In this document: one piece after another, positions 1 through 64,000 of the stretch
How positions within the stretch are numbered: position 1 is the first letter of the stretch
How the letters are laid out: each line of letters starts with the position of its first letter
Assembly (NCBI GenBank): GCA_958295945.1
Contig: OY282386.1
Span: 4,830,204-4,894,203, forward strand
From: Candidatus Poribacteria bacterium
GTDB lineage: Bacteria > Poribacteria > WGA-4E > WGA-3G
Direction: 5' to 3'
DNA length: 64,000 bases
Notes under the pieces: generated by a model
What the model was told of the DNA's origin: nothing
What the model saw: the letters and a program-made list of their open reading frames with translations, nothing else
Database searches by the model: none
Position numbers and translations under genes: made by a program

Positions 1-785
1 CATCCACGAACAATTTCAATCAGATGCGCGTTTGAAAACTCAGTATTTGGCGTATGTATGTGCGTGCAGGTTTGAACATTATCCAGGACAGGGACTGCTG
101 CTGAAGTTACTTTCGCAGGAAAGCCGTTCTGTGCTTTTACATTCTCAACCGTTCCATCATCTTGGTATGTAACATCATAAAAACTGGGAACGTAGAAACC
201 AGGTTCTTTGCCAAGAGATTCTAATAGGTCTGCCTTCGGAGAATTAGACATTTTCCAATCATGGAATTTATCCATGAATGTGTGTATAGTCAATTCTGCT
301 TCACCAACGACGAAGACATCAATGAAATCTGCCAAAGGTTCAGGATTGTATGATATATTAATTCCACCTGCAATGATAAGTGGGTCCCATTCGGTACGCT
401 CTTCCGAAAGCTGCGGGATGTTACCTAACTTCAAGGCACGAACAATATTCACATAGTCGGATTCAAAGGATACTGAGAAACCAACGATATCAAAACTATT
501 CAGCGGTGTTTGCGTTTCCAAAGAGAAAAGAGGAATCTTCTTCCTGATGAGTTCTTGGATATATTGCGATTCAGGAATGAAAACCCGTTCACAAGATGTA
601 TCCTCGCGTCCATTCAACGTAGCATGGATCACTTGCATACCTAAACTTGACATACCGAGTTGATATGTGCTTGGGTAAACAAGACCAAATCTATTTGTTT
701 TTCTGAAATTTGGTGATGCGCGTTTACCTTGGATAGCATATTTTTCAGTATCTAATAACTGCTGAGTATGCTGGTATAAATCCAA
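1..785 (-). CDS. Radical SAM protein, N-terminal part (cut by window edge)
   Basis: Reading leftwards from a TTG at 785 (AGAGGG Shine-Dalgarno six bases before it, in-frame stop upstream) gives an open frame of about 261 residues running off the window. The early part reads like a cobalamin-binding-type Rossmann domain (GLVYPSTYQLGMSSLGMQV, then IVGFSVSFESDY and a PLIIAGG stretch). The last visible residues are HLIEIVRGC, where radical SAM proteins of the B12-domain-like, TIGR03960-type group begin their CxxxCxxC iron-sulfur motif. The catalytic motif itself lies outside the window. It follows ftsZ by 39 bp on the same strand, so co-transcription is likely. The substrate is unknown. The family call rests on the N-terminal pattern and the start of the cluster motif. 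Confidence 0.7.
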   Translation of the reverse strand, partial: MDLYQHTQQLLDTEKYAIQGKRASPNFRKTNRFGLVYPSTYQLGMSSLGMQVIHATLNGREDTSCERVFIPESQYIQELIRKKIPLFSLETQTPLNSFDIVGFSVSFESDYVNIVRALKLGNIPQLSEERTEWDPLIIAGGINISYNPEPLADFIDVFVVGEAELTIHTFMDKFHDWKMSNSPKADLLESLGKEPGFYVPSFYDVTYQDDGTVENVKAQNGFPAKVTSAAVPVLDNVQTCTHIHTPNTEFSNAHLIEIVRG

Positions 786-824
786 TTTGAACCCTCTATA
801 TTTGTAGAGCAGAAAGAATAGTAG

Positions 825-2144
825 TTAGTTTCTACGTTTATCTCTTTTCTGTTGAACACGCAGGAATGATGGAATATCCCACTGTTTCTCTTTGTTCTGA
901 TCTCTTTCTTCATCGGTTGATTGTTCAGTATTTTCTTGCTGTTCCTGTCCACCGCGTGGTGGTCTTTGTTGGTTAGTTGGTCGAGAAGGTGGACCCGTAT
1001 CTCTTTCTTGTGGTTGGCGTTCCCAAGTATTACGTTGTGTTCCAGGTTGATTCCTTCCAGGTGTTCCAGGTTCATTATTCCGAATTCTGCTACCCTGCAA
1101 CATTGGATTTGGTTGAACTGGCCGATTGAAACCACCACTCTGACCAACTCCCTGTCTAACATTAACGTTTGATTCTGCTGGCGGGTCAAATCCTGTTGCA
1201 ATTACAGTCACAAGAACTTCATCTTTGAGTTCCAATTCATCGCTGTATACTAATCCAAAGATTGGTTCTGCATCTTGTGATGCTTCAACGATGACTCGCA
1301 TAGTTTCATCCAATTCAGCCATTGTGAAATCAGGAGGAGAAGTGATATTGACAATCATTCCAACTGCCCCAGAAATACTGGTTTCTTCAAGCAATGGTGA
1401 TAAAATAGCTCGTTCTGCTGCTGCAACAGCACGATTCTCACCAGTTGCTCTTCCCATACCCATCAATGCAGTTCCGGCATCTCGCATCACGGTCTCCACA
1501 TCTGCAAAGTCAACATTAATCTCACCGGCTTCAGTAATAATATCAGAGATGCTTTGAACACCGTGTAATAGTATTTCGTCTCCAATTTTAAATGCTTCTT
1601 GAATCGGGAGTTTTCTATCAAAATTGTCAATCAGTCGTTGGTTAGGCACAACGATTACCGAGTCTGCGTTGTTGCGAAGTTCCATCAAACCTGCTTCAGC
1701 GTTATCTGCACGGCGTCTTCCTTCAAAATTGAAAGGTCGAGTGACGACGCCGATAGTTAAAGCACCTTTTTCCTTTGCAAGAGATGCAATAATTGGAGCT
1801 GCACCTGTGCCAGTTCCACCACCCATACCCGCTGCGACAAATACCATGTTTGCTGAATCAACAATTTCTTGAAGGTATTCACGATCTTCGTTAGCAGCCT
1901 TTGCTCCAATTTCTGGATTGGAACCTGCACCTAAGCCCTTGGTAGTGCTCTCACCGATCTTTATTTGTGATGCACCATGACATGTACTGAGTGCTTGTTG
2001 ATCTGTGTTAACTGCATAAAATTCAATACCCGTGAGCGCAGCTTCAATCATACGTCTCACGGCATTTCCACCAGCTCCACCTACACCAATAACCTTAATC
2101 TTTGCACTTGCATTATCAAATTCTTCTTGTTCAAAAGCTATCAT
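825..2144 (-). CDS. ftsZ: Cell division protein FtsZ
   Basis: Tubulin-like GTPase that polymerises into the cytokinetic Z ring at midcell. The GTP-binding signature GGGTGTGA is at residues 108-115, the N-terminal nucleotide loop IGVGGAGGNAV at about 19-29, and the T7 synergy loop NVDFADV at 210-216. A Q/P/G/R-rich unstructured linker of roughly 100 residues (about 325-420) leads to the conserved C-terminal peptide DIPSFLRVQ, the docking site for FtsA. Length (439 aa) is slightly above usual because of the long linker. It is the last cell-division gene of the cluster, and 870 bp of repeat-containing DNA separates it from ftsA, so it may also have its own promoter. No clear Shine-Dalgarno is visible before the ATG. 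Confidence 0.98.
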   Translation of the reverse strand: MIAFEQEEFDNASAKIKVIGVGGAGGNAVRRMIEAALTGIEFYAVNTDQQALSTCHGASQIKIGESTTKGLGAGSNPEIGAKAANEDREYLQEIVDSANMVFVAAGMGGGTGTGAAPIIASLAKEKGALTIGVVTRPFNFEGRRRADNAEAGLMELRNNADSVIVVPNQRLIDNFDRKLPIQEAFKIGDEILLHGVQSISDIITEAGEINVDFADVETVMRDAGTALMGMGRATGENRAVAAAERAILSPLLEETSISGAVGMIVNITSPPDFTMAELDETMRVIVEASQDAEPIFGLVYSDELELKDEVLVTVIATGFDPPAESNVNVRQGVGQSGGFNRPVQPNPMLQGSRIRNNEPGTPGRNQPGTQRNTWERQPQERDTGPPSRPTNQQRPPRGGQEQQENTEQSTDEERDQNKEKQWDIPSFLRVQQKRDKRRN

Positions 2145-3014
2145 TTTTTGTTTTTAGTTACCATTGGATAACTCATCCATTAGCACTCTTACAGTATAGG
2201 CTAAGTTTGAATAATGACATAACGCGCATTACCATTGGCAACCTAATTCCTCCTTATCAAAAATTTTGTCTGCGATTACAATAAACATAATGCAGGAATA
2301 CCATATCTAAAAATCTAATTCAATTATTGTGCAAATCTTAGTATGTAGGTAAAATTTCTGATAGGTAATGTATAGGAAAATATCTTCATTACATAACCTA
2401 AGATCCGAACAAACATTTATGGTAAATTATTGAAGTAATTCTACACATTCCTTAGGCGAGGTTAGGAAACCTCGCCTACCGTAGATAGAAAGTGTAGATA
2501 TATTTTTATACTTCACCATAGTATATGTTATTTTAACCTAATCTCTTCCGTTTCATTTTACTGAACTTATATTTTTAACCAAAATACCACTCTCTCAATC
2601 TTTACATGTATTGAAATCATAGTTTCACTATTATACATATAAAATGCTTTTTAATCAATAAATTGAGTCATGCCATCAAGGTTGTATAGTTTTAACGAAC
2701 GTTCGGTATAAGTGACAAATGGCACTTAATACATGACATTCTTGCCTTATAGCAACAGTAGAGACTATTAACATATTGTTTATACAATGTATTTGTTGTA
2801 TGCATGGGATTGAGGAACGAAATCCAACGAATTACATTAGATTGTGGATTGCGAGTTGGGTATCGTGCCTCAACCAAACCTACGTGCTCTTTCATTTTGC
2901 TTATACCGATGTCATTTTAAGACTAAATTGACCTGTCTGTGTATAGTTTAGGGAGTATCACATATCATGTTTAGTATGTATTAGATTGTAATTTGTCCTT
3001 CTGGTTTATTTTTT
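2145..3014. other. Intergenic region between ftsA and ftsZ with interspersed repeats
   Basis: 870 bp, AT-rich, without a convincing gene. It holds a perfect palindrome at 2453-2478 (listed separately) and an imperfect hairpin around 2850-2878 whose arms read GAGTTGGG and CCTCAACC-like, related to the element at 55916-55938. Such a long gap inside a dcw cluster is atypical and suggests repeat insertion. No confident promoter was picked. Confidence 0.6.
2453..2478. repeat. Palindrome, AGGA-loop family (CGAGG arm type)
   Basis: Arms TAGGCGAGGTT and AACCTCGCCTA pair perfectly over 11 bp around an AGGA loop. The flanks continue as weaker outer arms (CTACAC on the left, GTGTAG at about 2492-2497 on the right). 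The same loop with a different but still self-complementary arm occurs at 23488 and 48095. The copy at 58742 shares this arm type. Confidence 0.8.
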
Positions 3015-4250
3015 TTAGTAACCAAACCATTCTTTTATATTCCTGAAGAACCCACCCATAGGACTTAGACTGCGTCTTAATGCTTGTGCTTGTTTTTCAT
3101 TACGTCGTAGTGATTCGCCATACATAGACAAGCCTAAACTTGTGGAGAACATAGGATAATTAATTCGATCTGTCAATCCTTTTAATTCCATTGGATAACC
3201 AACTTGAACCCGTAGTTGGAGAATTTCCTCAGCAAGTTCAGTTAATCCGTCCATGAGTGAAGTGCCTCCCGTAAGAACCAATCCACCTGGAAGTTGCATG
3301 CCAGAGATCTCATTTGCTATTTCTTCAAGTATTTCCACCATTCTATATTCAATGATTTGTGCCAATTCAAGTCGACTTATGAACCTTGGTGGTGATGAAT
3401 TGGTGGTAATAGGAACAGGATCAGCATCTTCATCTGTAATCCACTGCGTCCATGCACACCCACGATGCAGTTTTAGTTCCTCAGCCGTTGGGAGTGTTAC
3501 TTTTAGATATTGCGCAATATCGTTTGTTACGTGTTGTCCACCAACGGGAAAAACAGCAACGTGTTCTATGGCATCTTCTTTATAAACAATAATGTCAGTT
3601 GTTTGGTCGCCGATATCAGCGAGTGCGATACCGGCCTCACGTTCATCTCTCTGCAACACAGCTTTGGCTGAGGCAAGTGGAGCGACTGCCAAGGTTTCAA
3701 CACTTTGAATATCCGTGCTTTCTACACTGTTCAACAGGCTTTGAATTCCACTTGTATTGCCGGTGATGATATATGCATTTGCTTCTAAACGCGCACCTGA
3801 CATTCCAATTGGTTCCTTAATCTTAATGTCCATGTCAACGACAAAGTTTTGTTCAAGTACGTGTAGAATATCCTGTCCATCAGGGATCGGAGCTATTGCA
3901 CTTGCTGATTGAATAGCACGATCTACATCATCCTTTGTTATCTGTGAAGTATTCTTGACTGTAATAACACCACGTGATGTTTGACCGTTGACATGTTCAC
4001 CAGAAATCCCCAAACATACGGACTCAATGTTTACACCAGCCATGAGTTCTGCTTCGGAAATTGCCTCACGAATAGCGGATGCAGTCGCATTGATGTCAAC
4101 GACAACACCCCTTCTCAATCCTTTTGAGTTTGCAACACCGACACCGATAATTTCCATCTGTCCATCCAAACTCGGTAGTGCATGGCATACTACTGCAGAA
4201 ATCTTACTTGAGCCTATATCTAATCCAGTGATAATAGTTCCTTTTGCCAT
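3015..4250 (-). CDS. ftsA: Cell division protein FtsA
   Basis: Actin-like ATPase that tethers FtsZ filaments to the inner membrane and recruits later divisome proteins. Actin-fold phosphate motifs are visible: GLDIGSSKI at residues 9-17, ADIGDQTTDI near 215 and GGLVLTGGTS near 335. The C-terminal stretch GGFFRNIKEWFGY looks like the amphipathic membrane-targeting helix of the family. Length 411 aa is typical. The start codon lies immediately next to the ftsQ stop, so the two are probably translationally coupled. Confidence 0.97.
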   Translation of the reverse strand: MAKGTIITGLDIGSSKISAVVCHALPSLDGQMEIIGVGVANSKGLRRGVVVDINATASAIREAISEAELMAGVNIESVCLGISGEHVNGQTSRGVITVKNTSQITKDDVDRAIQSASAIAPIPDGQDILHVLEQNFVVDMDIKIKEPIGMSGARLEANAYIITGNTSGIQSLLNSVESTDIQSVETLAVAPLASAKAVLQRDEREAGIALADIGDQTTDIIVYKEDAIEHVAVFPVGGQHVTNDIAQYLKVTLPTAEELKLHRGCAWTQWITDEDADPVPITTNSSPPRFISRLELAQIIEYRMVEILEEIANEISGMQLPGGLVLTGGTSLMDGLTELAEEILQLRVQVGYPMELKGLTDRINYPMFSTSLGLSMYGESLRRNEKQAQALRRSLSPMGGFFRNIKEWFGY

Positions 4251-5207
4251 CTATCTGCTGTCACCTCCTATAAATAATGTGTCCTCATATCTGCTATCTA
4301 AATATGTGAATTTATCCGGTAAAGGATTTACCTTTTTACCCGTACGATTTTTATTTGTTACATTGTGTTTTTTTTGTTGAAGTATGAGAAGTCCTTGTTG
4401 CTTAATGAACTGAGCGACATTATCAATCCCTGATTCAAGCATATCGGAAGCGATCCATACTGGCATAGGTAAATTTGCCAATTCAATAATAATTTTGTCA
4501 GAAATTCTGGCATCAATGCTCCTCAAGTTCTTTCTGAGTTCAGGTTTTCTGTTAATTACGAGCTTCAAGATCTGGATACCACGATGTGTTGTTCCCGATT
4601 TGATCTGCTTCCCAACTTCAGGCATCAGTGTTCCTTCATCTAATATGAGTGTCATGTGAGTAAAATCCTTTAGTTGTATTGATTCTAACACATAACCTGC
4701 TTCATCTATCAAGTAAAATGAGTCAGTTTTTGGCATTCCTTTTGAGTTTTTCTGCACTTCTTTTGATTTTTCACCTGAAGATTGTATCTGTTTTACTCGT
4801 GCAAATGGTTTTCGTTCTGTAATTTCTATGGACAGTTGTCGCTTTACATAATCTTTTGTTACATAAGCATCCATAACGTAGCTTAAGTTGTCCTTCAAAT
4901 ATGTTGCAGTTTTAGATTCGGAATCGGTGATGATATTTTGAAGGTTATCTCCTAAGACGTCATAAATGTGTCCTTCTGTATAATGAGATTTGCCTGTGAG
5001 ATTTATTATTACATGAACATTTCCAATATCGAATAATCCGACAAATAATTTCGTCAAGAACAAAAGAGTGACAACTACGGTGCCGTAAATTACTATCCTT
5101 CTTGCACGATATCTTGGTGTTCGAATCCTTTTTGGTTTGAATATACGATGTTCAGGTCCTTCCCTTCTCCGTTTTTTAGCTTTAAAGAATTTCATTTTCA
5201 ATCTCAA
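4251..5207 (-). CDS. ftsQ: Cell division protein FtsQ (POTRA domain)
   Basis: Bitopic divisome scaffold linking cytoplasmic and periplasmic division proteins. A basic cytoplasmic tail of about 35 residues (rich in K and R) precedes one transmembrane helix at about 38-58, then a POTRA-like segment (IGNVHVIINLTGKSHYTEGH) and the FtsQ/DivIB beta domain. Identity rests on architecture and on its place between murC and ftsA, because FtsQ sequences diverge strongly. Its start abuts the murC stop with no spacer and its stop abuts the ftsA start, indicating one mRNA. Confidence 0.9.
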   Translation of the reverse strand: MRLKMKFFKAKKRRREGPEHRIFKPKRIRTPRYRARRIVIYGTVVVTLLFLTKLFVGLFDIGNVHVIINLTGKSHYTEGHIYDVLGDNLQNIITDSESKTATYLKDNLSYVMDAYVTKDYVKRQLSIEITERKPFARVKQIQSSGEKSKEVQKNSKGMPKTDSFYLIDEAGYVLESIQLKDFTHMTLILDEGTLMPEVGKQIKSGTTHRGIQILKLVINRKPELRKNLRSIDARISDKIIIELANLPMPVWIASDMLESGIDNVAQFIKQQGLLILQQKKHNVTNKNRTGKKVNPLPDKFTYLDSRYEDTLFIGGDSR

Positions 5208-6569
5208 TTAGGAAGCACGTTTCGTTAGAAACTTTTGTCCGACTTCCATTATGTCGCCAGCACCCAAAGTGATTATCAGATCATGGGGTAGTACAATCTC
5301 ACTAAGATGTTCAACTACATCATCCATATCAGAAATATGGCTTACATTTGGATGTCCGAGTTCTTTTATAGCATTTGCTAAGTTTTCTCCCGAAACATTT
5401 TCTATCGGTCTCTCCCCTGCTCCATAGATAGACGTAACAATCAGAACATCAGCCTGCTCAAAAGATCGTGAAAATTCATCAGCAAGATCCCGTACTCGTG
5501 CGTATCTATGTGGTTGAAAAACGGCAACAATGCGGCGATCATATCCATCCCTGGCACCTTGTAATGCAGCCTGCAATTTCGCTGGATTATGTGCATAATC
5601 ATCAACTACGACAATATCATCAACTACACCTAAGACTTCAAAACGTCGATGTACACCTTGGAAGGATTCAAGTGCATTCTTGATATCTAAGAATGGAATC
5701 TCCAATTCAAGACCGACTGCAATAGCTGCTAAAGAGTTGGAAATATTGTGCCTTCCAGGCATCTTAAGATGTACATTACCACACATTTTCCCATGCGACC
5801 AAACTTTATAATGAGAGGTAGGACCATCTATCTGAATATCTTCTGCAATCAGATCAGCATTCGAGTTAAGTCCATAGGTTACAAATCTCTTATTCACTTT
5901 TGCCAATAAGTTCTTTATATTATCCTGATCAAGACACAATATAGCAGAACCATAGAATGGAACTTTGTTGATGAATGTAACAAAAGTTTCACTTATCTCT
6001 TTTACGCTGTCGTAATAGTCAAGATGATCTGCATCTACAGAAGTGACAACAGCAATAGTTGGATAAAACATTTCTATTGATCCATAAGCCTCATCTGCTT
6101 CAATAACCATAACATCACCGCGTCCACTCCGAGCATTGCTACCATTAATTAGCTGCCCACCGACAACAACTGTTGGGTCAAGCGTTGCCAGGACTGATGC
6201 TGTCATTGCGGTTGTCGTAGTTTTTCCGTGGGTGCCGCTTATAGCAATACTATATCGCATACGTGTGATTTCATTCAACATCTCGGCTCCACGAATAATG
6301 GGGATTTTATCTTTTACTGCTGCTTGCAATTCTGCGTTGTCTTCAGGAATTGCTGGAGATATAACCACTACGTCTGCTCCATCAATATGTGATGAAGAAT
6401 GGTTATACCATATATTGGCTCCACATTTTCGCAAATGTTCAGTAGTGGCAGATCTTTTAATGTCAGAACCAGTAACATTAAAATCGTGGTCAAGTAGCAC
6501 CTCTGCAATACCACTCAATCCCGCACCACCTATACCAATAATATGAATGTGTTGTGTCTTACCTAACAA
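5208..6569 (-). CDS. murC: UDP-N-acetylmuramate--L-alanine ligase MurC
   Basis: Cytoplasmic ATP-dependent ligase that adds L-alanine to UDP-MurNAc, the first step of the stem peptide. The N-terminal Rossmann motif GIGGAGLSGIA is at about 12-22 and the Mur-ligase P-loop GTHGKTTT at 112-119. Further along are the central-domain EADE segment and the C-terminal DDYAHNP motif typical of MurC. Length 453 aa is normal. Next to it one expects murB in many dcw clusters, but none is present; murG lies upstream. Confidence 0.97.
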   Translation of the reverse strand: MLGKTQHIHIIGIGGAGLSGIAEVLLDHDFNVTGSDIKRSATTEHLRKCGANIWYNHSSSHIDGADVVVISPAIPEDNAELQAAVKDKIPIIRGAEMLNEITRMRYSIAISGTHGKTTTTAMTASVLATLDPTVVVGGQLINGSNARSGRGDVMVIEADEAYGSIEMFYPTIAVVTSVDADHLDYYDSVKEISETFVTFINKVPFYGSAILCLDQDNIKNLLAKVNKRFVTYGLNSNADLIAEDIQIDGPTSHYKVWSHGKMCGNVHLKMPGRHNISNSLAAIAVGLELEIPFLDIKNALESFQGVHRRFEVLGVVDDIVVVDDYAHNPAKLQAALQGARDGYDRRIVAVFQPHRYARVRDLADEFSRSFEQADVLIVTSIYGAGERPIENVSGENLANAIKELGHPNVSHISDMDDVVEHLSEIVLPHDLIITLGAGDIMEVGQKFLTKRAS

Positions 6570-6637
6570 CCTATGCCTCCAGCGTAAACGTCTAACATAC
6601 TCAAAAACGATTTGTAAATATCTATAGTTTACATCGG

Positions 6638-7870
6638 CTATGCAAGTTTATAAATTGACTCTGCAATTGCTTGACTTGCGCTGGGATGTCCTAACTTCTT
6701 ACTTGCTGATTTCATTTTTGAATATGTGTCCTGGTCTGTTACAATATGATACAAGTTATCAGCAAGAATCTCTGCTGTTAACACTTCCTGTTGAAGAACG
6801 ACGGCTGCACCTGCTTTTGCAACCGACTCTGCATTATCTACTTGGTTATTACCAACAGCTGCGGGTAATGGTATAAAGATTGCAGGAATACCGCAGGCAG
6901 TTACTTCAGAGACAGTCATTCCACCCGCTCTACATATCATTATATCAGCAATGCTATAGATTTCTTCTACCTTATCAAAAAATGGTTGAACGTGGTGTGG
7001 AATACCGTGTTCAGCATAAGCTGCATGCACCGCATCACCATTTATTTTACCAGTTTGATGAATAATTTGGATTCGAATCGTTTTGGAACTATTTTTTGAT
7101 TCTCCTCCAGCAATATTTGATTCAGAATTGTGTGTACAGGAATATTCTGCAATGAATGGCGCAGCATTTATCAAAACATCATTTACGGTTTGAGAACCTT
7201 GACTGCCGCCCATTACGAATACAGTTTTCCTATCTGGACATAATTTATATTTGCTGTATGTATTTTCATCCCGTGCAAATTCCGTTATCCCGGGACGAAT
7301 AGGGTTACCAGTAACCTGTACGATGTGTTCAGGGAATCGTGGGGTTTCCTGCGGTAATGCAAGATAGGCTGACTTTGCCCAACGAGCAAGAATGCTGTTT
7401 GTCAAACCTGGGGACACATTCTGTTCCTGAATTGCAATTGGAATGTCAAGCAGCCATGCAGCAAAGAGGACAGGTCCAGAAACATAACCGCCTGTACCGA
7501 TCACTACATCCGGTTTTATCTGCTTTAAATACTTCAATGACTGCATTAGACCGATACATACCTTTATGATAACAGGAAACCACTTCCATGTCAAGTTCCG
7601 AGGGAATCCTTCAACAGTGATAGGTAAAAATTGGAAATCGTGTTGAGGTATAATCGTAGCTTCTAACCGATTGCTCCCACCAATGAAAACAACGTCTACC
7701 TGCGAGTCCAAGCGTTGAAGTGCTTGTGCAATTCCAATAGCAGGATATATGTGTCCACCTGTTCCACCCCCAGCAAGGACGTATTTTTTCGTTCTATTTT
7801 CTCTATCTTTATTTTTAACTTGAACGACCTGTCCATTGGATCTTGTATTTTCGTTTTTCACATCATTCAA
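6638..7870 (-). CDS. murG: UDP-GlcNAc:lipid I N-acetylglucosaminyltransferase MurG
   Basis: GT28 glycosyltransferase that converts lipid I to lipid II on the cytoplasmic face of the inner membrane. The first G-loop GGGTGGHIYPA is at about 34-44 and the second, VMGGSQGSQ, lies mid-protein; the C-terminal donor-site stretch CRAGGMTVSE is intact. Length 410 aa exceeds the usual 355-370 because of a polar N-terminal leader of about 28 residues and a roughly 20-residue insertion after the second G-loop (S/N/G-rich). Downstream murC starts 68 bp later. Confidence 0.96.
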   Translation of the reverse strand: MNDVKNENTRSNGQVVQVKNKDRENRTKKYVLAGGGTGGHIYPAIGIAQALQRLDSQVDVVFIGGSNRLEATIIPQHDFQFLPITVEGFPRNLTWKWFPVIIKVCIGLMQSLKYLKQIKPDVVIGTGGYVSGPVLFAAWLLDIPIAIQEQNVSPGLTNSILARWAKSAYLALPQETPRFPEHIVQVTGNPIRPGITEFARDENTYSKYKLCPDRKTVFVMGGSQGSQTVNDVLINAAPFIAEYSCTHNSESNIAGGESKNSSKTIRIQIIHQTGKINGDAVHAAYAEHGIPHHVQPFFDKVEEIYSIADIMICRAGGMTVSEVTACGIPAIFIPLPAAVGNNQVDNAESVAKAGAAVVLQQEVLTAEILADNLYHIVTDQDTYSKMKSASKKLGHPSASQAIAESIYKLA

Positions 7871-7918
7871 CTATATTAGAGTTAAGATCATCTTTTTATG
7901 TTGCGTAGACACTATATA

Positions 7919-8058
7919 ACACAAGTTGCCACCTATCATTTGTTGGAGGGGTTTATAACCCCGATTTATATGGAGTGGCACCAAAATATGCAGAAACCTT
8001 TGTTTCTTCGTTCAATAAAGTAATTTGATGATTCATATTCAGTAAGTAGCAACTTAGC
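7919..8058. repeat. MITE-like element, copy A
   Basis: About 140 bp lying between ftsW and murG, matching the copies at 22268, 38165 and 46675. Termini are imperfect inverted repeats (ACAAGTTGCC on the left, GCAACTTAGC on the right). It contains the shared internal hairpin with GGGGTT/AACCCC arms and the conserved CTTTGTTTCTTCG block. It has no coding capacity. Confidence 0.8.
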
Positions 8059-8090
8059 TCATATATACAAATTCACTTATGTCATTTTAT

Positions 8091-9293
8091 CTATAGTCTT
8101 CTTGTTTTTGGACTTGATCTTGTGGCACTTCGGGATATATTTAACATTATTCCTACGCAGACTAAACTAATTACAAGTGAGGAGCCACCATAACTAAGAA
8201 ATGGAAGTGTTATACCTTTTGTAGGAAGTAATCCAGTTACAACACCAATATTGATAAATGTCTGAAGACCAATGACAAGCGTAAGTCCGGTTGCGAACAA
8301 CGCGCCGAACCGATTCTCTGTTCGTCTTGCTATTGATATGCCCCGCCAAATGAATATCATAAAGATTATGGTAACACTTGCTGCACCGATAAATCCAAAC
8401 TCTTCTCCTAAAACTGAAAAGATGAAATCAGTATGAGGATAGGGCAGATAATTAATCTTGGCAGCACTATCATCAATTCCAACTCCGTATAGTCCTCCCC
8501 ATTGTAATGCCTCTAACGAACGCTCAAGTTGATAACCCGCGGCATCGGGAGATTGAATCGTTGCCCAATATTCTGTTACGCGTTTCAAACGATACTGACT
8601 GCTGAATATAAACCCAACCAACAGACCAACACCTGTCAAGATTAACATAAACGTATGCGAAAGACGAATTCCTCCAATAAATAGTAGACATCCAGCAGTC
8701 GCCGCTAATAGGACCGCAGACCCGAAATCCGGTTGTCTTGCGACTAAACCAAACATCAATCCGATAATGAGGATATTTGGTAGAACGCCATGAAGTAAAC
8801 TTTTTATCCGTTCCGGCTTTCGTGCCAAAAAATGTGCAACATGAATCAGTAATGCAATCTTGGCAAATTCAACAGGTTGAAAATTGATACCTTTTACAGA
8901 AATCCACCTTCTAAACACACCACCATCTGTCCCTTGAACGCCAAACCCTATAGGTGTAAATACAAGGACAAGTAAAACAAAAGCAAGAAATAGCAAGATG
9001 TTACTGTACTTTTCATAAAACCTATACGGTATATATGAGGCAATACCCATACCTACCAGACCAATGAAGCAGGCAATTGATTGTATTTTTAAGTATTGAT
9101 AATTATTACCGTACTGTTTCATTGACAATACATGTCCAGCACTGTAAACCATCAAGATACCTATTCCAACCAATAGGAGCGTTACAGCAAGCAAAACTGT
9201 GTCAACTCTTCCACTTCCTGCATTTTGTAAGTGTTCTCCTTTAGCTGGTATGGTAGTAGCATTCGTAAAACTAATGGTATTTTGATTTTGCAT
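8091..9293 (-). CDS. ftsW: SEDS peptidoglycan polymerase FtsW
   Basis: Polytopic inner-membrane glycosyltransferase of the SEDS family that polymerises septal peptidoglycan with its partner transpeptidase FtsI. About ten hydrophobic helices follow a polar N-terminus of about 30 residues. Family signatures include the GVQGTDGGVFRRWISV loop and the C-terminal LPTKGITLPFLSYGG motif. Position in the dcw cluster (murD, ftsW, murG) favours FtsW over RodA. Length 400 aa is typical. Confidence 0.95.
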   Translation of the reverse strand: MQNQNTISFTNATTIPAKGEHLQNAGSGRVDTVLLAVTLLLVGIGILMVYSAGHVLSMKQYGNNYQYLKIQSIACFIGLVGMGIASYIPYRFYEKYSNILLFLAFVLLVLVFTPIGFGVQGTDGGVFRRWISVKGINFQPVEFAKIALLIHVAHFLARKPERIKSLLHGVLPNILIIGLMFGLVARQPDFGSAVLLAATAGCLLFIGGIRLSHTFMLILTGVGLLVGFIFSSQYRLKRVTEYWATIQSPDAAGYQLERSLEALQWGGLYGVGIDDSAAKINYLPYPHTDFIFSVLGEEFGFIGAASVTIIFMIFIWRGISIARRTENRFGALFATGLTLVIGLQTFINIGVVTGLLPTKGITLPFLSYGGSSLVISLVCVGIMLNISRSATRSSPKTRRL

Positions 9294-9353
9294 GACTCTT
9301 TAGGATATGATTTTAAATGAGTATTACAAGATAGAATGTCTATTCGTTTCATA

Positions 9354-10877
9354 CTAACTTTTTATATTAAGTGATTTTACGGCATTATTGAAATCTTCAC
9401 CGCGTTCTTTGTAATCCGAATACATGTCAAAACTTGCATTCGCAGGTGATAAAAGAACGATATCTCCTTGTACCGCATGATTATGAGCATATTCTACTGC
9501 CTCTTTCATTGAAATTGTATTGTGTATCATAGCACAACCATTAAGTGTCTGATGTATATTATACGTGTGTTCTCCAAGCAAAATCAAACATTTTACACTG
9601 GCACGGACGAGATCAATAAGAGGTCTATAATCATTACCTTTATCAAATCCACCAAGGATTAGGAGCACCCGTTTATGATCTTCACCTGCCGATCTATTAT
9701 TAATGATTGATTCAAGTGCAGCACTTGTTGCTATGACGTTGGTTGCTTTGGAATCGTTTATGTAATGTACATCATTTAAAACACGTACTGTTTCATAAGC
9801 GTGTTCAAGAGCATCATGTTTCTTATCAAATTCAAGGAGAGCTTGTCGCATATCCGTTACTGTTACACCGTAGATAGTCCCAACCACTATTGATGCCAGA
9901 ACATTACGTATATTATGTGATCCTGCTAAGGGAATCTCAGTGATATTACAAATCAAGTCTTCCTGCTTGTTTTGATAATTAGATATGTTGAATGCATCTC
10001 CATTTCTTCGCAGACCAGCACCAATCTTACAACCCATCTTTTCACAATAATTCATCAATCCTGTGTCTGTATCAATTAGATTATCTGTAAAATATGCTTT
10101 CTTAGCTTCAGGGTCATGTGAAAGTCGTCTTATAGGATCATCAGCAGCATTTAGTACTATCCAATCCGATTCAGTCTGGTTTGCATAAATCTTGCGTTTA
10201 GCACTTAAATATGCATCCATTGTTTTGTGGCGATCAAGATGATCACGCGCGAAATTCAAGAAAACACTTACATTTGGATGAAAAGAAACGGTGCTTTCTA
10301 ACTGAAAACTACTTGCTTCAACCACGACGATGTCCTTTTCGGATAGTGTCATAACCTTACTTGCTAATGGCACACCGATATTTCCTGCAACAATGACGTT
10401 AGAGAAAACGTTGCTACGTTCAAGTATCGCTGCCGTCAATAGCGTAGTTGTAGACTTACCTTTCGTGCCTGTAATTGCAACGATAGGTGCTTGACAAAGA
10501 GCAGCGGATATTTCTAATTCACCCACAATTGGTATGTTTCTTTCTTTCGCATGACATAAAATTGGAATATCTAAAGGCACACCTGGAGAAACGACGATTA
10601 TTTCTGCGTTAGCAATACAAGATCCTTCATGTCCTCCAAGTTGGTATTCTATAGGTATCCCATCCAATTGGGAAAGTTCATTAGACAACGTATCTCTGTC
10701 ACGTTTATCTGTCATTGCGATATTTGCACCAAACTCATAAAGTAGACGTGCAATTGCGGTGCCACTTCTATTAGCACCAAAAATAGTGATATATTTATCC
10801 GAATAACTTTTTGGTTCGGATGTATCTAACATTTTTCTTACCGTTGAATTTGGAAAGGAGGATATTTTGAGGATCAA
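9354..10877 (-). CDS. murD: UDP-N-acetylmuramoyl-L-alanine--D-glutamate ligase MurD
   Basis: Adds D-glutamate to UDP-MurNAc-L-Ala. The N-terminal nucleotide-binding segment TIFGANRSGTAIARLL is at about 31-46, the P-loop GTKGKSTT at 137-144, and the C-terminal NDSKATN motif is present. The longest frame starts with TTG at 10877, just after the mraY stop; an in-frame ATG at 10832, preceded by a weak GGTAAG, would remove 15 residues and is equally plausible. Length of about 490-507 aa is slightly long for the family. Confidence 0.95.
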   Translation of the reverse strand: MILKISSFPNSTVRKMLDTSEPKSYSDKYITIFGANRSGTAIARLLYEFGANIAMTDKRDRDTLSNELSQLDGIPIEYQLGGHEGSCIANAEIIVVSPGVPLDIPILCHAKERNIPIVGELEISAALCQAPIVAITGTKGKSTTTLLTAAILERSNVFSNVIVAGNIGVPLASKVMTLSEKDIVVVEASSFQLESTVSFHPNVSVFLNFARDHLDRHKTMDAYLSAKRKIYANQTESDWIVLNAADDPIRRLSHDPEAKKAYFTDNLIDTDTGLMNYCEKMGCKIGAGLRRNGDAFNISNYQNKQEDLICNITEIPLAGSHNIRNVLASIVVGTIYGVTVTDMRQALLEFDKKHDALEHAYETVRVLNDVHYINDSKATNVIATSAALESIINNRSAGEDHKRVLLILGGFDKGNDYRPLIDLVRASVKCLILLGEHTYNIHQTLNGCAMIHNTISMKEAVEYAHNHAVQGDIVLLSPANASFDMYSDYKERGEDFNNAVKSLNIKS

Positions 10878-10880
10878 TTC

Positions 10881-11999
10881 TTATCCAATTCTAAGCGTAC
10901 TCAACGCTATCAACATCAAGATAAGTGCGACAATCCAGAATCGGATTACTACTTTTGATTCCTTCCAACCTGAAAGCAAAAAATGATAATGAAGTGGAGA
11001 CATTTTTATAACCCGTTTTCCGAATGTTCTATATGACCACACCTGTATGATGACAGAAAGTGTCTCTGCTACAAAAATACCACCCGCGATGATTAGTAGA
11101 AATTCCTGTTTTATAAGGAGAGCACACGTGCCGAGAGTAGCACCGAGAGGTAATGATCCGGTGTCTCCCATGAAAAGTTGTGCAGGATGTCCATTGTACC
11201 ATAGGAATCCCAATCCTGCCCCAACTAATGCTGCACAAAAAATAGCAGCAACTTCTCCACCGATTGGTAAATGGAATAGGTTAAGATGTTCCGCAATAAC
11301 ATTGTGACTTGCAAGGTACCCCAATGCCCCAATTGTACCTGCTACGAAAAGCGTACATCCAATTGCCAATCCATCCATTCCATCCGTAAGATTTACGGCA
11401 TTTGATGTACCAACAATAACTAACGTTGCAAGAGGAATAAAGAGAATATTCAGATTAGGCTTATAGTTCTTGAAAAATGGAAGATGTAATGCCGTGCGAC
11501 TTGCAGTATCATTCGCTTCAACTGGACCCCATTGGTAAAGATAATATGCAATTGCTATAGCCCCCACCGTTTGGAGGACAATCTTCTGCCAACCGCGTAG
11601 TCCAAGCGATTGTTTTCTACTAATTTTACACATATCATCTAAAAATCCAAGTCCTCCAAACCACAACGTCGTCAGAATCATCAGGTAGATAAAAGGTTGA
11701 TCCAACTTTGCCCAAAAGACGATGGATATTAACACGGCTACTATGATTAATATCCCACCCATTGTAGGTGTTCCAGCCTTGCTTTGATCATCATCATTCT
11801 GCTGTGCTTTCTCGACCTCTTCTTGAATATGCTCACCTATACGCAACTGTTTCAACCTTCTTATCATAAATGGTCCTAAAACAAGCGAAATGACGAGAGC
11901 TGTAGCAGTCGCATAAACAGCACGGAATGGAATTGAACCAAATACTTCAAAAGGTTGATATAGGTTTATAAGGTTTTGAAAGAATAGATGATAAAACAT
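10881..11999 (-). CDS. mraY: Phospho-N-acetylmuramoyl-pentapeptide transferase MraY
   Basis: Integral membrane enzyme that transfers phospho-MurNAc-pentapeptide to undecaprenyl phosphate to form lipid I. About ten transmembrane segments are interspersed with diagnostic loops: GTPTMGGILI, the aspartate-rich GFLDDMCK, NLTDGMDGLA, FMGDTGSLPLG and the MSPLHYHFLLSGW loop. Length 372 aa is normal. It directly precedes murD (3 bp gap) and follows ddl after 115 bp of AT-rich DNA. Confidence 0.97.
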   Translation of the reverse strand: MFYHLFFQNLINLYQPFEVFGSIPFRAVYATATALVISLVLGPFMIRRLKQLRIGEHIQEEVEKAQQNDDDQSKAGTPTMGGILIIVAVLISIVFWAKLDQPFIYLMILTTLWFGGLGFLDDMCKISRKQSLGLRGWQKIVLQTVGAIAIAYYLYQWGPVEANDTASRTALHLPFFKNYKPNLNILFIPLATLVIVGTSNAVNLTDGMDGLAIGCTLFVAGTIGALGYLASHNVIAEHLNLFHLPIGGEVAAIFCAALVGAGLGFLWYNGHPAQLFMGDTGSLPLGATLGTCALLIKQEFLLIIAGGIFVAETLSVIIQVWSYRTFGKRVIKMSPLHYHFLLSGWKESKVVIRFWIVALILMLIALSTLRIG

Positions 12000-12114
12000 A
12001 TAAATGTGAATTTTCTAACTGGAGCAAGGATTAATCAGTATGTGATGTATCATTTTTAAATTACAAGTGAAAAAAAATAAAAAAATGTAATGAGAAATTG
12101 ATAATTTCTTTGGA

Positions 12115-13338
12115 TCATTCCTCTAATTGTGAGTGCGATTTTAGTTTAGTGAGATTTGCACCAGCTTGACTTAACAGGTTCGTTGAATAGGAATAGATGA
12201 GTCGGTTTTTCTCATTATTGGTTTCTATGGCAAGGTTTACCAGTTGGGATACCAAATCCGGAAAGGAGACACCATCAGGTTCCCATAAGTAAAAACTAAA
12301 AGATCCTGGAATTGTGTTTATCTCATTTACATATACTTGTCCATCATCACTAACCAAAAAATCAATTCTGGCAATTCCCATGCAGTCAAGAATCTTAAAA
12401 GTTTCCGAAGCAAGTTTCTGAATATGTAACGTCATATCCTCAGGAATAGGTGCAGGTATTTTTCGTTGTGCCCCAGCCATACCTGATGTGTTTTCAGTTA
12501 TGGGTGAATCATTAGAAGTCTGCTCTGTTTCTGAATTTTGATGTATGTATTTATCATCAAAACTAAGAAAATCCGTGCTAGTAATCGGTTGTTCACATAC
12601 TGATGCAATTGGTGTGTGTGTTCCCATTACCGAACAATTGATTTCATACCCATTTTCAATACCTTGTTCAACGAGGATACGACGACAATAACGACAAGCA
12701 AGTTCAATTGCATCTTTAAGCTCTTCCGTATTTTTTGCTTGACTAACACCTATACTTGAACCACTAATTGCTGGTTTGACGAACACAGGATATACAGTCT
12801 TCTCTTCTATAATGCTGACAATATCATCACTGGAAGAATTCCATTCATGTTTTGTAAACGGAATATATGGAACAATTGGAAGTCCGTTCTCATTAAGCAC
12901 AGCCTTCATCATGATTTTATCCATACCAATACTTGAACCGACGATTCCAGCCCCTACATACGGCACATCCATCAGTTCAAGCAATCCTTGGAGACTACCA
13001 TCTTCACCATTTACACCATGAATTGCAGGAAACACAATATCAACATTTAGTTCCCTTTTCTTACTAAATAAACCAGTTCGTTTCGGTAATACACTGAATC
13101 TTGGATTTGCTTGGAATTCAACAGTAACTATATCATAATCATTAGCACTTGGTAATGCGCCATCTGTAAATGTGCTTAATTCACCGAGTTCATCACCAGT
13201 TAACCATATTCCCTCTTTTGTTATATATATTGGGGTTACGTCATGGCTCTCAGTTAATGCAGCTTTGACCTGATGTGCTGTGACGATTGACACTTCATGT
13301 TCGGGTGATCTCCCTCCAAAAATGACCGCTACGTTCAT
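12115..13338 (-). CDS. ddl: D-alanine--D-alanine ligase
   Basis: ATP-grasp enzyme that makes the D-Ala-D-Ala dipeptide added by MurF. The N-terminal motif FGGRSPEHEVSIVTAHQV, the central SSIGVSQA loop and the C-terminal metal-binding VNEINTIPGSFSFYLWE are clear. A serine/threonine/glutamate-rich insertion of about 30 residues (around 275-305) makes the protein 407 aa, longer than the usual 310-370. It lies between murF and mraY. Confidence 0.94.
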   Translation of the reverse strand: MNVAVIFGGRSPEHEVSIVTAHQVKAALTESHDVTPIYITKEGIWLTGDELGELSTFTDGALPSANDYDIVTVEFQANPRFSVLPKRTGLFSKKRELNVDIVFPAIHGVNGEDGSLQGLLELMDVPYVGAGIVGSSIGMDKIMMKAVLNENGLPIVPYIPFTKHEWNSSSDDIVSIIEEKTVYPVFVKPAISGSSIGVSQAKNTEELKDAIELACRYCRRILVEQGIENGYEINCSVMGTHTPIASVCEQPITSTDFLSFDDKYIHQNSETEQTSNDSPITENTSGMAGAQRKIPAPIPEDMTLHIQKLASETFKILDCMGIARIDFLVSDDGQVYVNEINTIPGSFSFYLWEPDGVSFPDLVSQLVNLAIETNNEKNRLIYSYSTNLLSQAGANLTKLKSHSQLEE

Positions 13339-13416
13339 TGTTATTTCCTTTTAATTCCTTTCTTAGTCCATCAGTTAAATTTAATTTAGACCTTAACCTT
13401 CATCTATTGATGTATA

Positions 13417-15036
13417 TTATGATACTTCATTGTAATTATCTGGTAAATCATTTTCAAATAAGACGACATCTCCCGGTTTCAACCTTGTCTGAAGATGTTG
13501 CTGTGCTTCATCAAGATTGTTCACGATAGATATTTTTTGATCGGGATAGTTTTCGTTCTTGAGTCCGTCCAATATCGGTGCCGTTCTTATCTTGCCAACA
13601 AGAATGATATGGTCACAAACTTTCGCTGCTTCTGAACCAAAATGTCTATTCTCATCATATTCTCGTGCACCAAGTTCTACCATACCTGGTGTAACCAATA
13701 CCTTTTTTCCCTGTTTTTCACTTAAAAAGTCTGTGAGGACTTCAAGCGCAGCCTTTGCACCTTCAGGATTTGAATTGAAACTGTCATCTATAATTGTTAC
13801 GCCCGCAACACCTTTCACCAACTGCAATCGGTGGGGAACTGGTTCCAATGTAGATACGGCACTTTGTATTTCAAGCAATGTCATACCACAATGCAGAGCA
13901 ACACTAATAGCTGCAAGTATATTTGACACATTGTGTTTACCCAAAAGCCGTGTTGTGATTTTTACAGCTCCCGCTTCTTCGTCAAATACTGTGAAAGTTA
14001 ATCCTTTTTCGTTCTGTATAATATTTTTGGCACTCAACCTAACCGAATGATTTGCTGTTATACCGTATTGGATAACAGGAACAGAATCGGTTGTTTCTGC
14101 TAACTTTGCACAAATTTCATTGTCAGCATTTATCACTGCAAGGCCGTTTTGTGGTAGTGCTTCAATTAACTCATACTTTGCACGAGTAGTATTTTCAATT
14201 GTTTTGAATCTTTCTAAATGTACTGGACCAACTGCAGTGAGTATACCGATTTCTGGAGGAGCCAACCGACACAATTCACGAATGTCACCACGTTTGTATG
14301 CTCCCATTTCTACAATAAAAAACTTATGCTTAGGTAATAAATCTCCTCTGATTACCTTGCATATACCCATCGGTGTATTATAACTATCTGGGGTCATCAA
14401 TGTGTTGTACTTCTGCGACAGAATTTGTTGTAGAATGTATTTTGTGCTTGTTTTACCATAGCTTCCTGTAATTCCTACAATCTTTGGTTGTAGTGTTTTT
14501 ATCCGTTTTCTCGCATCACGCAAATAGATGTTATTAATTGTCTGTTCTAACGGCCAAATTACGAAACTGCTCACAGCAAGTATAGGCACTGAAAGTTCAC
14601 TGAATAAAAAGAACCCAATACGCCAACTTTCTTCATTCACATAACTAACAAACATTATCGCTACGACAACAAGCATCGCAAGTGCCAATCCGAAAAGCCG
14701 TTTAGCACGGGCAGTGAATACGAGTGGTTTTTTCGCGGTAATTCTCTTACGACTAATAATTCTAAAGACCAAAAATGCTGTCCATGTAAGACATATCACT
14801 GTATAGGACCAAGTCGACAAAATGCTTGGAAATACTGATATAACTACCAACACACCTGCGATTAATAATATTTCTATGATTTCAAAACAACTTCGAATGT
14901 GTTCCGATATCCATTTCAGATACCGTTGAGGTTTATACCCATCCAGTTGAAGTATGTGTAATCCACCTGTTGTCCTGATGACAGCCCTAATATAACAAGT
15001 GACAATCAGAAGGTAAAATAATATCTCATTTAGCAT
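13417..15036 (-). CDS. murF: MurF-type Mur ligase with N-terminal membrane domain
   Basis: The C-terminal two thirds is a Mur ligase: P-loop ITGSYGKTSTK near residues 189-199, the VGPVHLERF segment, a glycine-rich central domain and the C-terminal DDSFNSNPEGAKAAL motif typical of MurF, which adds D-Ala-D-Ala. The first 165 or so residues are not the usual UDP-MurNAc-binding MurF domain 1. They form about five hydrophobic helices (roughly 5-20, 52-72, 75-94, 115-133, 141-165) with basic loops. Position between murE and ddl supports a MurF role, and no second murF is in the window. The membrane domain implies a ligase anchored at the inner membrane. Confidence 0.85.
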   Translation of the reverse strand: MLNEILFYLLIVTCYIRAVIRTTGGLHILQLDGYKPQRYLKWISEHIRSCFEIIEILLIAGVLVVISVFPSILSTWSYTVICLTWTAFLVFRIISRKRITAKKPLVFTARAKRLFGLALAMLVVVAIMFVSYVNEESWRIGFFLFSELSVPILAVSSFVIWPLEQTINNIYLRDARKRIKTLQPKIVGITGSYGKTSTKYILQQILSQKYNTLMTPDSYNTPMGICKVIRGDLLPKHKFFIVEMGAYKRGDIRELCRLAPPEIGILTAVGPVHLERFKTIENTTRAKYELIEALPQNGLAVINADNEICAKLAETTDSVPVIQYGITANHSVRLSAKNIIQNEKGLTFTVFDEEAGAVKITTRLLGKHNVSNILAAISVALHCGMTLLEIQSAVSTLEPVPHRLQLVKGVAGVTIIDDSFNSNPEGAKAALEVLTDFLSEKQGKKVLVTPGMVELGAREYDENRHFGSEAAKVCDHIILVGKIRTAPILDGLKNENYPDQKISIVNNLDEAQQHLQTRLKPGDVVLFENDLPDNYNEVS

Positions 15037-15239
15037 GGTTTATAGTTGTTTTCCAATATGATTATTGATTTAATGGGTATTGACAACAAAAACGCAATGA
15101 ATAGTCTGCATACTGTGATATTTAGCAGACACAATTCATTGCGAACAAATTGACATTTCTTTCGATTGAACAAGTAATTTAACGAGCGATCAATTATAAA
15201 ATTACCTAATTGACAATCCATGCCATGCAAAACAGTTGT

Positions 15240-16001
15240 TCAAGCCAAAAAGGTTTCAACAGATTGACAAAACTCTTTAGGTTTGTCAAGAAACGAAAAA
15301 TGTCCTGCACCTTTGAGGATGACTAACTCAGCGTTAGGAATCTCATCTTGCATTATCTTGCCAGACGAAATAGGTGTGTCTATATCATTTTCTCCCCAAA
15401 TTAACAAAGTAGTTGCTTGTATCTTCGGTAATAGTGGTCGTAAGTTTTGGTTCACAGATTTCACCATTGTTGCTCTCATTAGACCTGCTTTCTTATAGTC
15501 ACTTGAGCCTACACGATTCGCAATATTATCTGCCAAACGCTTGCCTAAAGCACCACACTTCCGTATCAATCGTCCTATTTTAGCAAGACTGATTTTGAAA
15601 TGATATGTCATAGGACGGGGTAAGATTATTCCGGCACTGTCCACCAAGATCAGTTTATCAACTTTTTCAGGTTGTTCTGCTGCCAAGACAATAGATATCC
15701 TACCTCCATACGAGTGGCCAATTAAATGTGCTTTGTCAATGTTGAGTTTTTCAAAAAAAATAGATATTATTCTCGCATAATCGGAAGCATCCCATGCATC
15801 TGGTGGAATCTCACTTAGTCCAAATCCTGGTAAATCAAGGGCATATATCTGATGAGTATCCGAAAACCTATCAAATACATAACTGAAAGTATTTGCTTCA
15901 GCACCCCAACCGTGCAATAGAATAACAGGTGTACCTGTACCCTCAACTTGATAAGCGATTTTTAGTTTTTCAATCTCTATGAACTTCACTCGCCCCATCA
16001 A
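15240..16001 (-). CDS. Alpha/beta-fold hydrolase
   Basis: 253 aa alpha/beta hydrolase. The oxyanion-hole segment ILLHGWGAEA is near residue 28, the nucleophile elbow GHSYGG near 96 and the terminal histidine in KGAGHFSFLDKP near 233; an acid in the late GENDIDTPI strand completes a plausible triad. No signal peptide, so probably cytoplasmic. It sits between murE and murF in the cell-wall cluster, where no hydrolase is normally found. The sequence does not reveal the substrate; esterase or C-C hydrolase activity are both possible. Confidence 0.85.
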   Translation of the reverse strand: MMGRVKFIEIEKLKIAYQVEGTGTPVILLHGWGAEANTFSYVFDRFSDTHQIYALDLPGFGLSEIPPDAWDASDYARIISIFFEKLNIDKAHLIGHSYGGRISIVLAAEQPEKVDKLILVDSAGIILPRPMTYHFKISLAKIGRLIRKCGALGKRLADNIANRVGSSDYKKAGLMRATMVKSVNQNLRPLLPKIQATTLLIWGENDIDTPISSGKIMQDEIPNAELVILKGAGHFSFLDKPKEFCQSVETFLA

Positions 16002-16038
16002 ATTACCATCTCACTCGCTTTTCTCATTCAATATATGT

Positions 16039-17619
16039 CTACTGAATGATATGACTATCTTCCTGTTGCCTGTTTGACTTATTATCTAATTCTTGCAGAA
16101 TGTTTGATGCAACTTCCCGGTCATCAAATGGATACCGTTTTCCGTGAATTTCTTGATAATCTTCATGACCTTTTCCAGCAATTACGACAACATCACCTGG
16201 ATTTGCCTCAAAAATAGCGTTTCGAATTGCAACATGTCTCTCTGGAATACACTTAAATGCTGCATCATGTGGTAAATTTGACACAATATCTGAGATGATT
16301 TCATCGGGATTTTCAGTACGTGGATTATCTGAAGTTATTACACTCATATCTGCAATTTGTGTAGAAATTGCACCCATTTTTGGACGTTTCCCTCTATCAC
16401 GGTCACCTCCGCAACCAAACACCGAAATTAACTTTCCTTCCGAGATTCCGCGGGCTGCTGTCAGGACATTTTCCAATCCATCGGGAGTATGTGCATAATC
16501 CACAATTACAGCAAAGTCTGTATCACTTTTTCCATTTGAATTTACACGTTCAAAACGTCCAGGTACCACTGTTGATGAAAGACCTTCCTGAATTGCTGAA
16601 ACACTACAGTTATAGTGTAAACCCACACATATTGCTGCAAGTGCATTGTAAATATTATATGACCCGAGTAAACTGATAGACACATTAAACTTGTCAATTT
16701 TTGGGTCAGTCTTATTGAAATTGGTGTTACCTTCGTTTATAGCCGTGAAGGACAGTTTTTTTAGAGAACTTTCTATTTCTTGTGCCGTTATGTCAGAGTT
16801 TTCATCAAGACCATATCTTATAATATATTTCTCTGGAATATGTTCAACGATTCGCTTAGTTGCCTGTGAATCAGCATTTAATATTGCAACTCCATTTTCG
16901 CTCAACTGATCAAATAACTTCAATTTTGCAGATAAGTAATTTTCCATTGTGCCGTGGTAATCCAGGTGATCCTGTGTTAGATTGGTAAATATTGCGGTTT
17001 CAAAAGTAAGACCGAACAAACGGTGTTGTGCCAGTCCTTGAGATGAGGTCTCCATAACCACATGCTCTACACCTGCATCGGCAATCTGTTTTAACATTTC
17101 ATGGAGTTGAAATGCATCTGGAGTTGTTAGCAGTGCTGGAATATCAACACTTGTATCCTGTTGAGTACTTGAACCAGAGTCCACTACATCAAATGAATGT
17201 CCTACTGTGCCTAATACAGCAGCATTCTCTCCATTCGCCTTGAGTATTCCGTAAATTAAATGAGCAGTGGATGTTTTACCATTCGTGCCGGTTATACCCG
17301 TTAATCTTAGACTCTTTGCAGGATTACCGAACCAATTCGCAGCACACAATGATTGAGCAATTCGTCCATCGAGAGTGACGACAGAAGTTACATCCTTAGG
17401 TAAGTTGGATGCTTCATTTTCTGAAATGATGACCTTTGCACCGTTCTTGATAGCACCAGGGATAAATGTATGTCCATCTACATTCAACCCTTTATAACAA
17501 ATAAATGCATATCCCGGCTTGACCTTACGGTGATCACTGACTACACCATCAATTATCGGATTGGAGTCTCCTAAGACTTTTTTGACTTCAATTCCGGCCA
17601 GAAGGTTTTGGAGTTTCAT
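16039..17619 (-). CDS. murE: UDP-MurNAc-L-Ala-D-Glu--meso-diaminopimelate ligase MurE
   Basis: Adds the third residue of the stem peptide. The P-loop GTNGKTST is at about 110-117, and the substrate-specificity motif DNPR (in SDNPRTENP) predicts meso-diaminopimelate rather than L-lysine, consistent with a Gram-negative wall. I chose the ATG at 17619 because GGAGAGGG lies just upstream; another in-frame ATG at 17631 would add four residues. Either way the start lies inside the end of ftsI, indicating translational coupling. Length of about 526 aa is normal. Confidence 0.96.
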   Translation of the reverse strand: MKLQNLLAGIEVKKVLGDSNPIIDGVVSDHRKVKPGYAFICYKGLNVDGHTFIPGAIKNGAKVIISENEASNLPKDVTSVVTLDGRIAQSLCAANWFGNPAKSLRLTGITGTNGKTSTAHLIYGILKANGENAAVLGTVGHSFDVVDSGSSTQQDTSVDIPALLTTPDAFQLHEMLKQIADAGVEHVVMETSSQGLAQHRLFGLTFETAIFTNLTQDHLDYHGTMENYLSAKLKLFDQLSENGVAILNADSQATKRIVEHIPEKYIIRYGLDENSDITAQEIESSLKKLSFTAINEGNTNFNKTDPKIDKFNVSISLLGSYNIYNALAAICVGLHYNCSVSAIQEGLSSTVVPGRFERVNSNGKSDTDFAVIVDYAHTPDGLENVLTAARGISEGKLISVFGCGGDRDRGKRPKMGAISTQIADMSVITSDNPRTENPDEIISDIVSNLPHDAAFKCIPERHVAIRNAIFEANPGDVVVIAGKGHEDYQEIHGKRYPFDDREVASNILQELDNKSNRQQEDSHIIQ

Positions 17620-19537
17620 AACCCTCTCCATTTTTCACAAGTGTATCGTCAGAGATTGGAGTGTGTTTGATAGGTGATTGACTCAGTTCTTCAGAACTAC
17701 TCTCAAGTTTGTTCTTGTAGTTAGTAACTTGTGTACCACCTATATTTGTTATCCTACTTGATCCATCTGCATAATTTGAATTAGTAGTTCTCTTTTTTTT
17801 CGGTATAGTACCAAATAACCCTATTCGCTCAATATATGGAAGAGTTTGTTCAGCAATCCGCTTGAATATTGGTGCAGCAATCTGACCACTAAATCTGGCA
17901 CCACTGGGTTCGTCAAGTGTAACAATTATCGCAATTTTCGGATCATGTGCAGGTAGGAATCCCATAAAAGACATAACTTCTTTTCCAGCAGCATATCCTT
18001 TACCTTTCTCAGCTTTCTGAGCAGTACCTGTTTTACCCGCAATACTGACACCCTCTATTCTTGCACGCCTGCCACTTCCGTTTTCAACCACACCGATGAG
18101 AATATCAGTCATCTTTCTTGCAGTAGCAGGATCAATTACCTGCCTGATTTCAGTGGGATAAATCTTTTTGATTAAGTTCCCTCTTTCATCTCTGATTTCC
18201 TTAGTTATATACGGTTTGTGTAATGTCCCACCATTGGCGATAGCGGCTAACGCATTCACCATCTGTAAAGGAGTTACTGAGATCCCTTGTCCGAACGGTA
18301 CAGAACCTAGTGAATTTGTATCCCACCGCTTAAGTGCATACAAGTTACCTGTTTGTTCATAAGGAAGATCAACACCTGTCTGTTTTCCAAAACCGAAGTT
18401 CTCAACGTATACCTGAAATAGGTCCTGTCTAACGCCAATCAACTCTTGCACTATCTTTATCATCCCGATATTACTGGACTTGTGAAGCACTTCAGTAAGA
18501 GTTAGATGGCCTTTTGCTGAAACATCCTTAATCACACGCCGTCTCGTGATACGGTAACGTCCATTCTCACAGAATACCGTTGATTCCGGTGTCATAATGC
18601 CTTCATTCAATACTGCAGACGTTGCGATTATCTTGAAGATTGACCCCGGTTCAAATAGGTACCAAATCCCGAGATTGCGTTTTGCTTCTTCATCAGCATT
18701 TGTCTGATCATTAATGTCGTATGTAGGACAACTTGCCATTGCTAATATTTCTGATGTATTTACAGCAAGGACAATTGCTGTTCCTTTAGCAGCATTCCAA
18801 TCCTTACAACCCTGTTCAAGTTCTTTCTCAGCTATATCCTGAATTATTTCGTCAATAGTAAGCACCACGTTACTGCCACTGTTACCAAGAGAATTGGTGA
18901 AAGATTGTTGATTGAATGAGGTAGATGTAGAATTACCTTTTCTCTGAGAAATAGGCGAATGTATTTTATGAAGATAAGTGTTGTATTGATATTCAATTCC
19001 TTCACCCATACCCTCATCGTTTAGGTAACCAATGACCTGTGAGGCAAGTGTCTTTTTCGGATAAACACGATTCGGCTCAATCTCAATTTTGAGGCCTCTA
19101 TGATTATCTGTAATGTCGCGAATTGCTTCCAACCTATCATACACTATTCCTTTCTTGAGCCAAACATATTCTACATAATGTCCATTCCTCTTACGCTGTA
19201 GTAATGCTACTAAATTTGACGGTGTGGTATCTAATAAGGGGGCTAATTCAGTGGCGACACTGGCAGCGTTAGATTTTCTGTTGAAAGTCTTTGGATCAGC
19301 AGAAACAGATATTAGGTCTTGACTGATTCCTAAAACAGTACCATGTCTATCCTGTATTTTGCCTCGTTTAACATCGCTTTTTCCACCAGAACGCCAATCT
19401 CTTCGGTCTGCTAATGCTGAATCAGCGTTAGGAAATTGTATAGTAAATAACTTTCCTATCAATAAAAGAAAGCCAATTTGTAGCACTATTAAGACAAAAA
19501 CGAGTCGTCGTATTGAGAGAAATGTGTTACTTTTCAT
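17588..19537 (-). CDS. ftsI: Penicillin-binding protein FtsI (PBP3-type transpeptidase)
   Basis: Class B PBP that cross-links septal peptidoglycan together with FtsW. One transmembrane helix at about 8-32, a PBP-dimer domain, then the transpeptidase with active-site SIFK (in FEPGSIFKII), SSN (in KSSNIGMIK) and KTGTAQ motifs. Length 649 aa includes a polar, asparagine/serine-rich tail of about 60 residues past the catalytic domain. No PASTA domain is visible. Its 3' end overlaps murE. Confidence 0.96.
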   Translation of the reverse strand: MKSNTFLSIRRLVFVLIVLQIGFLLLIGKLFTIQFPNADSALADRRDWRSGGKSDVKRGKIQDRHGTVLGISQDLISVSADPKTFNRKSNAASVATELAPLLDTTPSNLVALLQRKRNGHYVEYVWLKKGIVYDRLEAIRDITDNHRGLKIEIEPNRVYPKKTLASQVIGYLNDEGMGEGIEYQYNTYLHKIHSPISQRKGNSTSTSFNQQSFTNSLGNSGSNVVLTIDEIIQDIAEKELEQGCKDWNAAKGTAIVLAVNTSEILAMASCPTYDINDQTNADEEAKRNLGIWYLFEPGSIFKIIATSAVLNEGIMTPESTVFCENGRYRITRRRVIKDVSAKGHLTLTEVLHKSSNIGMIKIVQELIGVRQDLFQVYVENFGFGKQTGVDLPYEQTGNLYALKRWDTNSLGSVPFGQGISVTPLQMVNALAAIANGGTLHKPYITKEIRDERGNLIKKIYPTEIRQVIDPATARKMTDILIGVVENGSGRRARIEGVSIAGKTGTAQKAEKGKGYAAGKEVMSFMGFLPAHDPKIAIIVTLDEPSGARFSGQIAAPIFKRIAEQTLPYIERIGLFGTIPKKKRTTNSNYADGSSRITNIGGTQVTNYKNKLESSSEELSQSPIKHTPISDDTLVKNGEGYETPKPSGRN

Positions 19538-19663
19538 TGTAGATTGTGTCTTTCATTTAATCAATGTGTAATCTATCACTCTATAATATGATTGAATACA
19601 TTTTGAGAATATGATAAAGGTCTATCAAGTTTGTAGAACATAGATGTAGCAGATATTCACTCT

Positions 19664-19987
19664 CTATTTATTTAGAAGATCTATAGGCTCAATCGTATGA
19701 TCAACTAAACCTAATTCCTTATTGATTGAACGAACTCTTTCAACATCAGTCAAGGCATTCTCTTTCAATTCCAGTTTACGAATTTCATCTTGTATTTTTT
19801 CTCGTTGCCTTTCAAAGTCTGGTTTGCTGTTAAAAAATACTCCTTTGGCATACGATGAAAACAATGCACTGGCACCAAAAACACAGAGCGAAATTCCTAA
19901 TACTATGTAGACAAACAACATTCCAACTTTCTTATCGGGTTCCGGCTTTTCCTGAAATAGTATTCCGTAATTTTTCTGATTATGCAT
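19664..19987 (-). CDS. ftsL: FtsL-like bitopic cell-division protein
   Basis: 107 aa with a polar N-terminus of about 20 residues, one hydrophobic helix (about 22-45) and a charged, leucine-containing region with coiled-coil character (about 55-90). This architecture and the position between rsmH and ftsI are those of FtsL, the small partner of FtsB and FtsQ. FtsL sequences are poorly conserved, so the name depends on context and topology, not on a motif. Confidence 0.75.
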   Translation of the reverse strand: MHNQKNYGILFQEKPEPDKKVGMLFVYIVLGISLCVFGASALFSSYAKGVFFNSKPDFERQREKIQDEIRKLELKENALTDVERVRSINKELGLVDHTIEPIDLLNK

Positions 19988-20053
19988 CTTATTAACTTTA
20001 TACGTTTGTTTTTAAATTTTGATACATATATAGTGTTTATATTAACCTCAACG

Positions 20054-21022
20054 TTACACTCTGGTAGCAACTCGTAATTTGGCACTGCGTGCTCTTGGAT
20101 TTGCGTCAATTTCGCTTTGAGATGGTAACACTGGTTTTCTGGTAACAACATTCAATGCTTTTTCATGTTCACATATACAAACTGGTGTCTTTGGTGGACA
20201 GATACAAGTTCTTGCATAGTGTCTGATCTTTTGTTTGACAATACGATCTTCAAGCGAATGAAAACTGATGACACAAAGATGTCCACCGGGCTTTAAAATG
20301 GATATAGCAGCGTCCAAACCACGAACTAAATTGTTCAGTTCTCCATTAACCTGAATTCGCAATGCTTGGAAGGTTCTGGTAGCAGGATGAATTCTCTTTA
20401 CTCTATTTGAATTCTTTCGGTATTCTTTTGAATGTTTTAACTTCTTAGAATAAACTTGTTCAACGGTTTCAGCAAGTTGTAGTGTTGTGGTAATTGGTGT
20501 TTCTGTCCTTACTTTAGCTATATGATGCACGATCTGTTTTGCATAACGCTCTTCACCGTATTCTCTGAAAATCTGAATCAGTTCATCTGGAGTACTCTCG
20601 TTCACGATCTGTGCTGCTGATGTATCTAATTGCACATCCATCCGCATATCTAAAGGACCTAAATGTTGAAAACTGAATCCTCTGTCAGGTGTGTCTAACT
20701 GTAGTGAGGATACACCAAGATCAAGCAAGACACCATCAACTTTGTTGATCCCGAAGGCATCCAATAAAGATTTTAGTTCTGCAAAGTTACCGTGTATCAG
20801 GATCAATCGATCCTTGAATGGATGTAATCTCTTCTCTGCAATAGCAAGTGCACTCTCGTCAAGGTCTATCCCAATCAATCTACCAGTTGGAAATGATGAC
20901 TTTAATATGTAAAAACTATGTCCCCCTAACCCTATAGTGGCATCTACGTAAACTCTGTTGGGACTCGGGGTAAGAAAATCAAGGATTTCATTTCGTAAGA
21001 CTGGTATGTGTGTTTCAGACAT
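20054..21022 (-). CDS. rsmH: 16S rRNA (cytosine(1402)-N(4))-methyltransferase RsmH
   Basis: SAM-dependent methyltransferase (formerly MraW) acting on C1402 of 16S rRNA in the ribosomal P site. The SAM-binding motif DATIGLGGHS is near residue 28, GVLLDLGVSSLQLD near 100 with the RGFSF segment after it, and the conserved HPATRTFQALRI is visible. A cysteine-rich patch (CICPPKTPVCIC) occurs in the C-terminal part. Length 322 aa is typical. It is the first gene of the dcw cluster here; mraZ, which often precedes it, is absent. Confidence 0.97.
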   Translation of the reverse strand: MSETHIPVLRNEILDFLTPSPNRVYVDATIGLGGHSFYILKSSFPTGRLIGIDLDESALAIAEKRLHPFKDRLILIHGNFAELKSLLDAFGINKVDGVLLDLGVSSLQLDTPDRGFSFQHLGPLDMRMDVQLDTSAAQIVNESTPDELIQIFREYGEERYAKQIVHHIAKVRTETPITTTLQLAETVEQVYSKKLKHSKEYRKNSNRVKRIHPATRTFQALRIQVNGELNNLVRGLDAAISILKPGGHLCVISFHSLEDRIVKQKIRHYARTCICPPKTPVCICEHEKALNVVTRKPVLPSQSEIDANPRARSAKLRVATRV

Positions 21023-21048
21023 GTGTTACCTCATTTAATAACAAATAT

Positions 21049-21103
21049 AGCAAGATTTATGCCAAAAAATATGCGATTTTTTCCATAGTAAGAATTGTGT
21101 CAA
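21049..21103 (-). promoter_or_regulatory. Possible promoter elements upstream of rsmH
   Basis: Reading towards rsmH, a TTGACA is at 21103-21098 with only a poor -10 (AAAAAT after 16 bp). Closer to the gene, TGGCAT-N5-TTGCT (21063-21049) has the GG/GC spacing of a sigma-54 -24/-12 promoter and would start transcription about 15 bp before the ATG. Either may drive the dcw cluster; neither is strong evidence. Confidence 0.25.
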
Positions 21104-21131
21104 TTTATTGCAGATCATGTTCATGTAAACT

Positions 21132-21209
21132 AACCTAAGTTGCCACCTATCATTTTTTGGAGTGGTTTCAAACCACGATATTGTTGGCGCGGTTTTAAAC
21201 CACGATATT
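21132..21209. repeat. MITE-like element, truncated copy
   Basis: Left end of the same family as the copies at 22268 and 46675 (AACCTAAGTTGCC, then the CACCTATCATT block), degenerating after about 45 bp into two tandem versions of a GGTTT-x-AAACCACGATATT unit. No right terminus was found. The rest of the 622-bp rsmH-nadD gap holds a TCCTGGTTCAGA repeat at 21321-21340 (also at 55600 and 55721) and a candidate promoter at 21472. Confidence 0.6.
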
Positions 21210-21471
21210 ACACCTCTTGACTCAAATCATCAGCATTACAAACCCTTACAACATCGGAGCAGTATATCTTAACAATGACAATTAGAAATGTCAGACTCAT
21301 AATCATGGAAATCTATAAATCCTGTCCATCCTGGTTCAGACAAGCAAAAACATCAGCCTATTGAGGAACACTTATGTTAACAAATTGCAACAAAATAACA
21401 ATACATGTCAAGACACCAAAAAACTAAATGCAAAAACGTACCGTTCTACAAAATTAAACCTGAAATTAATC

Positions 21472-21500
21472 TTGAATTCAATTCAACAGATTGCTATACT
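21472..21500 (+). promoter_or_regulatory. Predicted sigma-70-type promoter upstream of nadD
   Basis: TTGAAT (21472-21477) and TATACT (21495-21500) are separated by 17 bp. The predicted start is about 140 bp before nadD, and nothing else lies between, so it could drive nadD and the genes after it. Confidence 0.45.
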
Positions 21501-21644
21501 TAAAAAGGTTGAACGTAATGTAATTGTAAAGTTGGATTAATTATCATGTCAGGCCACTATGTTGTCCTATGAACAGCAATATTATACATAAGGTCACCTT
21601 TATCGGTAAGTAGATAAATCGGTAAGTAGATTAATAAAAATCTG

Positions 21645-22232
21645 ATGAAAATTGGAATCATGGGTGGCACATTCAATCCAATCCATTATGGACACTTAAT
21701 TTGTGCTGAGCAGGTGCGTGATGGATTAGGATACGATAAAATACTATTTGTCCCATCAGCACGACCACCACACAAATCTCAACCCGACATGGTATCCGCA
21801 GAACACCGCTTTCAAATGGTCTTGTTAGCAACTGAACACAATCAATATTTTGAAGTCTCACGAATTGAATTGGATCGAGAGGGGCCTTCATACACAATTC
21901 AGACCGTTAAGACATTGAGAAACAGGTATAACATATCAACAGAACTTGCATGGATTATAGGAGCAGATTCATTAATTGAATATAAGATTTGGAAGGATTT
22001 TGATGGTGTGCTGAAACAGTGCACAATGATCGCAACAACACGTCCAAATTATGACATGCAACTGGTACCTACAGAAATTCGTAACAGAGTTAAAACGTTT
22101 AAAATTACAGGAATCGACATCTCTGCCACTGAAATTCGTAGACGGCTAAAAAACAATCTTTCAATACAATATCTTGTTCCAGATTCTGTTGCTGAATATA
22201 TCAAAGAACATAGGTTATACAGAGAAGCATAA
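21645..22232 (+). CDS. nadD: Nicotinate-nucleotide adenylyltransferase NadD
   Basis: Adenylylates nicotinate mononucleotide in NAD biosynthesis. The nucleotidyltransferase signature GGTFNPIHYGHL (HxGH type) is at residues 7-18, SARPPHK at about 39-45, and the C-terminal ISATEIRRRL motif contacts ATP. Length 195 aa is normal. In many bacteria nadD is followed by yqeK and rsfS. Here yacG and yqeK follow, but rsfS is displaced by the 9-kb insertion starting at 23448. Confidence 0.96.
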   Translation: MKIGIMGGTFNPIHYGHLICAEQVRDGLGYDKILFVPSARPPHKSQPDMVSAEHRFQMVLLATEHNQYFEVSRIELDREGPSYTIQTVKTLRNRYNISTELAWIIGADSLIEYKIWKDFDGVLKQCTMIATTRPNYDMQLVPTEIRNRVKTFKITGIDISATEIRRRLKNNLSIQYLVPDSVAEYIKEHRLYREA

Positions 22233-22267
22233 AGTCATATTGTTATGTTTTTGGCTTTTGGTAATTC

Positions 22268-22410
22268 ACCTTAGTTGCCACCTATCATTTGTTGGAGGGG
22301 TTTGTAACCCCGATTTATAAGAAGTGGCACTAAAATATGCAGAATTCCTTTGTTTCTTCGTTTAACAAAGTCCTTTGATGATTAATATTCAGTAGGTAGC
22401 AACTTAGGTT
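22268..22410. repeat. MITE-like element, copy B
   Basis: 143 bp between nadD and yacG. Terminal inverted repeats read ACCTTAGTTGCC on the left and GCAACTTAGGT on the right. It contains the internal GGGGTT/AACCCC hairpin and the CTTTGTTTCTTCG block found in the other copies. It has no coding frame and no convincing flanking direct repeat. Confidence 0.85.
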
Positions 22411-22431
22411 ATGATTAGGAGTTGACTTGAT

Positions 22432-22683
22432 ATGAAATGTAGCATCTGTGGAATTGACTTTGAATTTGAGTATAAGAAAGAAGAACCGCTACCGTTACAT
22501 TTTCCATTTTGTAGCAAAAGGTGTAAAGCAATAGATTTGGGAAAATGGCTAAACGACGAATATCACATTAGTAATCTAATCACTGAGACTGATAAGTTGA
22601 TAGATGTTGAATTTAGAGTTAGTGGTGATAATGAAGAAGATCTACTTGAAAAATTGCTTGGCAAAGATGCGAAGAAAGTATGA
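22432..22683 (+). CDS. yacG: YacG-like zinc-finger protein (DNA gyrase inhibitor family)
   Basis: 83 aa. A four-cysteine zinc site (CSIC at residues 3-6, CSKRC at about 27-31) followed by IDLGKWLNDEYHI is the YacG pattern; in E. coli this small protein binds and inhibits DNA gyrase. The C-terminal half is acidic and more divergent than in typical YacG. It lies between nadD and yqeK on the same strand, just downstream of a MITE-like element. Confidence 0.8.
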   Translation: MKCSICGIDFEFEYKKEEPLPLHFPFCSKRCKAIDLGKWLNDEYHISNLITETDKLIDVEFRVSGDNEEDLLEKLLGKDAKKV

Positions 22684-22771
22684 TCAATATACATTAATAT
22701 CTTTACAGATGGTAGATACACATATCCGTAGGACAAAGTTAATTTAATCAATAGGGTATTAACTGATCAAT

Positions 22772-23434
22772 ATGTTGACAAGTAAAACACTTGCAGTAAA
22801 CGAAATCTTAGAAACATCGTTCCCAAAATCAGATGACTTAAGGAATCAACCGAAGTCAATTGAGATATTACATTATCTCTCAAAAAAACTTGATCCTGAA
22901 CGGCTTGACCACGTCATTTCTGTTCAGGAGACTGCAGTTAAATTAGCACGTTACCATAATGCTGATGTTTGGAAAGTTAATCTGGCAGCACTACTACATG
23001 ATGTAGCAAAATGGATGAGTGACGACCAACTATACAAGGCTGTATCACGATTTGAAATTGAACTAGACCCAATAGAAAAAACTATGCCCGCACTATTACA
23101 TGCAATTGTAGGTGTAAAAAATGCAATTGAATTATTCAAAGTAACCGATTTAGATATACTTGAGGCAATTCGATGTCATACAACAGGTAATGCATCAATG
23201 GGTTTAACAGCCAAATTGATTTATGTTGCTGATTTTGCAGAACCGAATCGGTTATATAAAGAAGCTAAACAAGTCAGACAGGTAGCAGAGGAAGATTTAA
23301 ATCAAGCTGTTCATTGGGTAGCACAACATAAGATTGGATTTTTACTACAAAATGATGGGATTATTCATCCAAATACGATACATACCTACAATAGCACTTT
23401 TCCAAATTTAGATAGGTATAAACCGAAAAGATAA
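22772..23434 (+). CDS. yqeK: HD-domain phosphohydrolase YqeK (diadenosine tetraphosphatase-like)
   Basis: 220 aa HD-superfamily enzyme of the YqeK group, which symmetrically hydrolyses diadenosine tetraphosphate. Metal ligands are visible as H47 (RLDHVISV), the HD pair at 76-77 (AALLHDVAKW) and the later aspartate in IYVADFAEPNR. About 40 extra residues precede the domain. YqeK normally sits between nadD and rsfS; here the next gene is an insertion and rsfS begins 9.25 kb downstream. Confidence 0.92.
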   Translation: MLTSKTLAVNEILETSFPKSDDLRNQPKSIEILHYLSKKLDPERLDHVISVQETAVKLARYHNADVWKVNLAALLHDVAKWMSDDQLYKAVSRFEIELDPIEKTMPALLHAIVGVKNAIELFKVTDLDILEAIRCHTTGNASMGLTAKLIYVADFAEPNRLYKEAKQVRQVAEEDLNQAVHWVAQHKIGFLLQNDGIIHPNTIHTYNSTFPNLDRYKPKR

Positions 23435-23455
23435 CTGTCGTTTAACATATACACA

Positions 23456-23487
23456 ACGTGAGTTTGATAAATCAAATTTTTGTATTC
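23456..23487. repeat. IS982-type terminal repeat, left boundary
   Basis: ACGTGAGTTTGATAAAT matches in inverted orientation the end at 32578, and a CAAAT-TTTTGT stretch just inside is also shared. The IS copy is then interrupted by the palindrome at 23488. Confidence 0.75.
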
Positions 23488-23568
23488 GGTTCGGTTAGGA
23501 AACCGAACCTACCGGGGTTTGGCTGAAAGGTGCGGTTAATGTAATATAAACTTTTAGAAATGGTATTA
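23488..23568. repeat. Palindrome plus 35-bp arm of an inverted duplication (left copy)
   Basis: A perfect palindrome (arms GGTTCGGTT and AACCGAACC, loop AGGA, 23488-23509) is followed at 23534-23568 by a 35-bp segment containing AATATAAACTTTTAGAAATG. The same arrangement, inverted, is at 24420-24500, with one difference in the 35 bp. The two copies bracket an 851-bp segment with a gene remnant and a lipoprotein gene. Confidence 0.75.
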
Positions 23569-23761
23569 CTTCGCAACACCAGAGATACCCGTAGGTGTTT
23601 TAATTGGAAAATCACCAACTTATGTTGAAACGTATACGCGCGTCTATCGCAATCGCGTCAAACGGCGACGGTTGAGAGCCGCTGCCGTCGGTTGTGGTAT
23701 AGCGAGTGCTATAAGCAGTGTTTACTATTTGTTTGTAGCTCCAAACTTTTACACCGACTAA
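23558..23761 (+). pseudogene. 3' remnant of an unidentified gene
   Basis: An open frame of 67 codons after a TAG at 23555, with no plausible start codon, ending at TAA 23759-23761. It reads TPEIPVGVLIGKSPTYVET, then a basic stretch VKRRRLRAAAVG and one hydrophobic segment. Codon choice looks coding, and the frame begins exactly where the inverted repeat ends, so this is probably the truncated C-terminus of a small membrane protein. The family was not recognised. Confidence 0.5.
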
Positions 23762-23809
23762 CTTAACTGTGAGGGAGTTCTGCTCCCTCCGTTACATAAA
23801 GGATGAACG

Positions 23810-24304
23810 ATGAACACAACAAACCGTAGAGGCCCTACCTTGTTAACACATTCTTTCTTAGTTCTTGTGTTGATATTGCTGTTATTTGCTGGATGTAGCG
23901 AGACGGACGATGAAATACCTAAAATAGCAACTGTAAAAATAGAATTTACCTTACCCACTCCTTCGGATGAAGTTGGAGACGCAAGAAACGCTGATAAGTT
24001 GGATGTTATTATTTCTACTGACTTTACCTGGGAGGGGCCAGGTGCCGGAATTCTTTATCATACGAAACACGAATTTGCCCTTACTGAGAGTTTTAGCCAA
24101 AACTTCAACCTTGTCCCTGATGATGGAACCGTGGAATTGGCTGTTGAAATTAGGAACAATACACGCTTTGATGAACTATCTGCCCGTCGTATTATTCTGA
24201 TTGACGGTGAGGTAGAATCTGACGAGCGTTTGTCGATCACAAGAGGTGTCTGGTTTTATAACTGGAGTCACACGAAGATTGATGAATCTGTCTCATTGTT
24301 CTGA
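23810..24304 (+). CDS. Hypothetical lipoprotein
   Basis: 164 aa with a signal peptide ending in a lipobox (LLLFAGC, Cys at about 28), so it should be lipid-anchored. The mature part is acidic and beta-rich in appearance (KIEFTLPTPSDEV, then GTVELAVEIRNN), ending WSHTKIDESVSLF. No family recognised. A small hairpin (GAGGGAG/CTCCCTC, 23771-23789) lies just before it. It sits inside the IS-bounded insertion, between two inverted 35-bp repeats, and may be one of its cargo genes. Confidence 0.75.
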   Translation: MNTTNRRGPTLLTHSFLVLVLILLLFAGCSETDDEIPKIATVKIEFTLPTPSDEVGDARNADKLDVIISTDFTWEGPGAGILYHTKHEFALTESFSQNFNLVPDDGTVELAVEIRNNTRFDELSARRIILIDGEVESDERLSITRGVWFYNWSHTKIDESVSLF

Positions 24305-24419
24305 ATAAGTATGGTGAACCTTCATCTCTCAATTGATTATGATACTCTCGACTTAAAGGAGGACAATTCATTGAAACGACGACACAAGGAATCAATTTAC
24401 AAGATAAAAATCATCGAAA

Positions 24420-24500
24420 TAATACCATTTCTAAAAGTTTATATTGCATTAACCATACATCGTCCACCCAGGGCCGGTAGGTTCGGTTTCCTAACCGGGC
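24420..24500. repeat. Inverted duplication, right copy, with palindrome
   Basis: 24420-24454 is the reverse complement of 23534-23568 with a single difference, and 24475-24500 is the matching AGGA-loop palindrome, here with one imperfect arm. It is oriented opposite to the left copy. Confidence 0.7.
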
Positions 24501-24509
24501 ATATCAAAA

Positions 24510-24605
24510 ATGGTGGCACTTTTAAGATGGATCATCAATACCTTCTCAGCAGAAAAGCAAGATGACGGCACATGGAAAATACTGTCCGTTACGCCAAAAG
24601 AGTGA
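24510..24605 (+). pseudogene. Short 3' gene remnant after the inverted repeat
   Basis: 31 codons from an ATG at 24510 read WIINTFSAEKQDDGTWKI then LSVTPKE and stop at TGA 24603-24605. The compact, well-formed sequence next to a repeat suggests the end of a truncated gene. No Shine-Dalgarno precedes the ATG. The family was not recognised. Confidence 0.4.
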
Positions 24606-25075
24606 CTCCCTACTTTGGTAAACTCAGCGGTTCGCCATTACGTAGTTTTATGATCATCCTAAGACGTGAGATATTAGCACCGATTCAAACACGATCGGAA
24701 TTACAACGGACCAATAAGGTTGCAGCAGGAGTGTATTTCTACACGCTCACCGCAGGCGAGTTTTCTGCGACCCGCAAAAATTCTGAACTCGACAACGCAG
24801 GATTTTATATCTACCGCAGTGAAACCCAAGCGGGTGAATTCAAAGTCGTCAACCCAACTATGATTGCGGGTGCTGGCACAACAGGAGAACGCACTGAATA
24901 CTCGTGGACAGATACCACAGCGAAGCCGAATACTGTCTATTACTATCGTATAGAAGATATGTCTCATGCGGGAGTTCGCGAGCAGCTTGCGACAGTTCGG
25001 TTGAGAGGACTTGTATCTGCGACCGGTAAACTTATCACAAAATGGAGTGACCTTAAACGCACTTCTGTATTCTAA
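24572..25075 (+). pseudogene. Chimeric remnant: YFYTLTAG-type domain end fused to FN3-like tail
   Basis: The frame from 24572 begins with about 45 residues of no recognisable family. It continues with KVAAGVYFYTLTAGEFSATRK, the end of a FlgD-Ig-like C-terminal domain that normally stops after a few more residues. Instead it joins NSELDNAGFYIYRSET, the start of the fibronectin-like C-terminal domain seen in the next two genes, and ends with TKWSDLKRTSVF. It has no signal peptide and no proper N-terminus, so it looks like a deletion fusion of two gene ends, not a working protein. Only about 60 bp separate it from the next gene. Confidence 0.65.
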
Positions 25076-25135
25076 AAGGAGATAACGCACGAAACGATTT
25101 TCATAACACACAACTCACTTCATAAGGAGAAGGTT

Positions 25136-28100
25136 TTGAAAAAAATAAGTTGTCTTTGCGGAATGTTTTGTTGTTTTATCCTAATGCTGAGCAGTGGGTT
25201 GCCCGTTGCTGCGGCACCGACGGATCCTGTAACGATCCCCGATGCGAACCTCCGTGCTGCGATCGAAACCCTACTCAGCAAGGCTTCTGGTGCGACAATC
25301 ACCGAGGCGGAGATGGCTGGCATAACACCCCGGATATTTGTGACTACCGCAGTGCGTAATCTTACCGGTCTCGAATACGCCACCGGATTCAGAGAGTTAA
25401 CGCTTAAGCGACTATATACATCCTCTGCCTCTTCCGATCTTGACCTAACCCCCTTGCAAAACCTCACACAATTGACATACCTGGATCTCAGTGGTCATGT
25501 TGAAGATCTCTCACCCCTGCGGGGATTAACAGCCTTGACAAACCTCATCCTTTCTAACAATCGTATCGTAGATATTTCGCCCCTGCGGGAGTTAACGGCG
25601 TTAAAACAGTTATATCTTGGGAATAATCAAATCACGGATATATCACCGCTGAGTCGCCTTACCAACTTGGAGGAACTCCATCTTCGCAACAATGTGGAAC
25701 TCTCGGATATCTCGCCGCTGAGACATTTAAGAAAACTGAGATTGTTATGGCTCCACCAAACCGCTATCACGCCCTCGGGGCTGAGAGCGGTGCTACCCGC
25801 TTTAGGATCCCTGAAGGACTTGAATCTTCAGGTCACCCGCATTTCTGACCTATCCGTGTTAGAGGCGTTCCCAGCAGACGTGTCGTTGGCCAAACTAGAT
25901 CTGCGCTACATAGGGACCATTGGTAGAGATGTCGCTTGGCTGCTGACGGATATCACCCCCTTGGCGGCGTTCGTCCAGGCAGGAAAAATGGGAGCCGATA
26001 GTCAGTTTACTGGGAGTCCCCGGATTGAGTTAGACTGGAACCTCGCGTTGGACTATGAATCCATCTACACAGACATACCAGCCCTCATAAATTACCCCAT
26101 AAATGTCGATTATCACCCCTCTGTACCTGCTCTTGAGCGGGCAGCTCCGACAGTTGATACTTACGAAGGCTTCCCCGGAACACCCGCCAGGTTTGTGGTG
26201 CGAGCTGTTAATAATACCACTGCAAGCAACCGGACATTCCGATGGCCGCGGTTCGAGAAGGTGCCTGTCACATGGAGAGTTACAGCCCCCGACGGCACGG
26301 TAAGTGAAACACCAGCCGTAACGGACGACGATGGGTTGTCATCGTTTACGATCACCCTCGGCGATGTTGGCGAGACGCACACCGTAGAGGCAATCGTCCC
26401 TGCGAATATGCCCGCGCAGGGGCCTTCACACCCCGAACTCAAAGTAACCTTCACTGTAACCGCCGTCGCACCGCCTACGATTACGTTGACGCTCACAAAG
26501 GAAACTGTTACACGGACATCATTACAATGGCACGCTGAAGTCGAGGGCACCCTCCCCAACGCCTACGTCCATTATTACAAGAAAAGTGCGGATACGGAGT
26601 GGATAGAGGTCGGAAATCTTGGGCGGAGTCGTGGGCGTCTATTCGGTTTTCTCCATTCAGATCTTCAACCGGGGACCTGCTATGACTTCCAGTTGTTTGC
26701 GTTGGAAGGCGGGATCCGGGTTGAACCGGGTAGCAATGTGCTGAAAGGATGCACACTCGGAACTCGTCCGAGCCCGCCTGTCGAACCGCCGGAACCACCA
26801 CCAGAGCCGCCAGAACCCGTGAATAATCCCCCCGTTTTCAAGAGTGCCTCTGCTGTGTCCGTTCAGGAAAATACGACGGCAGTCGTCAGAGTTGTCGCCG
26901 CAGACCCGGATACCGATGATGCGATTACAAGTTATGCGATTACGGGTGGTGCGGATAGGGCGTTATTTCAGATCAGTGGTGAGAACACGCCATCAGATAT
27001 GTTACGTTGCAAGACTGCGCCGGACTTTGAGATGCCCGGTAGTGCTGTGAATAGCAACATCTACACGCTTATTCTCACGGCGACGAGTGGTGTTGATGAT
27101 CGTGAATTGACAGCGACGCAGACAGTAACCGTCACCGTCACAGATGTTGACGAACCTGTAGAACCACCCGTAGACCCGCCTGTTGACCCACCCGTTGATC
27201 CGCCTATTGACCCACCCGTTGATCCGCCTATTGACCCACCCGTTGAGCCACCGGTAGAACCACCCGTTGACGAACCTGTAGAACCACCCGTAGACCCGCC
27301 TGTTGACCCACCCGTTGATCCGCCTATTGACCCACCCGTTGAGCCGCCTGTTGAACCACCCGTTGAGCCACCGGTAGAACCACCCGTTGAGCCACCCGTT
27401 GTTGATGGCAGCACCGATCCCACGTACTTCGCGCCCGCTATTCCGCTGGCAACACCTTCCTTTATTTTCAACGAGGTTCATAACGATTCAGACGATACAA
27501 ACGATTGGATAGAACTGAAAAACTTGTGTAACGTTCCGATTCACCTCTCCGATTGGCAGATACGTCTGCTTTCAAGCGAGGATACTGAGGCGGATGGAGA
27601 GGTAGATGTTGTGTCGTTTCCCGATGTTATGTTGCCAGCGCAAGAGGTGCTGTTAATTACGAACACCGATCCGAGCGAGACACGGCTTGCGAGTGGTTTG
27701 AATATTGCTACGGGTGCGCGTCGCGGTGCGCATCATCTGTATCTTGTTTCGGAACGTCTGCAGCTGCCGAGCGAGCCGTATCTGCTTATTTTACAACGCA
27801 GGACAGATGCCAACGGAAAGCCACCAAAGACGATTGAAGATGTTGCTGGCACTTATTTCCGGACTGTGTTGCCCTACCCCACAGAATTTTATCAAGTGTA
27901 TCCACTTGTGAACGCGTATCGCCCGACGGAGGTAGCTGCACCGCTGACGTACGGTGTGTGGCAGCGTCAAAGTTTAGAACATCCGGGGTATTTCGCGTTG
28001 GCATGGATAGCGAGCAGGTATCATGGGGGCATCGGGTATGATCGTCACGCTGAGGCGTGGGCATCTCTCGGCACGCCGGGCTACCTGCTTGACCCGTCCC

Positions 28101-29683
28101 CTTCTTGGCCTGTGGCGTATCGTCTTGTTTTCAACGAAATACACAATGCCACAGACGACACCAACGACTGGATAGAACTCAAGAACTTTTGTGGGGCGGG
28201 TGTTCGGCTCAAGGATTGGGAGATCAGTATTGTTGCGAGCACCGGTGATGCAGCGCGTCAAGATGTGACCATTGTGTCGTTTCCGGACTACACGTTGCCG
28301 ATGGGTGGGGTGCTTTTGATTACGAACAGCGATCCGAGCGAGACACGGCTTGCGAGTGGTTTGAATATCGGCACGGGTGCGCGTCGTGGTGCGCAGCATC
28401 TGTATCTCGTTGCCCCCGACTTGAAACTGCCGAACACGCGGTATCTGCTGATTTTACGGCATGCGCGTGAGAAAAACGGCACCCCGGAGGCGATTGAGGA
28501 TGTCGCTGGCAATTACTTCCGAAGTGCACACAACACAGAGGTCTGGCCCCTCGCTGATACCCGACGTCCAACGGCTCCTGCAGCCCCGTTGACAGCGGAA
28601 GGCACTTGGCAACGCAGCGATTATCGGGAACCCGGATACCTCGCCGCTGCATGGACAGTGAGCACATCGTTTTCGGGGCTCGGATACGACCGCCACGCAA
28701 TCCCACCTCTTGCATTCAGCGAGATAATGTTTGAATCTGAGGGTGGGGTACGCTCACTGCCACAGTGGATTGAACTGTCCAACACAACAGATAACGATAT
28801 AAATATACGCGGGTGGCAATTGATGTGGTATAGACGCGAACCGAAACTCTTAGAGGTTACGACAACATTTGAAACGGATTTTGTTATACCTGCTAAGCAA
28901 TCACGCCTGATTGTGTCAACGGATGCACGTAAATCGGATCAATCCGGTTTGAATGATGTTTGCAACCTTTTCACGCATCATCGTGCTGAACTTGATCAAA
29001 ACGATGGTCGAAACCGTAACCGGTTGATTGCGCGTGGGGGGTTCTATTTGAAATTGCTTGATGATGGGGGCACACTTATTGACGAGATCGGTACGGTTGC
29101 CGACAAATCGAGCGAACTGAGATGGGAGTTACCCGATTGTGATATAGAGGGTGTGCGGAGTTCTCTGATACGCAGGTTTGACGATGGCACCGCAAGAAAT
29201 GGAATGGAAAGCGCAGCCTGGATACGTGCTTACGATACAAAAACCCGTCCTACAGGGATGTGGTATGGTCGTAGCACGGATATTGGCACCCCTGCCTATC
29301 GCAGTGATAACGCACCTTTACCCGTTACGCTGTCTGCTTTTTTAGTAGAACTCACGAATGCAGGTGTTGTGCTGAAGTGGACAACGGAATCTGAAGTAGA
29401 CAACGCAGGGTTTTACATCTACCGCAGTGAAACGCGATCGGGTGGTTTCAAGGTCGTCAATCCGAAACTCATACAAGGTGCTGGCACGACAGGAGAACGC
29501 ACGGCGTATAGTTGGACTGACACCACCGCTAAGCCGAATACTGTCTACTATTATCGTATAGAAGATGTGTCTCATGCGGGTATTCGCGAGCAGCTTGCAA
29601 CCGTGCGTTTGAGGGGACTTGTGTCAGCAACGGATAAACAACTAACAAAATGGAGTGATCTCAAACGGACTTCTACATTCTAA
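25136..29683 (+). CDS. Large secreted multidomain protein: LRR, Ig-like, cadherin-like, lamin-tail, FN3-like
   Basis: 1515 aa from a TTG start with a strong AAGGAGAAGG ribosome site. A signal peptide (about 1-26) leads to internalin-like leucine-rich repeats (about 70-240, repeated DISPL motifs) and an Ig-like segment (about 340-440). An FN3-like region (about 445-535), a cadherin-like repeat (about 555-670, NNPPVF then VAADPD), a proline-rich spacer (670-757) and three lamin-tail-like domains (starting near 770, 990 and 1190, with NDWIELKN or PQWIELSN cores) follow. The protein ends with an FN3-like domain and the tail KQLTKWSDLKRTSTF. The architecture suggests an extracellular or surface binding protein; the ligand is unknown. 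It is GC-richer than neighbouring chromosomal genes. Confidence 0.85.
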   Translation: MKKISCLCGMFCCFILMLSSGLPVAAAPTDPVTIPDANLRAAIETLLSKASGATITEAEMAGITPRIFVTTAVRNLTGLEYATGFRELTLKRLYTSSASSDLDLTPLQNLTQLTYLDLSGHVEDLSPLRGLTALTNLILSNNRIVDISPLRELTALKQLYLGNNQITDISPLSRLTNLEELHLRNNVELSDISPLRHLRKLRLLWLHQTAITPSGLRAVLPALGSLKDLNLQVTRISDLSVLEAFPADVSLAKLDLRYIGTIGRDVAWLLTDITPLAAFVQAGKMGADSQFTGSPRIELDWNLALDYESIYTDIPALINYPINVDYHPSVPALERAAPTVDTYEGFPGTPARFVVRAVNNTTASNRTFRWPRFEKVPVTWRVTAPDGTVSETPAVTDDDGLSSFTITLGDVGETHTVEAIVPANMPAQGPSHPELKVTFTVTAVAPPTITLTLTKETVTRTSLQWHAEVEGTLPNAYVHYYKKSADTEWIEVGNLGRSRGRLFGFLHSDLQPGTCYDFQLFALEGGIRVEPGSNVLKGCTLGTRPSPPVEPPEPPPEPPEPVNNPPVFKSASAVSVQENTTAVVRVVAADPDTDDAITSYAITGGADRALFQISGENTPSDMLRCKTAPDFEMPGSAVNSNIYTLILTATSGVDDRELTATQTVTVTVTDVDEPVEPPVDPPVDPPVDPPIDPPVDPPIDPPVEPPVEPPVDEPVEPPVDPPVDPPVDPPIDPPVEPPVEPPVEPPVEPPVEPPVVDGSTDPTYFAPAIPLATPSFIFNEVHNDSDDTNDWIELKNLCNVPIHLSDWQIRLLSSEDTEADGEVDVVSFPDVMLPAQEVLLITNTDPSETRLASGLNIATGARRGAHHLYLVSERLQLPSEPYLLILQRRTDANGKPPKTIEDVAGTYFRTVLPYPTEFYQVYPLVNAYRPTEVAAPLTYGVWQRQSLEHPGYFALAWIASRYHGGIGYDRHAEAWASLGTPGYLLDPSPSWPVAYRLVFNEIHNATDDTNDWIELKNFCGAGVRLKDWEISIVASTGDAARQDVTIVSFPDYTLPMGGVLLITNSDPSETRLASGLNIGTGARRGAQHLYLVAPDLKLPNTRYLLILRHAREKNGTPEAIEDVAGNYFRSAHNTEVWPLADTRRPTAPAAPLTAEGTWQRSDYREPGYLAAAWTVSTSFSGLGYDRHAIPPLAFSEIMFESEGGVRSLPQWIELSNTTDNDINIRGWQLMWYRREPKLLEVTTTFETDFVIPAKQSRLIVSTDARKSDQSGLNDVCNLFTHHRAELDQNDGRNRNRLIARGGFYLKLLDDGGTLIDEIGTVADKSSELRWELPDCDIEGVRSSLIRRFDDGTARNGMESAAWIRAYDTKTRPTGMWYGRSTDIGTPAYRSDNAPLPVTLSAFLVELTNAGVVLKWTTESEVDNAGFYIYRSETRSGGFKVVNPKLIQGAGTTGERTAYSWTDTTAKPNTVYYYRIEDVSHAGIREQLATVRLRGLVSATDKQLTKWSDLKRTSTF
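27147..27402 (+). repeat. Proline-rich PVDPP/PVEPP repeat with internal duplication
   Basis: About 50 tandem 15-bp-type units encode PV(D/E)PP or PIDPP pentads between the cadherin-like and lamin-tail parts of the large protein. A block of about 70 bp starting GACGAACCTGTAGAACC at about 27150 recurs almost exactly at about 27267, showing recent slippage or unequal crossing-over. Because the repeat is in coding frame, unit number could vary without frameshift. Confidence 0.8.
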
Positions 29684-29694
29684 AAAGGAAAATA

Positions 29695-31437
29695 ATGATG
29701 AAACGTGTATTGAATACGATGACCATAATCATGATGAGCGTTGTGTTCTCGGTGTCCTGTGTTCTCGGCGCGCCTGGTTATGGTGCAGCGGTTGTTTTCA
29801 ACCCCACTTTGCCCGATGAAGTCCGGGTCAGCGAGCTCATGTTTGAAACGGAGGGGTCATCGCGTGAGCTCCCACAATGGATAGAGTTCTATAACGTCTC
29901 ACAGTCCCCGGTGAATCTGGGAGGCTGGGAGTTGGATGTTGAAACCCGGACTACCGAAGCACATCGGCACGCGACCCTCACGCTCAATTCCATCTTGCTC
30001 CCGCCGAATCAGACGGTGCTTTTGGTGACCGGCTTGATAGAAACTTCGATTGTCCTGCCGACTGAACGGGTTTATGATCTCTTTGACGAGCACCCCGATG
30101 CGTTCAGCGACCGCCGTCTCGGAAACACTGTCCTCGGTACAGAGGGGTTCTTTCTCAAACTGACACACCCCACTGGACGCGTCGTTGACACCTGTGGTAA
30201 CCTTGATGGTGATCTCCGCACGGAAGATCCGCCAACATGGACGCTCCCCATTTTCCGGACACCGAGCGGGCACCGCACTTCACTGCTACGTCGTTTTGAA
30301 GCCGGCGATGTGCTTAAAGGCACGAAGATTTCGGGATGGCAGCGTGCCGCGGATGTTGCCATCGGGGTGTCACGTTATTACGGGCATCCGACGGATATTT
30401 CGTCCCCCGGTGCGCTGCATGGGATCGTGCCTGGTGCGAGTCCGACAGTCTCCTTGAGTATCAGTGAAATCATGTTTACTGCTGAAACGGGAGACACCAC
30501 CCGGCTACCCCAATGGATTGAACTCTATAACCCGTCATTCCTCACTTCGGTGAATCTAAAAGACTGGCAGTTCGTCGTTGAGACGCAGCAAGCGGACAAG
30601 CATCATCAGATTGTTATTGACCTTGAGAAATTTTATGTGCTACCGAATCAGACGGTGCTGCTCATCACAAGATATGGACGGCATTCGAAGCATTTTCCTG
30701 CGAACCGTACCTATAACTTGTTTGAGCGGCACCCGGCTGCTTTTCAATCCCTACAGCAGAGGCATCGCTTGCTCAGCAGTGAGGGATTTCTGATCCAACT
30801 TTCGGATGCTACCGGCAACGTTGTTGATACCATCGGCAACCTCGATGGCTATCCGTTTACCGAAGATACCCCCGCCTGGGCATTGCCGATTGGCGAAACG
30901 CCCGAAGGGGCGCGGGCTTCTATCCGACGGTTGTATGAAAAAAAAATACCGTTGGATGGCACCCGGATCGACGGCTGGGTGCCTGTGGCAGACGTTCCAC
31001 CTGTGATAATGACTTATTACGGGGCTACGTCGGATGTGGGCAATCCTGGGTATCGCAAGGGGGGTCCCCTACCGGTGACGTTGTCGGGTTTCAAAGCGGA
31101 ACACACCGAAGCAGGCGTTGTGATGACATGGACAACGGAATCTGAAGTAGACAACGCAGGATTTTACATCTACCGCAGTGAAACCAAAGATGGTAACTTC
31201 GATGTTGTCAATCCTACAATGATTACTGGTGCTGGCACAACCGGTGAGCGAACGAAGTATAGTTGGACTGACGCAACTGCAAAGCCGAATACTGTTTACT
31301 ATTATCGGATAGAAGATGTGTCGCATGCGGGTGTTCGCGAACAACTTGCGACGGTTCGGTTGAGAGGGTTTGTGTCTGTGAAGGATAAACAACTTACAAA
31401 ATGGAGTGAACTCAAACATAATCAGAAAGATTATTAG
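29695..31437 (+). CDS. Secreted lamin-tail-domain protein with FN3-like C-terminus
   Basis: 580 aa, starting 11 bp after the preceding gene, so the two are co-transcribed. A signal peptide (about 1-25) is followed by two lamin-tail-like domains (about 35-170 and 258-400, cores PQWIEFYN and PQWIELYN, each followed by a GNLDG strand). The FN3-like domain (about 478-565) is nearly identical to that of the upstream protein, and the C-terminus is KQLTKWSELKHNQKDY. Probably exported and paralogous to the second half of the 1515-residue protein. Lamin-tail domains in bacteria are usually extracellular and often accompany nucleases or adhesins; no catalytic domain is visible here. Confidence 0.85.
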   Translation: MMKRVLNTMTIIMMSVVFSVSCVLGAPGYGAAVVFNPTLPDEVRVSELMFETEGSSRELPQWIEFYNVSQSPVNLGGWELDVETRTTEAHRHATLTLNSILLPPNQTVLLVTGLIETSIVLPTERVYDLFDEHPDAFSDRRLGNTVLGTEGFFLKLTHPTGRVVDTCGNLDGDLRTEDPPTWTLPIFRTPSGHRTSLLRRFEAGDVLKGTKISGWQRAADVAIGVSRYYGHPTDISSPGALHGIVPGASPTVSLSISEIMFTAETGDTTRLPQWIELYNPSFLTSVNLKDWQFVVETQQADKHHQIVIDLEKFYVLPNQTVLLITRYGRHSKHFPANRTYNLFERHPAAFQSLQQRHRLLSSEGFLIQLSDATGNVVDTIGNLDGYPFTEDTPAWALPIGETPEGARASIRRLYEKKIPLDGTRIDGWVPVADVPPVIMTYYGATSDVGNPGYRKGGPLPVTLSGFKAEHTEAGVVMTWTTESEVDNAGFYIYRSETKDGNFDVVNPTMITGAGTTGERTKYSWTDATAKPNTVYYYRIEDVSHAGVREQLATVRLRGFVSVKDKQLTKWSELKHNQKDY

Positions 31438-31470
31438 CAGCGGCTCCGTAGGATTTGGGAATCATAACTG

Positions 31471-31815
31471 ATGAAAAAAATAAGCATTCGTGGTTTTTCA
31501 ATCCCATTGATTATCGGTGCGGGTATCTTTGTTGCGATAATAGGCTTGCTCATGTTCTTCATCACAGAGGACCCATTCAAGTTTGCGCATGAAGTGGTTG
31601 GTATCGGTTTTGCTATTGCTATTGTTTTGCATATTGTGAGCAATTGGTGTCCCTTCAAACGATATTTCAGCAAGCGCGTTGCGATGAGTATCATCCTCTT
31701 AGGGTGGTTGACTGGTATCGGTTTAGTAGCGAGAACGGTGGTTTTCAGTGAAGGTGAACCGGAAGCACGCGTTGTCCAGCATATAGAGCAGAGCGAACAT
31801 CGGTTCAACTGCTGA
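31471..31815 (+). CDS. DUF4405-like membrane protein, probably frameshifted
   Basis: 114 aa with three hydrophobic helices and histidines in the helices (FAHEVVG, LHIVSNW), resembling the DUF4405 cytochrome-b-like family. The frame stops at TGA 31813-31815, but the next frame continues as SVQLLTPVVDMEVSEL and on through MTIEQLAAKYVADT to TAA at 31967. DUF4405 proteins often carry such a small helical C-terminal segment. A one-base frameshift near 31800 is therefore likely, or else 31830-31967 is a separate 45-aa frame. It is the last cargo gene before the IS982 remnant. Confidence 0.65.
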   Translation: MKKISIRGFSIPLIIGAGIFVAIIGLLMFFITEDPFKFAHEVVGIGFAIAIVLHIVSNWCPFKRYFSKRVAMSIILLGWLTGIGLVARTVVFSEGEPEARVVQHIEQSEHRFNC

Positions 31816-32029
31816 CACCTGTGGTGGATATGGAAGTCAGCGAACTGATAGATCAACTAAGAGATGAAGGTTTTGTTGTTGACAATCCGCAGATGACGAT
31901 TGAGCAACTCGCGGCGAAGTATGTGGCAGACACCGATACTATTCTGTTGTCAGTATTTAGCCAATAAAAGTGTGAAGGTCTCGCGCCGAGTGGACGCGTG
32001 TAGAGGAAATCTCCACCAAATTGCTATTA

Positions 32030-32578
32030 ACGTGAGTTTGAAAATAGTTTAGAAGTTAAAAAGCATAGGTCCATCGTTGATTTCCTGAAGTTTTCGCAGG
32101 TTCACCGAGGGTTTGTGCTCTGAAAGTTGATAAGCAATCAGGACAGTAACCACATTCACTTGAAAGTTGACAGGACTTCTATGTCGGCTGTGTTCCAGCT
32201 GTGTCTGTGTTTTCAGTTCCTTGATCACAGATTCAATAATCACACGTTTTCTCAACCACACCTCACACCAATAGACGCAGACATGTTTTTCATAAAAATG
32301 TTTGAACGTACGATACCCACTTTGATGGAAGGCAATGATTATGGTCAGGACCTCACTGTCGTGTAGATTGCGCGGACACCCGCGTGTTTCAATCGGTTTA
32401 TCGTTCTGAAGTGATCGCGATTCCAGAAATGCCTTATAAGCTAAAAAAAGTCGTCAATTTTGCAAAAAAGTGTTAAAATACGCATTAGAGAACTCCTTGG
32501 AAAGTCCGTATAATGACTTTATTGGACCAAAAGAGGTCTCTTTAGACAAAATATTTGAATTATTTATCAAACTCACGT
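32030..32578 (-). mobile_element. Decayed IS982-family insertion sequence
   Basis: 549 bp bounded by inverted ACGTGAGTTTG-type ends (32030-32040 and 32568-32578). It is about half the usual IS982 length because the middle of the transposase gene has been lost. Its outer end forms the right boundary of the 9.1-kb insertion. Confidence 0.8.
32049..32485 (-). pseudogene. IS982-family transposase, frameshifted and internally deleted
   Basis: Reading from ATG 32485 (AAGGAG upstream): MRILTLFCKIDDFF, then a stop in a poly-T run. One frame over it continues AYKAFLESRSL, the N-terminal CPRNLHDSEVLTIIIAFHQS motif and YRTFKHFYEK, and then jumps to the C-terminal RKRVIIESVIKELK and LEHSRHRSPVNFQVNVV blocks typical of IS982. 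The catalytic DDE centre (about 130-150 residues) is missing, so it cannot be active. Confidence 0.8.
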
Positions 32579-32684
32579 TATACACAATATTCAGGAATTT
32601 ACGTTGGCGCATATCAAAACTACTGAGAATTAATAGCCTCATGACTGATACATTATATTCCTTATTTAAAGGAGACTTACTCTT

Positions 32685-33134
32685 ATGGCAACAAATAATA
32701 CAATAGAAATAGTAAAAACTGCTGCATCCGCTGCAATAAGTCGCCGTGCACAGAATCCTGTAATTCTTGATCTTCGCGAGTTGGATTGTTTTACAGATTA
32801 TTTTGCAATTTTCAGTGGTATTTCTGATGTACAAGTTGAAGGCATTACAGAAGCAATCTTGGATGAACTTGAAATGCAATGGAAACAACAACCGTGGCAT
32901 CGTGAAGGAGCAAAAAAGGCTGATTGGATCTTATTAGATTATGTCGATTTTGTTGTCCACATCTTCTTAGATGAGAGACGGTCCTACTATAGTTTAGAAC
33001 GTCTTTGGGCAGAGGCTCCACATGTTGAACTACCTGAGATGGAAAGGATACCAAATATAGATACAAATGAAGCGTTTGATGAGGATGAGATGGTATTGGG
33101 TCTTATTACGGCAAATGGTGAAGGACAACCCTGA
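32685..33134 (+). CDS. rsfS: Ribosomal silencing factor RsfS
   Basis: 149 aa Iojap/YbeB family protein that binds L14 on the 50S subunit and blocks subunit joining in starvation. Characteristic stretches are ILDLRELDCFTDYFAIFSG, EGAKKADWILLDYVDFVVH and the YYSLERLW segment. An acidic C-terminal extension of about 35 residues is unusual. AAGGAG lies upstream of the ATG. It normally follows yqeK directly; the intervening 9.1-kb insertion ends about 100 bp upstream, so its original promoter may have been lost or replaced. Confidence 0.95.
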   Translation: MATNNTIEIVKTAASAAISRRAQNPVILDLRELDCFTDYFAIFSGISDVQVEGITEAILDELEMQWKQQPWHREGAKKADWILLDYVDFVVHIFLDERRSYYSLERLWAEAPHVELPEMERIPNIDTNEAFDEDEMVLGLITANGEGQP

Positions 33135-33178
33135 AGAAACTAATAATCGTTGCTTGATTAATAGATTTTTTCTAACTA

Positions 33179-33922
33179 TTAATCTACATTACTAAGGAGT
33201 ACTGTTACGTTATCAGTTCCACCATAAGCAAGGGCTCTGCTTATTAGGTTTTCACTTGCTGCCTCAAGTGTTGGAGCGGAAGATATAATGTTGCGAGTTT
33301 CAGTATCGTCTGTTATCAGATCATGTAATCCATCAGTACAAGCAAGAATAATATCTCCAGGGGCAAGCGGATAGATATCAGATGCAAGTGATATATCAGT
33401 CGTTAATCCAATGGCTTGAGTAATAATATTCCTTTTTGCATGGACACGACCTTCTTCAGGTGTGATTTCACCTTTTTCTATCATCTTTTGGACTAATGAA
33501 TCGTCAGTGGTAATTTGTGTTAGAATGTCGTCGTGTAGAACATATAAACGACTATCACCCACATGAACGTAAGCCAAGTAACTCGGAGTAACAAAACCTG
33601 CAGTTAGTGTTGTTCCCATCCTTTGGTATTGTAATGACTCCTGACCCATATTATAAACCCGCTGATTTGCCTCATTTGCAAGTTTTTCTAATATTGTCAG
33701 GCGGTTGATGGGGGCTAAATCACTCGAAGGATTAGGAGTTTCCGATACCCATTCTTCAAAAACTTGAAGAGCAACGCGGCTTGCAATATCGCCGCGAGCA
33801 TGACCACTCATACCGTCTGCTATTGCAAATAACCGGTTTTTTTCGTCAAAAGTGAATGAATCTTCGTTTCTATCTCTAAGTGAGCCTATATCTGTTTTTG
33901 CTATGAAGTTCATAATATTCAT
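33179..33922 (-). CDS. PP2C-family serine/threonine protein phosphatase
   Basis: 247 aa Stp1/PrpC-type metal-dependent phosphatase. Metal-binding motifs are in order: GSLRDRNEDSF near residue 14, AIADGMSGHARG near 33, MGTTLTAG near 102, HVGDSRLYVL near 119 and ACTDGLHDLI near 192. It probably reverses Hanks-type kinase phosphorylation; no kinase is in the window. It is convergent with rsfS. Confidence 0.92.
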   Translation of the reverse strand: MNIMNFIAKTDIGSLRDRNEDSFTFDEKNRLFAIADGMSGHARGDIASRVALQVFEEWVSETPNPSSDLAPINRLTILEKLANEANQRVYNMGQESLQYQRMGTTLTAGFVTPSYLAYVHVGDSRLYVLHDDILTQITTDDSLVQKMIEKGEITPEEGRVHAKRNIITQAIGLTTDISLASDIYPLAPGDIILACTDGLHDLITDDTETRNIISSAPTLEAASENLISRALAYGGTDNVTVLLSNVD

Positions 33923-33998
33923 GCCCTTCCCACAATATTAACACATATAACGATTACTATGACATTTTGTTTCAAAAAGTAATAATTAGTGACCTCTT

Positions 33999-34667
33999 AT
34001 GACAATTAACATTGAAGTCAATTATAGTTTACACAGATTATCTTCCACTCCACATCATCACTTTTTTGGATACTACGGTATTGACCCTTGGGATAGTATA
34101 GGAAAAAACCATCTGGCACTAGAAACAGAATCACACAAACATAGACCAATACCAACGGATACTGCAAAAGTCGGACTTGTCAATAGAGAAACAAAAAAAT
34201 TTACACCTTATGCCAATACTTTCGCATACAACCTACAGCAGGGGAGTATGATGCACTGGATTGGGGAGGAATTCACTTTTAATGACTGGGAAGAAGGATG
34301 TCTTGTATCACGGGCACTCAATCCAGTAACTGGAGAAATACGGACCATACAAGGGGCAATTGCTGCCGTGTCTCCTGCTGAACCAATGGCTATTGGCTTG
34401 AACTATCAAAGAATGGCACTTTGTCGGCGTGTTGTAGGATATGCAAGTGAATTGGGATCTACTGAAATAGCCCCCCAACCAGAAGATGATGGATTATTCC
34501 AACTCAATCTCCAAGATGGCACATCTAAGCTTGTTCTTTCCATAGCAGAAGTCATTTCAAAGACAAAGGATGATAGACTAAATGCAGATGGAAAAACTAT
34601 AACATTTGACTCTGTTCACGAAGACTCACGGCAAATTTACTTAATTGACCTAACAGAACGAATATAA
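33999..34667 (+). CDS. Propeller-like hypothetical protein, probably internally deleted
   Basis: 222 aa. The first 185 residues (HHHFFGYYGIDPWDS, the ETKKFTPYANTFAYN region, GAIAAVSPAEPMAIGLNYQR) look like the start of a beta-propeller family usually about 380-400 residues long. The text then passes directly from IAEVISKTKDD to NADGKTITFDSVHEDSRQIY and LIDLTERI, which is the final blade of such proteins. The blades expected between are missing, so an in-frame deletion of about 150-180 codons is likely. No signal peptide. Enzymatic role unknown. Confidence 0.6.
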   Translation: MTINIEVNYSLHRLSSTPHHHFFGYYGIDPWDSIGKNHLALETESHKHRPIPTDTAKVGLVNRETKKFTPYANTFAYNLQQGSMMHWIGEEFTFNDWEEGCLVSRALNPVTGEIRTIQGAIAAVSPAEPMAIGLNYQRMALCRRVVGYASELGSTEIAPQPEDDGLFQLNLQDGTSKLVLSIAEVISKTKDDRLNADGKTITFDSVHEDSRQIYLIDLTERI

Positions 34668-34751
34668 CACTATAGATTATAAGTTGGATGATGCACGAAA
34701 CCCAACCTACAAGTCTTACACCGAATACACGTTATAATAAGGAAGATCTGA

Positions 34752-35804
34752 ATGCCTGAATCTACATCTACTAAAGAATTACACACACAGTCTCTTGTGA
34801 TTGATTCTCATAACGATTCAATTGTCGCGCATATCCGTCGTGGAAACATCAGCATTGCAGATGAAAACACGAAAAACCGAAATCAACACAGAGGCACAAT
34901 TGCCTATCTTCGTGGACCTGTTCCGCCAGAAGAGGATGCTATAGGGATCCAACTCAATATTCCGAAAATGCGAAAAGGTGGAATTGATGTCGCGTTTTTT
35001 GCTGTTGATGTAACACGTGCATGGAAAAATCATCTCTCCTATGCATTAGATGCTTTCGGTTGGTTTGATACCGAGTTAACAGAAAATGAATCCGACATCT
35101 GTGTCGTCCGAAATGTTGCAGATATTCATACGACCAAAGCAAATGGAAAACTCGCTGCCATACTTGCAATTGAAAACAGCGAAGCAGTTGAACGAAGTTT
35201 AAATATACTTCGGTCTCTTTACAACCTTGGCGTTCGTTCTATCGGGTTAACACATAACCCCAACACATGGGCAGCTACTGGGAACGATGAAGGAGAAACC
35301 GGGGGTGGTCTAACGAAATTTGGGATTCAGTTGGTGAAGGAGATGAATAAACTTGGAATGCTCGTTGATGTCTCACACATCAGTGAACGTGGTTTCTGGG
35401 ATGTGTTGGATGTTACAGTTGCTCCAATTATTGCTTCACATAGCAATTGCAAGACTTTGTGCAACCATTCCCGAAACTTAACAAACGAACAACTAAAGGC
35501 AATTGCAGCAAATGGTGGGGTTGTTGGAATTACATTTGTACCAGGCTTTATAACGGAAGATGGATGGAAAAACACGCCTCCTTTCGCACAACTAATTAAC
35601 CATATTGAGTATGCAATTGACATTGCTGGAATAGACCATGTCGGTATCGGTTCAGATTTTGACGGTGGTGGTGATCTACTTAAAGATGCATCTGAATATC
35701 CGAGAATAACTAATGGTTTGAGTGACCGCGGTTATTCTGATGAAGCAATTCAGAAGGTGTTAGGTGGAAATATCCTTCGCGTCTTTGGTGCCGCCTGTGG
35801 GTAA
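34752..35804 (+). CDS. Membrane dipeptidase family protein (peptidase M19)
   Basis: 350 aa zinc dipeptidase of the renal-dipeptidase family, cleaving dipeptides including those with a D-residue at the C-terminal position. Metal ligands are visible: SHND (H20, D22), the bridging glutamate in LAIENSEAV, and histidines in VDVSHISERG and IIASHSNCK; GIGSDFDGGG is the family signature. No signal peptide is obvious, so it is likely cytoplasmic. A small GTTGG...CCAAC hairpin lies at 34682-34710, upstream of the gene. Confidence 0.93.
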   Translation: MPESTSTKELHTQSLVIDSHNDSIVAHIRRGNISIADENTKNRNQHRGTIAYLRGPVPPEEDAIGIQLNIPKMRKGGIDVAFFAVDVTRAWKNHLSYALDAFGWFDTELTENESDICVVRNVADIHTTKANGKLAAILAIENSEAVERSLNILRSLYNLGVRSIGLTHNPNTWAATGNDEGETGGGLTKFGIQLVKEMNKLGMLVDVSHISERGFWDVLDVTVAPIIASHSNCKTLCNHSRNLTNEQLKAIAANGGVVGITFVPGFITEDGWKNTPPFAQLINHIEYAIDIAGIDHVGIGSDFDGGGDLLKDASEYPRITNGLSDRGYSDEAIQKVLGGNILRVFGAACG

Positions 35805-35826
35805 TTAATACGATTTGGATTGAAGA

Positions 35827-36834
35827 TTATCCGAAGATATTATCCGATATTGTACTACAAATACCATCCCATACCTCATCAACAGTAATTCCTTTCATAC
35901 AGATATTATCTTTGCATTTTTCTGTGAATTGTTTACAAGGACTACACGGCACATCATGACGTATAATCCGATGGATTTCACCTAAAGGTTGGAATCGTTG
36001 GTGGTTACCAGGACCGAACAATGCCACAGTGGGTGTTCCTACTGCAGATGCAATATGCATTGGACCGGTATCGTTTGTTAGGAACAGATCACACTTTTCT
36101 ATACATGCGGCTAACTGACGGATCTGAAGATTACCAGCAAACGTAATTGATGGATGCTGCATCAGATTTTTGACTTTATTGACAAGTTCACTTTCCTTCG
36201 GACCGCCAAAGATTAAAACTTGAGCATCATAATGCTGGACGAGTCTATCACCAATTGATGCAAAACGTTCTGGCATCCACTCTCGCAACTTCCATCCTGC
36301 ACCAGGGAATAATCCTACTTTTAATTGAATCTCTGAAATACCTGCTTCCTCAAATGTGTAACATGCATCAGCACGTTCAGTATTAGAAAGAAACATCTCC
36401 AATTGATGGTCTTCTGCAGGAATACCGGCAGCATGCAATAAGTCAAAATAGTGTGTAGTTGCATGTTTGTTGCCGTGTTCTGGAACACGAAGAGTACATA
36501 ACATACCTTTCCCTACACGTTCGGAGGCACCACTCAAATACATCAACAATTCTGTACGTAATTTCCGTTGAAAATCGAAAGTCATGACAAACTTTCGCTG
36601 CCGTAAAATTCGTAAAATCCGCAACATCTCTCCAGTATCTTTATCTTTCGCTGAACGATTGAATTGGATTATCTCATTAAGGTGGGGATTCTGACGGAGT
36701 ACATCCGCTGATTGTTTTGCAACTAACATCGCAATATATGCAGTAGGATAATGGGCGCGGACCGCACGAATCGCTGGAGTCGTCAATACAATATCGCCGA
36801 GAGAACTGAGACGTATAAGTAAAATCTTTTCCAT
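35827..36834 (-). CDS. Glycosyltransferase family 9 (heptosyltransferase-like)
   Basis: 335 aa GT9 enzyme. The N-terminal LIRLSSLGDIVLTTPAIRAV and the C-terminal TNDTGPMHIASAVGTPTVALFGP are the heptosyltransferase signatures, with GAGWKLREWMPERFA between. Such enzymes add ADP-heptose to lipopolysaccharide core, implying an outer membrane with LPS-like glycolipid; related GT9 enzymes use other sugars. Three or four cysteines near the C-terminus (PCSPCKQFTEKC, NICMK) are a common GT9 feature. It follows thiI by about 90 bp. Confidence 0.88.
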   Translation of the reverse strand: MEKILLIRLSSLGDIVLTTPAIRAVRAHYPTAYIAMLVAKQSADVLRQNPHLNEIIQFNRSAKDKDTGEMLRILRILRQRKFVMTFDFQRKLRTELLMYLSGASERVGKGMLCTLRVPEHGNKHATTHYFDLLHAAGIPAEDHQLEMFLSNTERADACYTFEEAGISEIQLKVGLFPGAGWKLREWMPERFASIGDRLVQHYDAQVLIFGGPKESELVNKVKNLMQHPSITFAGNLQIRQLAACIEKCDLFLTNDTGPMHIASAVGTPTVALFGPGNHQRFQPLGEIHRIIRHDVPCSPCKQFTEKCKDNICMKGITVDEVWDGICSTISDNIFG

Positions 36835-36924
36835 TTACCATTACCTCCTTAGTATCTGTGAATTGGATACACAAATAGTACAACAAGTAATAATGTCCGG
36901 TTTTACTATAATTCGTTTTAAATG

Positions 36925-38106
36925 TCAATGTTCATAAGAAAAACTAACAACCTTCTTCTCAATTCCATTTATAGCATCTTCAACAAGTGCTTGTATATCT
37001 ATTCCTACCTCTGCTTTATCTAATTCCACCTGTGTCGCATGAGTCGCAGGATGTTTAGGGACAAATAAAGAACAACAGTCCTCATGCGGAAGTGTAGACA
37101 CCTCAAATGTTCCTATCTCTTCTGCTTTTGCGATGATTTCAACTTTATCAAATCCAATTAATGGACGGAGAACCGGTATTTCCGCAACTACTTCAATTGA
37201 ACGGAGATTCGGCAGTGTTTGCGACGCAACTTGTGCCAGACTTTCACCAGTAACAAGTGCTTCCGCATCAACAACGGAAGCGACACGTTGTGCGATTCGC
37301 GTCATCATCCTTCTATACAGCAAAACACGGTATGGTGCAGGTGTTTCCGTTACGATCGCTTGTTGAAGTTCAGCAAATGGAACAAGATACAGTTCACTAC
37401 GATAATTCGACTCTGATAAGATGCGAGTCAATTCAACAACCTTCTCTAAAGAAGCCTTATCTGTATACGGATAACTATAGAAGTGGATAAATACAGCTTT
37501 AGTTCCGCGTTTTGTCATTTGCCACGCTGCAACCGGAGAATCAATCCCACCAGAAAGCATTACAAGCACTTTACCACTCACACCAACAGGCAATCCACCA
37601 ACTCCACGACACTTATCAGTATAAATATATGTTCCGTTATGTGTTAGATTAATCCAAAAGCGTAAATCCGGATTGTGCATATCAGCTTTTGCATCGGTCT
37701 TTTGAATAACATACCCTCCGACTTCACGACTAATCTCAGGTGAAGTTAGTGGAAAAGATTTATCTGTTCGTTTTGTCTCTACCTTAAGTGTCTCAAATTC
37801 TTTTCCTTTTGTCAACTGAAATGCAGTTTCTTTTATCGCATCAATATCTTTGCTGGTACGAACAACAATTTCAAAATGCGCAACACCCATCACTTTCGTT
37901 AGGCGTTTCTCAATTTCTTGAATATCAGTATCTTTGTTTAGGTAAATAGCAATTCTATCGTGAAGGCGTTTTACTTCTGCATAACCTGTTCCACGCAATG
38001 ATAATCTTATGTTTCGCGCAAGTTTCTTCTCAAAATAGATCCTATTCTTGCCTTTCAAACCGACTTCAGCGTAATGGACGAAAAAGAACTTGTCTGAATG
38101 TTCCAT
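36925..38106 (-). CDS. thiI: tRNA 4-thiouridine synthase ThiI (without rhodanese domain)
   Basis: 393 aa. An N-terminal ferredoxin-like region and THUMP domain (about 60-170) bind tRNA; the PP-loop SGGIDS at 185-190 (VLVMLSGGIDSPVAAWQ) adenylates U8. The protein ends after the PPi-ase domain (HEDCCSLFVPKHP), so the C-terminal rhodanese domain of the E. coli form is absent; sulfur must come from another carrier. This shorter form is common in many phyla. Confidence 0.93.
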   Translation of the reverse strand: MEHSDKFFFVHYAEVGLKGKNRIYFEKKLARNIRLSLRGTGYAEVKRLHDRIAIYLNKDTDIQEIEKRLTKVMGVAHFEIVVRTSKDIDAIKETAFQLTKGKEFETLKVETKRTDKSFPLTSPEISREVGGYVIQKTDAKADMHNPDLRFWINLTHNGTYIYTDKCRGVGGLPVGVSGKVLVMLSGGIDSPVAAWQMTKRGTKAVFIHFYSYPYTDKASLEKVVELTRILSESNYRSELYLVPFAELQQAIVTETPAPYRVLLYRRMMTRIAQRVASVVDAEALVTGESLAQVASQTLPNLRSIEVVAEIPVLRPLIGFDKVEIIAKAEEIGTFEVSTLPHEDCCSLFVPKHPATHATQVELDKAEVGIDIQALVEDAINGIEKKVVSFSYEH

Positions 38107-38164
38107 AACTTTTATGCCTTATACCAGATCAATTGCTAATTTCTGTAGACAAATCGCTTAAGAT

Positions 38165-38306
38165 TACCTAAGTTGCCACCTATCATTTGTTGGAGGGGTT
38201 TCTAACCCCGATTTATAAGAAACGAAACTAAAATATGTAGGATTCCTTTGTTGCTTCGTTTGATAAAGTAAATGATGATTAATATTCAGTAGGTAGCAAC
38301 TTAGGT
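38165..38306. repeat. MITE-like element, copy C
   Basis: About 142 bp between the RNase HIII-like gene and thiI. Inverted termini CCTAAGTTGCC and GCAACTTAGG, internal GGGGTT/AACCCC hairpin. TTAAGAT lies directly outside on the left (38158-38164) and repeats at the right junction (38306-38312), which fits a 7-bp target duplication. Confidence 0.85.
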
Positions 38307-38324
38307 TAAGATAACCAACAGATA

Positions 38325-38978
38325 TTAACTCATTACGGATTTGGTTGTACGGAAATGGAGTTTTGCTACATTTTGCAACGATTCTTCCCCATTTATTCTA
38401 ACAAATTCCTTACCAGCATCTATGACCTGATATGCACCTCTTGGCAATCGGAGTTCATATCTGTTGGATAAGGTCTCTATTCCTGTCAGGAATCTATCAC
38501 GTGCAATGATTGAGGCTGCAGCAACAGCGACATCTCTTTCAGCCTTCGTTTCAAGTTTTATGGTAATGTCACGTTGTGTGAGTAATTGTGTTAAATTATT
38601 ATATGGAAACTTATCCACAAGAGCATGTTTCACATCCATGCGTTTAGCAAGCGTTTGAATTACCTTAATATGTAACTCCGCAAGAATTCTTGATGAATTT
38701 TCTCCGCGCTTCTTGAGTTCATCATACCGAGTATTATATTTGTCTGGCATTTCTTGTGCAACCTCAATGTGTTGTTCATAATGCTTCCACATCCAATCGG
38801 CAAGCTTACGGATACGTGAGTTTGAGACATCTTTTCCATCTGTTATACCCATATCCAAAAAATTGTCACGACAGTTAGCATCTACATATACACCGGCAAC
38901 AACCAGAGGACCAAAATAGTCACCTTTTCCTGACTCGTCGGTACCAATCCATCTTTTCCATTCATGTATCTGTGTCAT
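38325..38978 (-). CDS. Ribonuclease HIII-like RNase H (catalytic domain only)
   Basis: 217 aa type-2 RNase H that cleaves the RNA strand of RNA-DNA hybrids. GTDESGKGDYFGPLVVAGVY near the N-terminus is the HIII-type active-site motif (the DEsGxGD aspartate and glutamate), with further acids in ITDGKDVSN and HALVDKFPYN. RNase HIII proteins usually carry an extra N-terminal substrate-binding domain of about 80 residues; this one starts right at the catalytic domain. It could also be annotated as a divergent RnhB. Confidence 0.82.
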   Translation of the reverse strand: MTQIHEWKRWIGTDESGKGDYFGPLVVAGVYVDANCRDNFLDMGITDGKDVSNSRIRKLADWMWKHYEQHIEVAQEMPDKYNTRYDELKKRGENSSRILAELHIKVIQTLAKRMDVKHALVDKFPYNNLTQLLTQRDITIKLETKAERDVAVAAASIIARDRFLTGIETLSNRYELRLPRGAYQVIDAGKEFVRINGEESLQNVAKLHFRTTKSVMS

Positions 38979-38988
38979 TTATATTTTA

Positions 38989-39570
38989 TTACTCTCTCTT
39001 ATTGTATAAGGTTGCGATTTGAGTAACCTCGCGTCCAACCATCTTGACTCTCTCAGTCAATTCTGGATCGTGTAAGTTACCATTTGCATCAAATGCATCC
39101 GATGCGTGAGGAATTGAAACAGCTGCTGGAATGACAAATGCATGCAATGATGCCCCGACTGTTCTCAACATTGACAACGCATTAACTGCACCCATCCTAC
39201 CACCAGAAACACCGACTAATCCTATTACCTTCTTTTCAAATTCATCAAACCCCATAAGGTCTAATACATATTTTAGAACGCCACTAAAACTCCCATGATA
39301 CTCAGGGGTACCTAGTAGAATACCGTCTGCTCGCTTTACTTTAGCTTTAAGTTTGTGTACATCAGGTGGATAGTCAGATTCATCTGAAACTACGCTCTGA
39401 AAAATCAGTCGATATTCACGTAGATCAATTAGTTCAACTTTTGCTCCTTCCTCTTCTGCCCCTGTGAGGGCAACCGATAATGCTGAATGAGTAGTACTAC
39501 CTTCTCTTAAACTTCCACATATCGCTACAACATAGATCTGATTCTTGATAACCATACTGAATTGCCTCAT
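38989..39570 (-). CDS. NADPH-dependent FMN reductase family protein
   Basis: 193 aa flavodoxin-like reductase. The phosphate-binding loop GSLREGSTTHSAL, the GILLGTPEYHGSFSGVLK motif (in place of the usual PEYN) and VGVSGGRMGAVNAL are typical of this family of FMN-binding NAD(P)H oxidoreductases (chromate/quinone reductase relatives). It lies between the RNase H gene and a TPR gene on the same strand with gaps of about 11 bp, so co-transcription is likely. Confidence 0.88.
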   Translation of the reverse strand: MRQFSMVIKNQIYVVAICGSLREGSTTHSALSVALTGAEEEGAKVELIDLREYRLIFQSVVSDESDYPPDVHKLKAKVKRADGILLGTPEYHGSFSGVLKYVLDLMGFDEFEKKVIGLVGVSGGRMGAVNALSMLRTVGASLHAFVIPAAVSIPHASDAFDANGNLHDPELTERVKMVGREVTQIATLYNKRE

Positions 39571-39581
39571 TCAATGTCTAT

Positions 39582-40910
39582 TCACTTAGTAGTTTTATTA
39601 TCTTTTATTTTTTCCTCTATTTTTGAACGAAGGTTTATATATTCAGTATTATTCGGAGCAAGTGTAATTGCACGATTGATCGTATCTAATGCATCAGTGT
39701 ACTGCTGATTACGATAATGTGTATATGCAAGAGTATCGTAATGTTTAGATGTTGGTAACAAAGCGACTGCTTTCTGTGCAAGTGTGACTGCTTGCACAGT
39801 TTCTTTACCAAGTCCAGCATAAAGTCTCGCTAAATTATTAAATGCCTCTGCAGATGTTTCATCCACTTCAATTGCACGTTTAAAAGCTACAATTGCTGGT
39901 TCAAACTGTTGCCGATTTATGTAGATAACGCCTAATTTCAACCACGCTTGAACATTCTTGGCATCAATTTCTGTAATTTTCTGAAATGTTGCTGTTGCAT
40001 GCTCTAAATCCCGTTGATCTATTAATAAGTTGCCAAGACGTTGAAGTATTGGCAGATATGTCGGGTGCAACTTATTAGCAATTTCGTAAACACGGAGAGC
40101 ATCAGCAATATTGTCATGCTGTTCATGAAGTTCACCTAACTTTAAATATAATATTGGCTCGTTCTGATGCTTATAAATCGTTTCACGAAATTGATGAACA
40201 TTGTCAGAATATCTTTTCATCACTTCAAATTGTGTCATTGCAGCTTTGGACTCTTCATAATTCTCAAGATTTCTGAAAGCAATTGCTAGACGGTAATGCG
40301 CCTGTGGATCATAAGGGTTCTGATTTATAGCAAGACGATAATGTTCTAACGCTGAAGAATAATCGTGTTGCATTTCTGCGACCCTACCCAACCCGTAATA
40401 CGATTCAGTAAAAGTTGGGTTCAGTTGAATACTCTTACGATAGGCAGTTGCTGCTTTATCAAATTGACGTTTTACGAGATATGCTTCACCAAGATGAATA
40501 TATGCTTGTGGAGTTTTAGGATTAATGGATAAAGACTTAGTTAGGTGGGTCTGTGATAAAGTGATCTTACCTTGTTCCTTGTACACAATACCCAAATGAA
40601 GGTGGGCACTGCCATGTATTGGAGGAGGAGCTTGAAAATTTAATGCCTTCTTATAGGCTTCTACTGCATCACTGAGTCTGTTCTGTTCTTGATACACCAT
40701 GCCGATATAACAGTAAATCCCACTACTCGGTTCTTGTCTGCGGATGTCTTCAAATGCTGTCAGTGCCTTATCATACTGCTCCATCTCCATATAATATAGA
40801 CCGAGTGTTAGAGGATTATTACCAGAAACGGTATCACTCTTTACCACAGTCGCAATACAGAAAAAAGAAAGTAAAATACTGATACATATACGTAGACAAC
40901 TGTTTAACAT
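39582..40910 (-). CDS. Secreted or periplasmic TPR-repeat protein
   Basis: 442 aa: a hydrophobic signal segment (about 5-25) then about ten to eleven tetratricopeptide repeats covering the rest (for example AYIHLGEAYLVKRQFDKAAT, ESYYGLGRVAEMQHDYSSAL). It should act as a protein-protein interaction scaffold outside the cytoplasm. It lacks the WG-x-LK tail seen in other exported proteins of this window. First gene of the apparent TPR - FMN reductase - RNase H unit. Confidence 0.88.
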   Translation of the reverse strand: MLNSCLRICISILLSFFCIATVVKSDTVSGNNPLTLGLYYMEMEQYDKALTAFEDIRRQEPSSGIYCYIGMVYQEQNRLSDAVEAYKKALNFQAPPPIHGSAHLHLGIVYKEQGKITLSQTHLTKSLSINPKTPQAYIHLGEAYLVKRQFDKAATAYRKSIQLNPTFTESYYGLGRVAEMQHDYSSALEHYRLAINQNPYDPQAHYRLAIAFRNLENYEESKAAMTQFEVMKRYSDNVHQFRETIYKHQNEPILYLKLGELHEQHDNIADALRVYEIANKLHPTYLPILQRLGNLLIDQRDLEHATATFQKITEIDAKNVQAWLKLGVIYINRQQFEPAIVAFKRAIEVDETSAEAFNNLARLYAGLGKETVQAVTLAQKAVALLPTSKHYDTLAYTHYRNQQYTDALDTINRAITLAPNNTEYINLRSKIEEKIKDNKTTK

Positions 40911-40937
40911 TATCTGTTACCGATGCGGAAATTTAAA

Positions 40938-40977
40938 AATGTAAAGGGAAAATACTAAGTGATTTTCCCTTTACATT
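40938..40977 (-). terminator. Rho-independent terminator of the LamG-like gene
   Basis: A perfect 16-bp inverted repeat (arms 40938-40953 and 40962-40977, 8-base loop). On the minus strand the hairpin is followed by a T-rich run (ATTTTTAAATTT). It lies 29 bp past the LamG-like stop and before the TPR gene, separating the two units. Confidence 0.8.
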
Positions 40978-41005
40978 AAGAACATTTTCTGTCAATGATT
41001 TGATG

Positions 41006-41806
41006 TTAATCGCGTTGTGTTTTCAGTGTTCCCCATGTCGTTGTCAGCTTATCTTGTGGTTCAACCGAGATGAGTAAACCTGCCATAATATCTGAGACTT
41101 CATCTGTTGAAAGTGCACGATCAAAAACAAAGAAATCATCAACATAAAAGGTCGCAGACCTATATCCTGTTTTACCAATGTACAATTTCTCTACACCTTG
41201 AGCATGATTCGCTGGCACATCATATTCACCCGCAACTTCGCCATCAATATGGAAACGGAATTTACCACCCTCTTTAACACCAGCAATATGATACCATTTT
41301 CCAACTTCAAAGAGTTCGTCTTCACCACCTGGTCCGGCACAACCAGAACCCAGGTTCCCAGGATTAAAACGATAATGAATATTTAATGAATTTGGGCAGA
41401 CCCATACACCTGGTGAACGATCAGAACCGGGTGCCTTCTTTGCAAAAATTTGACTCCATGCACCATTATGCGCTTGAATAAAATGTAACCAAAACACGTA
41501 ACTATGATCTTGATAACTTTCCAATGATGAATAAGATTCAACTTCTACACCCGCATTTTCATCTATCAATTCTAATGAACCCAAGCCAACTTTCTTTTCA
41601 TCTGTATTAACACTGGCATTTGATATTGTACCGTTATTTCCATTACCTGTACCATCAATTGCAGTACCATCAATATCTCTATCAAAACTGAAATACAGAA
41701 TTAAACCATCATCTAACGCTGCTTGAGTGGAGAGAACCCCACAAAAACCAAGTAGTGTTATAATAACTATATAACTCATAAAACGCATGAGATAATTCCT
41801 CCTCAT
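41006..41806 (-). CDS. Secreted LamG/concanavalin-like protein with WG-x-LK tail
   Basis: 266 aa. A signal peptide (about 1-30, ending CGVLSTQAAL) precedes a laminin-G/concanavalin-A-type beta-sandwich: LILYFSFDRDIDG, the GNGNNGTI strand, GKWYHIAGVKEGGKFRFHID and VDDFFVFDRALSTDEV are the usual LamG_3 landmarks. The last residues are EPQDKLTTTWGTLKTQRD, the C-terminal signature shared with other exported proteins here. It likely binds glycans or other extracellular ligands; no catalytic domain. It has its own terminator at 40938. Confidence 0.88.
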   Translation of the reverse strand: MRRNYLMRFMSYIVIITLLGFCGVLSTQAALDDGLILYFSFDRDIDGTAIDGTGNGNNGTISNASVNTDEKKVGLGSLELIDENAGVEVESYSSLESYQDHSYVFWLHFIQAHNGAWSQIFAKKAPGSDRSPGVWVCPNSLNIHYRFNPGNLGSGCAGPGGEDELFEVGKWYHIAGVKEGGKFRFHIDGEVAGEYDVPANHAQGVEKLYIGKTGYRSATFYVDDFFVFDRALSTDEVSDIMAGLLISVEPQDKLTTTWGTLKTQRD

Positions 41807-42022
41807 GTTGACAAACCAAATTTAATTTAACTAATATTTAATTTTAAAATGCTAAACCACTATCTTTACTATAGACCAAAGCAGAATAACAACATTTTTA
41901 AGGGATAAGTACACAGCACCATTATAGAAACTTGATATAATTTTACATAAATTGTAAAAATATGTCAAGACAAAATACACTTTATTTTAATAAACGTGAA
42001 TATGTTGTAAGAGATACCATTT

Positions 42023-42075
42023 AACAGAACTTGCGACCTATGACTTGTTGGAGGGGTTTCTTACCACGATTTATA
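42023..42075. repeat. MITE-like element, degenerate fragment
   Basis: ACTTGCGACCTATGACTTG then GGAGGGGTTTCTTACCACG matches the left third of the element at 46675 with several differences. No right end is seen. Confidence 0.5.
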
Positions 42076-42457
42076 GCAATTATGGTAGATTTCTGAATTG
42101 ATTTCACATTTCGGATATGTAGAAGGGAACTCTGATTCCTGATTATCACTGAGTTAAGTCGCGATTCGGAGATCGCTCCTACAGGTTATTTAATTGTACT
42201 TTGCCAAAAACTATATTACCAACATAATCAGTGTTATTTACATTTAGGTTTTTCTTGTATTTTCTTTCACAAATGCTAAATATCCCAAGACGGTAGGTGT
42301 GGTTTGCTAACCACACCACATTTGTGTCAGACAGCTTTTATAATAGGTCTTCTCACAGGTTTCAGTGCGGTTCGGAAACTGCACTATAGGCATCAATTTA
42401 AGGATATATTTACCTGTGAAGGATTTTGGAATTCTATTTTTATCGGACACACCATTC

Positions 42458-42611
42458 GCACCGCTGGTGCTTGGTTTCTTGTGGCGGACATTTTCTATAC
42501 CCTTTCGCACCGCTGGTGCTGATATATGATTTATAAAAGCCTCGGAGAGGCGACAGGTGTCCAGCACTTAATATCAAACACAGACATAAGCCCCAGCGGG
42601 GCGACAGGTGT
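42458..42611. repeat. Cluster of four short stem-loops (REP-like)
   Basis: GCACC-GCT-GGTGC occurs at 42458-42470 and 42507-42519, each preceded by TTC. GCCTC-GGA-GAGGC at 42539 and GCCCC-AGC-GGGGC at 42590 are each followed by GACAGGTGT. The last two have different but self-complementary arms and the same 3' flank. Confidence 0.75.
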
Positions 42612-42642
42612 ATCATAAGCACAAACTTTACTCACGAAATTG

Positions 42643-42720
42643 ACACCTATGGTGCGGTTTCCAAACCGAACCTAACGGCACTGGAACGACGCTAAATTGA
42701 CGCTTATGGTGCCAAAAACT
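42643..42720. repeat. Palindromic element related to 48054-48154
   Basis: Contains the GTGCGGTTT/AAACCGAAC hairpin and the flank GCTAAATTGACGC-TTATGGTG. The flank resembles the right part of the 48054 element, and ACACCTATGGTG lies on the left. Confidence 0.5.
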
Positions 42721-42746
42721 TTACACACCCTACATAGTCATAATAT

Positions 42747-42775
42747 TTGACATATTGAAGCGTCTATGATAAGAT
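42747..42775 (+). promoter_or_regulatory. Predicted sigma-70-type promoter of mutS
   Basis: A consensus TTGACA (42747-42752) and TAAGAT (42770-42775) are separated by 17 bp, about 57 bp before the mutS ATG. AAGGA precedes the ATG by seven bases. Confidence 0.6.
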
Positions 42776-42832
42776 ATAAATACAAATAAATATGACAGAT
42801 AATTATCTCAGATTGCAAACAAGGACAGCCAC

Positions 42833-45508
42833 ATGGCAAAGACAGAACTCTCAATGATGGAACTTTACAGAAAGGTGAAAAAACAGCATGAAGATGCCAT
42901 CCTTCTTTGTCGTGTAGGTGATTTTTACGAGGCATTTTATGAAGATGCTGAGTTAATCTCACAACTTCTTGAGATTGCACTCACCAAACGTAGCCACAAG
43001 AATCAGAAGACTCCACCACCCCCAATGGCTGGAATTCCACATCACGCGCTTGATTCATATCTCTACAAATTAGTTTCTGCTGGACATAAAGTCGCTATAT
43101 TAGACCAAACAGAAGACCCAAAAGTAGCACGCGATGAGAACCGTCTTGTAAAACGAGATGTCGTCCGTATTGTCACCCCCGGCACTGTCACTGACCCTAA
43201 AGTCCTTGAACACAAATCAAACAATTTTCTTGTCTCTATTTATCAACAGAAAGAGACTTACGGAATTGCCGTTGCTGATCTCTCCACAGGCGAATTCAAG
43301 GTAACACAACTCGCTGATCGTTCACGCCTTTTGGCTGAAATACACCGATTTTCACCGAAAGAATTTCTATTCTCAGAGTCTTATGAAGATGAAAAATTGT
43401 TGGAGCAACTGAAAATTGAATTGAAGGCTGTAGTCAATTATCTTCCAGATTGGCGTTTTGACCACGATTCTGCCAGAACAGAACTGCTTGAACATTTCCA
43501 AACTGTTTCTCTGGATGGATTCGGCTGTGAACATCTACCCACTGCTATCTGTGCAGCGGGAGCACTCATCTATTATCTGCATGAAACACAGAAACAGGAA
43601 GTTCAACATATCATCTCACTACACACATACACTTTATCAGATTTTATGGTGTTGGATGCAGATACACAACGTAATCTCGAACTGACCGCATCTATCCGAG
43701 ACGGTTCTACAAAAGGCACATTGCTTGAAGTACTGGATCAGACTGTAACCTCTATGGGTGGTAGAAAGTTACGGCAGTCTCTGTTACAACCGTTGCTAAA
43801 TGAAAATGAAATACAAGAACGTTTAGACTCGGTTGATGAGCTCAAAACTGAGATAAACAGACAAGAAGAATTACGTGATGCACTGGGTAAGATGTCCGAT
43901 ATAGAACGTCTCATCACACGTATCAGTCTGGGATCAGTTAATGGACGAGATTTACATTCTCTCAAAGATTCAATTTCACTACTTCCAGATGTTAAAACAC
44001 AACTTGACAGTTGTGAGTCGTCTCTTTTAGCTTCACTGAATGCAGAATTAAATCCAATGTCATCGTTAGTAGAGATGATTGAAAACGGGATTCATCCGGA
44101 CCCACCCGCAACTATTCGAGAAGGGGGTGTAATTAATGATGGATATAACGATGAACTTGACGAATTACGACAGATTGTTGGACAAGGTAGGGATTGGATG
44201 GCTGCCTTACAAGAAGAAGAAAGAAAACGAAGTGGTATTTCATCATTGAAAATCGGATTTAATCAAGTATTTGGCTACTATATTGAGGTGACAAAACCAA
44301 ATCTTAACATGGTCCCAGAACACTATATCCGGAAACAAACTTTAACAAACTCCGAACGTTTCATAACACCTGAACTCAAAGAACAGGAAGCAAAAGTCCT
44401 AAACGCTGAGGATCGGATACAGACGCTTGAATATGATCTCTTTTGTGAAATTCGTGACCAAGTAGCAGAACATACAGAGGAGATACAAAATATCTCATCA
44501 GGTATTGCAATGATTGATGTTATCGCATGTTTTGCATTTTGTGCCTCAAAATACAATTATGTCAAACCTACTGTAGTAGACAGTGAGGAAATAATCATAC
44601 GTGATGGAAGACATCCAGTCGTAGAGCAATTAAACATCCAAGAAGGTTTTGTGCCTAACGATACAAATTTAAACTGCGATGATGAACAACTCCATATCAT
44701 CACGGGACCGAACATGAGTGGGAAAAGCACTTATTTGCGTCAGACTGCACTGGTCGTCCTGATGGCACAAATCGGGTGTTTTGTACCGGCATCGGCAGCG
44801 AAAATCGGATTGGTAGATAGGATTTTCACGCGTGTGGGTGCTTCAGATAATCTCGTGATGGGGCAAAGCACATTCCTTGTGGAGATGAACGAAACCGCGA
44901 ATATCCTCAACAATGCAACAAGAAAAAGTCTTGTTATTCTGGATGAGGTGGGACGTGGGACGAGTACATTTGATGGACTCAGTATTGCATGGGCAGTATC
45001 GGAATATCTATTGGATGAGAAAAAAATCGGGGCAAAAACCTTATTCGCAACCCACTATCATGAACTTGTTGAAATGGCAAGCAAATACAAACGGGCAAAG
45101 AACTATAATGTCGCAGTGCACGAAGATGGACAGAAAGTAACATTTCTCCGGAAAGTTGTATCAGGTGGTGCAGATCAGAGTTACGGGATTCACGTAGCAA
45201 GACTGGCAGGTCTACCGCAACCTGTGATTGTACGGGCACAACAGATTCTTGAAGTTCTTGAGCAACATAATCTCAGCGTTGAAGCAGGTGAATCCACTGA
45301 AAAACCACAGAAATCAGCACAGAAAATGCCACGACCTCAACGTCAGATAACACGAAAAACCTTACAAAGCGATTCTCTGCAGATGGCACTTTTCACACCA
45401 AAAACACACCCACTTGTGGAAGAATTACGTAATATGGACCTCACTCAACTAACACCTCTGGATGCAGTGAATTTATTATATGACTTGAAAACGAAGGCAG
45501 AGGAGTAA
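42833..45508 (+). CDS. mutS: DNA mismatch repair protein MutS
   Basis: 891 aa mismatch-recognition ATPase. The N-terminal mismatch-binding region has CRVGDFYEAFYEDA (the phenylalanine-x-glutamate wedge, F-Y-E, near residue 28). The Walker A GPNMSGKST is near 625, Walker B VILDEVGRGTST near 702, and the FATHYHEL motif follows. The length matches MutS1. No mutL is in the window. A downstream propeller gene starts inside its stop codon. Confidence 0.98.
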   Translation: MAKTELSMMELYRKVKKQHEDAILLCRVGDFYEAFYEDAELISQLLEIALTKRSHKNQKTPPPPMAGIPHHALDSYLYKLVSAGHKVAILDQTEDPKVARDENRLVKRDVVRIVTPGTVTDPKVLEHKSNNFLVSIYQQKETYGIAVADLSTGEFKVTQLADRSRLLAEIHRFSPKEFLFSESYEDEKLLEQLKIELKAVVNYLPDWRFDHDSARTELLEHFQTVSLDGFGCEHLPTAICAAGALIYYLHETQKQEVQHIISLHTYTLSDFMVLDADTQRNLELTASIRDGSTKGTLLEVLDQTVTSMGGRKLRQSLLQPLLNENEIQERLDSVDELKTEINRQEELRDALGKMSDIERLITRISLGSVNGRDLHSLKDSISLLPDVKTQLDSCESSLLASLNAELNPMSSLVEMIENGIHPDPPATIREGGVINDGYNDELDELRQIVGQGRDWMAALQEEERKRSGISSLKIGFNQVFGYYIEVTKPNLNMVPEHYIRKQTLTNSERFITPELKEQEAKVLNAEDRIQTLEYDLFCEIRDQVAEHTEEIQNISSGIAMIDVIACFAFCASKYNYVKPTVVDSEEIIIRDGRHPVVEQLNIQEGFVPNDTNLNCDDEQLHIITGPNMSGKSTYLRQTALVVLMAQIGCFVPASAAKIGLVDRIFTRVGASDNLVMGQSTFLVEMNETANILNNATRKSLVILDEVGRGTSTFDGLSIAWAVSEYLLDEKKIGAKTLFATHYHELVEMASKYKRAKNYNVAVHEDGQKVTFLRKVVSGGADQSYGIHVARLAGLPQPVIVRAQQILEVLEQHNLSVEAGESTEKPQKSAQKMPRPQRQITRKTLQSDSLQMALFTPKTHPLVEELRNMDLTQLTPLDAVNLLYDLKTKAEE

Positions 45509-46596
45509 TGATCTTTTACGGTAAGGCATATTCTATGTGCAAATACATCTATATCTGTTCTATCCTTCTTCTTTATACATCAATAGCAAGTGCCAAAATC
45601 CTCTATGTCTCTGTAAGAAATGGAGAAGTAGGAATTTACGTTATGGATGACGATGGTAATAATAGGATGCTACTAACTGATACAAATTCACCTACTTATC
45701 CACGCTGGTCTCCTGACGGTAAGAAAATTGTGTTTGTCAGAAGGGCATTACCTGAAAACGCACAAAGTAGTTATCTATTCTTAATGAATCCGGATGGTAA
45801 AGATATCAGCCAACTTACTGGTCAACATAACGGTTTTGATGATTATCCTACATTTTCTCCAGATGGTAGGTCAATCCTATTTCTTAGATATGAGAGATTG
45901 GGAAACGGGAACAATAAATTCAGTATAAAAATATTGAATCTTGTGAACCGTGAAATTCATGAGATTAGTAAGCATCCAGCAAATTATCTTGACTGGTCAC
46001 CGGATGGCCGGAAGATTATATTTTCAGAGAGTCCGATGGAAGAAGGACATAGAAGAAATGTCTATATTATGGATGCTGATGGTGATAACAGAAATGAATT
46101 ATTGCCTCTCCCACCTGTAGATGATTTCCTTATTTTCCGAACGTATCAACGTTGGTCACAAGATGGTCAACAGATATTGTATGTACAACGTGAGATAGGA
46201 TGGTTAGACAATCAGCGGAGAATTATTGAACTCTGGAAGGCACACCGTTTTATGATTAGCGATAGCAACGGTAATTTTATACAACAGTTAGATATACCGA
46301 TAAACAGATTTTGCGTCAGTGTTGATTGGATGGATAATGACCAATCAATTATATTCAGTGGATGTGAGGTTGAGTTGAACAAACCCATACTTCCAAATAC
46401 AGTGATACCTCCATACAATATATACAAATTCCATATAGATAGTGGCAAGATTATACGACTAACTGAGCGCAATGGGGATGATCATTCAGTAGACTGGATA
46501 AGTGATGATGTTTATTTAGTTTCACCTAACGGTAAACAAACGGTTCGCTGGGGTGCACTCAAGACATTGTCTCCAGTGAATCGTCCTAAGAATTAA
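45508..46596 (+). CDS. Secreted TolB-like beta-propeller protein (copy 1)
   Basis: 362 aa from the ATG overlapping the mutS stop (TAATG, GAGGAG just upstream); an alternative ATG at 45535 gives a tighter signal peptide (ICSILLLYTSIASA). The mature part is made of PD40-type blades (YPRWSPDGKKIVFV, DYPTFSPDGRSILF, YLDWSPDGRKIIF), the TolB-like propeller fold. The end, GKQTVRWGALKTLSP, carries the WG-x-LK signature. A paralogue lies directly downstream (46837). Likely periplasmic or surface-associated; partner unknown. Confidence 0.85.
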   Translation: MIFYGKAYSMCKYIYICSILLLYTSIASAKILYVSVRNGEVGIYVMDDDGNNRMLLTDTNSPTYPRWSPDGKKIVFVRRALPENAQSSYLFLMNPDGKDISQLTGQHNGFDDYPTFSPDGRSILFLRYERLGNGNNKFSIKILNLVNREIHEISKHPANYLDWSPDGRKIIFSESPMEEGHRRNVYIMDADGDNRNELLPLPPVDDFLIFRTYQRWSQDGQQILYVQREIGWLDNQRRIIELWKAHRFMISDSNGNFIQQLDIPINRFCVSVDWMDNDQSIIFSGCEVELNKPILPNTVIPPYNIYKFHIDSGKIIRLTERNGDDHSVDWISDDVYLVSPNGKQTVRWGALKTLSPVNRPKN

Positions 46597-46674
46597 AATT
46601 TAGGACTATAGACCTCACCTTCCATACAATCATAATTCGAATAGACTGATGAAATGATATATCTTGATTATTTT

Positions 46675-46816
46675 AACCTAAGTTGCCACCTATCATTTGT
46701 TGGAGGGGTTTGTAACCCCGATTTATAAGAAGTGAAACCAAGATATGTAGAATTCCTTTGTTTCTTCGTTTGATAAGTAATTGATGATTAATATTCAGAA
46801 TGTAGCAACTTAGGTT
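46675..46816. repeat. MITE-like element, copy D
   Basis: 142 bp lying exactly between the two paralogous propeller genes. Inverted termini AACCTAAGTTGCC and GCAACTTAGGTT; internal GGGGTT/AACCCC hairpin. TTATTTTA overlaps both junctions (46668-46675 and 46815-46822), fitting an 8-bp target duplication. Confidence 0.87.
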
Positions 46817-46836
46817 ATTTTATTAAGGAGTATACA

Positions 46837-47892
46837 ATGCGTAAATACTTTTTTCTCTGCTCTCTCCTACTACTATTTACAACAATGGCAAGTTCTAAAA
46901 TAGTATTTGTATCTACAAGAAATGGTGAAACCGGCATTTACTCAATGGATGATAATGGAAACAATGTTAAGTTATTGACTGATATGTTGCACCCATCCTT
47001 CCCAAGTTGGTCACCTGATGGTAAACAGATTGTGTTCGATCGAAGAGTAGAACCCGATGATGAGCTAAAATCTCACCTGTTTTTAATGAATGCAGATGGA
47101 AGCAATATCCGTCAGCTCACACTACCACATGAGGGTTTTGAAACGTACCCATCATTTTCACCTGATGGGAAGTCTATTGTTTTCTACAGTAGATTGAAAA
47201 TAGATGAACAGAAGTGGGAAAGGGGAATCTATGTGCTAAATCTTAATAGTGGTGTAAGGAGACAGATTTTCGATCGGCTTGCATTAGATCCTCATTGGTC
47301 TCCAGATGGAAAGCGAATCGTATTTACAAGTCCGTCGGCTTTGGGGGCATCAGGGGATAATATATATATTATTGAACTTGATGAAGGGGATATTCGTGAA
47401 ATTCTACCACCTGAACAGATACCTGTTGAGGGAACAGTTATTGAACGTACTCTTCCAAGGTGGTCACCAGATAGCAAAAAGATATTGTATGTTGAAAATG
47501 AGTTTTTATGGCAGGAAAAGGACCTTAAAACCACTATTGTACGTAAGGGACATCGTTATATAATCTGTGATCTCAATGGAAACACACTACAGCAGCTGGA
47601 TATACCCAAGAATTGGCGATGTGCGAGGACTGATTGGATGAATAATGGTGAATCGGTGATATTAAGTGCTCATGAAATTGAACTTGACAAACCGATGCCA
47701 TTCAATGAACCAGTCCCGCTATTTAATATATATAAGTTTGATATTCAGACTGGAAAGACAACACCCTTAACAGAAAACCAAGATGTAGATGTTGCAATAG
47801 ATTGGATAAGTGATACTCCGCATTCTGTTTCACATACGAACAAACAACTTCTATTTTGGGGAAATCTAAAGCAAAATAATCCCTTAGAATAA
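46837..47892 (+). CDS. Secreted TolB-like beta-propeller protein (copy 2)
   Basis: 351 aa with AAGGAG upstream of the ATG and a clear signal peptide (LCSLLLLFTTMASS). Same blade pattern as the previous gene (FPSWSPDGKQIVFD, TYPSFSPDGKSIVFY, DPHWSPDGKRIVFT) and closely similar throughout, indicating tandem duplication. It ends NKQLLFWGNLKQNNPLE, a variant of the shared C-terminal signature. A MITE-like copy separates the pair and therefore probably arrived after the duplication. Confidence 0.87.
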   Translation: MRKYFFLCSLLLLFTTMASSKIVFVSTRNGETGIYSMDDNGNNVKLLTDMLHPSFPSWSPDGKQIVFDRRVEPDDELKSHLFLMNADGSNIRQLTLPHEGFETYPSFSPDGKSIVFYSRLKIDEQKWERGIYVLNLNSGVRRQIFDRLALDPHWSPDGKRIVFTSPSALGASGDNIYIIELDEGDIREILPPEQIPVEGTVIERTLPRWSPDSKKILYVENEFLWQEKDLKTTIVRKGHRYIICDLNGNTLQQLDIPKNWRCARTDWMNNGESVILSAHEIELDKPMPFNEPVPLFNIYKFDIQTGKTTPLTENQDVDVAIDWISDTPHSVSHTNKQLLFWGNLKQNNPLE

Positions 47893-48053
47893 TTTAATCT
47901 ATTGATAATAGCAAGTTGTGCAAAATAACTGTATGCAATATATTCCTATACATAAGTAGAACAGATCATCACGATTTCAAATTTGAAGAACCTCTTTAGC
48001 CCAGTATGAAGATTAATTTATTAAACAGGTAATCTCAATCACCCCTAAACTTG

Positions 48054-48154
48054 TAGGTGTCAATTTAAGGGGAATTACGCTAAAAGCCCAGACCGGTAGG
48101 TTCGGTTAGGAAACCGAACCTACCATCACTGACAGGATGCTAAATTCACACCTA
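48054..48154. repeat. 101-bp inverted-repeat element with AGGA-loop palindromic core
   Basis: Outer arms TAGGTGTCAATTTA (48054-48067) and TAAATTCACACCTA (48141-48154) are inverted repeats with one mismatch. The core at 48095-48124 has perfect 13-bp arms (GGTAGGTTCGGTT) around an AGGA loop. It occupies most of the gap between two convergent genes. Confidence 0.8.
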
Positions 48155-48198
48155 TTGAACAGTTTAAAACCGCTCCATATCTATGAAAATCAACTTGA

Positions 48199-49167
48199 TT
48201 ACAAACGGACAGATTTCCCTGACCGTGCACATTCATAGATAGCCATGTTGAGTTCAACAGAACGTCTCCCTTCATACCCATCAACTGCAGGAGTAGCATC
48301 CTCGTTAACGACACGGATTGCATCCTGAATTACATTGCCAGGATAGGGTGGAAGTTCAATCTCAGGTTCTTCACCTTCAGGGAACTGCCAGACATCCGGT
48401 CCAACGCCGACAATCCCTGTTTGACCGTGAATATGAATCATAGTAACATTGCCACCGGGATAGGTAGTAGTTGTTAGCACATGTCCCAATGCACCGTTCT
48501 CAAACTCCAAAATTGCGGAGGTCATATCTTCAGTTTCACAATTTTCATGATCGTAGACATCATAGTGAGCACCGATCACACGTTTGACGGGTCCCATTAA
48601 CCACAACATCAAGTCAATGGAGTGTACACCTTGGTTCATGATAGAACCGCCGCCATCTAATTCCCATGTGCCGTGCCAACCGACATAATAACTATCGGGA
48701 CGTTTCCATTTCATACGAAGTTCACACAAGAGCGGTCTACCTAATGCACCTTGATCCAAAGCAGCTTTGATACGTCTGTTCTGAGTACCATATCTTTCAC
48801 TGAAGTCAACCAGTAGTTTTACGTTGTTGTCTTCACATGTCTTGATAAGAGAATTGCAGTTCTCAACGCTTACATCCATCGGTTTAGTGGTGATTACATG
48901 TTTTCCACGACGCGCAGCTTCTTCACCGAAATGTCCATGCAATCCACTGGGGGTCATAATCATTGCGACATCAATATCATCACGATCAAACATCTCAAGG
49001 GCATCTTCGTGACTTTCACATCCGAACTTCTCTTCTGCAGCTTTACGTCGTTCTGGTTTCAGGTCTGCAACAGCGACAAGTTCAGCACCGTCTGTATCAT
49101 GAATTACACCTGCACGATTCATACCCATACCTAAACCGACAACACCGAAACGTAGATTATTAGCCAT
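48199..49167 (-). CDS. Gfo/Idh/MocA-family oxidoreductase
   Basis: 322 aa NAD(P)-dependent oxidoreductase, probably acting on a sugar or inositol derivative. The Rossmann GVVGLGMGMNRAG opens the protein, followed by the family's VAVADLKPERR and the TTKPMDVS segment that stands for the usual E-K-P loop. The start at 49167 is chosen because AGGAGTG lies seven bases upstream; a longer frame to 49221 adds an unlikely hydrophobic leader. The substrate cannot be read from the sequence. Confidence 0.9.
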   Translation of the reverse strand: MANNLRFGVVGLGMGMNRAGVIHDTDGAELVAVADLKPERRKAAEEKFGCESHEDALEMFDRDDIDVAMIMTPSGLHGHFGEEAARRGKHVITTKPMDVSVENCNSLIKTCEDNNVKLLVDFSERYGTQNRRIKAALDQGALGRPLLCELRMKWKRPDSYYVGWHGTWELDGGGSIMNQGVHSIDLMLWLMGPVKRVIGAHYDVYDHENCETEDMTSAILEFENGALGHVLTTTTYPGGNVTMIHIHGQTGIVGVGPDVWQFPEGEEPEIELPPYPGNVIQDAIRVVNEDATPAVDGYEGRRSVELNMAIYECARSGKSVRL

Positions 49168-49337
49168 TAAATTCACTCCTAATATTATGCAATATACGGA
49201 ATTCAGTCCAAAACATAACAACAGACAGATACAATCTAAATCTGGTTGTTAGACAAATAATTTCAAATTGAGGGTATTATATCACAAACCCGTCTCTATA
49301 TGATAATAAAATGTGTCCGTATGGAGAAAAGGAGGAA

Positions 49338-50015
49338 TTAATCAGAACTATTCTGAAAGAAATCGCATTGACTTTGAAGAAAACATGCTTCACAATCCGG
49401 TGTTTTCTGACACACTCTTGCGCCATGACGAACAATTAGCGCGTGATATTCGTTGAACAGGTTGGTATCAGGAGGGATATTATCCATAAATAGAGCACGC
49501 AGTCTTTCATAGTGGAAGTTGCCTTCAACCCAACCTAAGCGACTGATCAGTCTATAGGTATAGGTATCAACAACAAAACTGGGTTTTTCCGCTGCATAGA
49601 GTATGATTGAATCAGCAGTTTCTGGACCAACTCCGTAGATAGAAAGTAATTCCTTTCGTAATACGGGAACATCTTGCTCAAACATGACTGCCATTGGACG
49701 CTCAATGATATGGTCTACAAAAGCACGCACCTTCTTGGCTTTCATACGAAAATATCCCGATGGGTGAACTAATTTCTCCAACTCGTCTTGACTGATTGCA
49801 TGGATCTGTTCTGGTGAAAAGGCATTTGCAGCTTTGAGATTATCAAGTGCTTTCTCAACGTTCCGCCAAGCAGTTGCTTGTGTAAGGATAGCACCCAGTG
49901 CAACTTCAAATGGTGTATCAGCAGGCCACCACCTAAGGTTACCGTGCTCAGCCTGAAGTTGCTGATATAACTCAAGTAGTCTTTTGTCAAGATTTTCTAC
50001 ACAAACAATTCGCAT
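49338..50015 (-). CDS. Endonuclease III-like DNA glycosylase (HhH-GPD, Fe-S)
   Basis: 225 aa. The helix-hairpin-helix is SIYGVGPETADSI (about 125-136), the catalytic aspartate D150 is in VVDTYTYR, and a four-cysteine cluster motif (C202, C208, C211, C217) matches the [4Fe-4S] site. At the place of the Schiff-base lysine of Nth (G-V-G-x-K-T) this protein has glutamate (GVGPETA), so it is expected to be a monofunctional glycosylase. It resembles the short archaeal/bacterial endonuclease III-domain group. Confidence 0.87.
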   Translation of the reverse strand: MRIVCVENLDKRLLELYQQLQAEHGNLRWWPADTPFEVALGAILTQATAWRNVEKALDNLKAANAFSPEQIHAISQDELEKLVHPSGYFRMKAKKVRAFVDHIIERPMAVMFEQDVPVLRKELLSIYGVGPETADSIILYAAEKPSFVVDTYTYRLISRLGWVEGNFHYERLRALFMDNIPPDTNLFNEYHALIVRHGARVCQKTPDCEACFLQSQCDFFQNSSD

Positions 50016-50060
50016 ATCTGTATAATTGGTAGTATTCCTGAATTCATAGTGAGGTTAAAA

Positions 50061-50948
50061 ATGAAAATCAGTTTTAGCACAACCGTTGGCGGTGGTGCCT
50101 GGAGTCTTGAAGAATGCGCGGATTGGGCAAAATCCAACGATTTTGACTCAATCCGACCAAATGCAAGTGGACTCTTTGATCCAAAGCAGATTATACAAAC
50201 AGATGGGGAAGAAGTCAAGAGATATTTATCCCAAACGGACATTTTCGTCGCTGCATTAACTGCACATTCAAACTTGTTAGTTGATGATTTAGAAACACGT
50301 GAAAACGCACGGGATTCTCTCCTAAAAGCAATTGAATCTGCCCATATCCTTGATATTCCAGTGGTTGTTACTTATGCTGGTAGTCCGGTAAGTTGGCATT
50401 TTTACGGGCAATTCTCTTCCGAACCCAGCAATCCAGGGGATCGTTCTTTGGAACTCGTTGACCGATTCAAAGAGATGTGGACACCTGTCGTCAAATTCGC
50501 TGAGGAAAAGAACGTGAAACTCGCCTTAGATTGTGCGGTGCGGATGGGGAACATCGCTTGTAATCCAGAGATGTGGGAACGTATCCTTGACGCAATTCCA
50601 TCCGATTATCTCGGTCTTTCCTGCGATCCATCACATTGGTTATGGATGAGGATTTTGCCTGCTGAAGATGCAATTCGTATGTTTCAAGGAAAGTGGTATT
50701 ATGCGGATGTAAAGGATTGTGAGATAAGTCCACGGATGTTGTTTCGGCAGGGGATAATCGGGAATTGGTGGTGGCAATACAGAGTTCCCGGTAGAGGACA
50801 ATTGAATTGGGGGACAATTATCGGAGCATTGATGGAATCTGGATACGACTATGTCTTATGTGTCGAAAACGAAGATAGAGGCGCACCAGGATTAGAGGGT
50901 TTTGCAATAGGATGTAGACACCTTCGCCAATTCCTACCAAATTCTTGA
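50061..50948 (+). CDS. Sugar phosphate isomerase/epimerase (xylose isomerase-like TIM barrel)
   Basis: 295 aa from the ATG at 50061, chosen for the GTGAGG just upstream; a GTG at 50049 would add four residues. Sequence landmarks of the AP-endonuclease-2 TIM-barrel family: VKLALDCAVRMGNIACNPE, LGLSCDPSHWLWM, WYYADVKDCEI and the late LCVENEDRG strand, supplying likely metal ligands (E, D, H). The specific substrate is unknown. It is divergent from the glycosylase gene and close to the DUF1611 gene (27 bp). Confidence 0.85.
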   Translation: MKISFSTTVGGGAWSLEECADWAKSNDFDSIRPNASGLFDPKQIIQTDGEEVKRYLSQTDIFVAALTAHSNLLVDDLETRENARDSLLKAIESAHILDIPVVVTYAGSPVSWHFYGQFSSEPSNPGDRSLELVDRFKEMWTPVVKFAEEKNVKLALDCAVRMGNIACNPEMWERILDAIPSDYLGLSCDPSHWLWMRILPAEDAIRMFQGKWYYADVKDCEISPRMLFRQGIIGNWWWQYRVPGRGQLNWGTIIGALMESGYDYVLCVENEDRGAPGLEGFAIGCRHLRQFLPNS

Positions 50949-50975
50949 AATACCAGAAAATATATGATAATCTAA

Positions 50976-52031
50976 TTGATGATGATGAAACAACTGAATC
51001 CAAAATCACATAGAATTGTAATACTTGCCGAAGGTTCGTTTGGTGTGCTTGAATCTAAGACTGCAACTGTCTTGGTGCGATACCTACCAGAGAACGTTGT
51101 CGCTGTGATTGATAGCACAAATAACGGTAAAGATGTCAGCGAAGTCATTGAAATCGGCAAAGGAATTCCAGTCGTCAAGAATCTTGCAGATGCAATGCAG
51201 TTACAACCGACGATGTTGGCAATCGGAATTGCACCTCCTGGCGGTGAATTACCTACTGAATGGGAGGGAATTATTCGTGAAGCAATCAGTCGTGGATTGC
51301 ACATTATGAGTGGTCTCCATCATTTTTTGAGTGAAAACGACGAATTTGTGGAGTTAGCAGCGAAGAACAATGTGGTTCTGTGGGATGCAAGAAAGCCACC
51401 TGAAAACCTTCCTGTTGCCACTTGCAAAGCAGATGATGTGGATGCGACCGTAATACTCACAGTCGGTTCAGATTGTAGGGTTGGGAAAATGCTGTCTGGT
51501 ATAGAGATTACCAAAGCAGCAAGAGAACGTGGACTTAATGCTGAATTTTGTCCAACAGGACAGAACGGGATTATGGTATGGGGTTGGGGAATTGCAATTG
51601 ACGCCGTGGTGTCTGACTTCACTGCAGGAGCAGCAGAACAGATTGTTCTTGAAGGGGCAAGGAACCACGATCTGCTTATTGTTGAAGGACAAGGCGCGTT
51701 AGTACATCCGGGTTATTCGGGTGTGACGTTGAGTTTGCTACACGGCAGCATGCCTGATGCGATGATCTTTTGCCATCAACCCTCACGCGATACCGTTGCA
51801 CGTTACACAGTACCTTTGCCTTCTCTAACCGAAATGATTGCACAGTATGAGATGTTAGCTGCCCCTATCAAACCTGCCAGGGTAATTGGAATAGCACTCA
51901 ATTGCTTTGATCTATCAGAAAAGGAAACTGTCAAAGCAATTAAGGATATAGAAAAAGAAACAGGATTGCCAGCAACTGATGTCGTAAAGTATGGATCAGA
52001 AAAATTAGTTGAAGTAATTGCGAATTTGTAG
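50976..52031 (+). CDS. DUF1611 (DgcN-like) family protein
   Basis: 351 aa. An N-terminal Rossmann-like domain (IVILAEGSFGVLESKTATVL) and a C-terminal P-loop-like domain (TVGSDCRVGKMLSGIEITKA, then CPTGQNGIMVWGWGIAIDAV and LLIVEGQGALVHPGYSG) define the DUF1611 family. Members named DgcN take part in D-glutamate or D-amino-acid breakdown beside a DgcA epimerase-like enzyme; no DgcA gene is adjacent here. The exact reaction is uncertain. Just downstream of the TIM-barrel gene. Confidence 0.85.
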   Translation: MMMMKQLNPKSHRIVILAEGSFGVLESKTATVLVRYLPENVVAVIDSTNNGKDVSEVIEIGKGIPVVKNLADAMQLQPTMLAIGIAPPGGELPTEWEGIIREAISRGLHIMSGLHHFLSENDEFVELAAKNNVVLWDARKPPENLPVATCKADDVDATVILTVGSDCRVGKMLSGIEITKAARERGLNAEFCPTGQNGIMVWGWGIAIDAVVSDFTAGAAEQIVLEGARNHDLLIVEGQGALVHPGYSGVTLSLLHGSMPDAMIFCHQPSRDTVARYTVPLPSLTEMIAQYEMLAAPIKPARVIGIALNCFDLSEKETVKAIKDIEKETGLPATDVVKYGSEKLVEVIANL

Positions 52032-52095
52032 TTTTTTATGTCTAAATTAAGCCAGAAATAAGATAGGATATTTGTCTGAACAATTGGAGGAAATT

Positions 52096-52308
52096 ATGTC
52101 CAAGTCAAAACCTAACAGGTCAGTTCTGCTTTTTACTCTTGTATTGTCTATTAGTGTTGGAATTTCTATGCTCATGCACCCAGAAACATTCTCTATGGAA
52201 CCATTTATGTTGATTGCTATAGCGAGTGCGTTGGTGGGAATTTGGTTGGAACTACGAGAAATGAATAACCAGAGAAGCGACCCGGAAAAACAGACTAAAT
52301 CTGAATAG
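52096..52308 (+). CDS. Small two-helix membrane protein
   Basis: 70 aa from the ATG at 52096 (GGAGG five bases upstream). Two hydrophobic helices (about 10-28 and 37-54) and a polar tail ending KQTKSE. Family not recognised. Its TAG stop lies within the direct repeat TCTGAATAG that borders the 52300-55876 insertion, so the insertion landed at the 3' end of this gene without changing the protein. Confidence 0.6.
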   Translation: MSKSKPNRSVLLFTLVLSISVGISMLMHPETFSMEPFMLIAIASALVGIWLELREMNNQRSDPEKQTKSE

Positions 52309-53394
52309 GACTTACGCAGTCTAAAAGATTATTGAAGGATTAGAGAGTTGATATCGTAAATTGTCATCCAATAAACTACCTTTAAGATTATAAATTGTTT
52401 TACCAAGTCTGCAAGCAGCGCGCTTCATACAGACCCATACTTGAAAACAACACGCAATATGATTTCTTTGGGCACGCATTGGACGACATTGACATTTGCC
52501 AATACCGGTCACTTATTTGAGCTCACGATGAAGTTGCTCAATCTTCCAACGCACGCGATATTCACGGGTTGTCTCATCCGCATCCGATTGAGATAAATCG
52601 TTTGTCGCAATATATTCCGTGCTTCCGGTAGAGGAGGCTAACCGGAACAGCTTTACTTGATGTCCTTTTGGAAACTTATTGATATGCACGCGTTTTCCTT
52701 GCTCTGTTTCTGTTTGATTCCAAGATAAATCTTTTACTTGTTGGTGTGGTTCAACGCCATCCGTATCATTCACAAGACGATTGCGTTTCAATAGCAGATA
52801 GTAAATCTTGGAAAGTTTTTCAATGGCTTTCATGACTTGTATTGACGCATACCAGGCATCCATATGCACGATACGAAATGGGAGTTGTTTCTTGAAGTAA
52901 GCGTTGTGCAACATTTCCAGTAAATGGTCTATTTTGGTTTTACCATCATGATCTTTGTCACAAATACTATAATCAATGTTCCAATACGCTTGCGTTTTTG
53001 GATTAACATAAATACACGTGACAATACCGATGCCATCAACGACCTTTTTGTCGCTACCACTCCACTGAGAACGGAGGACTTCAATTGCTTTTGCATGAGG
53101 CTTAGACAGTACAACATCATCAAAAATCACGTATCCTTCATCATCATATTCAATGTCATCTTTTGCAGATTGCCAGAGCTCACTTGAAGGAATGTTTTCA
53201 TTTCTCAAAAAACGATTGAGTTGATCATGGTTCCATTTGTTTGTATGATCGGCAAAGTAGGTTTATGTAAAATTAGTAAAACTTGCTAACAAAAATTGAC
53301 AATAATCGGGAAATAAATCTTGCTTCTTTTTGAAGAGTATCTGTGTATTCATAATAGAATAGTATAACACCATTTTTAAAAATGCCTAAGCCCT
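52307..53394 (-). mobile_element. IS701-like insertion sequence (degenerate)
   Basis: 1,088 bp with ends AGGACTTACGCA (left) and TGCCTAAGCCCT (right), which match as inverted repeats at 10 of 12 positions. It carries one transposase pseudogene. Its right end abuts an IS982-like fragment, so it inserted into that older element. Confidence 0.65.
52321..53352 (-). pseudogene. IS701-like (IS4-superfamily) transposase with two nonsense codons
   Basis: A frame of 344 codons from ATG 53352 (MNTQILFKKKQDLF) to TAG at 52321, interrupted by TAA after FTNFT and by TAA in QLHRELK-stop-VTGIGKC. Family blocks: GYVIFDDVVLSKPHAK, VVDGIGIVTCIYVNP, DKDHDGKTKIDHL, MDAWYAS, RVRWKIEQLHRE and CQCRPMRAQRNHIAC. Both stops occur where relatives tend to have a glutamine-like codon (CAA to TAA fits the second). 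The intact middle segment is 52513-53208. Inactive. Confidence 0.8.
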
Positions 53395-53683
53395 GGTATA
53401 ATAATCCTTGAAAGTCTGATATCTGCTTTGATGAAAGGCAACAAGTATTGTCATGACTTCACTTGTATTTAGTTTCCGAGGATGTCCGCGTTTTTGCCGT
53501 TGCTCGGGAATCGGCAGTTGTCGTTGTGCAATCTGTTTTCATAAACTTGAATGAAATCGTCAATCTCACAGAAAAGTGATATAATGTTCATGCAGAACTC
53601 CTTTGATAATGGATTGCTTATCTCATTATACCAAAGGGTTCTCCTTTTATCATTCAATACTATTTCATTTATCAAACTCACGT
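53395..53683 (-). pseudogene. IS982-like transposase N-terminal fragment with IS end
   Basis: From ATG 53591: MNIISLFCEIDDFIQVYENR, then a frameshift, then KRGHPRKLNTSEVMTILVAF and YQTFKDYYT, the N-terminal part of an IS982 transposase, cut by the IS701-like element. The outer end ATCAAACTCACGT (53671-53683) matches the ends of the element at 32030-32578. Confidence 0.75.
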
Positions 53684-53734
53684 TAAAAGAATAAATATCA
53701 TCATAAGATTACACAACATAAAGGAATATCTAAT

Positions 53735-55339
53735 ATGTTTTTTGTAAGAGTATTTCGATTAATTACATTAATTTGTGTTTGTTTTGTTCTGTATGTTCCT
53801 AAGTTATATTCCCTTGAGCCTTATACTGTGCGGACAGTTTATTTTATGCCCACAGACAGCATTGACAGGTCTGATTGGTTGGATTTGAATGATATTATGA
53901 AATCTAATCAAAATGTCTATAGAAATGAAATGGATCGGTATGGCTTTCCTGACAAGACTTTTAGATTAGAACTTGATAATGAAGGCAAGGTTATTGTTCA
54001 CAAAATTATTGGTAAAGGTAATAAGGCATTTTATCGTGATGATACTCTTGGCTTAGTTACAAAAGAATTAGAAGCCCGATTTAATGATAAGAAAAATATA
54101 TATGCTATTGTTATAGCGGGAGTACCTGCTTTGCAGTCGGGATTTGCAGGTGGTGTGGCAAGCGCAAGACCAGGGGGATGGTGGAATAAAGGAGAAGATC
54201 ACGGTTTTGCTCTTAGTGGAGAGACTACAAGGGCGAATACAGAGCAGGTTCTCTTACATGAAATAGGTCATACTTTTGGTTTGCATCATATTGTGTTATA
54301 TGATGCAGCGGAATTTATATTAGGCAGTGGTAAGAAACTATCTTTGCATGAAGCAAGGTGGTTGTCTAAGTCTTATTATTTTAACGATGAATGGAATTTT
54401 GGTTTTGCACCAAGTATTGTTAATTTTCATGATGCCGAAGGATTGGATAATAATGACGTCCGATTTCGAGTAGATGTATCAGATCCAAATGGATTACATC
54501 AAGCTTATGCTTGGTTGAATACAAATATTGTTGGATGGGATTATCTAAATGGTGGTAATACTGATACGGCAGTTTTTGACATTGAGCGTAGGCATGTTTC
54601 AAATAATAACGAACTGTGGATACAACTTATGGATAATGACGGTAATTGGTTGTGGTATCGTAAACATTATAGGTTGCCAGATAAGTTACCTGAACCTGAA
54701 CCTGAAGAAGTTATATATAAAGATTATATAAAGAATGGTACACAAACCTGGGATTTTGAGGAGCATGCTAAAGGCTGGAAGATTGCTAACGGGAATTGGT
54801 CAGTTGATAATGGATTATATAAAGTTAGTCGTGGTGGTGTAGCTGAACATTCTTTGGTTGGTCAATCTCACTGGGAAAACTATACTATAGATGCAAAAGT
54901 ACGTATAGATGATTTTCATTGGTCAGGTGTTGTGTTTCGTGCTAAGAGTGAGATGGAATATTATGTTTATTATATGAATGCACTTGATAACAGAGTTGAA
55001 TTGTGGAAACACAACATGGGGGCATGGGACAACAGACAAGGAATTGCATGGACATTTGCAGTTGGTGGAATTCATATCAAAAATAATGTTTGGTATAATA
55101 TTACCATAGAAGTGATTAATGATAAGTTTATATGTTATATCAATGGCAAAAAGCAATTAGAGCAATTAGATGATAGTTATGTAACAGGAAAGGTTGGTGT
55201 GTGGGCATGGAATACTGCTGCCAGTTTTGATGACTTTACTGTTACAAAGAAGGAAATAGAAGAAGATATGAATAATAATTTAAATGTTGATCCGGTAGAA
55301 AAATTGACAACTTTGTGGGGGCATATCAAACAACGATAA
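53735..55339 (+). CDS. Secreted metzincin-like metallopeptidase with C-terminal beta-sandwich and WG-x-LK tail
   Basis: 534 aa. A signal peptide (about 1-26) precedes a zinc protease domain with HEIGHTFGLHH at 175-185, the extended metzincin zinc motif (three histidines plus catalytic glutamate). An Ig-like middle part (DVRFRVDVSDPNGLHQAYAW) and a concanavalin/DUF1080-like sandwich (about 345-500, WDFEEHAKGWKIANGNWSVD) follow. It ends NVDPVEKLTTLWGHIKQR, the signature shared with the LamG-like and lamin-tail proteins. Probably an exported endopeptidase whose substrate is unknown. It is the intact cargo gene of the 52300-55876 unit. Confidence 0.87.
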   Translation: MFFVRVFRLITLICVCFVLYVPKLYSLEPYTVRTVYFMPTDSIDRSDWLDLNDIMKSNQNVYRNEMDRYGFPDKTFRLELDNEGKVIVHKIIGKGNKAFYRDDTLGLVTKELEARFNDKKNIYAIVIAGVPALQSGFAGGVASARPGGWWNKGEDHGFALSGETTRANTEQVLLHEIGHTFGLHHIVLYDAAEFILGSGKKLSLHEARWLSKSYYFNDEWNFGFAPSIVNFHDAEGLDNNDVRFRVDVSDPNGLHQAYAWLNTNIVGWDYLNGGNTDTAVFDIERRHVSNNNELWIQLMDNDGNWLWYRKHYRLPDKLPEPEPEEVIYKDYIKNGTQTWDFEEHAKGWKIANGNWSVDNGLYKVSRGGVAEHSLVGQSHWENYTIDAKVRIDDFHWSGVVFRAKSEMEYYVYYMNALDNRVELWKHNMGAWDNRQGIAWTFAVGGIHIKNNVWYNITIEVINDKFICYINGKKQLEQLDDSYVTGKVGVWAWNTAASFDDFTVTKKEIEEDMNNNLNVDPVEKLTTLWGHIKQR

Positions 55340-55477
55340 AGTCTACAGGAACTTATTGCCAGTCTAAAACTACTTAAGGATCTTTTTTTTCGGATGGATA
55401 TTCTTCTGATAAAGTTGGTAGTGATAAGATCAGATTATGTAGGACATAAACCCATAGGCGTATATCAACATCGGAGC

Positions 55478-55596
55478 AACGCAGCGTATTGGGACGGTAG
55501 AACAAAATAGGTGAACCCGTAGCAAGTGGTTTCTACTTTTACACTCTCACCGCTGGTCAATACGCCGCCACCGGCAAAATGCTGATACGAAAATAA
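55478..55596 (+). pseudogene. Remnant of a FlgD-Ig-like ('YFYTLTAG') C-terminal domain
   Basis: NAAYWDGRTK reads up to a TAG at 55508; one frame over it continues GEPVASGFYFYTLTAGQYAA then TGKMLIRK and stops at 55594-55596. This is the end of a FlgD-Ig-like or type-A-sorting-like domain with a frameshift and no N-terminal part. A related fragment occurs at 24572-25075. Confidence 0.7.
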
Positions 55597-55599
55597 TTG

Positions 55600-55740
55600 T
55601 CTGAACCAGGATTTACAGGGTTAGGAATTGCTATGTATATATTGCATTTCAAAGGATATAATGTTCCCTTTTGCCAATAACCATTGGCATACAAATCTCT
55701 TATCCTGATAATCCTAATATCCTGTAAATCCTGGTTCAGA
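55600..55740. repeat. Inverted repeat with TCTGAACCAGGATTTACAGG arms
   Basis: The 20-bp arm at 55600-55619 recurs inverted at 55721-55740 with about 100 bp between. A diverged single copy is at 21321-21340. It directly follows the domain remnant at 55478. Confidence 0.75.
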
Positions 55741-55915
55741 GAATACTTCAGCCCCCCAGAGATGCGATTCGCACTTTGTAAGCGCGCTGAAAAACCACAA
55801 TTCTTATGGAAATTACACCAATTCTGTCATAATCCTTGAAAATATCCAAAATATTGCGTAAGTCCTGTCTGAATAGAATAGTCTAAACATGATACTGATT
55901 AACACTGGAAGGAAT

Positions 55916-55938
55916 GGTTGAGGAACGAAACCTCAACC
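55916..55938. repeat. Hairpin GGTTGAGG/CCTCAACC
   Basis: Perfect 8-bp arms around AACGAAA, followed by TACATTC. A related imperfect hairpin is near 2850. The rest of 55877-56026 shows nothing else. Confidence 0.65.
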
Positions 55939-56026
55939 TACATTCTTCAATTCTTTGTGAGAATGGAATAATAACATGGTCACTATCGTGTAATCTTTCC
56001 AGTTAGTTTTAGGAGGCATACCATAA

Positions 56027-56278
56027 ATGGTTACTAAGAAGTGGTTAGTGGAAACTGCAACAGCACAAACAATAAAGGTTGAACATGGTTTTGTTTGGTT
56101 TGGTAATAGAATACGAATATCGATTGATGACGAATTGATTTACGAAAGAAAACCGAAATTCGTGGATCTTGGAGATGAACATCGTTTCAAGATTGAAAAC
56201 CAAGTTTGTATAGTCCGAATATTACCACGGACTTTCGATTTTCAATATGAACTGTGGGTTGACGGCAAACTGCAGTAA
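56027..56278 (+). CDS. Small FAIM-like beta protein
   Basis: 83 aa with AGGAGG about ten bases upstream. The pattern WLVETATAQTIKVEHGFVW, RIRISIDDELIYERK, and FQYELWVDGKL resembles one beta-sandwich repeat of the FAIM1 (Fas apoptotic inhibitory molecule) family, versions of which exist in bacteria. No signal peptide. Function unknown; the family link is tentative. Confidence 0.6.
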   Translation: MVTKKWLVETATAQTIKVEHGFVWFGNRIRISIDDELIYERKPKFVDLGDEHRFKIENQVCIVRILPRTFDFQYELWVDGKLQ

Positions 56279-56327
56279 CAAGTGGTCAATTGCTTTGAAA
56301 TGATGTAAATACTGAACTCTTCAATTT

Positions 56328-57437
56328 TTACGAATCAGTTCTATTCCGTGCAGTAACTTCCCATGTCTCTCGGTAATATCCATCTGAATCTATGACATAG
56401 TAAAATGGATGCAACGCAACGGATGGACATATATGCGTTGGACAAACATATACCTCTTGTCCAATCTGTATCTGAGAAGTATCAGGAACATTTATCGCCC
56501 AATGTTCCTCGTGTTGTGTGTCAACTTCTGTATTCTCAATATTCAGTATCGTGCCACGAACACCCTCAGGATCGGCTGCGATAGCTTTGTGTCCCAAATC
56601 AAGCGTGAAGCGGGTTGAGGAAGGTATACTAATCACACGGCTTAACAGTAAGGCAGCAGGTATGAAACCGAGGTCAGGAAAATGAGTCGTATAACCGTAG
56701 TCGTGGAAGACAAATGTACCGGGTGATGCTTCAACACCATCTGTTTCAGCATAGATTGGGAAAGTTGGTGTGCCTCCCATAATGACAAGGGGCACAGGGA
56801 GTCCTTTATCTGACAACATGCCTTGCATCATTTCGACTTGATAAAGACTTTTGTTGCATGCATTCGTACGTGCAATTACTTCTATATCATGGATATGTCC
56901 ATCGTAGACATGCAGACCCCACGGTTGCAAACCATCGAACTGATCAATAGCTTCGTAAATCTTGACAGCATCATCACCGACTGGTACACCTGTTCGTTTC
57001 ATTCCAACATCAAGATCAAGCATGACTTTTACATTCAAACCGAGATTCTTTGCCGCTTCAGATAGTTGTGTAACTGCGTCTATATGATCAACGATTACCT
57101 TGAAATCTACATTTGAATATTGTTGCTGTAGAGAAAGAAACCTATTGATATTAGGACCTACCATCTGATACGCAATTACTATATCCTCAATACCGTTCTG
57201 TGCGATCATTTCTGCTTCTCGTATCGTAGCACACTTATGTTTGAGGATACCTGCTTCCCGTTCCATTTCAATTATTTCGGCAGTCTTGTGAGTTTTGGCA
57301 TGGGGTCTAAGTTTTGATACATCACCACTTACCCAATCCAATGCACGTTCAATGTTCTGCTTCACTAAATCACGATAGACAACAAGTGCTGGACTTGGTA
57401 TGTCATCTATATTCTTTATATGATATTTTTTATCCAT
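56328..57437 (-). CDS. D-threonine aldolase/D-serine dehydratase-like PLP enzyme
   Basis: 369 aa fold-type III PLP enzyme with an alanine-racemase-like barrel. The PLP lysine lies in LRPHAKTHKTAEI (near 49), GLHVYDGHIHD is the phosphate-binding region, and CPTHICPSVALHP near the C-terminus supplies the histidine/cysteine metal site of the D-serine dehydratase/D-threonine aldolase group. It should cleave or deaminate a D-beta-hydroxy amino acid. It ends close to pth (4 bp gap), giving an apparent shared transcript. Confidence 0.88.
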   Translation of the reverse strand: MDKKYHIKNIDDIPSPALVVYRDLVKQNIERALDWVSGDVSKLRPHAKTHKTAEIIEMEREAGILKHKCATIREAEMIAQNGIEDIVIAYQMVGPNINRFLSLQQQYSNVDFKVIVDHIDAVTQLSEAAKNLGLNVKVMLDLDVGMKRTGVPVGDDAVKIYEAIDQFDGLQPWGLHVYDGHIHDIEVIARTNACNKSLYQVEMMQGMLSDKGLPVPLVIMGGTPTFPIYAETDGVEASPGTFVFHDYGYTTHFPDLGFIPAALLLSRVISIPSSTRFTLDLGHKAIAADPEGVRGTILNIENTEVDTQHEEHWAINVPDTSQIQIGQEVYVCPTHICPSVALHPFYYVIDSDGYYRETWEVTARNRTDS

Positions 57438-57440
57438 TTC

Positions 57441-58058
57441 TTACTCCTCGGATGGATCAGACATTGGTGCAATTGGACGAGCATTAAACTTGTTCATCGC
57501 AGTCTGAATACCGTCATTTAGGTAGACCTCAATTGCGTTTATTGCACGTTCCACGGTTTGTTCCATTGTTATTTCCTCTTCTTTGGTAAATTCTGACAGC
57601 ACATAATCTACAATGTCACATGTGGGTTCTCCAATACCGATCCGCAAACGTGGAAAATCTATAGTGCCTAAGTGTTGAATAATAGACTGCATTCCTTTTT
57701 GTCCACCGTCGCTTCCACTCCTTCTAATTCTTATCATACCGATATCCAAATGGGCATCGTCATAAGTGATCAATATGTCTGGAAGTTGAATATCAAATCT
57801 ATTGACCAAAGCAGAAACTGCAGAACCACTATTATTCATATATGTCATCGGTTTCGCAAGGATACTTGGTGCCCCGTTCCATTTGGTCTGATATATAAGT
57901 GATTTACATATTGATGTTGCTCGTTTTGGATAGATAATATCTGCTGAGTCTGTTGAGAGGAATTTGTCATAGAGTGCATCAATTACTCTAAATCCAATGT
58001 TGTGTTTCGTATTCTGATAGCGAAGACCTGGATTACCAAGTCCAATAATAAGTTTCAC
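57441..58058 (-). CDS. pth: Peptidyl-tRNA hydrolase
   Basis: 205 aa enzyme that releases tRNA from dropped-off peptidyl-tRNA. IIGLGNPGLRYQNTKHNIGF gives N9 and the catalytic H19; KPMTYMNNSG and ITYDDAHLDIG, with the catalytic aspartate, follow, and RIGIGEP is the C-terminal signature. Length is normal plus a short acidic tail. In many genomes pth follows the L25 gene; here a GerMN protein and an amidase lie between. Confidence 0.96.
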   Translation of the reverse strand: MKLIIGLGNPGLRYQNTKHNIGFRVIDALYDKFLSTDSADIIYPKRATSICKSLIYQTKWNGAPSILAKPMTYMNNSGSAVSALVNRFDIQLPDILITYDDAHLDIGMIRIRRSGSDGGQKGMQSIIQHLGTIDFPRLRIGIGEPTCDIVDYVLSEFTKEEEITMEQTVERAINAIEVYLNDGIQTAMNKFNARPIAPMSDPSEE

Positions 58059-58093
58059 GATATAAACCTATCTTATCTTTATGTTCGTTTTAC

Positions 58094-58681
58094 CTAAAAC
58101 CGTAAGGGTTGAGATATGTCAATATGACCTGAAAGCGTATCTTTTTCTTCACCTTCAATAAGAATCTGGACGTACAGAACATCATTAGGAAAAGCGTCAA
58201 AAACAGTTTTTAGTATAGCAGAAATAGTCAGAAACTCGGCAGTTGTACCACCGATTTGCCCGGATGCAAGATGGTGAGAAAAGTCCATATATGCAGTCTT
58301 TTGACTATCTATGTATACTTGATTTAGGATAGTTCCTCGTGGTATAGGGTTTCTGTAACTTGGAGGAGTTTCCTTGATGAGTGCGGAAATAATCTGTTGT
58401 AGTCGTACTGTCGTATCAAGATATAGTCTTAATTCAACTGTTTTTGGAACAAGTTCAATTCCATCCGTTTCTATTAGAAATAGATTTATCTGTTGTGATT
58501 CTGGCAAAGTGTCAGTGGGGTTTGCTATGTCGGGAAGTTTAGGTGGAGCATCCTGAATTATTGTGCGTTTTGAATGTGAAATTAACAAGAGTGAGATGGA
58601 AAGACATATTACGATGACAACTAAAGTGATACACCACGTAATAAAGAGTCTTGAATGTAATATCTTTCTTTGAATATTCAT
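58094..58681 (-). CDS. Membrane-anchored GerMN-domain protein
   Basis: 195 aa: one transmembrane helix (about 14-34), a short linker and a GerMN domain (about 65-185) with the typical VRLQQIISALIKETPPS, GTILNQVYIDSQKTAYMDFS and TVFDAFPNDVLYVQILIEG strands. GerMN proteins are often encoded beside N-acetylmuramoyl-L-alanine amidases, as here, and are thought to act at the cell wall. The biochemical role is not established. Confidence 0.88.
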   Translation of the reverse strand: MNIQRKILHSRLFITWCITLVVIVICLSISLLLISHSKRTIIQDAPPKLPDIANPTDTLPESQQINLFLIETDGIELVPKTVELRLYLDTTVRLQQIISALIKETPPSYRNPIPRGTILNQVYIDSQKTAYMDFSHHLASGQIGGTTAEFLTISAILKTVFDAFPNDVLYVQILIEGEEKDTLSGHIDISQPLRF

Positions 58682-58741
58682 AGGATTGATCCAAAATACT
58701 CTTTATAATAGATTTTGAAAGGACTTGGACACTCTGCATCT

Positions 58742-58761
58742 GCGAGGTCAGGAATCCTCGC
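58742..58761. repeat. AGGA-loop palindrome family (CGAGG arm type)
   Basis: GCGAGG and CCTCGC arms around TCAGGAAT, flanked by GGACACT and AAAGTGTC outer arms. It resembles the copy at 2453-2478 and lies between the GerMN and amidase genes. Confidence 0.65.
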
Positions 58762-58859
58762 CTACTGTGGGTCCAAAGTGTCAACTTATATTTATAATTC
58801 ACTACAATCTATTTATATTTATTCTTCAATAAATAGTTTCCTACTATGGCAAATAAACT

Positions 58860-60023
58860 TCAAGGGGAATCAGTAGAATCTTCTGGTGGTGTTTCATCTG
58901 GCTCTGATGGTGTTCTTACAGCTACAGAATAAATTTGTATTGCTCGGACAATTGCATCCACCATCTGAGTAATATGTTCCGAATTGGAAAGACGTGTCAC
59001 ATCATCAAGGTTTGAAAGGTAACCGAGTTCAATTTGAACTGCTGTCATATATACATCCGATAAAGAAATGAGAGGTAATTCTGATATTTCAATTGGATCT
59101 TCGATAAGAAAGTTCATTTCTTTCTGCAAAACCTTTGCGAAATTCTTACTCTGATTAATGAAGTCGTCTTGTGTAAGTATATTAAGACTCTCTTTTCCTA
59201 ACAACGGAATTGGTCTCTGTCTGCATCTAAGCAATCCATTTGGATTGTTCAAATAAATACGTATTCCTTTGTGATTCGGTGAATAGGATGTATTGCAGTG
59301 TAGACTTATAAAGAGTTGTCCTTGATTCTGGTTAGAGAATTGAACTCGACGTATACGTGGTGTGGACACATCTTCGTTGCGGGTTAGCAAGATTGAATAG
59401 CCGTCTTGATTTCCTTGCAGTTGTATCTGTTTGGCAACCTTCAGAACAATATCTTTTTCAAGTAGACCATTCTGACTTTGAGAACCGATTTCATCATCTC
59501 CACCGTGACCAGGATCAATAATTATTTTCCATTCACGAGTTTCATCTGTTGTCTGTCGTTCCCATGCAGTCTTGGGCAGAATTCTTATACGTTGAAGGTT
59601 AGAGTTATATTGTACTTCTACATCGTCTATCTTTGGAAGTATCTCGGTAAAAAACACAACAGGTAACATCGGTTGACCTTGAAGTACACGTGGTGGTTCA
59701 GATAGTGTAAAGGTCTGTTTTCCAGAATCAATGCTAACAGAAGGATTCCCGATTTGTAATCTGATTACTTTACCTTTTGTTCTTAGAGTTAACTTTTTCC
59801 TTGGACGATGAAATTCGGGTTTCAATTGAGAATCAAAGACTGAAATGAGTATATCAACCGGAAGGAAGATTTTATCATCGTGTAGAATTGGTTCTACATC
59901 TGCGAGTGTTTCTCCTTGACCATCAACAAAACGCACGGTTGTTGCTTGTGCAAAACCGTGCGTTACGAATGCTATAGAAATGAATAGGAGGAGTGTTGAT
60001 GAATTAAATAATCGTACCCACAT
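58860..60023 (-). CDS. N-acetylmuramoyl-L-alanine amidase (Amidase_3)
   Basis: 387 aa. A signal peptide (about 1-26) is followed by a copper-amine-oxidase-like N-terminal domain (about 30-140, two PVDIL/LPVVF-type strands). The zinc amidase domain (about 165-370) contains DPGHGG (H173), NGLLEKD (E189), FISLHCN and the catalytic glutamate in VQIELGYLSN. It cleaves the bond between MurNAc and L-Ala in the periplasm during cell separation or wall turnover. A short acidic, proline-rich tail ends the protein. Confidence 0.94.
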   Translation of the reverse strand: MWVRLFNSSTLLLFISIAFVTHGFAQATTVRFVDGQGETLADVEPILHDDKIFLPVDILISVFDSQLKPEFHRPRKKLTLRTKGKVIRLQIGNPSVSIDSGKQTFTLSEPPRVLQGQPMLPVVFFTEILPKIDDVEVQYNSNLQRIRILPKTAWERQTTDETREWKIIIDPGHGGDDEIGSQSQNGLLEKDIVLKVAKQIQLQGNQDGYSILLTRNEDVSTPRIRRVQFSNQNQGQLFISLHCNTSYSPNHKGIRIYLNNPNGLLRCRQRPIPLLGKESLNILTQDDFINQSKNFAKVLQKEMNFLIEDPIEISELPLISLSDVYMTAVQIELGYLSNLDDVTRLSNSEHITQMVDAIVRAIQIYSVAVRTPSEPDETPPEDSTDSP

Positions 60024-60030
60024 ATTTCAA

Positions 60031-60762
60031 CTATTCATCGTCGTCTTTACGTCGTCTACGTGAAATTAGCTCAGGTTCAGTCCGTTCTTCTTCGGCATCA
60101 TCAGATTTAGTATCTTCACCTTCTGCTCGTTCTTCACCTTCTTCGCCTTCCTCACCTTCTTCGCCTTCCTCACCTTCTTCTACTTCAACAACTTCTTCCA
60201 CAATTACGCGTGGTTGGCTAACGGAAACGATCATACGTTGTAGTTCATCCAAGACTTCAATTTCATCATCAAGTTCAATATCTTGAACATAGACTATATC
60301 ACCAATATCCATATCAGTGACATCAATAGTGATTTCGTTAGGCATCTTAGCGGGTAAACAATTAAGCGTGAGTACACGGAGTGGGAATTCCATAACGCCA
60401 CCTTCTTGCAAACCAGCAGGAGTACCGACGATAACAATTGGAACAGAAGAGGTAACGGGTTCATCTAAAGAAATGCGGATAAAATCTGCATGTAGCAAAA
60501 CCTGTTTTTCAACAGGATCACGTTGTATTTCTTTAAAAACTACTGGTTCCGATTTGCCCTCTGATACTTCCATATTAATGATGACGTTTTCACCATAAGT
60601 GCGTAGAAACTGTTTAAATGCACGTACATTAATTCTTATTGGGATTGTATCCTGTTTACGACCATAAACAACTGCAGGTATATCGCCATCGCGTCGTATT
60701 GCTCGTGCACTCTGTTTTCCAAATGTGTCTCTTTGTTGAACTTGCAAATTTGCTTGTTGCAT
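60031..60762 (-). CDS. rplY: 50S ribosomal protein L25, Ctc form with acidic tail
   Basis: 243 aa. The N-terminal L25 domain binds 5S rRNA (RAIRRDGDIPAVVYGRK near residue 20) and the C-terminal TL5/Ctc beta domain follows (about 95-185). An acidic, low-complexity tail contains EGEEGEEGEE repeats and ends in RRRRKDDDE. The tail is longer than in most relatives. It lies just downstream of tRNA-Gln and ispE. Confidence 0.95.
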   Translation of the reverse strand: MQQANLQVQQRDTFGKQSARAIRRDGDIPAVVYGRKQDTIPIRINVRAFKQFLRTYGENVIINMEVSEGKSEPVVFKEIQRDPVEKQVLLHADFIRISLDEPVTSSVPIVIVGTPAGLQEGGVMEFPLRVLTLNCLPAKMPNEITIDVTDMDIGDIVYVQDIELDDEIEVLDELQRMIVSVSQPRVIVEEVVEVEEGEEGEEGEEGEEGEERAEGEDTKSDDAEEERTEPELISRRRRKDDDE

Positions 60763-60796
60763 TTGTTACATCTAAACCTTTATATAAGAGAATGAA

Positions 60797-60868
60797 CAGG
60801 GCGGGTAGGATTCGAACCTACGCATGCAGGTGCCAAAGACCTGTGCCTTACCGCTTGGCCACCGCCCT
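60797..60868 (-). tRNA. tRNA-Gln (anticodon TTG)
   Basis: 72 nt folding as a cloverleaf: acceptor AGGGCGG/CCGCCCT, D arm GCC...GGC, anticodon stem CAGGT/ACCTG with loop CTTTGGC (anticodon TTG), T arm GTAGG-TTCGAAT-CCTAC. G is the discriminator base; CCA is not encoded. Its 5' end follows the ispE stop codon directly. Confidence 0.95.
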
Positions 60869-61759
60869 TCAATTATCAATTCGTACACCACCTGAATTAG
60901 TTGTTGTAATTGTACAATAACTAACAATGTTTTTGAAATGTGATTCGCTTTTTTGTGCAGAACTCTTATCACGCATAATTGCGAATAATGTACCACCACT
61001 ACCCGACATCAATGTACCAAAACAACCAGTCTGCGTAGATAACTGGGATTTTAGGTCTGATAAGATAGGGTGTTTTTGAAAAACCTGTGATTCTAAGAAA
61101 TTATACAGGTTGTTTGCAACCCCGATGACATCACCTTTCTCAACACATTTCGTAATAATTATACTTCCATTTTCTTGGTTTGTCAAGGGAATATGTAAAT
61201 TATTGAATACATCTGCTGTTGATACAGTTAGTCCAGGATTTATGAGAAGGAGTGGCAGGTTCTCGATCGGTGGTACAGGTGTTAGAATATCTCCAATACC
61301 CGTTCCGACTGCTGCCCCGCCGTTTAGACAGAAAGGGACATCAGCACCCAATTTTGCACCTATTTCCAGCAACTCTTTATCTGATAATTCTAAACTAAAT
61401 ATCTCATTCACTCCATATAGGACAGCAGCTGCGTTTGCACTACCACCTGCGAGTCCTCCAGCAACAGGAATTCGCTTGTTAATCTGTATCTCAAGTCCAC
61501 CTATCCCACTAACTACATAAGCAATTTCCTCAGCGGCACGATATGTGATATTTGTTGAGTCATTTGGGACATCGGGATGATTACAAGAGATGATAATACC
61601 TGTTTTTGATCGTTCTCGTAGAATTATCTCGTCGTGCAAATCGATTGAATGAAAAACCGTTTCAATGTTGTGATATCCGTCCTCGCGCTTACTTAATACA
61701 TCCAGATATAGGTTGATTTTTGCATAGGCACGAATTCTAAGTTCCTTCAGTTTTTTCAT
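60869..61759 (-). CDS. ispE: 4-diphosphocytidyl-2-C-methyl-D-erythritol kinase IspE
   Basis: 296 aa GHMP kinase of the MEP isoprenoid pathway, which supplies the undecaprenyl carrier for lipid II among others. The AKINLYLDVLSKREDGYH opening and the ATP-binding PVAGGLAGGSANAAAVL (about 90-106) are diagnostic; LMSGSGGTLFA is the C-terminal GHMP motif. The start overlaps the upstream lipoprotein stop by four bases (ATGA), and the stop codon touches tRNA-Gln. Confidence 0.97.
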   Translation of the reverse strand: MKKLKELRIRAYAKINLYLDVLSKREDGYHNIETVFHSIDLHDEIILRERSKTGIIISCNHPDVPNDSTNITYRAAEEIAYVVSGIGGLEIQINKRIPVAGGLAGGSANAAAVLYGVNEIFSLELSDKELLEIGAKLGADVPFCLNGGAAVGTGIGDILTPVPPIENLPLLLINPGLTVSTADVFNNLHIPLTNQENGSIIITKCVEKGDVIGVANNLYNFLESQVFQKHPILSDLKSQLSTQTGCFGTLMSGSGGTLFAIMRDKSSAQKSESHFKNIVSYCTITTTNSGGVRIDN

Positions 61760-62625
61760 TCTGGTTCATCTAAATCATCATCTTTTGATATTGTTATAAT
61801 CTCAAAATCTTCAGATAGGAAAGGTTCAAGGTCAAATTTGTTATCCTTGATATCTACATGATGTTGAACCTGTTCCATTCTTACAACAACTCGTGTTTCT
61901 TCAGGTGGACGTATTATTTTAACCCTGTTAGCACGTAGTATGCCATCAACATCTTTATAGTCAGTGAAGATTGCCCGTTGTAGTATTCCATTTTTGTTTT
62001 TAATCTCCCATTCAGTTACGCGTGGTTCATCTTCTTGGATTTTGAGTAAAATCGTTTCTATTTGATCGGTTTCAACACCAGCTCGAGTAACACGGATTAA
62101 TTGTCCGAATTTCTCAAGTTTTAATGAGGTGTGTCGTCCATCAAGAAAAGGATTTGCAAAGATTGCACTCAATACATCTGATACACGCAAATCAACACCG
62201 AAGATTTCTCTTAATATACCATCGTTTAATTCACCGATGTAAGTTTTCTGTTCATCAAGGAGTGTTAAAAGGAATTTTTCTTTATTTGCGATTGCTAATC
62301 CCTTCGTATCGTTGAATGCGCCTAATACGTTGATGCGAAGTTGTTCTCCTCCATCTGCAGTTTTTCTATACCATAACAGTTCTCGGAGTTCTTCAGGACT
62401 ATTGTCAGCTTCCTGAATAGTAACCATCATCTTAGTGGATTTCAGTGTTTCAGTTAGGTCATATCGTGCTTGTAGTGTTGCTAAATGTGGTTCAAAGTCT
62501 GACATCTCCATTGGTGACCATCTGACGTTTGAATTCTTTATACTACAACCAAGATTGAATGTACATATACATAAGAACGAGATACCGAACAAAATTAGAA
62601 TTCCATTATTTTGATGGTTTCTCAT
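61756..62625 (-). CDS. Lipoprotein, LolB/DUF4292-like
   Basis: 289 aa with a lipobox (FNLGC, Cys about 27). The mature part has the pattern of the LolA/LolB-like beta-half-barrel family: LRINVLGAFNDTKGLAIANKE, EIFGVDLRVSDVLSAIFANP and LRANRVKIIRPPEETRVVV. Such proteins sit on the outer membrane and handle lipoprotein insertion in LolB's case. The similarity is structural rather than close, so the specific role is uncertain. It overlaps ispE by four bases and abuts argD. Confidence 0.75.
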   Translation of the reverse strand: MRNHQNNGILILFGISFLCICTFNLGCSIKNSNVRWSPMEMSDFEPHLATLQARYDLTETLKSTKMMVTIQEADNSPEELRELLWYRKTADGGEQLRINVLGAFNDTKGLAIANKEKFLLTLLDEQKTYIGELNDGILREIFGVDLRVSDVLSAIFANPFLDGRHTSLKLEKFGQLIRVTRAGVETDQIETILLKIQEDEPRVTEWEIKNKNGILQRAIFTDYKDVDGILRANRVKIIRPPEETRVVVRMEQVQHHVDIKDNKFDLEPFLSEDFEIITISKDDDLDEPE

Positions 62626-63816
62626 TTAGTATACCTCAGACATGGATTTTTCAACCAGATTCACTGCTTCTTCAACATGTGAATTATTTATATTGAGAGG
62701 TGGTAGGAAACGGAGTACATAGTCGTTTGTACATATTGTTACTAATCCGTTTTCAATACATTTCGCTGCGAGTGGTTTTGCATCTTCTTCCATTACAAGA
62801 CCGCGTAGTAATCCTTTCCCACGCACCTCTTTAATTGGAAACTTATCTTTGAGTTCCATGAGACCACCTGCGAGATAGTTCCCCATTTTTACAGCATTTA
62901 CAGCAAGGTTCTCTTCCAAAATTGTTTTGATTGTAGCAACCGCTGCGGCAGAGGATAAGAAATTACCACCGAAAGTGGCTGCGTGTGTACCAGGAACGAA
63001 ACTCTCAGCGACATCACGTTTGGCTAACATTGCACCGATAGGAACTCCGCTTCCGAGTGCTTTTGCCATGGTAATCACATCAGGTACTACTCCATAACTT
63101 TGATAACCGAAAAATGTTCCTAATCTTCCCATCGCAGTTTGGACTTCGTCAAATATCAGTAACAGGTTATTTTTATCACAGAGTTCACGTAATCCTTGTA
63201 GATATCCATCACTTGGGATATTAACCCCACCCTCTGACTGGATCGGTTCTACTAAAATAGCACAGGTTTTGTCGTTAATTGCTGATTCCGTTGCTGCCAA
63301 ATCATCAAAAGGAACATAGGTGAAACCTTCAAGCATCGGTTCAAATCCGACGTGATATTTCGTCTGTGCAGTGGCGGTAATAGTAGCCATTGTTCGTCCA
63401 TGGAATGAATTGTCCATTGTAATGATTTCATAGGCATCAGTTCTACCCTTGTCTTTGGTATATTTCCGTGCCAATTTGATAGCTGCTTCATTCGCCTCAG
63501 CACCACTATTACAGAAGAAACATTGATCCATATCAGAATTATCAATGAGTAGTTTTGCTAATTCTGCTTGAGGTTGTATGTAATATAGATTTGATGTATG
63601 GAGGATGTTTCCTGCTTGCTCGCGTATTGCTGCGACAACCTTTGGATGTGCATGCCCTAATCCGTTGACAGCTAAACCACCCAGAAAATCCAGGTATTTT
63701 TTACCTTCTGCATCCCATAGATAGGGACCTTCACCTTTGACGAAGGCAAGGCTTCTGTCCCCATAAGTGTTAATAATATATTCCGTTGCCATTGATTTAA
63801 TATCTGTTGTTGTCAT
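62626..63816 (-). CDS. argD: Acetylornithine aminotransferase-like class III transaminase
   Basis: 396 aa PLP enzyme converting N-acetylglutamate semialdehyde to N-acetylornithine, and possibly the succinyl-DAP analogue. GLAVNGLGHAHPKVV opens the family pattern; FCNSGAEANEAAIKLARK, LLIFDEVQTAMGRLG and the PLP lysine near 252 (VITMAKALGSGVPIGA) are intact. AGGAGT lies before the ATG. Other acyl-ornithine or omega-aminotransferases are similar, so the substrate is likely but not certain. It begins a run of tightly spaced genes with the lipoprotein and ispE. Confidence 0.88.
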   Translation of the reverse strand: MTTTDIKSMATEYIINTYGDRSLAFVKGEGPYLWDAEGKKYLDFLGGLAVNGLGHAHPKVVAAIREQAGNILHTSNLYYIQPQAELAKLLIDNSDMDQCFFCNSGAEANEAAIKLARKYTKDKGRTDAYEIITMDNSFHGRTMATITATAQTKYHVGFEPMLEGFTYVPFDDLAATESAINDKTCAILVEPIQSEGGVNIPSDGYLQGLRELCDKNNLLLIFDEVQTAMGRLGTFFGYQSYGVVPDVITMAKALGSGVPIGAMLAKRDVAESFVPGTHAATFGGNFLSSAAAVATIKTILEENLAVNAVKMGNYLAGGLMELKDKFPIKEVRGKGLLRGLVMEEDAKPLAAKCIENGLVTICTNDYVLRFLPPLNINNSHVEEAVNLVEKSMSEVY

Positions 63817-64000
63817 AGTCTTACTCCTTGTATTCTTTTTGTAGTGATTTGAAACTGCACCATGGGTTCGCTTGTATACATCCTATCCACAAAAATGCAT
63901 TAACCTATGATCACCTTTCTAAATGTAAGTGATATCCGCCGCTGACGTGGATATTTTACACCATCCCACACATCAGATTTTCTGGCGGGAATACCGTGTA
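63817..64000. other. Upstream of argD, window edge
   Basis: 184 bp with no recognisable gene or repeat. Any promoter of argD would lie here, but none could be picked with confidence. Confidence 0.3.

Follow-up and report, generated by a model that had tools for sequence, protein, structure and literature searches.

MurF is regarded both as an enzyme that is universal and soluble and as a drug target. One locus in a Candidatus Poribacteria genome (GCA_958295945.1) raises the question of whether its reaction can instead be carried out by an enzyme built into the membrane and, if so, on which substrate. The locus lies in a stretch of 64,000 nucleotides of contig OY282386.1 (positions 4,830,204 to 4,894,203; hereafter, the window). 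A sequence-only reading of the window had pointed to a MurF-like gene, here named murF-M, in which a membrane domain replaces the substrate-binding domain, and had proposed that, if this were the cellular MurF, the pentapeptide would be completed at the membrane, next to MraY. The features of the locus are given in Table 1.

Table 1. Coordinates of murF-M, its domains and motifs, and the neighboring genes in the window
Feature	Position	Strand	Basis
murF-M, predicted membrane-anchored MurF-type ligase, 539 aa (intact ORF; ATG at 15036, stop ending at 13417)	13417..15036	-	ORF, Pfam, NCBIfam TIGR01143, AF2, PDB fold matches
N-terminal membrane domain, residues 1-183, five predicted TM helices	14488..15036	-	hydropathy, AF2
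HxxQxxxY motif, residues 27-34	14935..14958	-	conservation
Predicted cytosolic basic loop KKPLVFTARAKR, residues 102-113; candidate diphosphate-binding loop (inferred)	14698..14733	-	conservation
Mur ligase middle (ATPase) domain, residues 189-380	13897..14472	-	Pfam
P-loop GSYGKTST, residues 191-198	14443..14466	-	sequence comparison
Mur ligase C-terminal domain, residues 402-527	13456..13833	-	Pfam
ENDLPD, residues 528-533, in place of the canonical MurF KGSR motif	13438..13455	-	sequence comparison
Cassette alpha/beta-hydrolase, Ser97-Asp206-His234 triad	15240..16001	-	Pfam
Cassette-type Ddl	12115..13338	-	domain searches
murE, flank of the insertion point	16039..17631	-	ORF, domain searches
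mraY, other flank of the insertion point	10881..11999	-	assigned from sequence; gene order in relatives

Pfam recovered the middle and C-terminal domains of a Mur ligase in murF-M (Mur_ligase_M, E = 3.7e-45; Mur_ligase_C, E = 5.8e-16), and the N-terminal Mur_ligase domain, which binds UDP-MurNAc, was absent from both the Pfam scan and the AlphaFold2 (AF2) model. The best NCBIfam model was MurF TIGR01143, at 250.9 bits and thus under the cut-off of 288.6, with a match covering profile positions 65 to 403 only. Ahead of the ligase core, hydropathy indicated five hydrophobic segments (residues ~2 to 23, 56 to 74, 72 to 95, 115 to 133, and 142 to 160), consistent with the roughly five helices seen earlier, and the AF2 model (73 sequences; pLDDT 93.7, pTM 0.90) placed five helices there (2 to 31, 53 to 68, 75 to 95, 109 to 132, and 136 to 182). 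The 47-residue helix 136 to 182 connects the ligase core with the last membrane helix. All of the first ten PDB fold matches were MurF entries, and MurF is the closest family of the middle and C-terminal domains by both sequence and fold. Structure modeling returned a confident fold with a MurF-like core behind membrane helices. The replacement of the N-terminal domain by a membrane domain thus holds in Pfam, hydropathy, and AF2 alike. Since this layout is kept in relatives from many phyla, it is neither a mis-assembly nor a product of chance. One relative (L033 10946-12736, genome G029) is a membrane MurF whose ligase part has an insert of ~40 to 45 residues, which breaks the family match in two, and in a Chloroflexota genome (G304 C16:1585-2637) membrane-type coverage (profile positions 62 to 403) lies inside an open frame of 889 codons that may be a fusion.

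The source genome is a single contig of 5.34 Mb that is 95.5% complete. Searches of the whole genome with the murF-M protein and with TIGR01143 found no second or canonical murF, which extends to the genome the earlier observation that the cluster holds no other murF. They returned murF-M, MurC, MurD, MurE, and one weak TIGR01143 match (45 bits, in a 461-aa frame) that is probably FolC. A MurF split into two genes was also considered; the only extra N-domain match in the genome (E <= 0.01) was MurE's own. At 95.5% completeness a missed murF is conceivable, yet more than 50 relatives show the same absence. In a sample of 85 genomes of the phylum, which its closest named relatives also identify as Candidatus Poribacteria, 76 had exactly one match each at E <= 1e-45. 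Of these matches, 22 were full-length canonical MurFs that scored above the cut-off and the other 54 were of the membrane type, with no genome of the 85 carrying both. Within the phylum, the membrane type is present in all four genera of the window's family and in a single genome (G016) from a neighboring family. We regard murF-M as very probably the sole MurF of its genome.

The two forms also exclude each other among 119 Bacillota genomes with a completeness of 98% or more, of which 112 have a canonical MurF, 7 have the membrane form only, and none has both; in the set of 149 Bacillota genomes, at least 138 have a canonical MurF above the cut-off. Three of the Bacillota carriers were confirmed as true membrane forms by sequence. 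In a further set of 42 genomes picked for carrying murF-M, with calls made from match lengths and positions, ~14 also had a canonical MurF and ~28 did not. Double carriers comprised Sedimentibacter-like genomes and Sporosalibacterium with a second MurF-Ddl pair, Muribaculaceae-type genomes with a MurF-Alr fusion, and some Chloroflexota, a phylum in which the membrane MurF is found both alone and together with the canonical enzyme. Isolates with a membrane MurF and no canonical one include Marinococcus luteus, Alteribacillus persepolensis, Pseudalkalibacillus decolorationis, Aquibacillus kalidii, Dethiosulfatibacter aminovorans, and Anaeromicropila populeti. Exclusion therefore has no exceptions in Poribacteria or the Bacillota sample but does not hold everywhere, and since a canonical MurF is also present in some Chloroflexota, Bacteroidota, and Sedimentibacter-like Bacillota, murF-M and the genes that travel with it would have a second or different job there.

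These genes form a cassette with the conserved order alpha/beta-hydrolase, membrane MurF, Ddl. Across 78 loci, the hydrolase lies directly upstream of murF-M in 67 and the Ddl directly downstream in 59, with gene ends that often overlap or nearly touch, and the Ser-Asp-His triad of the hydrolase is kept in nearly all loci. Relatives with a canonical MurF have the order murE-murF-mraY (L031, L034, L037, L039, and L041), and carriers have murE-hydrolase-murF-M-ddl-mraY (L030, L040, L043 to L046, and the window), so that in the window's family the cassette occupies the canonical murF slot between murE and mraY. Outside Poribacteria, the membrane MurF gene is normally away from the dcw cluster, where its cassette has variable neighbors (enolase, H+-pyrophosphatase, RNase R, urocanase, and others) that offer no functional lead. 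Genomes of the phylum have one Ddl each, of the cassette type in carriers and an unlinked, shorter Ddl in the others; the cassette Ddl is the only one found in the source genome. Four genomes of Muribaculaceae and related groups (G110, G115, G120, and G126) have a canonical MurF-Alr fusion, a membrane MurF, and a single cassette-type Ddl, which the two MurFs seem to share. As the only MurF of its genome, without overlap with the canonical form in the phylum and in the slot between murE and mraY, murF-M is almost certainly the cellular MurF, as had been supposed conditionally, and most likely works at the membrane. Elsewhere in the window, the adjacent ORFs 24572-25075 and 25136-29683 (both on the + strand) are almost identical to each other in one C-terminal stretch, TGERT.YSWTDTTAKPNTVYYYRIED.SHAG.REQLATVRLRGLVSAT, which may be a domain for secretion or sorting. 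Proline-rich VEPPV/DPPV repeats are also present in the longer ORF.

By the positive-inside rule, murF-M is predicted to have an N-out, C-in topology, with its Lys/Arg-rich loops in the cytosol. In the HxxQxxxY motif, Q30 and Y34 are invariant in 73 sequences and H27 is kept in 86%. The basic residues sit in the loop between TM3 and TM4, which has the pattern KKPLxxTxRxKR in membrane MurF; T108, R110, and R113 are invariant there, and K102 (99%) and K103 (92%) are close to it. We infer that this loop is a candidate diphosphate site. P162 and A175 are also invariant and E164 is nearly so, and the remainder of the domain varies freely. The domain belongs to no Pfam family (Pfam matches of single members were at chance level) and has no sequence relative in the PDB; the best PDB fold match (E = 0.96) was meaningless. 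Both the location at the membrane and the change in substrate recognition that had been suggested gain support from the AF2 model and the invariant residues.

The catalytic positions K195, T196, E243, H273, K287, N372, R403, D418, and N421 are common to murF-M and canonical MurF, so that the MurF set (GKT, Glu, His, carbamyl-Lys, Asn, Arg, and Asp) is complete and the features of ATP use, namely, the P-loop, the carbamylated-Lys position, and the Mg ligands, are kept. The ligase core is thus intact, as first described, but with a change that had gone unremarked: ENDL stands in place of the canonical C-domain KGSR in 94 to 100% of 81 membrane-type sequences. Canonical MurF (TIGR01143; PDB 1gg4, 3zl8, 4cvk, and 4qf5) and murF-M have in common the middle and C-terminal domains, the P-loop, the catalytic positions, a location in the dcw cluster, and a Ddl partner. 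In contrast, murF-M has a five-helix membrane domain instead of the UDP-binding N-domain, falls below the family cut-off, and has ENDL for KGSR and PGM for GDM. The partner ligase has changed as well: the cassette Ddls are without Thr278 and Ser281, both present in all eight non-cassette Ddls compared, and retain E15, S150, Y216, and R255. The numbering follows the E. coli MurF and DdlB sequences, and the KGSR/GDM sites of MurF and T278/S281 of Ddl are on the incoming-residue side. With motifs on the incoming-dipeptide side of membrane MurF unlike those of canonical MurF, the dipeptide itself may differ; either membrane MurF and the cassette Ddl hold it differently, or it may be other than plain D-Ala-D-Ala.

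When 11.3 million genome contigs were scanned, at least 574 stretches proved to encode relatives. The best 80 of these came from Bacillota, Chloroflexota, Bacteroidota, Rhodothermota, Synergistota, Nitrospirota, Methylomirabilota, and a Methylococcaceae MAG. In a quick maximum-likelihood tree of the ligase core (114 rows), all 81 membrane forms were placed in one clade (SH-aLRT 100) beside canonical MurF, with which it grouped against MurE/MurC (SH-aLRT 97). Poribacteria formed one sub-clade (98), with G016 sister to the window's family. The membrane MurF, with its own hydrolase and Ddl, is hence no peculiarity of one genome but a single clade spread over many phyla. The simplest reading of the tree, in which the deep branching order is weak, is one origin with later transfer into Poribacteria. 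Among the plasmid tblastn matches listed there were canonical MurF and related ligases only and no plasmid-borne membrane form. A literature search, with subscription papers outside its scope, found no description of a membrane MurF or of the cassette. Three soluble Bacillota homologues of MurF (L136 in G220, L137 in G158, and L138 in G174; ~368 aa) start almost at the P-loop and so likewise have no N-domain, but they have no membrane domain, form a separate clade in the tree, and coexist with canonical MurF.

Among characterized systems, MurT of the MurT/GatD lipid II amidotransferase is a Mur ligase fold that has no UDP-binding N-domain and acts on lipid II (PMC6113224). The authors of the Staphylococcus aureus MurT study argued that a lipid II-acting Mur ligase neither needs such a domain nor could fit it near the membrane (PMC6113224). 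The missing N-domain is common to MurT and murF-M, whereas MurT has a Cys4 zinc ribbon, a GatD partner, and a short flexible N terminus rather than five helices. Assignment of murF-M to the MurT family was rejected, as the match (E = 2.8e-4, 19.8 bits versus a cut-off of 800) is far weaker than that to MurF and the neighbors are a hydrolase and a Ddl, not GatD. The VanI-type cluster with murF_I of Desulfitobacterium, a D-Ala-D-Lac resistance cluster (PMC4229326), also links a MurF homologue to a Ddl-type ligase. Compared by gene content and Ddl type, the murF-M cassette differs from it in having an alpha/beta-hydrolase, no van genes, and a Tyr216-type Ddl. A D-Ala-D-Lac (Van-type) module was likewise rejected, since Tyr216 is kept in every readable cassette Ddl.

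The explanation that we favor, at somewhat better than an even chance for the whole, is a membrane-bound cellular MurF that arrived by cassette replacement and most likely uses a lipid-linked acceptor. The three-gene cassette has replaced canonical murF within the dcw cluster, with loss of the unlinked canonical ddl. The cassette Ddl would make a D-Ala-D-Ala-type dipeptide, and murF-M, with ATP, would attach this to the tripeptide stem on the cytosolic side of the membrane. The acceptor would be lipid I or lipid II tripeptide, with MraY, and perhaps also MurG, acting ahead of MurF. Because the UDP-binding domain has been lost and a membrane domain with an invariant basic loop is found instead, the acceptor is most likely lipid-linked, and the logic of MurT, a lipid II enzyme lacking that domain, points by analogy to the same substrate. 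On these grounds we lean toward a lipid-linked tripeptide and hold it to be at least as likely as the soluble UDP precursor assumed in the sequence-only reading. It is possible, however, that the cellular MurF still acts on soluble UDP-MurNAc-tripeptide, the membrane domain tethering the enzyme and passing UDP-MurNAc-pentapeptide to MraY, with the UDP-diphosphate held by the basic loop or by a membrane-proximal surface. The evidence for a sole MurF in the genome would fit equally well, the conserved basic loop could also bind a UDP diphosphate, and the cassette adjoins mraY in the window's family. We consider this clearly less probable, since the cassette is apart from mraY in most carriers, the uridine-binding domain is missing with no separate N-domain in the genome at E <= 0.01, and MurT, the closest precedent without an N-domain, uses lipid II.

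An unlikely alternative concerns the other substrate, in that a membrane MurF might add an end other than plain D-Ala-D-Ala (a different terminal residue or a modified C terminus), which the hydrolase would then edit or trim. The change from KGSR to ENDL, the loss of T278 and S281 from cassette Ddls and their retention in the Ddls that accompany canonical MurF, and the complete catalytic triad of the hydrolase would all be in keeping with such a role. Yet E15, S150, Y216, and R255 of the cassette Ddl are the set for D-Ala-D-Ala, not D-Lac, and since the four Muribaculaceae-type genomes combine a canonical MurF-Alr fusion with a cassette-type Ddl only, that Ddl should feed canonical MurF there. 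It is very improbable that murF-M is a Mur-type ligase serving some other membrane-linked polymer or lipid, with an unrecognized enzyme carrying out the MurF step: the lack of any overlap with canonical MurF in the phylum and the Bacillota sample, the dcw position, the linkage to Ddl, and MurF as the closest relative in fold and sequence argue against it, despite the coexistence with canonical MurF in some genomes and the altered substrate-side motifs. With a lipid-linked acceptor as the preferred reading, the fullest version would be a widespread second route, in which MraY loads UDP-MurNAc-tripeptide first and membrane MurF, with its own Ddl and hydrolase, then adds the dipeptide (possibly not plain D-Ala-D-Ala) to lipid I/II. 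We give this version slightly less than an even chance.

In many Bacillota, among them gut and soil isolates, in Poribacteria, and in other phyla, a membrane enzyme without the UDP-substrate domain takes the place of the textbook MurF. NCBIfam leaves this form below the MurF cut-off, and the conserved cassette supplies its partner hydrolase as a new candidate player. Should the acceptor be lipid-linked, the last cytosolic steps in making peptidoglycan would have no universal order, and if the second route is true, the textbook order of MurF and then MraY would be reversed in several phyla.
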